DNA of 34,149 nucleotides, taken from positions 1 to 34,149 of IMG/VR virus record IMGVR_UViG_3300042879_006179, one strand, 5' to 3'. Within the stretch, counting starts at the first letter, position 1, and each line of letters opens with the position of its first letter. Both the position numbers and the translations under genes were made by a program. The stretch comes from a virus. The notes under the pieces were generated by a model. It saw nothing but the letters and a program-made list of their open reading frames with translations. It was not told where the DNA came from and searched no databases. This document shows positions 1-34,149 of the stretch, piece after piece.

Positions 1-111
1 CAAATTATTACTACTGCTCAAGAAATTCGATTCGATATTACCAGCGTTACTGGTGGACCATTGAGTATCCCTTTTTTGTTAATTTTCCGCGAAACAGCAT
101 CGCTAACTTAA
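1..111 (+). CDS. C-terminal end of an unidentified phage protein (partial)
   Basis: The first reading frame is open from the window edge and ends at a TAA at 109-111, giving the last 36 residues of a protein (start QIITTAQEIR, end ETASLT). Only two bases' worth of frame shift separates its stop from the ATG of the next gene, which is typical of a packed phage morphogenesis operon. The fragment is too short to assign. Its position just before head genes suggests a structural or adaptor protein, but that is inference. Confidence 0.6.
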   Translation, partial: QIITTAQEIRFDITSVTGGPLSIPFLLIFRETASLT

Positions 112-543
112 ATGCCTAATAGTTTAACTGCTCAAAGCTTATTTTTAAATAGTCCTGAATATATTGAAAGATACCAAATTGCATTAACAAATGTTTCTGG
201 GTTTTTCAATGAAATGTCAACTAATTCAGCTTTTTTTGATAGTGAAATCAAGCCTAATTTAATCGATGATAAATCTGTCCGATTTTATGCTTACAAAAAA
301 ATTCTATCAGAAATGATTGTTTTTAATCCTTATGTTAAGCTAAATGTCGCTAAATTGGGAATGACGGCAGCAGTCTTTGGAGAAACTCCAAGACTCACGC
401 TTTCTATTAATATTGGAGATAAATTAAATCCGATTTCTGAATCGGATATTTTGCAGGCAGTGACAGAACAATTCAACGACGAAAATCTGTTGACTCAATT
501 GTTGAATCAAAATATTCTCAAAGTGTCTGCGGTTTTTAATTAA
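112..543 (+). CDS. Hypothetical protein of the head gene cluster
   Basis: This encodes 143 residues with no family I recognise. The ATG follows directly on the upstream stop codon, and the gene's own TAA overlaps the next ATG (TAATG at 541-545), so the three genes are translationally coupled. The sequence is mixed alpha/beta, without signal peptide, membrane segment or cysteine motif. The central part (VRFYAYKKILSEMIVFNPYV) looks helical. It lies just upstream of a LamG-like protein and the capsid gene, so a minor virion or head-assembly role is plausible, but the sequence alone does not show it. Confidence 0.6.
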   Translation: MPNSLTAQSLFLNSPEYIERYQIALTNVSGFFNEMSTNSAFFDSEIKPNLIDDKSVRFYAYKKILSEMIVFNPYVKLNVAKLGMTAAVFGETPRLTLSINIGDKLNPISESDILQAVTEQFNDENLLTQLLNQNILKVSAVFN

Positions 544-1316
544 TGCTAATAATTAATGCTAGTCCTCTATGGACACCTACTAATCTTGGTATTAAATTAT
601 TGGGTTGGTGGGATGCCTCTCTTAGTGGAACTATTACTCTCGTCGATAATGCTGTATCACGATGGAATGATTTGAGCGGACAAAACAATCATTGGATTCA
701 ACCAACAGCAGGAAAACGACCTATTACTGACATTTTTGCAGGACGACCTTCTATTACTTTTGACGGATTAAATGACTCTTTATTAACAACTAATGTCTTA
801 CCACAAAATATAGCGATTTTTGCCGTTTTTGGATATCCAAATAATAATTCTCAACCTCCATTTGCTTGGTCAAGAAATGATGGAACTAATTTCAACTGCC
901 AAGAGCTTCATTTGTCTTTTAATGGGTCAATAAGAGCCATCAACAACGACGGGGGTCCGTATGCCGATACGCCGATTGGTACACCCCAATCTTTTTACGA
1001 TAATTGCATTATCGGCGGAGCTTACGGGGAGAGCGGTAACAACGTGACGCGAGCGCACTTAAATGGGAGAGCCGTACAAGCTACGCCCGTTCGCCAAGAC
1101 AATATTACGTCTGTGCTATGCTTGGGTCAGCGCGATAATAATCTTCTTGCATCCGCTTCTCGCTTTACTGAAATAGCAATTTTTACCAATTGGACAATAT
1201 TAGATATTCAGAAGATAGAAGGTTATTTCGCACATCGATGGCAGGGGCTTTTACTTTCAAGGTTGATTACAGATCACCCTTTTAAAAATCGCCCACCTTT
1301 AATAACAGATGTATGA
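543..1316 (+). CDS. LamG/concanavalin A-like virion protein
   Basis: This is a 257-residue protein with the pattern of LamG-like (concanavalin A fold) domains of phage structural proteins. It has GWWDASLSGTITL near residue 21, VSRWNDLSGQNNH near 38, then GRPSITFDG, and near the end the hallmark KIEGYFAHRW followed by DHPF. Such domains bind glycans or proteins and commonly occur on phage decoration, fibre or appendage proteins. Its place directly before the capsid gene favours a head decoration or whisker protein over a tail fibre, but this is inferred. The start overlaps the previous stop by one base. Confidence in the fold is good and in the exact role low. Confidence 0.7.
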   Translation: MLIINASPLWTPTNLGIKLLGWWDASLSGTITLVDNAVSRWNDLSGQNNHWIQPTAGKRPITDIFAGRPSITFDGLNDSLLTTNVLPQNIAIFAVFGYPNNNSQPPFAWSRNDGTNFNCQELHLSFNGSIRAINNDGGPYADTPIGTPQSFYDNCIIGGAYGESGNNVTRAHLNGRAVQATPVRQDNITSVLCLGQRDNNLLASASRFTEIAIFTNWTILDIQKIEGYFAHRWQGLLLSRLITDHPFKNRPPLITDV

Positions 1317-1376
1317 TATTTATTTAGAATAATAATTTGTAATAAAATAAATTAATAGAGTAAAGTAGGAGAGTTT

Positions 1377-3206
1377 ATGCAAAAAAGACCAGAAACGGGA
1401 ATTAAATATTTTAGGGATACTTCAATTAATCCGATTCAAAGCCAAGCAGAAGGCGACGAAGACGTTTTTACTTTTTCGTGGTCATCTGAATATCCCGTAG
1501 ATATGTACTTTTATAAAGAGATTTTGTCTCATGATGAAGGCTGCATGAATCTAGAACGATTAGCGGGAATGAATCTGCTTTGGAACCATGATCGAAATAT
1601 CGTTCTGGGTAAAATCCAGCGGGTGTGGGTTGAAAACAAAAAAGCTTACTGTGAAGCAAGATGGAGCAAAAAATCTAGTATTGCTGAATACAGGCAAGAT
1701 GTGACCGATGGAATTGTTACTAATGCTTCTTTTTTGTATTCTGTGGAAGAATACGAAGAAATAGAAGAAATAGGGAAAGAAGATTGTATTTTTCTTGGCC
1801 TAAGATGGACTCCTTATGAAATATCCTTAGTTAGTGTTCCAGCGGATCCGACTGTGGGAGTTGGTAGATCCGTTTCAGAGAGTATAATAAAAGAAAACCC
1901 AAGAGTAATCATGGAAAAAACTGCTTTAGATATCCGGAATGAAGAGTTACAGCGAACGAGAGAAATCTCGGCAATGGGGGAAAAGTTTAGAATGCCTGAA
2001 TTGGCTAGGGGTTTGATCGAGGATGGCACGGAATTAAGTATTGCCAGAAAAACTTTTTTAGACAACATGGAGAATTATCAAAAACCAGTGGCAAAAGCGA
2101 TCAATACCTCTTTAGATTTATCGGACAAAGAACAGCGTCAATACTCGTTAGTTCGAGCAATTAATGCTGTGGCTTTTGGCATGACTAAAGATGCTGGTTT
2201 TGAGATGGAATGCAGCAACGAAATTGCTAAAAAATTAGGTAGGCCGACTAACGGGTTTTTTATGCCGGTGCGAGACCTGCGCGTTAAGGCTAATCTGCAG
2301 CAACGCGCAACCTATGCCGTCGGTGCTAACGCTACTGGTGGGTTCACCGTGCAAACTGACTTACTAGAGCAAGAATTTATCGACCTCCTCCGAAATAGGG
2401 CCATGGTGATGCAGTTGGGCGCATCCATGATCTCTGGCTTGGTCGGAAATGTCGATATACCTGGTCAGGCAACGGCGGCCACCTCTTACTGGATTGGGGA
2501 AGGAAATGATTTGACTCAATCGGAGGGAACTTTTAAACAGATTCCTTTGCGAATGAAAACGGTTGGGGCTTTATCTCGATATACTCGCACAATGATGATG
2601 CAATCGAGTATTGATATTGAGTCCTTTATCAGAAATGATTTTGCGCGGATTATTGCTTTAGCTATTGATACGGCGGCTATTTCTGGCACTGGATTGAGTA
2701 ATCAGCCAAGAGGGATTTTAAATACCACTGGAGTCGGTTCGATCGCTTTAGGCGCAGCCGGCGGACAGCCAACGTGGGGCAGTATTGTCGGTTTAATTCG
2801 AGAAATTGAAATTGATAATGCTAATCTGGGGGGGACGGCTTGGTTAACCAATCCGCAAGTGATGTCAAAGTTGATGACCACTCCTATTCAGTCAGGCGGA
2901 CTCGAAGGGAATTTTTTGTTAAAAGAACCTGGAAATACTCTTTGCGGATATCCTTTTTATGTCACTAATCAAATTCCTGCTAATCTAATTAAAAGCACTG
3001 GCACAAATTTAAGTGCTTTAATTTTGGGGAATTGGCCACAACTATTGATTGGAGAATGGGGTGTTTTTGAGGTGTTGGCAAATCCTTATTCTTCTAATGT
3101 TTTCCCGTCGGGAAGTGTTGAAGTGCGTTGTATGCAATCAATTGACATTAACATCCGTAACCCTGAATCTTTTGCTGTTATTACCGACATGATTACTACT
3201 CTTTAA
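1377..3206 (+). CDS. Fused HK97-type prohead protease and major capsid protein
   Basis: One uninterrupted 609-residue frame joins two proteins that are usually separate. Residues about 15-165 match the S78/HK97 prohead protease: LLWNHD with His71, a serine in VTNASFLYSV (Ser118), and the family signature PYEISLVSVPADP at 146-158. Residues about 170-300 are charged and helical, like a scaffold or delta domain. From about 310 the HK97 capsid fold follows, with YAVGANATGGF, the E-loop/P-domain stretch and NQPRGILNT. The start has a good ribosome site (AGGAG, seven bases upstream). In known phages the protease cleaves the delta domain and then itself during head maturation, so the product is presumably cut near residue 300. 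I see no start signal forcing separate capsid translation. Confidence 0.9.
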   Translation: MQKRPETGIKYFRDTSINPIQSQAEGDEDVFTFSWSSEYPVDMYFYKEILSHDEGCMNLERLAGMNLLWNHDRNIVLGKIQRVWVENKKAYCEARWSKKSSIAEYRQDVTDGIVTNASFLYSVEEYEEIEEIGKEDCIFLGLRWTPYEISLVSVPADPTVGVGRSVSESIIKENPRVIMEKTALDIRNEELQRTREISAMGEKFRMPELARGLIEDGTELSIARKTFLDNMENYQKPVAKAINTSLDLSDKEQRQYSLVRAINAVAFGMTKDAGFEMECSNEIAKKLGRPTNGFFMPVRDLRVKANLQQRATYAVGANATGGFTVQTDLLEQEFIDLLRNRAMVMQLGASMISGLVGNVDIPGQATAATSYWIGEGNDLTQSEGTFKQIPLRMKTVGALSRYTRTMMMQSSIDIESFIRNDFARIIALAIDTAAISGTGLSNQPRGILNTTGVGSIALGAAGGQPTWGSIVGLIREIEIDNANLGGTAWLTNPQVMSKLMTTPIQSGGLEGNFLLKEPGNTLCGYPFYVTNQIPANLIKSTGTNLSALILGNWPQLLIGEWGVFEVLANPYSSNVFPSGSVEVRCMQSIDINIRNPESFAVITDMITTL

Positions 3207-3210
3207 ACCT

Positions 3211-3396
3211 ATGACTACTAAATATCGAGTTCGAGATAAGTTTTTTGTAGAGTTGCAACAAGGCAACTCTCGGCAGTATTACGAAGGGGGAAATGAAATC
3301 GAGTTAACTCCTAAGCAATATGATCAAGTTAAACACATGGTTGAACTAATTCCAGAAAATAAAAAGGAGCTTAAAAATGCCAGTGTATCAAGTTAA
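3211..3396 (+). CDS. Small hypothetical protein downstream of capsid
   Basis: A 61-residue protein begins five bases after the capsid stop. It is hydrophilic with a YRVRDKFFVEL start and a PKQYDQVK helix. Its C-terminus overlaps the next gene by 20 bases. The motif in which a short beta strand is followed by 'ELTPKQYDQVKH' recurs in small phage head-completion proteins. The neighbouring 84-residue protein begins with a similar YQVKPDRT-type strand, so the two may be related. The likely role is in the head-tail interface, by position only. Confidence 0.55.
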   Translation: MTTKYRVRDKFFVELQQGNSRQYYEGGNEIELTPKQYDQVKHMVELIPENKKELKNASVSS

Positions 3397-3631
3397 ACCA
3401 GACCGCACGATCGAACACGAAAATCGCTGTTATTTTCAGGGCGACGTGGTTGAGTTGCCTTCTGTGTTAGGAGCTTTTCATGAGCCAAATATATTGCCTT
3501 ATGTTGCACCCGTCTCTAAAGATGTTTCTCTTGAATCTGATAACTCTGTTGTCGTTGAAAAAGAATTTGAGGATGAAGAGGAAACAGATCAAGAGGAAGA
3601 AAAAAGTTCGTCTTTAGTTTGGTATCAATAA
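3377..3631 (+). CDS. Small acidic-tailed hypothetical head protein
   Basis: This is an 84-residue protein. Its N-terminal 45 residues look like a small beta domain (MPVYQVKPDRTIEHENRCYF) and its C-terminal third is a strongly acidic low-complexity tail (EEFEDEEETDQEEE-like). An AAGGAG ribosome site sits inside the end of the preceding gene. The stop overlaps the next ATG (TAATG at 3629-3633). The short beta domain plus acidic tail in this position suggests a head-completion or decoration protein, but no family is recognised. Confidence 0.55.
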   Translation: MPVYQVKPDRTIEHENRCYFQGDVVELPSVLGAFHEPNILPYVAPVSKDVSLESDNSVVVEKEFEDEEETDQEEEKSSSLVWYQ

Positions 3632-3906
3632 TGATAGAAAATTTTGATGCTTTCTTGCAAGATTTTGGAGTTACTGCCATAGATAATAACAGTAACTCTT
3701 TTTTGGTTTTATTTGATCAATTTCACTCGCGGATGGATATTGGCATGGAAGGAAGGTCTTTAATTGCTACGGCTAAAAGTGAAGATGTAATTAATCTTAA
3801 TCTTAATCATGGATCAGAGTTGGAAATTGAAGATAACACTTATAAAATAGTCGGGATTCGGCCTCTTGATGATGGTAAATTTACTGAATTAGATTTAAAA
3901 GAATGA
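3631..3906 (+). CDS. Head-tail joining (attachment) protein, probable
   Basis: I start this gene at the ATG overlapping the previous stop, which leaves 91 residues. A TTG 12 bases upstream would extend it but fits the operon less well. The pattern is that of the phage head-tail attachment family (lambda FII-like). An N-terminal helix (MIENFDAFLQDFG) is followed by a small beta barrel with FDQFHS, an SLIATAKSEDV strand, ELEIEDNTYKIVGIRPLDDGKFTELDL and a charged end. In that family NxTYxVxxIxPxxDG is the usual core. The protein would sit between connector and tail tube. The end overlaps the next gene by four bases (ATGA). Confidence 0.65.
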   Translation: MIENFDAFLQDFGVTAIDNNSNSFLVLFDQFHSRMDIGMEGRSLIATAKSEDVINLNLNHGSELEIEDNTYKIVGIRPLDDGKFTELDLKE

Positions 3907-4325
3907 TTAGCAAGCGATTAGTAATTTTAGAAAATTTGCAAACTGCATTAAGAACGATAAAAGTTGTCAATGGGTTTTTAACAAATATTGGCAATAATGT
4001 TGTTTATTGGCAAGATACTGATTTTGAATATGGTTTGTCGGTATTAAATTTTAAGGATACTATTGAAGATATTTCTCAGGATAATTATCCTTACCAAAAA
4101 ACGCTAACTGTAGAAATTTGTGTTATTGAGCAAAATGTTGAAGAAAATCTTTTGTTAATTTCTAGTAAAATTTTAAAAGATTTAGAAAAAACTATAGATA
4201 GATTTCAAATTGATTCAGGAAAAGCTAATATAATAAATACGGAGAAAATTTTTGAAACAAAGGGCAAAAAAGCTCTAAAGATTAAAGTTATACTTAAAAT
4301 TACATATCGGGATTTTTTAGAATGA
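3903..4325 (+). CDS. Tail terminator/completion protein, probable
   Basis: This encodes 140 residues arranged as an N-terminal helix (KRLVILENLQTALRTI) and beta strands, followed by a long helix (LLLISSKILKDLEKTIDRF). A C-terminal strand pair ends in LKIKVILKITYRDF. This alpha/beta order, and the closing 'I.....ITYR' strand, match minor tail protein U / tail-completion proteins, which cap the tail tube at the head-proximal end. The place between the head-tail joiner and the tail tube gene supports this. Both ends overlap neighbouring genes by four bases, so translation is coupled. Confidence 0.6.
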   Translation: MISKRLVILENLQTALRTIKVVNGFLTNIGNNVVYWQDTDFEYGLSVLNFKDTIEDISQDNYPYQKTLTVEICVIEQNVEENLLLISSKILKDLEKTIDRFQIDSGKANIINTEKIFETKGKKALKIKVILKITYRDFLE

Positions 4326-4777
4326 TTTCTTTTTTGCTTGCCACAAACTTGTTTTTAACTACTCCTGCTTATTACCCACCTACTGGTCAGCCAAAACACT
4401 TAGTTACGACTCAAACAGAGGACACTTTTAAGATTGGTAAATTTTTAGAAAATAATTGGGTAATTTTAATCGCTGCTGTTGTTTTTATTATTCGTTTACA
4501 AAACAGTGTTGAGGATATAAAAAAAGATAATCAAAACAAGCTTGAGTTACTTGCAAAAGATTTTGCGTTTATCCAATTACATTTGAAGGAGCTTCGAGAG
4601 CAAATTGATCAAACGGCGGGAACGGCTAAAAGCGATGTTCGGATAGTTTCCAATAGATTGGCAAAAACCGAAAAAAAATTAAATAAATTTATTGAATTTA
4701 TTAACAGTGATCGCAGTTTAAATTCTAAGCCGATTTTTAAAATTGAATATGTTGATGATAACGACGACGAAATTTAA
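4322..4777 (+). CDS. Membrane-anchored coiled-coil protein
   Basis: This encodes 151 residues and no recognised family. The N-terminus is hydrophobic (MISFLLATNLFL), residues about 45-59 form a clear membrane segment (NNWVILIAAVVFIIRL), and residues 60-135 are a lysine/glutamate-rich helix with heptad-like hydrophobic spacing, so a coiled coil. The tail is acidic (EYVDDNDDEI). This layout is seen in some holins, spanin-like and superinfection-exclusion proteins. It sits, unusually, between the tail terminator and tail tube genes, overlapping the former by four bases. Lysis help or an envelope-associated function is possible, but neither is shown. Confidence 0.6.
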   Translation: MISFLLATNLFLTTPAYYPPTGQPKHLVTTQTEDTFKIGKFLENNWVILIAAVVFIIRLQNSVEDIKKDNQNKLELLAKDFAFIQLHLKELREQIDQTAGTAKSDVRIVSNRLAKTEKKLNKFIEFINSDRSLNSKPIFKIEYVDDNDDEI

Positions 4778-4809
4778 GCTATAATTTAAATAAAATAGAG
4801 GTATTTTTT

Positions 4810-5598
4810 ATGACAGCACCACAATCAATATTCTCAGGACAGGAATCAACTTATTTTTTAGGACAAGGTAAAGTATTTCTTGATTCAATTAATCCAACAA
4901 CTAAACGTCCAGTAGGTAAAGGTAGATTTGTCGGAAATGTTCCGGAAGGTGGATTTACTCTTACACCTGGAACCCAAAAAGTGGAACACAACGAATCAAT
5001 GTCTGGCAAAAACAGAAAAGATTTTGTCATTGAAACTCAGCAAATGGCTACTATAGCACTGCAGTTGGAAAATGTCAACGTTGAAAATTTAGCTTTAGCA
5101 ATTTTTGGGACAAGTTTAACAGTTCCGCAAGGAACTGTTAGCGCCGAAACCCATACAGCCCATAAAGGATTTTCCTTTTTTTTAAATCGACCAAACGTGA
5201 CTGCTTTTACTAGTTTCACACCAAGTGCTGTTTTAGGGACTGATTATCAAGTTAATCTCAAAACTGGAGAAGTTTTTATTCCCGAGACTAGCTCTATTGC
5301 TGATGCTTCAGAAGTTAGCTGTGCTTACACTGCTGGCGCTATTAATCGAATTAGCGGTTTTACAGCCACAAATACTGAATTGTGGCTAAGGTTTAACGGA
5401 TTAAACATGGCTGATAAACTTAATCCAATTGTTGTGGAAGTATTTAAGGTTCGCTTTAGTCCAGCTAGTGTTTTGGATTTTATTAAAAATAGTATGCCAG
5501 GAATGGTTTTGGAACTGACTGGTGATGCTTTGTTTGAATCGGTGCTAGAAACAGTAACAGGATACGAAGGGGGAATGTATCGAATTTTTACGGTATAA
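4810..5598 (+). CDS. Major tail tube protein
   Basis: This is a 262-residue protein starting MTAPQSIFSGQESTY. Its content and position (after the tail terminator, before the assembly chaperone and tape measure) make it the tail tube protein. Glycine-rich strands (GKGRFVGNVPEGGFTLTP) and the segment NYQVNLKTGEVFIPE-like at about 143-156 fit a tube-type beta sandwich. It has a close paralogue 14 kb downstream (19601-20566), sharing RFVGNVPE, GKNR, DFAFET/DFVIET, ENLA.AIFGTS, KTGEVFIPE and LNPI..E.FKVRF. A TATAAT-like hexamer at 4783 and a GAGG before the start suggest extra expression. A strong terminator follows at 5634-5659. Confidence 0.75.
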   Translation: MTAPQSIFSGQESTYFLGQGKVFLDSINPTTKRPVGKGRFVGNVPEGGFTLTPGTQKVEHNESMSGKNRKDFVIETQQMATIALQLENVNVENLALAIFGTSLTVPQGTVSAETHTAHKGFSFFLNRPNVTAFTSFTPSAVLGTDYQVNLKTGEVFIPETSSIADASEVSCAYTAGAINRISGFTATNTELWLRFNGLNMADKLNPIVVEVFKVRFSPASVLDFIKNSMPGMVLELTGDALFESVLETVTGYEGGMYRIFTV

Positions 5599-5633
5599 TT
5601 AAAATGGTTTTTTGTTGAACTCTAGCGATTGCG

Positions 5634-5659
5634 AGGACGGCAAAACCGTCCTTTTTTTT
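5634..5659 (+). terminator. Rho-independent terminator after tail tube gene
   Basis: A perfect seven-base stem (AGGACGG ... CCGTCCT) with a CAAAA loop is followed by a run of eight T. It would end or attenuate transcription after the tail tube gene and so keep the tube protein in excess over the chaperone and tape measure. Confidence 0.9.
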
Positions 5660-5666
5660 ATTATTT

Positions 5667-6164
5667 ATGGCTACCAAAAAAAATCAACTCTCTGTATTAA
5701 TTCCTGATCGGAGTTTTGATACTTCGATAGGAGACTTAGTTCTTAAGCCGTTTAAGTTTAAGCAGTTTAACACTGCTTTAGAAATTATTCAGAAATATGT
5801 TCAATTTATTCTCGGTGGCGAAGACATAGGCAATTCTGAGGAAGACATAGGCAATTCTGAGGAAGACAAAGCTGTCCTTACGACGGGGGGTATTGTTAAT
5901 TTCTTGCTAAAAAAAAGTGAAAACAATTACTCGGTTTTAATCGATATTGTTAAGCTTTTGAGCCTTGTTTCTGGCAAAAAATCTGAAGAGATTGATGAGC
6001 TAACTTATGATGAGGTTTTCGCTTTGTTGTCTGAAGTGATTGATCAGAATATGGATTTTTTCTCCCGGATAGGGAAGAAAATCAGTCCCCAACAAGAGCC
6101 TCAAAAAGAACCGCTAAACGTGGCTCAACTGGAGACGACTGGGGAATCAAGGTCGGAAGATTAA
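5667..6164 (+). CDS. Tail assembly chaperone, short form (gpG analogue)
   Basis: This 165-residue acidic, helical protein precedes the tape measure gene and follows the tail tube gene, the fixed place of the tail assembly chaperone in siphoviruses. A second frame (-1) opens under its 3' end and runs 94 codons without its own good start, as in the G/GT pair of lambda. The classic slippery heptamer T TTT TTC lies in frame at 6056-6062 (residues 130-132). A perfect 21-bp tandem duplication at 5820-5861 adds a second EDIGNSE heptapeptide at about residues 52-65. Chaperones of this kind coat the tape measure while the tube assembles around it. Confidence 0.75.
   Translation: MATKKNQLSVLIPDRSFDTSIGDLVLKPFKFKQFNTALEIIQKYVQFILGGEDIGNSEEDIGNSEEDKAVLTTGGIVNFLLKKSENNYSVLIDIVKLLSLVSGKKSEEIDELTYDEVFALLSEVIDQNMDFFSRIGKKISPQQEPQKEPLNVAQLETTGESRSED
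5820..5861 (+). repeat. Perfect 21-bp tandem duplication inside chaperone gene
   Basis: The 21-bp unit beginning GAAGACATAGG and ending TTCTGAG occurs twice head to tail with no mismatch, followed by another GAAGAC. It keeps the frame and doubles the peptide EDIGNSE. The lack of any silent difference between copies points to a recent slippage or unequal exchange event. Confidence 0.9.
6056..6062 (+). promoter_or_regulatory. Probable -1 ribosomal slippery site (TTTTTTC)
   Basis: The heptamer reads T TTT TTC in the frame of the short chaperone, which is the canonical X XXY YYZ form. The -1 frame is open from 6044, just upstream, and stays open to 6346. Slippage would therefore join residue 132 of the short form to 94 residues of the extension. 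It lies about 100 bases before the end of the short frame, farther than in lambda. Confidence 0.65.
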
Positions 6165-6346
6165 TCAGGTTTGGACATTCCTGGACAGAAATCCAGGAAT
6201 ATACCTATGACCAGATTAAGTTGTTTGTGGAAGCAGCAGTAGAGATTGAACGGCAGGAACGACAAATCAACCTGTTGGAATCTGCTATTGCTGCGCAGGG
6301 GAATAAAGAGGCGATCGAGAAGCGATTGAAAGAATTAGGAGATTAG
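6062..6346 (+). CDS. Tail assembly chaperone, -1 frameshift extension (gpT analogue)
   Basis: Reading in the -1 frame from the slippery site gives 94 residues, ending TAG at 6344-6346. The later part is strongly protein-like: GRLIRFGHSWTEIQEYTYDQ, then a helical VEAAVEIERQERQINLLES and a charged end. It is not explained by the short chaperone frame, which stops at 6164, and it fills the otherwise empty gap before the tape measure. The predicted fusion is about 226 residues. In known phages the T domain binds the tape measure, or the tube subunit, while G coats the tape, and a fixed low slippage rate sets their ratio. No independent start codon with a ribosome site is visible. Confidence 0.7.
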   Translation, partial: LPDREENQSPTRASKRTAKRGSTGDDWGIKVGRLIRFGHSWTEIQEYTYDQIKLFVEAAVEIERQERQINLLESAIAAQGNKEAIEKRLKELGD

Positions 6347-6349
6347 GAA

Positions 6350-9300
6350 ATGGTGGCACGGGATTATTCTGGGTTTCAGGCGGTTGTTAATTCGGTGGAG
6401 AAACTACGGGAAACTGTCAATATTGAAGCCGATAAACAGTTGTCTGTTTTTCGAGTAATCCGTGATACTCAAAATTCTCAGTTAAGAATTTTGGAGCGCA
6501 TGGTAGAAAGCCTAAGAAGCCGCTCTCAAACCCGCAATAATTTTGGATTTCCTGATCGGCTAGAATTTAAAAATGTCAGGCTAGAAACTAGATTTGTCAG
6601 TTTGTCTGCTCGATCGGTGATTGTCGAGACTAAGGGGGGATTAAGCAGGGAAAAACAGAGTAAGACAGATTCTCAGCAATTAGCTAAGGCTTTGGGGTCT
6701 GAGATTAAAAAAATTAAAGTTGGGGGTGGGTTAGGAAATCCTTTGCAGATTTTTGGGGCTGGGATTTTATTCCAATTTGGGGCGCAATTTGCTAAAGGGA
6801 TCGAAAAGTCTTTAAATAAACAATTTGATTTTAGTTTTAAAGGGGTCGGACGAGTTGCGGGAACTGCAATTACAGATCCTAAACAAGCTGCTAAAGATGC
6901 CTTTAAAATGCGTCGTGATTCAGTTTTGCGACGACGCAGCGTGGCAATGGTTAAAGATATTAAGTTTCAAAAAGGCACAGAAATTGACAAGGAATATCAA
7001 CGATATGATGAGGAATTAGAAACTATTCGTCAACAAACTAGGGATACTGTTCAAAGTAAACAAGCGCAAAGAGAAGCAGAAGAAAATCACAAAAACAAAT
7101 TAGCGGAAATTAATAAAAAATATGCAGAATTTGAAACTAATATTGAGGGTTCAACTAAACCGATTGTTTTTGCTGTAGGTGGTTTTGGGGGAACTGGAGG
7201 CAAAGGCGGAATCCAAGTTAAACGAGAACTGGAAAAAACACTTGGGAGAAAGACTGCTCACATTGAAATTGTCGACAATCCTGAAAGTGATTATGATTAT
7301 AGCAAAGTTGTTGAATCTATTCCTGATTTTATAAAAAAGAATCCTCAATTTGCTGAAGATATAGAAAAACTTAAAAAACGAAATTTTAATTTTGACAGGG
7401 TTGACAAAGAAGACGGTGGTGTTTCTTATTTTACAGAAGAAATTGTAAGTTATTTTTCCCAAAAAGCTCAAGCAGAAAACCGTTTAAAAGATTTTACAAA
7501 AGGATATAATCCTGATGCCGTAAAATTAGCGGCTAAAATTGCTGATGCGCGTAGAAAAAATCCTAACGCTCCAATTGATGTAGTTGGATATTCTGGCGGT
7601 GGGTTTGCAGTAGAAGAAGCTTTGGCTATTCTCAAAGAAATGGGAATTACTGATATTCAGGGAACTGGAGCAGGAACGCCGAATCTTGGGATTGGATACA
7701 AGAAAAACCGCAATTTTAAGCGAGTAATGGGGACTACTGACAGAACAGGCGAGTATTATAAATTTATTGAAGAAGATCAAGCAACTGCATTAAATTTTCG
7801 GGGGTTTAGTGATACCACAGAACATCAATTCCCTGAATATTTGGCTAACCCCGCAACAATTAAATCACTATCTAAACCTTTAGGAGCCAAAGCTCTTAAA
7901 GGCGTTGTTGATCCTAGAATTTTAAAATTAGTAAAATTACAAGAAGATTTAAAAGGAGCTAGTACCTTTGAGGGAGATAAAGCAGCGGTTTTTGTTAAAT
8001 TTATTAAAGAAATAACAGAAATCAATAAATATATTGACGAGTTTGTTGAAGAGCTTCCTGATGATGTAGCAAGCATTAAAGAAGAACTTAAAAAACTTCT
8101 TGAAAAATTTAAAGATTCTGCGGATGGCAGCAAGAAAAAAGCAGAAAAAGACACAAAACCTGATGACCAGTCTGATCAAGTTTCGACTAAGCAGGATATT
8201 GTAGAAACACCTGACAAAGTACAACAAGAGACAAAACCAAATGAATTTGATCAAGTTCCGACTCGGACGGATACTCCGGCAAGACCTGACGGAGGCGAAA
8301 ATCAGTCTCCCGATCGCAATCCTGACATTGTTCCTGTGGGACCTGTGGAACTTCCTCCTAGTGCCGGCAACAATTTGGATATTGAAGCCGATGCGACTAG
8401 AGGAGGAGGAATTACCTCGCTGGCGAGACAATTTGATACTTACCAGCAAACGTTAAGGGAATCTTTAGCCAGGGTTTTAGACGCTGAAAAAGCTCAAACC
8501 GAGATAGAAATTGAGCCGGGCTTTTGGGTTGACGTTGAACAGTTAAATCAAGGGTTCGTCAAACGAACCCAAACTCAATTAATTCTTTTCTGGGAAAAGC
8601 TCCGGGCTAATCTAGGCACAGAAATCAAGCGAACCATAACAGGGCTTTTGGGGACTATTCCGGGTGCAACAATCGGGCGTGGAATAACTGGGGATCCTTT
8701 AGGTGGGTATCTGGGGGGGATAGCCGGGAGACTGGTTGCTGAAACTGGGTTTCAAGATGTTTCTAATTTCCGATCGCTTCAGCAACAAGGAATGTCCCCA
8801 GTTACGGCTAAATTCTGGCAACAATTTGGCAACAATAGAAAGTTTTTACCTAATACGCTTCGTAAAACCGCCGTTGGGTATGTCACGGGGTCGGTGGTTG
8901 GCCGAGGCATTAACGACGTGATGCAAGCCACGGGAGCCAATCAATTGATTGGCGCTTTGATGCCCTCGTGGTTAGAAACGGCAATCGCTGACGGGATTAA
9001 TCGCACTATCAAAACCATAGCCGATCCTAATATCGATTTGGCTATTCCCAATTTACCGCCAGCAGCAAACAAGATTTTATCTGCTCCTTTACACGCCGTG
9101 GGGAAATCTGTGGCAGCCCAAGGCTTTTTGGGTAATGTGGCAACTTCTTTCTTGGACAATCAAACTAAGACCGCGTTAATGCCAGTTCGGGAAGCGTTAA
9201 CGGGCGCTGGTCAAGTTTTGGGTGGGGAGGGTCTGTTAGGGGAGTATTTGGGCGATCGATTTACTGGATTGGGCATCGGAGCGATTCAGGATACTGCTAA

Positions 9301-12300
9301 GGCAAGCGGCCGGGGAGTAGCGGGGATGATTGCGCCAGGGTTGCCGGCTGAGGTGCGAAATTTTATTGCCGATCAGGTGATTAAGCAAGGTGTGCTAGAC
9401 GGCACGGTTAGGGGACAGGTTGCACCATTTTTGGCCGAGCGAGCGGGGAGCGATCTATTTGCCCGTGGAGTAAAAATCCCAATTACTGGAAAAGTTGCTG
9501 GAACAATTAACAAAACCTTGGATAGATACGATCCGTATGCGATCGCTCCTAAGAAATTAACTGATGAGCAAATATTATTAGAGCGAGAAAAGCGTTTCGA
9601 TAAAAAACGTAAAAATGCGATTAATGCTGTTGAGAATTTATTTAATCGTATTGATAAAAGCGTTGATGAAACCACTAAGGCAGTGGTGGGCATTGGTAAT
9701 GGTTTCTTAGGCTTTTTTGATAATATTCGCACTAAAACCTATGACTTTGCCAAGAAAACAGCAGGGTTGACTGACAATCCAGTAACTTTAATTGATCAAT
9801 ACATTGTTTACCTTGATCAATTGGTTCAGGATGCCCAAAAACAGGCACAAGAAACAGTTAAAGGAATTATTCCTGATTACAAAAATCTAACGATTCCAGA
9901 GCGAAAAAAAGCAATTGGAAGCTACAAGGAAAAAGTAGCCACAGAAGTTAAAAAGTTTAGAATGGCGATTGAGGACGGGGAAAGTCAAATCGCTTTAGAA
10001 ATTGGTGAGAACATTTTAGCGTTAGTAGAGTCAACCCGCAAAGTTTACAAGGATTTACTGGAAGCTGTGCCGTCTGATCTTAGTGGCACTAAATCAATTG
10101 AGGCGAATCAAAGATATTTAACTTCGGTTCAAACCGAAGTTTTAAAAGGACAGCCTAACCTTAAGGGACGGGCTAAAACTGGTTTAATGCAACTGGTTGG
10201 CACGGAAACCAGCGAAGGGTTTATTAAAGGGATTGAAGAAAGATTAAATAAGGTAAGAAATAGCGGAAAAGAGTTAGCAGAATCGGCAATTGAAGGAGCT
10301 AAAAAGCGACTAGGGATTGCTTCGCCGTCTAAAGAATTTGAGAAATTAGGAAAAAATTCAGGAGAGGGGTTTGAGATTGGAGCGGTGGAGTCGCTGAAAG
10401 ATGCGGGTAAAGCTATCCTTGCCGAAATTGAAAAGATTAAAGCAGAAGTTGTCAAAGAATTAAAAGGAATTGTCAAACCTTCAAAATTAGATAAATTTTT
10501 AGCAGGTACTCCAAGCAAAACTTTAACCACTAAAGGTTTAGATGGCGTAATTTATCGATTAGCCAATAGTTTTAATTTAAAACCAGAACATCAAAAGATA
10601 ATAGATAAGCTTGCTCTTTATGGACGCACTCAAAAGCCTAGTATTATTAGAATGCACGGCAGCGATCTAAAACATAAAATAGGAGATTCTGTCGAATTTT
10701 CTGGCGCAACCAGCTTTACTGGTAAAGTTGATGAAGTTAAAAAGACAGGGTCTCTTGGATATTTAAAATTACAACCAGGTGGCTCTCTTTATGAAGTTGT
10801 TAATCCTAAGCGTGGTTTTGATATTCCTTATGATGACAGCCCCTATGCCGACCGATTTGTTGATGAAGACGAAACAATAACATCTGGCAAATATAGAGTC
10901 GTAGGCAAAAAACAAAAGACTATTTCCGTTGATTACGGAGAAAAAGATGGAATTGAAAAACTCAAGGTTACAATCTATCAACTAGAAGAAATTCGTTCCG
11001 AAATTGACAAATCGATTTCTTTGTTAAGCAAGCCAGTTGCTCAGTTAAAGAGTGCTTTTGACAAACTTGGGAAAGACACAATAGAAGGTTTTGTTCAAAG
11101 GGTGCAGGGCGATAAATCTGACGCAATTGATGTTATTGCGGAGTTAGTTGATTCAGTTATTGAAAAAGCTAAAGACGATTTAGAAATTCAGTCACCGTCA
11201 AGGATTTTTGAGGAAATTGGTCAAAGAGTTGTAGAAGGATTTAATCTTGGAGTTCAAGCAATACAAACAGTTATTAGTACTCCAATTGACCAAGCGTTAA
11301 CAGCAGTCGATAATAATTTTTCTGTTTTTATTGATAACGCTCAACAAGGCTTTAATAATTTTATTGCTCAAATTGAACAGCAATTCCCAATTTTTGCGGA
11401 ATTGAAAGATTTAATCTTAGGAATAGCGGCGGGGTTTGTCTTAAATAATATTTTTGAGCTTTTAGTCGGTCAAATTACTGCGTTAGGTGACGCTTCTTTT
11501 GGTGCTGTTTTGGAATTAGAATCAATAAGATTAGCTCTAACTTCGGTGACGGGAAGTGCCGAAGCCGGAGCTAAAGGATTAGCTTTTGTGCGAGAGGAAG
11601 CGCAAAGATTAGGGATTGAATTAAAAACGGCTGAGGAGGCCTATACAGGTTTCTTGGCAGTAACAAGATACACTGTGCTAGAAGGAGAGCAAGCTAATCG
11701 AATATTTAGCGTTTTTCAAGAGACAGCCGCTCGGCGCGGTTTATCCAATGAAGAACAAGGGCGAATGTTTGCGGCTATCAACCAAGCGATGTCTAAACGG
11801 AAATTATCGGCAGAGGAGGTGCGCGGGCAGCTAGGGGAAATTCCGGGGTTAGCTTTTGAATCTACTGTAGCTCGATCGCTTGGAGTTAACCCAGCGCAAT
11901 TAAGCGAGATGATGAGCGATGGATTATTGATGGCTGAGGATATTTTCCCTAAAGTTGCGGCTCTTTATCAGGCAGAAAATACCGCAATTGTAGGAGGAAC
12001 CGAGACAACAGTTCAAGCTTTGACCCGATTCCAAAATGCGATCGTTAATCTTCAAAGAAGTTTTGAGGGGTGGATAGCTCCCGCAAAAACCTTCTTTAAC
12101 TTTTTTGCGGCGGCAATTGAAAAAATCAGCGAAATTATTCCGATTGTCGTTCGCTACCTCGGCATTTTTTCGGCGGCGTTGTTTATTGATTTTGCGAAAA
12201 TATCTATAAATTTAATTAAGTTTTTGTCATCTTTAAAAACTGTACAAGTTGTTTTACAAGGTTTAGCTAAAGTTGCGGTGGCAGCTTTTAAATTTATTTA

Positions 12301-15300
12301 CAAAGAACTGTTAATATTCTTAAAGCAATTTGCTTTACTTACTCTCGCTGTTGATGCTGTCAGCGCGGCTTTTTATATTCTTTCTAACAATGCGTTCCCT
12401 GAGTTGAAAAAAGGTGTTGAGGAAACAACTGAAGAAACTAATCGATTAATAGAAGCTTTGCGAAATTTGGGCAAGGAAACTAAAAATATACCTAGAGATT
12501 TACCTAAAACTGAGGAAGAAATCGTCACTAAGCGCAATTGGAATATTTTCGGGTTTGATACTGGGTTTAATTTAGAGGGAACCAGACAGTTTTTAAACAA
12601 CATTGATAAAACTTTAGGTTTTGAACCTGCGCTAACAACAGTAGGACAGCAAGAGCTTAGTAATTTTCAGGAAAATGCAGCAGGAATACTATCTAATGTA
12701 AATAAGACTCTCACAGAACAATTTAATGTCGAAAAAGTTATTAAAGAAATTCGTGAGCTTGATAAGGAATTAACTCAATCTCGATCTCGACAATTTAATA
12801 TACCTGCGGGGGATAAAAAACGCTATGAGGCGGCAATTAAAGAACAGCAAAAACTTATAGAAGAAAGAGATAAAAAACTAAGTGTCACGGCTAGTTTTGA
12901 AACAGCTTTGCAAAATCAAAAAACTGAAATTGAAAAACAGCTAAAAGAATTAGATGGGCTAGTGGCAAGAAAAGGAATCACGGAAGATGCAGAAAAAGCA
13001 CTGAGAACGCAATTAGAGCAGGGATTAAAAGATATTGATAAGACCTCGACTGCGTTTGACGATTTAATGTCAAATTTGCAAAAAAGCGTTAACGCGCTGA
13101 CCTTGGCTTTGAGAAATCTTAACGAGCAGGCGGCTTATTTTAACGAGACTCTACAGCGCAACGCGACCAATGCCAGAGTCCAGTTTATTCGTCGAGCGAG
13201 AGCTGCCGGAGTAGGAAGTCAGGTTAGGGAATTGGGATTAGAGGAAATTGATCAGAATACCCTTGAATCTCGGATTATTTTTCTGCGTGACCAGTTGGGA
13301 GCCGTGAACGAACTGTTAACTAAACCTGACTTTGCTGATGTGTTGACGGAACTCCGGCAACAGGCAGAGGATATGGGGGTTAACCTTGAAAATACGGCAA
13401 CCATTGATCGGTTAATTAACGAAAATCGATCGCAGCAAGAAACGGCGGTTTTGAATGCTTTAAAAGAACAATTAAGGCTACAAGACGAATTGGGACAGGC
13501 CGAAGAGAATTTAGAGCAAAGTATCTCAAGCACTCGCAGTGCTATCACTGATTTAAATCGATCGGTTGAAGACTATTTTTTTAACTTGAACCAACAAATT
13601 GAAGAGGCACTGGTAGAAACCGATCGCATTCTTAATAAGCTTAAATCTACTGATATTCGGAATAAATTACAGCGCGCCTTAGTTCCGGGGTCGGATACTT
13701 TTGTTAACGGTTTGATTGGGCAAATTCAAGGAATATTCGATCGAGCCAGTGGCATTTTTGAGCAAGTGTTGGGGCAACGGTCAGCCCGAATTAACTTTGC
13801 TGGTGAGCGGCGTGGCTTGCAGTATGAGTTGGAAAATTTCACTCGCAACCTGGGTGGTGCTACCGAGGCTCTAGAGTTATTCCGACAAGGCTTGTTAGGT
13901 GGTCAGCCGTCGGGGGTCGGTAGTCAGCCGTCAGCGTCGGGGCGATTTGCAATTGGTACGGTGGGAGCTACGGGAATAGGAACGGGCGCTCATCTAGATA
14001 TTCGAGGAAAAGACCGGCAAGGAAATCGCTTACCTGAATCTCGCTTACGAGAATTATTGTCTTTAGTCTTTGTCGGAGGCAAGCCGCTAAGTGAGCAGTT
14101 AGACAAAATTACTAGCGGTTACGGACATCGGCGGCCGCCTACCCGTGGAGCTTCGTCTTTTCATCCTGCCCTTGATTTTGGTTTTAGCCCAGGAACTCCT
14201 ATCGAATTTACTGGCCAAGCTGTTTCAGCCCGAACTTTTTTTGATAAAGGCGGAGGCGGCAACGTGGTAGAAATTATTTTGCCTAATGGTGAAAAATTAC
14301 AGTTGCTTCACCTTGATTCAGTGGCTAATCTGGGAACCATTCAACGCGGGCGGGTAAATACTCCGGGGAATACTCAGCGCCGAGGGATGCCCAATGTTCC
14401 TTTTGCTTCTTTGATTGAAGGAGCGGCTAAACAATACGGCCTTGACCCTTTGCTTTTTGCCGCTTTGATTAAAAAAGAATCGGGTTTTAGGCAAGAAAAA
14501 AGCCCTGGACAGATTTTAACGAGTTCTGCTGGCGCGGTGGGAATAGCCCAATTAAAGCGTAGTACAGCTAGGGAATTAGGGGTAAATCCTGACAAAGTAG
14601 CTGAGAATTTAATCGGCGGAGCTAAATATCTTGCTAGAATGCTTGAGCGATTTGGGGGAAATATCGAGTTAGCCTTATCAGCTTACAAAGCGGGTCCAGG
14701 TAATGTTAGAAATAATCAAATGGCTCGCGGCACGGTTCAAGATGTCGGAATAGTTATGCAGTATTATCGGGAATTTCAGCAAGCGAGTCGGGTCGTTACT
14801 GCTAATCAACCTGCCGTCCCCAATCCCCCAATCCCCAACGTTAATAATGCCGCTGCTGAAGAATTAACTAATCGATTAATTCAAATCAAGGAAAATCAAG
14901 TTAATTTAGGCGATGCCAGTTTGCGTCAAGACATCGAGGCTTTCTTAATTGAACTGCAGCAAACAAAAGATACTATTTTAAGACAGATGGGCGATTCAAT
15001 CCGAGAAAATATTGAAGCGGTAACTAATGCTCAAAATAGTCTGCAAGACATTCGACAGCGATATAGTCCCCAAACTCAAAGCGCGCAATTAGAAACCGAA
15101 TTGCGCGGGGTAGAAAATGAATTCCGAGGATTAGATAACCAATTGTTTGAGCAGGAAAGGGGATTAACTGACAATATTCAGGGATTAGATCTCCTTCTTA
15201 ATCAGATGAAAGAAGTATTGGTAATTTTAACCCAATCTGATGATCAGCTAAGTAAAGAAAGTGCTAGTTTTCTAATGGGATTAATCGGGCGGATTGAACA

Positions 15301-16819
15301 GGATAAGGCTACTTATTCGGGGATGCGTACCGAAATTCAGCAGTTAAGAGGTCAATTAAAAGAAGGCAAACTGGACGCTGAAAACTTTGTCAAAGCGCAG
15401 GCTAAACTGAGAACTATTCAAGCTGATTTAGAACGAATTAGCACGGAATTGTCTATCGCTCAAGAGCAAAATAATCTTGAGCAGGAACGAGCGATCGCCT
15501 TATTGCAATCTCGGCAACAATTAGAATTAGACTTATTACAAATTGCTCAAGATTTTGAGGGTGAGGATAGAGACAAACGATTAACTTTAGCTAGAGAACA
15601 GGCACGATTAAGAGAAAGAGAAATTGAGTATCAATTCCAATCAAAAACCTTAAGTCAGGAAACTGAATTAATTAGTCAACGGTTAGCGATCGCTCAAAAT
15701 TTGAGTAATTTAGGCAAAATCAACGAACTGGAATTATTGCAATCCCAGAAACAATTAGAACAGGAAATCCTCGAAATTAAAAAGCAATACCCCGATCTTG
15801 CTGACCAAGAATTAAGAATTAACTTAGCCAAAGAACAGGCGCGGTTAAGAGAGATAGGAATCGAAAATAATTACAACAATCAACGCTGGCAACGGCAGCA
15901 AGAATTGTTCGATATGGAAAGTCGAATAACAGAAGCGCGGGCGACAAGATTGGAAAGATCCGGCCAACCTTTTGAAGCGGCGGCCATGCGCGAGGAATTA
16001 GCTTTTCGGGCAGAATTATTGCGCTACGAACAGGAAATAGAGGCTATTCGACAACGCTACACCGATCCAGCCGATGAACAAACAAAAAACGAATTAATCA
16101 GAAACGCAGGAATTTTGCTGGGATTGAATCTGGAACAAATTGATCAGCAATTTAAAGATTTAGGGGAAACAATCAGAGACACTGCCTCTGGTGCTTTTGC
16201 CACTTTTCTAGAAGATACCCTGACTGGAACCAAGTCGATCGGCGATGCTTTCCTTGATATGGCCCAATCAATTCTAAAATCCTTAGCTCAAATTGCGGCA
16301 CGGATGGCGATCGGGGGACTATTTCGATTGTTGAAGTTGCCGATTCCTGGGTTTGCTGATGGGGGGACGGTTCCCAATTTTGCAGAAGGAGATACGGTCA
16401 AATCCGCAAAAAATGCAAATTTGCCTTTTAAAGGAATTCAGGAGGCTTTAAAAAAAGAAGGACCGCGAGGAGTATTAGCCGTATTTACCCCAGGGGAAGA
16501 AATTCTGAGTCTTCGGACTGGAGAGGCTCAACGATATCAACGCTTAAAGACTCAATTAGGCAAAAATCCTTTAGCTAAAATTGGTAATTTTGCTGATGGG
16601 GGTACAATCGGAATTAATGAAAGTTTATTGGCTGGATTAAATTATGGAATGCCTACTGCTGACCGCTTGCCTAATAATTTTGGGCAAACTACACAAATAT
16701 CAAATTACGGAGGCGATCGATCGGTCACAGTCAACGTGACGGCTCCCAACCCCTCGGCCTTTAACGCTTCCGAGCGACAAATTGGCCGGACAATTGCCGA
16801 ATATTTATCAAGGGTGTGA
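6350..16819 (+). CDS. Giant tape measure protein with lipase-like, M23-like and lytic transglycosylase domains
   Basis: The 3489-residue product has the tape measure hallmarks. A TMP domain lies at about 1730-1830 (TSVTGSAEAGAKGLAF onward), and hydrophobic helices at about 1935-2012 (GIFSAALFIDFAKISINLI). Long charged coiled coils follow, as do repeated 'SPSK.FE..G....EGF..G' blocks near 1325 and 1615. The usual end is present, with two ADGGT loops and FTPGEEILSLRTGEA. Three enzyme-like modules are embedded. An alpha/beta-hydrolase-like region at about 268-510 carries GYSGG (Ser415) and a possible His492. An M23-like domain at about 2580-2660 has FHPALDFG (His2605) and LLHLDS. A transglycosylase SLT domain at about 2690-2790 has the catalytic Glu2710 in KKESGF. 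The length predicts a tail of roughly half a micrometre at about 0.15 nm per residue. GGAG lies before the start. Confidence 0.92.
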   Translation: MVARDYSGFQAVVNSVEKLRETVNIEADKQLSVFRVIRDTQNSQLRILERMVESLRSRSQTRNNFGFPDRLEFKNVRLETRFVSLSARSVIVETKGGLSREKQSKTDSQQLAKALGSEIKKIKVGGGLGNPLQIFGAGILFQFGAQFAKGIEKSLNKQFDFSFKGVGRVAGTAITDPKQAAKDAFKMRRDSVLRRRSVAMVKDIKFQKGTEIDKEYQRYDEELETIRQQTRDTVQSKQAQREAEENHKNKLAEINKKYAEFETNIEGSTKPIVFAVGGFGGTGGKGGIQVKRELEKTLGRKTAHIEIVDNPESDYDYSKVVESIPDFIKKNPQFAEDIEKLKKRNFNFDRVDKEDGGVSYFTEEIVSYFSQKAQAENRLKDFTKGYNPDAVKLAAKIADARRKNPNAPIDVVGYSGGGFAVEEALAILKEMGITDIQGTGAGTPNLGIGYKKNRNFKRVMGTTDRTGEYYKFIEEDQATALNFRGFSDTTEHQFPEYLANPATIKSLSKPLGAKALKGVVDPRILKLVKLQEDLKGASTFEGDKAAVFVKFIKEITEINKYIDEFVEELPDDVASIKEELKKLLEKFKDSADGSKKKAEKDTKPDDQSDQVSTKQDIVETPDKVQQETKPNEFDQVPTRTDTPARPDGGENQSPDRNPDIVPVGPVELPPSAGNNLDIEADATRGGGITSLARQFDTYQQTLRESLARVLDAEKAQTEIEIEPGFWVDVEQLNQGFVKRTQTQLILFWEKLRANLGTEIKRTITGLLGTIPGATIGRGITGDPLGGYLGGIAGRLVAETGFQDVSNFRSLQQQGMSPVTAKFWQQFGNNRKFLPNTLRKTAVGYVTGSVVGRGINDVMQATGANQLIGALMPSWLETAIADGINRTIKTIADPNIDLAIPNLPPAANKILSAPLHAVGKSVAAQGFLGNVATSFLDNQTKTALMPVREALTGAGQVLGGEGLLGEYLGDRFTGLGIGAIQDTAKASGRGVAGMIAPGLPAEVRNFIADQVIKQGVLDGTVRGQVAPFLAERAGSDLFARGVKIPITGKVAGTINKTLDRYDPYAIAPKKLTDEQILLEREKRFDKKRKNAINAVENLFNRIDKSVDETTKAVVGIGNGFLGFFDNIRTKTYDFAKKTAGLTDNPVTLIDQYIVYLDQLVQDAQKQAQETVKGIIPDYKNLTIPERKKAIGSYKEKVATEVKKFRMAIEDGESQIALEIGENILALVESTRKVYKDLLEAVPSDLSGTKSIEANQRYLTSVQTEVLKGQPNLKGRAKTGLMQLVGTETSEGFIKGIEERLNKVRNSGKELAESAIEGAKKRLGIASPSKEFEKLGKNSGEGFEIGAVESLKDAGKAILAEIEKIKAEVVKELKGIVKPSKLDKFLAGTPSKTLTTKGLDGVIYRLANSFNLKPEHQKIIDKLALYGRTQKPSIIRMHGSDLKHKIGDSVEFSGATSFTGKVDEVKKTGSLGYLKLQPGGSLYEVVNPKRGFDIPYDDSPYADRFVDEDETITSGKYRVVGKKQKTISVDYGEKDGIEKLKVTIYQLEEIRSEIDKSISLLSKPVAQLKSAFDKLGKDTIEGFVQRVQGDKSDAIDVIAELVDSVIEKAKDDLEIQSPSRIFEEIGQRVVEGFNLGVQAIQTVISTPIDQALTAVDNNFSVFIDNAQQGFNNFIAQIEQQFPIFAELKDLILGIAAGFVLNNIFELLVGQITALGDASFGAVLELESIRLALTSVTGSAEAGAKGLAFVREEAQRLGIELKTAEEAYTGFLAVTRYTVLEGEQANRIFSVFQETAARRGLSNEEQGRMFAAINQAMSKRKLSAEEVRGQLGEIPGLAFESTVARSLGVNPAQLSEMMSDGLLMAEDIFPKVAALYQAENTAIVGGTETTVQALTRFQNAIVNLQRSFEGWIAPAKTFFNFFAAAIEKISEIIPIVVRYLGIFSAALFIDFAKISINLIKFLSSLKTVQVVLQGLAKVAVAAFKFIYKELLIFLKQFALLTLAVDAVSAAFYILSNNAFPELKKGVEETTEETNRLIEALRNLGKETKNIPRDLPKTEEEIVTKRNWNIFGFDTGFNLEGTRQFLNNIDKTLGFEPALTTVGQQELSNFQENAAGILSNVNKTLTEQFNVEKVIKEIRELDKELTQSRSRQFNIPAGDKKRYEAAIKEQQKLIEERDKKLSVTASFETALQNQKTEIEKQLKELDGLVARKGITEDAEKALRTQLEQGLKDIDKTSTAFDDLMSNLQKSVNALTLALRNLNEQAAYFNETLQRNATNARVQFIRRARAAGVGSQVRELGLEEIDQNTLESRIIFLRDQLGAVNELLTKPDFADVLTELRQQAEDMGVNLENTATIDRLINENRSQQETAVLNALKEQLRLQDELGQAEENLEQSISSTRSAITDLNRSVEDYFFNLNQQIEEALVETDRILNKLKSTDIRNKLQRALVPGSDTFVNGLIGQIQGIFDRASGIFEQVLGQRSARINFAGERRGLQYELENFTRNLGGATEALELFRQGLLGGQPSGVGSQPSASGRFAIGTVGATGIGTGAHLDIRGKDRQGNRLPESRLRELLSLVFVGGKPLSEQLDKITSGYGHRRPPTRGASSFHPALDFGFSPGTPIEFTGQAVSARTFFDKGGGGNVVEIILPNGEKLQLLHLDSVANLGTIQRGRVNTPGNTQRRGMPNVPFASLIEGAAKQYGLDPLLFAALIKKESGFRQEKSPGQILTSSAGAVGIAQLKRSTARELGVNPDKVAENLIGGAKYLARMLERFGGNIELALSAYKAGPGNVRNNQMARGTVQDVGIVMQYYREFQQASRVVTANQPAVPNPPIPNVNNAAAEELTNRLIQIKENQVNLGDASLRQDIEAFLIELQQTKDTILRQMGDSIRENIEAVTNAQNSLQDIRQRYSPQTQSAQLETELRGVENEFRGLDNQLFEQERGLTDNIQGLDLLLNQMKEVLVILTQSDDQLSKESASFLMGLIGRIEQDKATYSGMRTEIQQLRGQLKEGKLDAENFVKAQAKLRTIQADLERISTELSIAQEQNNLEQERAIALLQSRQQLELDLLQIAQDFEGEDRDKRLTLAREQARLREREIEYQFQSKTLSQETELISQRLAIAQNLSNLGKINELELLQSQKQLEQEILEIKKQYPDLADQELRINLAKEQARLREIGIENNYNNQRWQRQQELFDMESRITEARATRLERSGQPFEAAAMREELAFRAELLRYEQEIEAIRQRYTDPADEQTKNELIRNAGILLGLNLEQIDQQFKDLGETIRDTASGAFATFLEDTLTGTKSIGDAFLDMAQSILKSLAQIAARMAIGGLFRLLKLPIPGFADGGTVPNFAEGDTVKSAKNANLPFKGIQEALKKEGPRGVLAVFTPGEEILSLRTGEAQRYQRLKTQLGKNPLAKIGNFADGGTIGINESLLAGLNYGMPTADRLPNNFGQTTQISNYGGDRSVTVNVTAPNPSAFNASERQIGRTIAEYLSRV

Positions 16820-17050
16820 GCCAAAATTAAGCCAATTGATTTTTTAAAAGCCAAAACCCTTAATAGATAAGCTTTTCAAAAAAAAATTTAGACTCGAAAT
16901 CTGCTTTAGGGTCACACCTAACGTGGGTTCAAATCCCACCCTCTCCGTGATTACGCTGATTTGATAAGGCTTTCGGCAATTGATCGTTTTTATATAGTTT
17001 ATCAAGTTTTAGCAAGTTTGCTGATCTAAATTTAAGCCAGGCTTAAGCCA
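16820..17050. other. 231-bp non-coding stretch between tape measure and tail-tip genes
   Basis: Apart from the tRNA-Ser fragment, this stretch holds AT-rich DNA. It has loose repeats of AAGCCA and of TTGATAAGG/TTATCAAG on the downstream side (about 16960-17010), which could be arm-type recombinase sites. No open frame of useful length and no clear terminator is visible. Confidence 0.5.
16890..16947 (+). other. 3' part of a tRNA-Ser(CGA) gene: probable phage attachment core
   Basis: This 58-bp stretch reads as tRNA-Ser from the anticodon arm to the discriminator base. It has loop CTCGAAA at 16893-16899 with the 3' stem TCTGC, and a long variable arm with perfect TTAGG/CCTAA stem. The T arm is GTGGG TTCAAAT CCCAC at 16923-16939, and the acceptor strand CCTCTCC plus G ends at 16947. 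No matching GGAGAGG 5' half or D arm lies upstream. A tRNA 3' half on a temperate phage is the classic form of an attP core, since integration then restores the host tRNA. It sits between the tape measure and tail-tip genes, 8 kb from the integrase remnant. Confidence 0.8.
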
Positions 17051-17212
17051 ATGAAGCTAGATTCTTCTGTTGTGTGCGTAGTTATTGTTTTGGGATGCTT
17101 GCTGCATTCTGTCTTCATGCCAGAAGCAACTAACGTTTTGCGAGAGTTGATGATTGCGGCGGTTTCAGGGTATTTTGGCTATTTAAAAGGGAGCGAACAT
17201 GAAAACTCTTGA
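17051..17212 (+). CDS. 53-residue membrane protein, holin-like
   Basis: A short open frame starts at an ATG at 17051 and ends TGA at 17210-17212, overlapping the next gene by 14 bases. The product has two hydrophobic stretches, residues about 6-22 (SVVCVVIVLGCLLHSVF) and about 31-45 (RELMIAAVSGYFGYLKG), and ends in a charged tail. Tiny two-helix proteins ending in 'SGYFGYLKG' recur in phage genomes and are usually considered holin-like. Overlap with the next gene, whose ribosome site (GGGAGCGA) lies inside it, supports real coding. The function is inferred only from topology. Confidence 0.6.
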   Translation: MKLDSSVVCVVIVLGCLLHSVFMPEATNVLRELMIAAVSGYFGYLKGSEHENS

Positions 17213-18068
17213 TTCTGCTTTTTTAGCGGCGGTAACTGCTGAAACGCGCACGGTAACTCGTTGTGCCAGAATTGAGCGCCAGGACGGGGAAGTGTTCGGA
17301 CTGACGGAATTGGATCAGGATTTTGTCATTGATGGAGTGATCTATCGATCGCTGCATGGTTTGTCCCCGACCGCGATCGCTTCTGATTTGTCTTTTCAGT
17401 CGAACAATGTCGAGTTAACGGGATTAATTAGCGATAATGGGATCAGTTTGACGGACATAAGACTTGGGTTTTTCGATTACGCAAAAATCCAAGTTTTTTT
17501 AGTGAATTACCTTGATTTGCCCATTTCTTTAAATGGTAATAGTCCTAAGTTTTTGCTTTTGCCAGTGCGAGTTATGGGCAAGGTTAGTTATTCTGATGGA
17601 CAGTTTACGGCTGAGGTAATGGGTTTAAGTCGCTTTCTTGATGCCAAAATTCCCCGGGCGACTTCTCCAAATTGTCGTTATAAATTTGGGGTTAATCAAG
17701 GGTATTCTAAGTGCGCGGTCAACGTGAATAATTTTGCGAGTAATTTAAATGTTACTGATGGGCGAACAGAATTAAGCTTTTTTACCAGTTGGGGAGGTGA
17801 TAATGATAGATTTACTGGAGGAACAATAACCTGGACAAGTGGACCGAATCAAGGGTTGACAGTGGGGATTATTAAGCAATTAGGAAACACTTTTTTCTTG
17901 ACAGAACCTCTGCCTGTTACACCGGATCAGGGTCACAATTTTAGTGCGCGACCTAGTTGCCAAAAAACTCTTAATGCTTGTCGCTCATTCAATAATCAGA
18001 TAAATTTTGGGGGTGAAAATAAAATCCCTGGATTAGACGCTTATATTTCGATGGAGGATCAAAGATGA
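17199..18068 (+). CDS. DUF2163-family tail-tip protein
   Basis: This is a 289-residue protein matching the DUF2163/BR0599 layout. The N-terminus (LDSAFLAAVTAETRTVTRCARIERQDGEV) is followed by a VFGLTELDQDFVIDGVIYRS strand pair and the segment NNVELTGLI. In the C-terminal half there is a cysteine-containing NCRYKFGVNQGYSKCAV and CQKTLNACRSFNN, and the end GGENKIPGLDAY is also typical. In gene transfer agents and related siphoviruses this protein forms the tail-tip hub ring beside the NlpC/P60 peptidase, whose gene is the next one here and overlaps by four bases. The four cysteines in the C-terminal half probably bind iron-sulphur or zinc, as in related hub proteins. The specific ligand is not shown. 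Confidence 0.8.
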   Translation: MKTLDSAFLAAVTAETRTVTRCARIERQDGEVFGLTELDQDFVIDGVIYRSLHGLSPTAIASDLSFQSNNVELTGLISDNGISLTDIRLGFFDYAKIQVFLVNYLDLPISLNGNSPKFLLLPVRVMGKVSYSDGQFTAEVMGLSRFLDAKIPRATSPNCRYKFGVNQGYSKCAVNVNNFASNLNVTDGRTELSFFTSWGGDNDRFTGGTITWTSGPNQGLTVGIIKQLGNTFFLTEPLPVTPDQGHNFSARPSCQKTLNACRSFNNQINFGGENKIPGLDAYISMEDQR

Positions 18069-18478
18069 TTCGTGAGCAAATAGTAGCAAGCGCTCGATCG
18101 ATTATTGGCACTCCCTATCTTCATCAAGGCCGGGTTAAGGGGGTGGGGGTGGACTGTGTTGGCACTATTTTGATTGTGGCTAGGGAATTAAATCTAACTC
18201 AGTTTGAGATTAGCGGGTATGGACGGCGGTCGGAAGGGGTGGAGATGTTTGATGAATTTGTTAAACAGTGCGGCCAACCGATAAAAAATCCTTTATCAGG
18301 CGATATTTTAATGTTTTCTGACAAGGACTGGCGGCATTGCGGTATTTTGGCTTGTAAAGGGGATGATTTGACTTTAATTCACACTCACCGAGTGGCTCAA
18401 AAGTGTGTGGAACACTGCTTAGATGATCACTGGCAAAGTTTACGAAAAGCGGCTTTTCGGTTTCCAGGAGTTCAATAA
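18065..18478 (+). CDS. NlpC/P60 peptidase of the tail tip
   Basis: This encodes 137 residues with the NlpC/P60 pattern. An N-terminal helix precedes IIGTPYLHQGRVKGVGVDCVGTI, where the Cys in GVDC (residue 30) is the expected nucleophile. Then come GDILMF and RHCGIL, with a His as the second catalytic residue, and a further His in the HTHR stretch. Phage members cut cell-wall peptides during DNA entry or act structurally at the tail tip. The gene follows DUF2163 with an ATGA overlap and ends at a terminator, the same order as in gene transfer agents (hub, then peptidase). Confidence 0.85.
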   Translation: MIREQIVASARSIIGTPYLHQGRVKGVGVDCVGTILIVARELNLTQFEISGYGRRSEGVEMFDEFVKQCGQPIKNPLSGDILMFSDKDWRHCGILACKGDDLTLIHTHRVAQKCVEHCLDDHWQSLRKAAFRFPGVQ

Positions 18479-18512
18479 AAAACTCCCTTGATTAATTAAG
18501 AGAGTTTTTTTA
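18479..18512 (+). terminator. Rho-independent terminator after NlpC/P60 gene
   Basis: AAAACTC and GAGTTTT arms, extended by CTT/AAG after one mismatch, flank an AT-rich loop and end in a run of T. The A-run on the left makes it usable in both directions. It separates the peptidase from the DUF2460 gene, which then has about 75 bases of AT-rich leader for its own promoter. Confidence 0.8.
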
Positions 18513-18587
18513 AGTAAATAGGACAAATAGATTAAAGTTAGTTTTCGTAGCCGCAACGCTATAAAACTCTTTTATTATAACAAATTT

Positions 18588-19586
18588 ATGTTTGTTGAAG
18601 AGAGATTAGATTTAGGGATTATTTATGGCACAACTGCCACGATTACGACTAGCACGGCAATTGTGGAGACTTTTTCTGGGACAGAAACTCGATCCATAAA
18701 CTGGGTTTATCCTTTGCTTAAATTTAATATTGGGCAAAAGGGTTGTTTAAATCAGCAGTTGGAGTATTTTTTAGCGTTCCATGCCGCTAGAAAAGGGGCT
18801 TATGAGGGCTTTAGGTTTAAGGATTGGGCAGATTATCAATTTAATACTGTAATCACGCTTAATGCCAATAAAGAAGCGCAATTGTTTAAGCAGTATTCTG
18901 TGGTGGGGAGTAGTGTTAAACGAGCATTGTTAAAGATTGTTAATGGGACGGTTTCGGTCTTTGTTAATAATGTGGCAGTTACGCAAGGCTGGTCTTTAAA
19001 TTACAATACTGGGGTGATTACTTTTAATGCAATTCCTACGGGTACGATTCGGGTATCAGGGGAATTTGATGTGCCAGTTAGGTTTGATTCTGATAAGATT
19101 AATCTTCGGTTTCAGGCTTGTGAACCAGATACTGGAAGAAAACTTTTTAATTGGGAAGGATTGACTTTAACCGAAATCAAACTTTTGCCTGCTATTCCTT
19201 TAGTTTTTGATTCAGTTCCTCAATTTTTAAACCATCGAATTGATCTAGGGTACGATTACGATTCAATTGGAGGCAACGAGTTTGCTACTCGAATAGAGAA
19301 ATTAGTTTCAGGACATGAAACAAGAATCAGCGAGTGGACAACAAGTCGGGGAAGTTGGGAAATTGGAGAAAGAAGACTGTTAAAATCTGAATTAAAATAT
19401 TTAATTAGCTTGTTCCGAGTTTGTCGAGGAAAAGCTGTATGCTTTAAGTATTTTAATTGGCAAAATGAAGGGGAAGTTTTGGTCAGGTTTGGAGAAGATG
19501 CAATCGCTTTTCGGTTTGATGCTTTTGAGAAAGCAACGGAAAGGGTGATTTTTAATCTTTCGGGTGTGCCTTTGGTTAGTTTGTAG
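18588..19586 (+). CDS. DUF2460-family distal tail protein with two copies of the domain start
   Basis: This is a 332-residue protein. The first 210 residues follow the DUF2460 (TIGR02217) pattern: LDLGIIYGTTATITT, GTETRSINW, RKGAYEGFRFKDWADY, then YNTGVITFNA and VSGEFDVPVRFDSDK. From about residue 215 the same opening recurs in a diverged form: RIDLGYDYDS, SGHETRISEWTTS, WEIGERRLL, LISLFRVCRGKAVCFKYFNW. It lacks the rest of the domain, so this is an internal duplication. Family members form the distal tail ring that connects the tube to the hub. Here the gene follows, rather than precedes, the DUF2163 and NlpC genes, and it directly precedes a second tail tube gene. Confidence 0.8.
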   Translation: MFVEERLDLGIIYGTTATITTSTAIVETFSGTETRSINWVYPLLKFNIGQKGCLNQQLEYFLAFHAARKGAYEGFRFKDWADYQFNTVITLNANKEAQLFKQYSVVGSSVKRALLKIVNGTVSVFVNNVAVTQGWSLNYNTGVITFNAIPTGTIRVSGEFDVPVRFDSDKINLRFQACEPDTGRKLFNWEGLTLTEIKLLPAIPLVFDSVPQFLNHRIDLGYDYDSIGGNEFATRIEKLVSGHETRISEWTTSRGSWEIGERRLLKSELKYLISLFRVCRGKAVCFKYFNWQNEGEVLVRFGEDAIAFRFDAFEKATERVIFNLSGVPLVSL

Positions 19587-19600
19587 TAAGAGGTTTTAAC

Positions 19601-20566
19601 ATGATAGCATCGCAATTAATTTTTTCCAATCAAGAAACAGTTTATTCTTTAGGCCAAGGAAAATTATTTTTAATTTTAATTAATCCGATAACTAAACTGC
19701 CCACAGACAAGGCCAGATTTGTTGGCAATGTGCCAGAGGAGGGATTTACTATCACTCCTACGGTTCAAAAATTACAACACTCAGAGTCCATAACTGGAAA
19801 AAACAGACAAGATTTTGCTTTTGAAACTGGTCAATCACTGCAAGTTACAATTAAATTAGAAAATGTAGATATTGAAAATTTGGCTCAAGCAATATTTGGA
19901 ACAAGTGTCAGGCTTTTACAAGCAACTGTTACCAGTGAAATTCATGCAGCATATAAAGGCTATTCTTTTTCGTTAGAACGTCCAGATGTAGGCGATTTTA
20001 CGATTATAAATCCAAGTGGGTTGATTTTTAATCAAGATTATCGAGTAAATTTTAAAACGGGAGAAGTTTTTATTCCCGAAAATAGTCAGATTGTAAATGA
20101 AAGCTTAGTTACTGTTTATTATACCGCTCCTCCTATTAATAGAATTACTGGTTACACAGCCTTAAATACCGAACTCTGGGTTCGGTATAATGGTGTAAAC
20201 ATGGCAGATGATTTAAATCCAATCATTGCAGAAATTTTTAAGGTGCGATTTAATCCAGCAACCGTGATAGATTTTATTAAAAATACTATGCCAACAACCC
20301 AACTGGAATTAACTGGCGAGGCGTTGTATGAACCAGCATTAGAAACAGTCCGTGAGTACAAAGGAGGAATGTTTAGAATTCTTCAAATAGGCAAATCGAT
20401 AGGCAATGCCTATCTTGATCCTTTTATTCCTGATGGAGAGTTAATTTACTGTCGGCTTAGTGGAACTGCTGTTAGTAGTTTTCGCCCTGTGGATACGGTG
20501 AATGGAGATTTGATTTATTGCCTTTTTGACTTGGCTAATTCAGGATTTGATAGATCGCCTGATTAA
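19601..20566 (+). CDS. Second tail tube-type protein with C-terminal extension
   Basis: This is a 321-residue paralogue of the tail tube protein at 4810-5598. More than half of the aligned positions look identical by eye, including LGQGK, RFVGNVPE, GKNR, ENLA, AIFGTS, KTGEVFIPE, NTELW and FIKN.MP. About 57 extra residues follow the shared end (GGMFRI), with two repeats of a 'GELIYCRL / GDLIYCLF' strand, so a small added beta domain. An AGAGG ribosome site lies before the start. Its place among tail-tip genes suggests a special ring at the distal end of the tube or a decorated tube subunit. Its stop codon overlaps that of the convergent gene. Confidence 0.75.
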   Translation: MIASQLIFSNQETVYSLGQGKLFLILINPITKLPTDKARFVGNVPEEGFTITPTVQKLQHSESITGKNRQDFAFETGQSLQVTIKLENVDIENLAQAIFGTSVRLLQATVTSEIHAAYKGYSFSLERPDVGDFTIINPSGLIFNQDYRVNFKTGEVFIPENSQIVNESLVTVYYTAPPINRITGYTALNTELWVRYNGVNMADDLNPIIAEIFKVRFNPATVIDFIKNTMPTTQLELTGEALYEPALETVREYKGGMFRILQIGKSIGNAYLDPFIPDGELIYCRLSGTAVSSFRPVDTVNGDLIYCLFDLANSGFDRSPD

Positions 20567-21438
20567 GCTAACCCTGTAGTCCACACTCTCATTAATAAAG
20601 ATTCGTTCCCTATTTTCGCCACGCATTTCCAAGTGTCTATATTAGATCCATCAGGATCAATTTCTACATTTCTATGGATTTGTCCCACGGGAATATCCAA
20701 AGAGCATTTTAAAAGATTCGGAATATATCCAACGGCTTTATTAGGAGCTACATTATCTCTTAAATAAAATTCTGTTGCATTAGCTCCGGGGGTAGCGGTT
20801 TGACAAGAGACAGGATAATTGACAATAGGATCTGGAGTTGTTGCTTCTGGTATCACAAAATTTTGCAAAGAACTTACAAGCGACAATGATGGACGGCCGG
20901 CCGCTCTACTACTGGAATTTGGTCCAGTCGTCCATAAAAAATAAGCATTCTGAACAAAAGCCAATTGAGGAAACAAAGGGTTTCTTAGCCATCCGCAACT
21001 AAAAAAGATATGCCGTTGCGGATTATTAAGATAATTATCGTTGAAAATACTTAAACTGTGCGAATTCAAAACTGCCCAATAATAAGATGAAGGACGGTTA
21101 AAAATATTAGAAAGCAAGTCAAGACAGTTTATTCCACAATATTGGGCATCCATCGTCGTCGTCAAAGGATTTTGTATAGTGCGACTTATTCCTAACCTGT
21201 TAAATCTAAATTTTGACGCAGTTGCAGGCAAACTTAGTGATTCAAAACTAACTGGTAAAATTAAATTAAATGTAGTAGGATTTGCGAAAGCGCAAGTTTG
21301 TCCAAAAAAACCATTTATCCAGTTAGCACATTTAGAGGCTGTAAATTCCAAAGACTCTGGGGACCAATCTAGATTATTAATTGCCCAGCCATAGTAGGAG
21401 TTACCGACGTTGTCATTGTTAATTAAGGGTAAGTTCAT
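20563..21438 (-). CDS. Hypothetical tail-associated protein
   Basis: This encodes 291 residues, not recognised. It begins MNLPLINNDN and is rich in aromatic residues, serine, asparagine and proline, with beta-type spacing and six or more cysteines (including CGINC, near residue 101). It has no signal peptide or membrane segment. It is the last of three minus-strand genes beginning with the tail-tip hub, so it is probably a virion fibre or receptor-contact protein, by analogy with the genes placed after the hub in other siphoviruses. Its TAA overlaps the TAA of the facing tail tube paralogue in complementary strands. The start is preceded by an 11-base gap from the upstream gene. Confidence 0.6.
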   Translation of the reverse strand: MNLPLINNDNVGNSYYGWAINNLDWSPESLEFTASKCANWINGFFGQTCAFANPTTFNLILPVSFESLSLPATASKFRFNRLGISRTIQNPLTTTMDAQYCGINCLDLLSNIFNRPSSYYWAVLNSHSLSIFNDNYLNNPQRHIFFSCGWLRNPLFPQLAFVQNAYFLWTTGPNSSSRAAGRPSLSLVSSLQNFVIPEATTPDPIVNYPVSCQTATPGANATEFYLRDNVAPNKAVGYIPNLLKCSLDIPVGQIHRNVEIDPDGSNIDTWKCVAKIGNESLLMRVWTTGLA

Positions 21439-21449
21439 AGAGTGTAATT

Positions 21450-21989
21450 TTATAGAGAATAATCTTGTCCTTTAACGCTAAATTGAAAAATCTCAGGTGA
21501 ATCAAAAAAATTCCAAATATTCCCTCCATTAGCACTAAAAAGAGCCAGATTACCAATCGACCAACCAGGCAACCCTGTTTCTGCAGTAGAGTTAGTCCTA
21601 GTCCAAACATATTGTCCACTACCGCTTAAAATCCCAGCAACTAACCAGTAAGTAGTATTAGCGGTTAATAGTTGCGGATTAGTAAGCGTAAAATCGTAAT
21701 TGTTAGTGCCACCAATGGAAGGAACATTGAAACTGGTTATCTCAGTGCTTGGATTTCCAGCGACGTTGCTATAGAGTTTAACAAACAAAGAACCCAGAGT
21801 GGATTGACCAATCCGAAGAGTAACCGAGTTAAGAATATAACCATAACTGGCATTGCCAGTTTGAAAGCTTGAACTCAGCCATTGAGTATTGTTTACGCCG
21901 AATCCCGAGGTAGGTAATGGAGTTGTTGGAGGCAAATTACTAACAAGATTTACGACCATTGTATTTGGCCAGTGCAACCATTTAGGCAT
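21450..21989 (-). CDS. Beta-sandwich tail protein resembling 'choice-of-anchor' domains
   Basis: This encodes 179 residues. The core NNTQWLSSSFQTGNASYGYI, SVTLRIG, VKLYSNVAGNPSTEI, LTNPQLLTANTTYWLVAG and YVWTRT is the pattern of choice-of-anchor beta-sandwich proteins common among cyanobacterial exported proteins. Here the anchor and signal peptide are missing, which fits a virion protein. It lies five bases downstream of the hub gene on the same strand and is probably a tail-fibre or receptor-binding subunit. The family resemblance is moderate and the role inferred. Acquisition from a host surface protein gene is possible. Confidence 0.6.
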   Translation of the reverse strand: MPKWLHWPNTMVVNLVSNLPPTTPLPTSGFGVNNTQWLSSSFQTGNASYGYILNSVTLRIGQSTLGSLFVKLYSNVAGNPSTEITSFNVPSIGGTNNYDFTLTNPQLLTANTTYWLVAGILSGSGQYVWTRTNSTAETGLPGWSIGNLALFSANGGNIWNFFDSPEIFQFSVKGQDYSL

Positions 21990-21994
21990 AATCG

Positions 21995-24487
21995 TTAAAC
22001 ATAATCGTAAATTAAATTAAATTTAAGATTAACAGCGTTATTTACGGATATTACTCTTAAAGTTATTATACTGCTTAAAGCAGCTAGATTGTTTTCCGCC
22101 GGTGCATTTAATTGAGTAGAGCTAACAGTTAGATTAGTTAATCCCGAAACATTTACCCCATTAATCTGAATTGAAACCGTTGCTGTACCAGAGCTAGTGC
22201 CAATAACTAAATTTTTAATCGTATAGGGACGTGAGACAAAATACTCAAGAGTATATTCTTTTACGATAGGAAGTTCGATTTCCCCCAGAATACGATCTTC
22301 TTTGTTTTGAATTGCTTGTAAAACAATCGTAAAATCTACCGCACTAACCCCAATCCCTAACGGGGCTGTGACTTTGATTTTTCCCGTAGTGGTTCCCGTG
22401 GCTACTACGGCGGTGAGGGTAGTATCGCTGACGACTGTAAAACTTTGAGCGGGGACATTATTAAAGCTGATCGCCGTGGCTCCGGTGAATCCTAGTCCCG
22501 TGATTGTCACGGTAGCTCCGATCGCTCCTTGTCGGGGAGAAAAATCGTTAATCGCCACTTGGAAAGCTTTCCCCTGAAAAACTAAAGTCACCGGGGCCAC
22601 ATCGGCCAAGGTTTGGCCAGGAGATACGGCTTTAAAGTAGAAGGTTTTGCCTATGTCCGACCGTTGAGCGGGGAGATTAAGTTTATAGCCTGAAAGCAGG
22701 TAAAAGTTTTCGTTAGCGGCGTGGGATTGGGGAGTGCCACTAAGTCCACGAGTAAAGGGAGCGGTTAGCTGGTAGATTTTGTCACTTCCCTGATTGCCGA
22801 TTAAAGTGGCATTCTGAAAGTCTAAAATCTCACTGCCAATTAGGGCGCGGTTTTTCCCTTCCAAAAATAAAGCCGTGGAGAGTGAGGCAAGGGAAGCGTG
22901 GAAGGGGAGGCGGATATCTACGGATGTGCCGTTGAAAATGGTTTGAGCGAGTCCAAAGATAGAGCGAGTGATAAAAGTGCCGGCAAATTCGTAGGTTATT
23001 CCCAAATCACGGGACACATAAAGCGTTGCGTTTCTCCAATTGCTATCGCCATCGGCAAAGGCATAAATGCCAGGGGTATCGGTGGGATAGGCGAGGGGAA
23101 TATCTAGCACTCTTAGAGTTGTGGGGGAAACAATCGGGAGCGGGGTATCTCTGGGGGGAGTAGGGGGTAGGGGAGGAGGAGAGGGGATGTCGGGGTCGTC
23201 GGGAGAGGGGTTGGTTTCGGACCATCCGTAGATTAGGGGATTGTAAGCTTTGGTTTTTGCCTGTAGGAGATGATTAGCGCCGTAGGAGAGAGATTCTATC
23301 TGCAATTGTTGGGATTCGCTACCGTACAATTCCACCTCAATCACGTCCCCGGCTTCTAAGTTTGCATACCTGGGGGGTAAGGAAAATTCCTGAGTTCGTG
23401 CGCTTGTCCAGATTCTCCAAAGGATGCGATCGGCTATTGCTTTGGCTTCCGAAGTGCTTAGAGCGCCAGTAAAATCAATACTTTCTACGCGGGTATGATC
23501 CGCCCCTGGAAAAATTACGGATTGAATTAGATTAGGTTCTAGGTTGCGATCGATGTCCAAAAACTTTACTTCTACCCGTGAGGGTAACTGTGTCAGGTCA
23601 GGCCGGCTTTCTCGCCACGGTCGGGGTCGTTCGCTGTTTTCTTCATGCGCTCCCATTAATGCCACTGGAATAGAAGCACTGGCAGTAGAACGAAATTGCG
23701 TCTGGAATCGCAGGTTTGAGCCGGTGTCGATTAAGTCAAAAAAGTAGATTTTCTGCAAGGCTTGCAGTTTTTCGGCGATACTCCCTTCAGAATTGGTTTG
23801 AAAACCGCGAACATCGATGTTATTTAATTCAGATACCTGAATATCTTGGGTTATTAAATCACTAGATTGTAGGCAAATATCGGAAATTACCTCAGATAAT
23901 TTTGGGCCACCATTGCGGACGATTGCGGAGCATTGAGGATAGGAGTTGCCAAATTCTTCTAGGGGGATGCCTTCGCAGACAATATAGGTTCGGCCACGGT
24001 AGGCAAGGGCAGCATCGCCTAATTCAGCAGATAAAAGCGAGTCCACGGTTTGACTGTCACTGCCATTGTAAACTCGGATTGAGCCGCCCTTAGAACTGAT
24101 AATCGGATCAGTAGTTCCATCTTTGTAAACTAGCTTGGAATTAAAGCGAATTTCCTTAATTTCTGTAGATTTAGTGCAAAGTAAAAACGCGAAATTGCCA
24201 AAATAAGTGTAAGTCTCCGTGGTTGTGGAATTGCGCGGCCCTTTTCCCTGACTTTGAGTCTCGGTGGTAACGACTTCCTCTGGGGGAAAAGTACCAAAGA
24301 TTAAAATCCCTGATACTCTCCCCAATCCCCAAACGTCGGAAATAATATCACCGTAGCTACCTCTAGGCTCGGTAAAATTATCTATTTTTCCCTGTTGTAC
24401 TTTTTCGTTGCGACTAGGTTGCAAAAGTGCCGAAACACCAGTTAAAGCTAGGCTAATAGCGGCACTGATTAAAATTTCTGCGGTCAT
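21995..24487 (-). CDS. Tail-tip hub/central fibre protein with IPT/TIG domain
   Basis: This 830-residue protein has the phage tail-tip hub layout. An N-terminal hydrophobic helix (ILISAAISLALTGVSALLQ) precedes the conserved opening 'PRGSYGDIISDVWGLGRVSG.LIFGT' and the family core YTYFGNFAFLLC, RTYIVCEGIPLEEFGNSYP and SYPQC. A further module ends PLIYGWSETNPS near residue 420. A proline-rich linker (about 425-450) then leads to beta modules, including an IPT/TIG Ig-like domain at about 640-725 (FSPRQGAIGATVTITGLGF). IPT domains usually mediate binding. In gene transfer agents the corresponding gene follows NlpC/P60 on the same strand. Here it is reversed. A TATAAT hexamer sits on the minus strand at 24499-24504. 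Confidence 0.85.
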   Translation of the reverse strand: MTAEILISAAISLALTGVSALLQPSRNEKVQQGKIDNFTEPRGSYGDIISDVWGLGRVSGILIFGTFPPEEVVTTETQSQGKGPRNSTTTETYTYFGNFAFLLCTKSTEIKEIRFNSKLVYKDGTTDPIISSKGGSIRVYNGSDSQTVDSLLSAELGDAALAYRGRTYIVCEGIPLEEFGNSYPQCSAIVRNGGPKLSEVISDICLQSSDLITQDIQVSELNNIDVRGFQTNSEGSIAEKLQALQKIYFFDLIDTGSNLRFQTQFRSTASASIPVALMGAHEENSERPRPWRESRPDLTQLPSRVEVKFLDIDRNLEPNLIQSVIFPGADHTRVESIDFTGALSTSEAKAIADRILWRIWTSARTQEFSLPPRYANLEAGDVIEVELYGSESQQLQIESLSYGANHLLQAKTKAYNPLIYGWSETNPSPDDPDIPSPPPLPPTPPRDTPLPIVSPTTLRVLDIPLAYPTDTPGIYAFADGDSNWRNATLYVSRDLGITYEFAGTFITRSIFGLAQTIFNGTSVDIRLPFHASLASLSTALFLEGKNRALIGSEILDFQNATLIGNQGSDKIYQLTAPFTRGLSGTPQSHAANENFYLLSGYKLNLPAQRSDIGKTFYFKAVSPGQTLADVAPVTLVFQGKAFQVAINDFSPRQGAIGATVTITGLGFTGATAISFNNVPAQSFTVVSDTTLTAVVATGTTTGKIKVTAPLGIGVSAVDFTIVLQAIQNKEDRILGEIELPIVKEYTLEYFVSRPYTIKNLVIGTSSGTATVSIQINGVNVSGLTNLTVSSTQLNAPAENNLAALSSIITLRVISVNNAVNLKFNLIYDYV

Positions 24488-24556
24488 TATTTTGTGATAT
24501 TATAGTTATATTCCTTAGACCCGTGTAATTCTCAGAAGCGATTTTGGGAATTTTTT

Positions 24557-24682
24557 ATGAATAAAGAAAAGATAAAAGAAAAGTTGGTTAAATTGTTGCT
24601 CTTGATTAAATATTTGCCTGCTCAAGGGTTAGATGAAGCTATTAAAGATTTAGAGAGAATTACTAAGTTTTATCAAAAATAA
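24557..24682 (+). CDS. 41-residue lysine-rich helical peptide, possible small gene
   Basis: A short frame (MNKEKIKEKLVKLLLLIKYL and on to ERITKFYQK) has amphipathic helical character and ends exactly at a perfect hairpin. It is divergent from the tail-tip hub gene and lies in a 400-bp gap that holds no other gene. No strong ribosome site is seen, only an AT-rich leader. It may be a small regulatory or toxin-like peptide, or noise. I rate it as possible because the residue pattern is more regular than random and the following hairpin would end its transcript. Confidence 0.4.
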   Translation: MNKEKIKEKLVKLLLLIKYLPAQGLDEAIKDLERITKFYQK

Positions 24683-24732
24683 GCTTTGCGCTCCGAGATA
24701 CGCAAAGCTTGGAACCTGTAAACTCAGGTTTA
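24681..24732. terminator. Two adjacent hairpins, probable bidirectional terminator
   Basis: The first is a perfect 10-bp inverted repeat (AAGCTTTGCG ... CGCAAAGCTT, 24681-24690 and 24701-24710) with a 10-base loop. The second, AACCTG-TAAACT-CAGGTT (24713-24730), is followed by an AT-rich run. Together they lie between the + strand small frame and the minus-strand integrase remnant, a sensible place for convergent termination. Confidence 0.6.
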
Positions 24733-24895
24733 TTATATCAAATTTAATTTCATTTTTAATAAAAAATTAATGTAATCGCCCAAGTAAAGACCATAAAAAG
24801 GACTTTCCCAAAAAACTTTTGTTATATCCAATGTTATATCCAAGTTATTTTTTTCAGAATGCGTGTTGTCTAAGACGGTAGAGACTGCTATCAAG
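24733..24895. other. AT-rich stretch downstream of integrase remnant
   Basis: No convincing gene is present. It holds an 11-bp direct repeat (GTTATATCCAA at 24821-24831 and again at 24833-24843), the type of short repeat found at recombinase or Xis arm sites beside integrase genes. A 66-residue minus-strand frame crosses it but lacks any protein-like pattern and overlaps the integrase remnant. Confidence 0.4.
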
Positions 24896-25204
24896 TCACA
24901 GTTTAGACCAAATTCGGTGCATGGCAATCTCATCGATATATTTCTGGTAATGCTTCACGTGAATGTCAATTGAGTGACCCATCCACTTAGCGGCAATACT
25001 GGAATCTATCCCCGAGACGGCGCACCGAACCGCGTAGGCATCCCGGAGGCTGTAGGGAACCACGCCTAGATTCCTTTGTTTGAATCCCACGGAAATTTTA
25101 TTACCTAGAGAGGTGTTGGAGAGTTCCCCCTCTAGATCAAAGTTGGGAAAGTTGCCATTGGCAAGATCAAATTTTTCGAGCCAATGGACTGGCAATGATA
25201 ACAA
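24896..25204 (-). pseudogene. Tyrosine integrase remnant: C-terminal catalytic part only
   Basis: The 102-residue frame contains the end of a tyrosine recombinase. PYSLRDAYAVRC is the box II Arg, with Tyr where His is usual. Then come KWMGHSIDIHVKHY with the conserved His and the HxxHY-type nucleophile Tyr, and a short tail. The first 65% of a normal integrase, with the first catalytic Arg and the core-binding domain, is missing. The frame begins at a TTG after an in-frame TGA at a perfect dyad (25202-25219). It cannot be an active recombinase alone. It suggests descent from a temperate phage and links to the tRNA-Ser fragment at 16890, which is the sort of target these enzymes use. Confidence 0.75.
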
Positions 25205-25219
25205 ACTTCACGAAGTTTG
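25202..25219. repeat. 18-bp dyad, CAAACTTC-AC-GAAGTTTG
   Basis: Perfect 8-bp arms with a 2-bp centre lie exactly where the integrase remnant begins and about 30 bp upstream of the probable -35 of the rightward operon. It may be a repressor operator, or a junction scar where the integrase gene was cut. It does not look like a terminator, because there is no T-run. Confidence 0.6.
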
Positions 25220-25248
25220 AGTGCTATTCCAAAAGATACAGAAAAAAC

Positions 25249-25290
25249 TTGACTAAAGTGTGCTGTTGTTAGTAACATAAGGAAACAACA
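25249..25290 (+). promoter_or_regulatory. Probable promoter and operator of the rightward early operon
   Basis: TTGACT at 25249-25254 and TAACAT at 25273-25278, 18 bp apart, resemble -35 and -10 elements. A second dyad, TGTTGTT (25264-25270) and AACAACA (25284-25290), straddles the -10, as a repressor site would. It is about 20 bp before the first gene of the operon at 25309. No transcript evidence is available. Confidence 0.45.
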
Positions 25291-25308
25291 ACATCAAACC
25301 ATCTGCTT

Positions 25309-25593
25309 ATGCCAAGTTTGACAGATAGAATCGAAGCGATCGAGCGAGCGATCGCCGAACATCAACGAATCATAGACTTAATGGTTGAAAACCAAGAGGT
25401 AAGGGAGTTTGTTCCTCTTTCCCAAGCCGCAGTCGCACTGAGCCTCTCTAATGAATGGCTGAGAATCAAGATTAAGGATGCAAAAGCTTTTCCAAGGGAA
25501 TCCCCCTATAAAGAGGGAATCCACTGGAAACAAGTCCAGCGCGGCGATTCCTATCGCTATTTAATCAACATTCGTGAATGGGGGAAATTATGA
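25309..25593 (+). CDS. Excisionase-like DNA-binding protein, probable
   Basis: This encodes 94 residues. Residues 1-30 form a helix (SLTDRIEAIERAIAEHQRIID). The rest is a small winged-helix of the Xis/MerR kind: FVPLSQAAVALSLSNEWLRIKI (helix-turn-helix), then PYKEGIHWKQVQRGDSYRYLINIREWGK, whose 'G.HW..... YRYLIN...W' wing is typical of cyanobacterial phage Xis-like proteins. It is the first gene of the rightward operon and lies beside the integrase remnant, so a directional or regulatory role in excision or early control is likely. It contains a HIP1 octamer at 25348-25355. Confidence 0.65.
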   Translation: MPSLTDRIEAIERAIAEHQRIIDLMVENQEVREFVPLSQAAVALSLSNEWLRIKIKDAKAFPRESPYKEGIHWKQVQRGDSYRYLINIREWGKL

Positions 25594-25847
25594 TCAGCTT
25601 TCCTTACGAAATCAATCTTATAATTCGATCGCTTTCTGAAGCGCGAGAGGTGGATGAAAATAATGTTTTTGGCGATTTAACGTCAATTTATTGCTTAGGC
25701 AAGCGGAATAAAGAGCTATTTTTTCGACTTGTTTGGCGTGAATACGGCAATGAATTGGCTAAATACAAGAGATCATTTTCCGTCGCCGATGTTGAGCATG
25801 AAAGCTATGAGGGGCAAAACATCACCATCTTGAGGGTGAAGCCATGA
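25590..25847 (+). CDS. Hypothetical early protein
   Basis: I start at the ATG overlapping the previous stop (ATGA), giving 85 residues (MISFPYEINLIIRSL). An upstream in-frame ATG at 25578 inside the previous gene would add four residues and is less likely. It is a mixed alpha/beta, acidic protein of a compact size common in phage early operons. No recognised motif or membrane segment is present. Its end overlaps the next gene by four bases. The function is unknown. Confidence 0.5.
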   Translation: MISFPYEINLIIRSLSEAREVDENNVFGDLTSIYCLGKRNKELFFRLVWREYGNELAKYKRSFSVADVEHESYEGQNITILRVKP

Positions 25848-27334
25848 CTATTCAGCTAACCCTTTTTGATTACCAAGAGCTTGATTGTGAGACTCGTATA
25901 GTAGTCCAGCAAAAAACCGAAGAGATCAAAGTTCTGATGCGTCGGACAGCCCAAGACGTTTTTGATATTGGGCAGAAATTGAGCGATATCAAGGCACGGT
26001 TAGGCCATGGTCATTTTATGAATTGGCTAAAAGCCGAATTCGAATGGTCTGAACGGACTGCTGGTAATTTCATGCGCGTGTATCAATCTTTTAAATTTGC
26101 AAATATTGCGGATTTAAATTTCTCCCAAACTGCTCTTTATGTATTGGCTGCTGCCCCAGAAGATGCTCGGCTTGAAGCGATCAAGCTTGCCCAAGAAAAA
26201 GCGATTACTTTGGTGGAAGCCAAAGAAATCGCAGAAAAACATAAAACCAAATCTGATCCTAACTCATGCTTACCCAACTCGATCTCTGTAGCGGCTACGG
26301 GTGCGGCTTTCCCCTTGCCGGACTGCGAAGCGGAAAAATCCGACTCATTGGCCTTGCGGAACACGACAAAGACATCATCGAAGTTCTCGAACAACGATTT
26401 CCCGATGCCGAACAGTGTGGAGACATCCACACATTTAAGTGGAGCAAGTGGGACAAGCGACCCGACCTCATCACCTGCTCCCCTCCCTGCCAACCCTTCA
26501 GCTTACAGGGAGACAGAAAAGGATCAACCGACGAGCGAGACTGCATCCCCGGAATCCTTAAAATCCTCGACGTTCTCAAGCCCCGATACTTCGTTCTTGA
26601 AAATGTTCCCGGAATCCTTAGCTGTCCCTTCCGACCCGGAGATCAGCCCGGTACTTATTTCGGAAAACTCCTCACTCGATTGGACCAAAGCGGGTTTGAT
26701 GCTGAATGGCAATGTGTCTCCTCGGCAGACTTTGGAGCGCCCTTCAAACGGGAAAGATTATTATTTCTTGCAGTCTCCCGGGGCGCTGTCCAGCCCCAAT
26801 GGTACGAAGCAGCCTGGGCAGACCAAATTGGAAGCGTGGCTGAAAGAAGTCGGAGCGTTATCCCAGAAACAAGTATTAAACCCGGAAATCTTGGAGAAAG
26901 CCTTCGCACTGCCCTTGGGGTGGACAGATCCCTGGGAATTGCGTCCGGGACACGAACTGTCCGCAACCGTAGGGCAGGACTGGGGAATAGTCTTGATCCA
27001 AGAGTTGCCGGAGCCGCAATCGATCGCATCCTCTGGATCGATGCCAATTACCGAATTTAAGCAGGGCGAAAAAGTTAAAGCCCGCAAAGTACCCGGGCTA
27101 ATCGGGGAAGTGCAATCAGTTATAGGTGAGTACGTTTCTGTGCTGTGGTATAGCGGCGAAATCAGCAATATTTCTGTTAGTGAATTGGAACGATCTGACC
27201 CTGAGTTAAAAACAGGCGATCGGATCAAAATCACCGGCGAAATCACTGGGAAAGTTGGTGAAAATTTGGCTGTAATTCGCTTGGATTGCGGTCAAGTTAT
27301 TGAAATTCCCTGGTCTTTTGTATTACCCCAATAG
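25844..27334 (+). CDS. DUF3102-type protein with long overprinted centre and KOW-like end
   Basis: This is a 496-residue frame. Residues about 15-145 match DUF3102 (TAQDVFDIGQKLSDIKARLGHGHFMNWLKAEFEWSERTA), a DNA-associated family of phages and plasmids. Residues 141-405 share their DNA with the methyltransferase in another frame, starting with a Ser/Pro/Thr-rich low-complexity stretch. The later part (LDWTKAGLMLNGNVS, LQSPGALSS, LNPEILEKAFALPLGWTDP at 345-363) resembles the conserved 'LNP.F.E..MGFP.GWT' region seen in proteins encoded next to Dcm-type enzymes. Residues about 410-496 form two small beta barrels like KOW or SH3 modules. The frame stays open over 265 overlapped codons and continues past the methyltransferase stop, so it is probably real. 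Confidence 0.65.
   Translation: MTIQLTLFDYQELDCETRIVVQQKTEEIKVLMRRTAQDVFDIGQKLSDIKARLGHGHFMNWLKAEFEWSERTAGNFMRVYQSFKFANIADLNFSQTALYVLAAAPEDARLEAIKLAQEKAITLVEAKEIAEKHKTKSDPNSCLPNSISVAATGAAFPLPDCEAEKSDSLALRNTTKTSSKFSNNDFPMPNSVETSTHLSGASGTSDPTSSPAPLPANPSAYRETEKDQPTSETASPESLKSSTFSSPDTSFLKMFPESLAVPSDPEISPVLISENSSLDWTKAGLMLNGNVSPRQTLERPSNGKDYYFLQSPGALSSPNGTKQPGQTKLEAWLKEVGALSQKQVLNPEILEKAFALPLGWTDPWELRPGHELSATVGQDWGIVLIQELPEPQSIASSGSMPITEFKQGEKVKARKVPGLIGEVQSVIGEYVSVLWYSGEISNISVSELERSDPELKTGDRIKITGEITGKVGENLAVIRLDCGQVIEIPWSFVLPQ
26266..27060 (+). CDS. C5-cytosine DNA methyltransferase, nested in another gene
   Basis: This is a complete 264-residue Dcm-type enzyme: motif I DLCSGYGCGFPLAG (6-19), motif IV CSPPCQPFS with catalytic Cys75, motif VI ENVPG (112-116), motif VIII region FGAPFKRERLLFLA (156-169) and motif X LGNSLDPRVAGAAIDRI (239-255). 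The target recognition region between them is short. The whole gene lies inside 25844-27334 in a different frame of the same strand. The local base composition is visibly richer in GC than in neighbouring genes. No strong ribosome site precedes the ATG. It may have a coupled or leaderless start. Likely roles are protecting phage DNA from host restriction or altering early expression. Confidence 0.85.
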   Translation: MLTQLDLCSGYGCGFPLAGLRSGKIRLIGLAEHDKDIIEVLEQRFPDAEQCGDIHTFKWSKWDKRPDLITCSPPCQPFSLQGDRKGSTDERDCIPGILKILDVLKPRYFVLENVPGILSCPFRPGDQPGTYFGKLLTRLDQSGFDAEWQCVSSADFGAPFKRERLLFLAVSRGAVQPQWYEAAWADQIGSVAERSRSVIPETSIKPGNLGESLRTALGVDRSLGIASGTRTVRNRRAGLGNSLDPRVAGAAIDRILWIDANYRI

Positions 27335-27343
27335 GAGGCAAAA

Positions 27344-27703
27344 ATGCAAGCATTAAATCCACCAAAAACTTTTAATATGGTTCCCCGGTCGATTAATCTT
27401 GACGGCGAGGAACTTAAGAAATTGAAAGCCGTTAAGTTACTATCTTTAGAGTTGTACGTTCGATGGGCTTTAATACTGACTTACGGCTACAACAAAGTCA
27501 CTTTATCGGAAGACAAAATGTCCTCCTTTTGCGAAAAATGGAGTTTCAGATTGGCCGATTTGTTTGAGGATGGTAAAGGTGAATTTTCTCTTACCCCAGA
27601 GGATGTTTTAGGGGCGATTGCGAAGCTTTCCAAGAAAGAAAAAAGTGGCTGTAAATGCGCTATTCAACTTGAACTTGATTTAGGAGGTGTAGGAAATGCC
27701 TAA
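27344..27703 (+). CDS. Hypothetical early protein with Cys pair
   Basis: This encodes 119 residues after a strong AGGAGG ribosome site. A short N-terminal region precedes a helical domain (ELKKLKAVKLLSLELYVRWALIL) and an acidic segment (LADLFEDGKGEFSLTPEDVLGAIAKLSKK), then a terminal CKC. The composition suggests a small globular early protein, but I recognise no family. It overlaps the next gene by eight bases, which has its own GGAGGTG site. Confidence 0.55.
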   Translation: MQALNPPKTFNMVPRSINLDGEELKKLKAVKLLSLELYVRWALILTYGYNKVTLSEDKMSSFCEKWSFRLADLFEDGKGEFSLTPEDVLGAIAKLSKKEKSGCKCAIQLELDLGGVGNA

Positions 27704-27932
27704 TCGATTTGCCAGCACGATGTTAAGGCAAGCTAAATTAGAGTCCGCAATCATGGACTATTTAGCAGATCATTGTCATCGCAAAATTTCTGCCAGTGAA
27801 CTTGCGACCGTTTTTCAGGTTGGTCAGAACACCGTTCGCAAGCTGATGCTTCCTTACATAAAAGATCAACTGGTGACAGTTGATCAGCAAGCGATCGATG
27901 TTTTTTATTGGTTAAAAGAGGATGGTTTATAA
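27696..27932 (+). CDS. Small winged-helix DNA-binding protein, probable
   Basis: This encodes 78 residues starting MPNRFASTMLRQAKLESAIM. The sequence reads as helix (MDYLADHC) and helix-turn-helix (SASELATVFQVGQNTVRKLMLPY), followed by a beta wing (DQLVTVDQQAIDVFYWL). This resembles small phage or plasmid winged-helix regulators. The GGAGGTG ribosome site supports the start. The fold call is by eye. Confidence 0.55.
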   Translation: MPNRFASTMLRQAKLESAIMDYLADHCHRKISASELATVFQVGQNTVRKLMLPYIKDQLVTVDQQAIDVFYWLKEDGL

Positions 27933-28278
27933 ACAAATCCCTGAGTTAGTTGTGGGTGATTTGATTTATTTCTGTCAACGGTTGTGGTCAGTAATTGCAA
28001 TTAAGCCAATTGCTGGCTGCACTAAACAAACCTGTTTGACCCTAAAAATAACTCACTTAACTATTAAGCAAAACTTTGATGACTGTGTTTTTGTTCGGTG
28101 TACAGAACAAAAACAAGACCCCCAAAAAATATCGGAATCGGAGGAAAAATACACCAAAAAATATCAAACTGAATGGCTCCAAAAAACCCAAGCAACTTTT
28201 GAAAACTTTGAAACCTTGCAAATGAAACGACGGCGGCATTCATTGAAAAAAAGAGGTCAAAATGACAGCGATTCTTGA
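27922..28278 (+). CDS. Hypothetical protein, beta domain plus basic tail
   Basis: This encodes 118 residues. The N-terminal half (PELVVGDLIYFCQRLWSVIAIKPI) looks like a small beta barrel with several cysteines, similar to the one at 29536. The C-terminal half is a charged helix that ends in a very basic MKRRRHSLKKRGQ tail. The ATG overlaps the previous stop region and the end overlaps the next start by 17 bases. A nucleic-acid-binding role is plausible but no family is recognised. Confidence 0.5.
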   Translation: MVYKQIPELVVGDLIYFCQRLWSVIAIKPIAGCTKQTCLTLKITHLTIKQNFDDCVFVRCTEQKQDPQKISESEEKYTKKYQTEWLQKTQATFENFETLQMKRRRHSLKKRGQNDSDS

Positions 28279-29539
28279 TTGTATTCCAGAAGATGGCATA
28301 GGGGAGACTGCCCTAGCAGTGGCCACTGGCTTAAATCTTTCCGAGCTTCGATCGCAATTAAATATTTTAATTCGGAAACGAGCGATCGAACCCGTTCCCG
28401 ATATGCCCTACCATTACCGTCCTGTTATGGTCCGGGTTCCAAAGCCACAAGAGATTTTAAGTCTCTTAGCAGATCAGAAACTTGAAGCTATCGAGATAGC
28501 GATAGAGCTATATTGCGATTCAATTCAAACTAAAGCCATTTTAAAGCAAATGGCTTTAAAAGGTGAAATTATTCAAAATGGTGATTACTGGGAGCTAAAC
28601 AGTGGAAATGCTCATGTTTCAGATGGAATTGATATTGATTTCCAGCAAATTAGTCTTGATGGTTATGGCAGAATCAATTCAGACGAAATACCCGGGGCAG
28701 TATTGGTCGAAGCGGGCCAGCAAAGCATTGGATCGGGAATTGAAAGCCTTACTGACGACGAAATCCAGCGCCGGCATCATTTAGAACGGAAGGTAGAACG
28801 GAGTTTTTATGATGCTGGTAAAGCACTGGCCGAGCTTCGGGATGCTCGTCTTTATCGCGATCGTTGGCATACTTGGGAGAATTACGTCGCTGAACGATTT
28901 GGTTTTAAGTGGAATTATGCCCACAAACAAATTGTGGCCGCTGAGGTCGTGGATAATTTACTTGAAGCTTACGGAGAAACCTGTACGAATCGTACAGAAA
29001 GTGTCACACCAACTGGCACACTACCCACTGCTGAAACTCAGGTTCGTCCATTGGTTGCTCTCGACCCCGAAGTTCGGGCAACGGTCTGGAAAACTGCCGT
29101 AGATAAAGCTAACGGCAAGGTTCCCACCGAAAAACTCGTGAAGGAAACAGTCAAGGAATTCCTAAATCGAGAGGCCGTTTCCAATCCCTATCGAGTGGGT
29201 CAGATCGTCAGCATTAAAGGAAAAAAAGGCTGGTTTGTAGTTTTTCACATCGGGGAATTTACTTGCACTTGCCGAGACATAACTGGCAACGAAATTATTG
29301 AACGGCACTTTGATCTAAAAGAAATCGTTCTGCCACCAGAACAAAGACAATTTGCCGTAGGCTTACAGGTTCGACTTGAAGAATTGTGGTTAAAAGGCGA
29401 TCGGTTGCCCAGTCAAGTGGATGGCGACACGATTAAAGGTTTAGTTGTGAGCGTCGGTTCCAATGCTTGCGGTTTTTTGACAGATTTTCAAGAGCAACTC
29501 TTACAGCTTGCTGAATTGCAATCCCAGGGGGAACTATGA
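28262..29539 (+). CDS. DNA-binding protein with N-terminal helix-turn-helix and plasmid-type central domain
   Basis: This encodes 425 residues. Residues 1-55 look like a winged-helix (LDCIPEDGIGETALAVATGL, then SELRSQLNILIRK). Residues about 165-235 have the phage/plasmid pattern LERKVERSFYDAGKALAELRDARLYRD, WENYVAERFGFKWNYAHKQIVAAEVV. This DNA-binding core occurs in DUF3102-like and RepA/ParB-associated proteins. The last 120 residues hold two small barrel-like segments (NPYRVGQIVSIKGKKGW). It is the largest early gene here and probably acts in replication control or partition. The specific partner is not shown. Its end overlaps the next start by four bases. Confidence 0.6.
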   Translation: MTAILDCIPEDGIGETALAVATGLNLSELRSQLNILIRKRAIEPVPDMPYHYRPVMVRVPKPQEILSLLADQKLEAIEIAIELYCDSIQTKAILKQMALKGEIIQNGDYWELNSGNAHVSDGIDIDFQQISLDGYGRINSDEIPGAVLVEAGQQSIGSGIESLTDDEIQRRHHLERKVERSFYDAGKALAELRDARLYRDRWHTWENYVAERFGFKWNYAHKQIVAAEVVDNLLEAYGETCTNRTESVTPTGTLPTAETQVRPLVALDPEVRATVWKTAVDKANGKVPTEKLVKETVKEFLNREAVSNPYRVGQIVSIKGKKGWFVVFHIGEFTCTCRDITGNEIIERHFDLKEIVLPPEQRQFAVGLQVRLEELWLKGDRLPSQVDGDTIKGLVVSVGSNACGFLTDFQEQLLQLAELQSQGEL

Positions 29540-29751
29540 AACATCGCCCATACTATGACGTGCCTATTTCCGAGATTAAAATCGGTGACTTAATCAGGCT
29601 TGCTCGCTATGAAAATTCCAGAACTTTCATAGTTAAGGGAATCAAGCGACTACCCGACGGCTACACTTTAACCGTGGAATCCCCACGCAGTTTAAAAATT
29701 AATCACCTGTACTTTGACCTAAACAAGCGAATTTACCGAGGAAAAAAATAA
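29536..29751 (+). CDS. Small beta-barrel hypothetical protein
   Basis: This is a 71-residue protein (MKHRPYYDVPISEIKIGDLI). The pattern SEIKIGDLIRLARYENSRTFIVKGIKRLPDGY fits a single SH3-like barrel. It is linked by a four-base ATGA overlap to the gene before and by a one-base overlap to the gene after. The function is unknown. Confidence 0.5.
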   Translation: MKHRPYYDVPISEIKIGDLIRLARYENSRTFIVKGIKRLPDGYTLTVESPRSLKINHLYFDLNKRIYRGKK

Positions 29752-29957
29752 TGTCAGAAGACTACTCAAACTTAGATTATTTTTGGGTTCCAATTGATTG
29801 GGACGTTGCGGATTACTTACTTAAACACTACCGAAAAGATTGGGAGGGAATTACTCCCAATGGTATCGACTTAGATAGCTGGTATCAAAACTTAAAAGAG
29901 GCATCTGAAAAGCACAGCCGTATTCACTTTCCCCATATTTACCCACAAGGAGATTAA
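29751..29957 (+). CDS. Small hypothetical protein
   Basis: This encodes 68 residues, acidic and rich in aromatics (YSNLDYFWVPIDWDVADYLL). No domain is recognised. Its start overlaps the previous stop by one base (TAATG) and its own stop is two bases before the next start, so it belongs to the same tight operon. Confidence 0.5.
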   Translation: MSEDYSNLDYFWVPIDWDVADYLLKHYRKDWEGITPNGIDLDSWYQNLKEASEKHSRIHFPHIYPQGD

Positions 29958-29959
29958 TT

Positions 29960-30151
29960 ATGCACTGCACAGTCGCTTGTGAACGAGAAATCAGAAACAC
30001 TTACTTCTGGCATCGGCCAGAAATAGAGTTTACAACCCGTTACTATCCCCGTGTGCAAAGGGTATTGGTAGAGGCTTTCAATCTCAATGATTTGGATGAA
30101 CGATACACTTTTTCTCAAGATTTAATCACTGGGGAGATTAAAAAACTATGA
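29960..30151 (+). CDS. Small hypothetical protein
   Basis: This encodes 63 residues after a clear AAGGAG site. The central part is basic and aromatic (TYFWHRPEIEFTTRYYPRVQR). There is no known family and no transmembrane segment. The stop overlaps the next ATG (ATGA). Confidence 0.5.
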   Translation: MHCTVACEREIRNTYFWHRPEIEFTTRYYPRVQRVLVEAFNLNDLDERYTFSQDLITGEIKKL

Positions 30152-30531
30152 ATCAAGAATTGATTGATTTATTTAACTCAATCGAGCGGCATTTAGAGCG
30201 AATTGCCGTCGCTTTAGAATCAGGTATGAGTACCCGAAGCGCTCCCAATTACCAAGCTTTTTTAGAAGATTTTCACTCATTTAATTGGGAAGAAATCGGA
30301 GCGGCGATCGAGAAAGTGGATAACTACGGGGTCGCAACTGTTCTGTGGGGAGGTAATCGTTTTGTGCGTCGTTCCCCTGAAAATTCCTACGGCGCAACAA
30401 TTTACTTTAGTCGTTGCACTGGCAAGGATGAATCAGGGCGAAACCAATACGAACGGTTAATCACTTTTAAGCCGCAATCAGAGGTTAAGGTTCGGCCAAT
30501 TTCCAGAGAAGCCGAAGGGTTGCTCAAGTAA
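30148..30531 (+). CDS. Conserved cyanobacterial-type hypothetical protein
   Basis: This encodes 127 residues. The N-terminal helix (ELIDLFNSIERHLERIAVAL) precedes an Asn/Ala-rich linker and a small domain, VATVLWGGNRFVRRSPENSYGATIYFSRCTGKDESGRNQYERLITFK. That last block, with 'W.G..F.RRS', 'YFSR.TGK' and 'ERLITFK', resembles a domain I associate with cyanobacterial and phage proteins. It may bind single-stranded DNA or RNA, but that is a guess. It is the last gene before a terminator. Confidence 0.55.
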   Translation: MNQELIDLFNSIERHLERIAVALESGMSTRSAPNYQAFLEDFHSFNWEEIGAAIEKVDNYGVATVLWGGNRFVRRSPENSYGATIYFSRCTGKDESGRNQYERLITFKPQSEVKVRPISREAEGLLK

Positions 30532-30533
30532 GT

Positions 30534-30568
30534 AAAAAGCCACTAAAAACTTTTTAGTGGCTTTTTTT
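30534..30568 (+). terminator. Strong rho-independent terminator
   Basis: AAAAAGCCACTAAAAA and TTTTTAGTGGCTTTTT form an almost perfect long stem with a tiny CT loop and a T-run. It closes the early operon that begins at 25309. The A-run side also allows termination from the other direction. Confidence 0.9.
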
Positions 30569-30581
30569 AAGGGACAAAACT

Positions 30582-31532
30582 ATGAACCCATCTATCGCTT
30601 TTAAAATTATGACACATTCAAAGATTCAAGGTAAATTCTACGCTCTCCAAGAAAAAGACCTCAAGGAAATGAAACAAGCCGGGCTGATCAACAACACAGC
30701 TTATGTCCTTTTGGGATTGAAAGTAGAGAATCCGTTTGGAGACAAACCAATTAAGTTTATTGTAGAAGATTTTGCCGCTCGTTGGGAACTTCCCACCGTT
30801 TCGGTTTATAAAGCTTTGGCTAAGCTAAAGCAAAAAGGGCAAATTAATATTGAAACCGGAACTCTGGTAATTACTCTCAATTCTGATAGCAATTATCAAA
30901 GTGGAGAATCCATTATCAAAAATGATAATGGATTATCAGAACCGATAATCCATTATCAAGATAGAAAAAAAGACGACCCGAAACCCTTGCCAGATAAAGA
31001 GTCTGAATCTCCTCAAACTATTCAAACAAAACATACCCCCCAGACCGAGGACGGTGGTGATGATGATCAAATTCCGGAGGCCATTCTTAATCGGATCAAA
31101 AGATTGGGAATTTATTTAGATAAACGAATCGAGGAAGCGATCGCTAACAGTTCTCGATCGCAAATTGAAAACGCTTTATCACATATAGAAAACACTTCTC
31201 AATCAATACGATCAAGATACGGGGTATTTTTGTATCAATTATCTTTAAAAGAGGAAAATTCCGCGCCGGGCGATGTTTTTCGGAATTTTCCAGAAGGATT
31301 TTTAGATTGGTACAATAAGCATCGGGGGAATTTATTAGAAGACATGGAACCTGAATTTCTACCGCGCGATCGATACGGCGAGCCACAAGTCAGGCTAAAA
31401 AGCCGCCCCAAAGACTTACTTGAGTGGCGGCGAGTAAAAACTGGGGAAGATAGCGAGGAAAACTCCTTAAGCCTGAAAGAATCTCTAGAGCGGATAGCTC
31501 CTTGTTTGCGGGCTAGACTAGGATTTGTTTAA
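30582..31532 (+). CDS. Probable replication initiator with internal repeat cluster
   Basis: This encodes 316 residues. Residues about 15-95 form a winged-helix (ALQEKDLKEMKQAGLINNTAYVLLGLKVEN, then FAARWELPTVSVYKALAKLKQKGQI), as in phage and plasmid initiators and lambda O-type proteins. A hydrophilic low-complexity linker (about 105-160) is encoded by the 12-bp repeat cluster at 30907-30958. A helical C-terminal domain follows (RIEEAIANSSRSQIENALSHI) and may bind partners. Lambda O likewise has iterons inside its own gene. The gene is alone between a terminator and the convergent endolysin, and its stop overlaps the facing stop. Confidence 0.55.
   Translation: MNPSIAFKIMTHSKIQGKFYALQEKDLKEMKQAGLINNTAYVLLGLKVENPFGDKPIKFIVEDFAARWELPTVSVYKALAKLKQKGQINIETGTLVITLNSDSNYQSGESIIKNDNGLSEPIIHYQDRKKDDPKPLPDKESESPQTIQTKHTPQTEDGGDDDQIPEAILNRIKRLGIYLDKRIEEAIANSSRSQIENALSHIENTSQSIRSRYGVFLYQLSLKEENSAPGDVFRNFPEGFLDWYNKHRGNLLEDMEPEFLPRDRYGEPQVRLKSRPKDLLEWRRVKTGEDSEENSLSLKESLERIAPCLRARLGFV
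30907..30958. repeat. 12-bp repeat cluster (two direct, one inverted): candidate origin
   Basis: AATCCATTATCA occurs at 30907-30918 and 30947-30958. Its exact reverse complement is at 30923-30934. The first and inverted copies make a perfect 12-bp hairpin with an AAAA loop. A partial copy (ATTATCAA) is at about 30892. All lie in AT-rich DNA inside the probable initiator gene, where the encoded linker shows no reason for such identity. Confidence 0.7.
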
Positions 31533-32206
31533 TAGTTCCATCGAACTCCTTTGCTACCTTCATCCTTCCATCCCTTTCCGTTGCGAGTATCAACATGAAC
31601 AAAGCCTTTTCTAGCGCCGTAGCCTAGCGCCCCGTACCAATATCGATCAAGAAAAGATTGGAACTGGATTAAATCTTTACTTGCTGGCTTAATATCCACT
31701 GCTCGCCCGTAAAGATGCTGAGAGTTACGACTTCCCCCAACGGATTTATTAACTGCTGGTGGGCGATACCAGCTAGTCACGATAATTCCAGACCCCCAAT
31801 CATTTCGGATTTTATCAAGCTCCCTAGCAAGTCTTAAAATATTTGCTTCGATATCACTACCTGCGATCGGAATCCGATTAGCATCATTTTTAGTAACTTC
31901 CCCAACAGAAAAATAACGACTAATTTTCATATTGGGATTTCTCCAATTAATCGGCACTCTCGAAGCGATTTCAGGCTCGCCCTGTTCAACTTTAACATGA
32001 TCACGGAACACATACCAATTAAAACGTCCTAATTGAGGCGTTTTTAACTCTAAAATCCAGTGATTGTTTTCTGCTGCTTTAACCCAGTTACAATCAATTT
32101 TAGTTCCTGCCTTAATTGAAATTGTCTGAAAATCGCTAGGCAAATTATCTGAGTTAGAATCGATCGGCAAACTTTTAAGTAAAGTATTTTGAAGAATTTC
32201 TATCAT
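31529..32206 (-). CDS. M15-family peptidase endolysin with SH3-like N-terminus
   Basis: This 225-residue protein has the M15 zinc peptidase motifs. NSQHLYGRAVDI carries His164 and Asp171, and GFVHVDTRNG carries His204 with Asp206 close by. The catalytic domain occupies about 100-225 and opens with ISRYFSVGEVTKND, the usual lead to this domain. Residues about 25-75 (KIDCNWVKAAENNHWILEL ... FNWYVFRDHVKV) resemble the SH3-like module joined to M15 domains in cyanobacterial proteins. There is no signal peptide, so release through a holin is expected. Its likely role is cutting peptide cross-links in the cell wall at lysis. It is convergent with the initiator gene and divergent from the nuclease gene. 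Confidence 0.88.
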   Translation of the reverse strand: MIEILQNTLLKSLPIDSNSDNLPSDFQTISIKAGTKIDCNWVKAAENNHWILELKTPQLGRFNWYVFRDHVKVEQGEPEIASRVPINWRNPNMKISRYFSVGEVTKNDANRIPIAGSDIEANILRLARELDKIRNDWGSGIIVTSWYRPPAVNKSVGGSRNSQHLYGRAVDIKPASKDLIQFQSFLDRYWYGALGYGARKGFVHVDTRNGKGWKDEGSKGVRWNY

Positions 32207-32279
32207 AATATTTGTGGGACGTGCTAGAATTGTTAATAATAATATATCATGGGATACAGGCTCGTTAGCTTATTGACAA
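32207..32279. promoter_or_regulatory. Intergenic region between divergent endolysin and nuclease genes
   Basis: These 73 bases are very AT-rich, with TTGTTAATAATAATATATCAT in the middle, and may hold divergent promoters. No convincing -35/-10 pair can be fixed. The nuclease ATG at 32280 has no clear Shine-Dalgarno sequence, so its start may be leaderless or weakly translated. Confidence 0.35.
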
Positions 32280-33956
32280 ATGCTAGTAAAGAAAACCATC
32301 GCAGACATAAAGCTTAACCTTAATGCCACTCAGCGAACCTATATTGATCGCTGGATGGACGAGCTTAAAGCTGTTTGGAATTTTGGGCTAGAGCTACTGA
32401 TGGAATATCAGCTTAATAAGTATTACGACGAGCTTGAGAAAATAACAGGAAAACCAGTTAAACGGGTTAAACGTCGTTTAGCTAAAAAACCTCAATTTAT
32501 TGACTCCCTGAAAAACGAAAAAGGTAAATCCCTTCCTAATCCCCTTTACACCCCCAAATATTTAACTGGCAAGCAAAAAGTTAAAATACAGATAGCTAGA
32601 GAAAAAAGACAAAAAGCAGGTCACTCTTATCCTGTTCATGTCCCTATTCAACGCCGGTTAAAATCTGATAATTATTTTGGGTTATGTGGCTGTATTACAA
32701 AAGAAAAATGTCCAGAACTATGCAAAGACATTCCTATGGCTTTTGTCAAAGGGATTTTAAAAAAGCTTGCTGATTCTTGGAAAGCTTACACCAAACTCGA
32801 TAAAAAGAATTTAGACAGAAAACTTCCTAGATTTAAAAGAAAAGAAGATAAAATTAAATCTCTTTATTCTGAGATCAGCGATTGCGCTGTTAGAAAAGAG
32901 AATAAAATATCTATAGGTAGCTGTAGTAAAACATTAGGCGATTTAAAGATTGTCAACAATACCTTAAACATTCGGTGGGGTGACAGAAAAGCCTCTACCG
33001 TATCAATTATCAAATACCCATCGGGATATTATCTAAGTCTATTTGGTGAATTTGAAGTAAATGATCTACCTGATTCCGATAAAGCGATCGGTATTGACGT
33101 AGGACTAGAATATATAATTAGTACCAGCGACGGCCAACAAATTGACCCGCCCAAATACTATAGAAAACAGCAAAAAAGACTAGCAAGACTGCAAAGAAAA
33201 ACCGCTAGACAGTATAAAGCAGGGGAAAATAAAGACGGCAAAAATCTCGCTAAAACTCGTGCTAAAGTTGCCAAAACTCACGAAAAAATAGCAAGACAAC
33301 GCAAAGGATTTAATCATGCCCTAAGTACCGATATTGCTAGAAATCATGGCGCTGTAGCCGTAGAAGACCTCAACTTAAAGAATTTAATGCGACGACCTAA
33401 ACCGAAAAAAAGAGAAGACGGTAAAGGCTACGAACGCAATAACGCGAAAGCCAAAGGGGGATTAAATAAATCCTTTGCTGATGCTAGTTTAGGACAATTA
33501 ACTGGTTTTCTTGAAACGAAAATGAAAACTCCCAACCGAGAGTTTATCAAAGTTCAACCAGCCTATACTAGCCAAGATTGTCCTCGCTGTGGCAATCGTG
33601 TTAAAAAAAGTTTATCAACCCGCACCCATAAATGTTTAGAGTGTGGATGTACTTTACCCAGAGATGTGGCCGCCGCAATCAACATCTTAGGGAAAGCAGA
33701 CTTCGTAAGAAGCTACCCGGCTTGTACCGGGGAAGTTAAGCCTCTGAAGGATTTCGATAAGGAATCAGCGCAGGAGGAATTACTTAACAAGTCCAGCCGA
33801 TTGTTACTCGGCGAAGAAACCCTCGAAACCTTACTGGTTTTGACCTCCGAGCCAGTGACACCCAAGAAAAAAACAAGGAAAAGGTCGATCCACTCGCAAC
33901 CCGCGCAAACAGTCAACGCAGGCTATACGCAGCTTACACTCTGGGAGACTGGGTAA
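32280..33956 (+). CDS. Compact TnpB/Cas12-like RNA-guided nuclease (type V effector)
   Basis: This is a 558-residue protein of the TnpB/Cas12 superfamily. RuvC-I is AIGIDVG with Asp273, RuvC-II is AVEDLNLKNL with Glu362, the zinc ribbon is CPRC...KCLEC (Cys434, 437, 452, 455), and RuvC-III is PRDVAAAINIL with Asp462. The triad is intact, so DNA cleavage is expected. A long N-terminal part (1-250) starts like TnpB (LNATQRTYIDRWMDELKAVWNF) and has an additional four-cysteine cluster at about 136-151 (LCGCITKEKCPELC). The C-terminal 95 residues after RuvC-III overlap the probable tracrRNA and the stop lies inside the first CRISPR repeat. It is larger than typical TnpB (about 400) and smaller than Cas12a. 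Its subtype is unclear, but a cyanobacterial V-U type lineage fits best. No cas1, cas2 or TnpA is nearby. Confidence 0.9.
   Translation: MLVKKTIADIKLNLNATQRTYIDRWMDELKAVWNFGLELLMEYQLNKYYDELEKITGKPVKRVKRRLAKKPQFIDSLKNEKGKSLPNPLYTPKYLTGKQKVKIQIAREKRQKAGHSYPVHVPIQRRLKSDNYFGLCGCITKEKCPELCKDIPMAFVKGILKKLADSWKAYTKLDKKNLDRKLPRFKRKEDKIKSLYSEISDCAVRKENKISIGSCSKTLGDLKIVNNTLNIRWGDRKASTVSIIKYPSGYYLSLFGEFEVNDLPDSDKAIGIDVGLEYIISTSDGQQIDPPKYYRKQQKRLARLQRKTARQYKAGENKDGKNLAKTRAKVAKTHEKIARQRKGFNHALSTDIARNHGAVAVEDLNLKNLMRRPKPKKREDGKGYERNNAKAKGGLNKSFADASLGQLTGFLETKMKTPNREFIKVQPAYTSQDCPRCGNRVKKSLSTRTHKCLECGCTLPRDVAAAINILGKADFVRSYPACTGEVKPLKDFDKESAQEELLNKSSRLLLGEETLETLLVLTSEPVTPKKKTRKRSIHSQPAQTVNAGYTQLTLWETG
33781..33807 (+). 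ncRNA. Anti-repeat of a probable tracrRNA, inside the nuclease gene
   Basis: The segment from TACTTAACAAG to CGATTGTTAC is the reverse complement of repeat positions 2-28 with one mismatch (26 of 27). On the + strand it would pair with a crRNA made from the + strand array 145 bp downstream. It encodes LLNKSSRLLL-type residues in the nuclease. Structured DNA lies around it: a CCCGG/CCGGG hairpin at 33716-33731 and an ACTGG/CCAGT hairpin at 33833-33856. The 5' and 3' ends of the RNA are not known. A six-base GCAATC at 33675-33680 could pair with the 3' part of the repeat as a second short anti-repeat, which is weak. Confidence 0.85.
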
Positions 33957-34135
33957 CAATCGGCTTGACTTGTTAAGTAGATTGCAAGATTACAACGAAA
34001 GAAAAGCAGGTTTTCCATTACTAAGGTAACAATCGGCTTGACTTGTTAAGTAGATTGCAAGAAAGAATAGTGACGCTTGTTTTCTGTTTTTTGCCGTGGT
34101 AACAATCGGCTTGACTTGTTAAGTAGATTGCAAGA
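33952..34135 (+). CRISPR. CRISPR array, three repeats and two spacers visible
   Basis: Three identical 38-bp repeats (GGTAACAATC ... GATTGCAAGA) start at 33952, 34025 and 34098, a constant 73-bp period. The two 35-bp spacers (33990-34024, 34063-34097) are unrelated to each other by eye. A third spacer may begin at 34136 and run past the window edge. The repeat can fold on itself: CAATC/GATTG outer stem, CTTGA/TTAAG inner stem with CTTG loop. The first repeat begins two bases before the TAA of the nuclease, so gene and array overlap. Orientation is inferred from the anti-repeat and the gene direction. Confidence 0.93.
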
Positions 34136-34149
34136 TATGAGATTGAATG

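Follow-up and report, generated by a model that had tools for sequence, protein, structure and literature searches.

The window, by which we mean the whole 34,149-nt stretch of an IMG/VR virus record analysed here, encodes on its + strand what we take, at a probability of about 0.87, to be a C5-methyltransferase that is naturally divided into two subunits, as M.EcoHK31I is, and whose two chains are encoded by overlapping frames of the same DNA. The ORF of the catalytic chain (alpha) lies entirely within the ORF of the second chain (beta) on the same strand, and the beta frame is +1 relative to alpha. From N- to C-terminus, the beta fusion comprises DUF3102, an S/T/P-rich linker, a TRD-like segment with motif IX, and a small-barrel tail. 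An earlier note on this DNA gave both ORFs (496 and 264 residues) at exactly these positions, and the protein signals that it saw in both frames are borne out by Pfam, which finds DUF3102 in the outer frame and a C5 DNA methylase in the inner one. The features are as follows.

25844..27334, + strand: outer ORF, the beta fusion, 496 aa (ORF coordinates, Pfam)
25952..26110, + strand: DUF3102 match, residues 37-89 of the outer ORF (PF11300, E 2.1e-10)
26266..27060, + strand: alpha, C5-methyltransferase catalytic chain with motifs I-VIII and X, 264 aa (PF00145, E 1.4e-30)
26281..26310, + strand: alpha motif I, DLCSGYGCGF
26479..26502, + strand: alpha motif IV, SPPCQPFS, with the catalytic Cys
26596..26613, + strand: alpha motif VI, LENVPG
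26687..26833, + strand: beta TRD-like segment, KAGLMLNGNV ... LQSPGALSSPNGTKQPGQTKLE, outer frame, conserved in plasmids and phages
26734..26760, + strand: alpha motif VIII, GAPFKRERL
26821..26979, + strand: alpha linker, residues 186-238, predicted disordered (pLDDT <50), over the end of the beta TRD-like segment and motif IX
26873..26932, + strand: beta motif IX, VLNPEILEKAFALPLGWTDP, outer frame, with LNP...P invariant in alignment A5
26968..27021, + strand: alpha motif X, RRAGLGNSLDPRVAGAAI
27068..27331, + strand: beta C-terminal small-barrel-like tail, beyond alpha, with substitutions 2/7/12 by beta codon position

The start of alpha is the first possible ATG 3' of an in-frame TAA. The PF11300 match scores 41.4 bits against a curated cut-off of 24.4 and is confined to residues 37-89 of the outer ORF. 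The C-terminal tail has no Pfam match, and its barrel nature is suggested by its sequence. By eye, a 425-aa protein further downstream (28262-29539, + strand) has a helical stretch resembling DUF3102 and perhaps a small barrel; Pfam finds no match in it.

Alpha contains motifs I, IV, VI, and VIII and the class I methyltransferase fold. Its best PDB fold match in Foldseek is M.HhaI (2uz4, E 1.4e-15), and the PDB match spans residues 5-169 only. In the AlphaFold model, pLDDT is mostly about 90 or higher within residues 1-180 and 241-264 and falls below 50 over residues 186-238, which are predicted to be disordered. On the strength of the extent of the PDB match, the predicted disorder, and the identity of the best fold match, alpha has the large domain plus motif X, with a linker in place of a TRD and motif IX. 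The methyltransferase had been described as complete; motifs I, IV, VI, VIII, and X are indeed present, but the enzyme is not complete, because the alpha chain has neither motif IX nor a convincing target recognition domain. Motif IX is found in the other frame.

The conserved block within the outer frame, LNPEILEKAFALPLGWTDP, follows the pattern ...SGxMRNG...LxSPGALS...PGQTKLE...LNPxxLexxxxxPxxWxdP, and its version in phage relatives reads LPTPxA...LNPxWVEWLMGFPxGW. Two kinds of relatives reveal its identity. In one IMG/VR contig (L080), motifs I-VIII and a beta-type IX block are joined in one chain, and the block is co-linear with residues 270-318 of M.HhaI (motifs IX-X), in an alignment that is weak alone (about 6 bits). 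This single-chain methyltransferase (108-1160, - strand) has motifs I-VIII, the beta-type IX, and X all in one frame. In mycobacteriophage Ryadel, two adjacent, partly overlapping genes are both annotated as DNA methyltransferase; one half carries motifs I-VIII, and the +1-frame half, which has its own ATG, carries a TRD-like segment, IX, and X. The Phlei phage likewise has adjacent, partly overlapping halves, each annotated as DNA methyltransferase. From the single chain and the split genes, the outer block is identified at the sequence level as motif IX preceded by a TRD-like segment, which suggests that the TRD resides in beta. The two frames had been read as two unrelated proteins; instead, the conserved middle of the outer frame appears to be the missing motif IX and TRD-like piece of the same methyltransferase. 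Among 28 beta cores, 24, the window's included, match phrog_1008 (DNA methyltransferase), and none of the 28 has a meaningful match in Pfam or NCBIfam. A profile of the beta core finds no PDB chain at E up to 10. Modelled alone, the beta core reaches a pLDDT of 52, too low for a fold search.

The existence of both linkages, in the single chain and in the Ryadel genes, together with a register that is always +1, is also what programmed +1 frameshifting would produce if it joined alpha motifs I-VIII to the outer-frame TRD and motif IX in one chain, with separate translation of beta being incidental. We consider this very unlikely, as motif X stays in alpha's own frame past the putative shift, and the window's beta, which has its own start, is already open and under constraint 5' of alpha. 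In addition, the beta of Ryadel begins at an ATG of its own, and elsewhere unrelated N-terminal domains are joined to beta cores.

The overlap exceeds what the methyltransferase alone would impose. When the methyltransferase protein is kept and its synonymous codons are permuted (5000 trials), the outer frame is open in 7/5000 trials for the window and in 0/5000 for each of three relatives (L002, L004, and L005). Conservation of the outer block in relatives is 5-8 standard deviations above the expectation from methyltransferase conservation alone. By the synonymous null, z is 4.8-8.3 for the TRD/IX segment, and about 0.3-3 for the outer frame over motifs I-VIII, little beyond the methyltransferase shadow. 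Pure base composition was dropped as the cause of the open outer frame, given the permutation result. Antisense coding at the locus was also dropped, having no homology support.

Selection is handed over from one frame to the other along the overlap. Substitutions between homologues by codon position and frame, the check that had been proposed, reveal constraint on both frames, in different segments. Between the window and its relative L028 (89% nucleotide identity), substitutions at the three beta codon positions number 15/7/44 upstream of alpha, 9/31/15 over motifs I-VIII (where the excess falls on alpha third positions), 1/7/10 over the remaining overlap, and 2/7/12 downstream of alpha. In pooled cyanobacterial pairs, alpha-synonymous/beta-nonsynonymous changes stand at 0.135 versus 0.060 for the reverse over motifs I-VIII, and at 0.044 versus 0.106 over TRD/IX (Fisher P=1.5e-4, with L002 common to two of the pairs). 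Alpha-nonsynonymous/beta-synonymous changes are favoured in alpha segment 170-240. In nine independent, non-overlapping phage pairs, the corresponding values are 0.362 versus 0.132 over motifs I-VIII and 0.289 versus 0.425 over TRD/IX (P=2e-20), in alignments whose divergent linkers are possibly partly misaligned. A close phage pair (L042 and L055) exhibits a clean switch, from 1,0,20 to 9,1,0. The constrained frame is thus alpha over motifs I-VIII and beta over the TRD/IX segment.

A complete minimal methyltransferase overlapping an unrelated DUF3102 protein, whose similarity among relatives would be a shadow of methyltransferase conservation and composition, is less probable still. Several other frames, the opposite strand included, are fairly open by composition, and the shadow largely accounts for the outer-frame similarity over motifs I-VIII. 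However, an open outer frame is rare in the synonymous null, the TRD/IX scores are high, and alpha lacks a folded TRD in the AlphaFold model; the handover, with beta as the constrained frame over TRD/IX, directly contradicts such a reading.

The split, two-frame arrangement recurs in relatives. With the outer protein as a tblastn query, the middle third is 35-42% identical in seven cyanobacterial plasmids, where Pfam gives no match, and in 7/7 of them a methyltransferase frame lies over the outer block in the same +1 register. Beta occurs in 20 of 386 cyanobacterial genomes, and every locally re-found one is accompanied by alpha in the same register. The +1 pair is also present in phages of Mycobacterium, Microbacterium, Bacteroides, Synechococcus, Nodularia, and Salmonella. 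A genome-contig scan with a single protein gives four close relatives, a PPGQTKLE pattern scan of IMG/VR gives two loci, neither with an alpha or beta match, and a DNA-level search of phages gives no match. A motif-IX DNA pattern finds at least 80 IMG/VR loci. Among the 81 matches listed, 75 lie in the +1 frame of a spanning alpha ORF, a fraction valid for the WVEW form only, because the pattern selects that form, and one is a clean single chain. Dual coding of this length was rightly taken as genuine in the earlier note, since relatives have both frames open and conserve them at the same +1 offset, but its rarity is not borne out by the 75 of 81 listed matches in that register.

The usual layout in phages has beta inside alpha, whereas the fused beta ORF of the window, like that of some plasmids and genomes of cyanobacteria, reaches beyond alpha. 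The partners of beta differ among relatives: L007 has KilA-N and Dam, L169 has Dam, L167 has a KOW-like start, and L002, L159, L160, and L171 have uncharacterised tails. DUF3102 proteins without a methyltransferase, 46-47% identical, are found in cyanobacterial plasmids (L011 and L012). From these differences and from the independent occurrence of DUF3102, the DUF3102 domain and the barrel-like tail are, as judged by sequence comparison, lineage-specific additions to a conserved beta core. In L007 (2429-4870) and L169 (335-2221), the beta core is in frame with the adenine methyltransferase (Dam), and the product is possibly a joint C5/N6 modification protein. Many phage beta chains (L032-L111, e.g., L035, L044, and L100) contain tandem WPTP...L..V modules of ~40 residues before motif IX, which may be multiple target recognition units. 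The alpha linker in phage pairs is 23-257 residues long where measured.

Homologues with one frame broken and the other intact had been named as evidence against dual coding. One such case occurs, in Sphaerospermopsis NIES-73 (L003/L026), where TGG is changed to TGA at alpha codon 23 and beta is intact; this natural alpha-null looks like local decay, and conservation elsewhere outweighs it. Together with a truncated relative (L027), the nonsense codon could suggest that an earlier split methyltransferase is now in decay and that its two chains, alpha and beta, no longer cooperate, the least probable reading of all, since in the window lineage both frames are kept open, stop-creating changes are nearly absent, and every catalytic motif is intact. 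In particular, the beta ORF is open at full length in L028-L030.

The split enzyme would work as follows. Alpha would fold as the large catalytic domain, with motifs I-VIII for SAM binding and catalysis and with motif X carried on the disordered linker, and beta would provide the small domain, namely the target-recognition segment and motif IX. The two chains would then associate in trans to form a counterpart of a single M.HhaI-like enzyme. The S/T/P-rich linker of beta is the +1 reading of alpha motifs I-VIII. The beta ORF surrounds alpha because beta is fused N-terminally to DUF3102 and C-terminally to the small-barrel tail, and alpha would therefore be made by internal initiation, with both chains translated from one mRNA. 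AGAGGA precedes alpha in plasmid relatives, with AGAGGAAAAATG 5' of alpha in L002, L004, and L006; the window has no clear Shine-Dalgarno sequence 5' of alpha. The fused domains probably bring the enzyme to DNA or to a partner. Expression, complex formation, and specificity of the pair are all deduced here from sequence.

The virus is probably cyanobacterial. Pfam finds no restriction endonuclease in ten window proteins, five of which are neighbours of the locus, and the pair would act as an orphan enzyme that methylates phage DNA, probably as a guard against host restriction. Elsewhere in the window, one ORF (1377-3206, + strand) matches prohead protease S78 (weakly) and a phage capsid family and is likely a protease-capsid fusion, a very long ORF (6350-16819, + strand) encodes 3489 aa, and an OrfB_IS605/Cas12f1-like TNB protein (TnpB-like) lies near the end of the viral contig (32280-33956, + strand).

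The closest known system is M.EcoHK31I (YGGCCR), in which the gene for the small chain sits inside that for the large chain, in another reading frame. The window's second polypeptide likewise lies in an overlapping frame, but the relation is inverted, with alpha inside a beta fusion ORF that bears DUF3102 and the barrel-like tail. In both systems the large chain carries motifs I-VIII and X, and motif IX is on the other chain (PMC3404938). For M.EcoHK31I, the predicted TRD is assigned to the large subunit (PMC3404938), whereas evidence from the window places it in beta. M.AquI (CYCGRG, from a cyanobacterium) is also one C5-methyltransferase divided between two chains after motif VIII, but its small chain holds both IX and X (PMC3404938), whereas motif X of the window is in alpha; the M.AquI layout is similar to that of Ryadel. 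The annotation of phrog_1008 is "DNA methyltransferase" only, with no mention of a subunit or a second frame, and a limited literature search finds no description of a two-frame arrangement in phages. The two-frame split has a precedent in M.EcoHK31I; as far as that search shows, neither a fused beta that surrounds alpha nor the wide occurrence in phages has been described.

More broadly, we would give even odds to the proposal that the frame-overlapped two-chain form is the usual, largely unannotated, one in a large class of phage C5-methyltransferases, in which the +1 recognition chain evolves by tandem modules and, in cyanobacterial elements, by being joined to DNA-associated domains through which the enzyme is retargeted or regulated, and in which the overlapping part of alpha is cut to a disordered linker. 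Long dual coding with measurable selection on both frames is rare, and here each frame would supply part of a single enzyme. The handover of constraint, in which each frame is constrained opposite the linker of the other, makes the locus a clean test case of how overlapping genes share DNA. Beta is a subunit without a Pfam or NCBIfam model, and although it looks essential, it is absent from most annotations because gene callers usually keep alpha alone. Since the +1-frame chain appears to bear the sequence specificity, it is relevant to predicting the methylation targets of phages.
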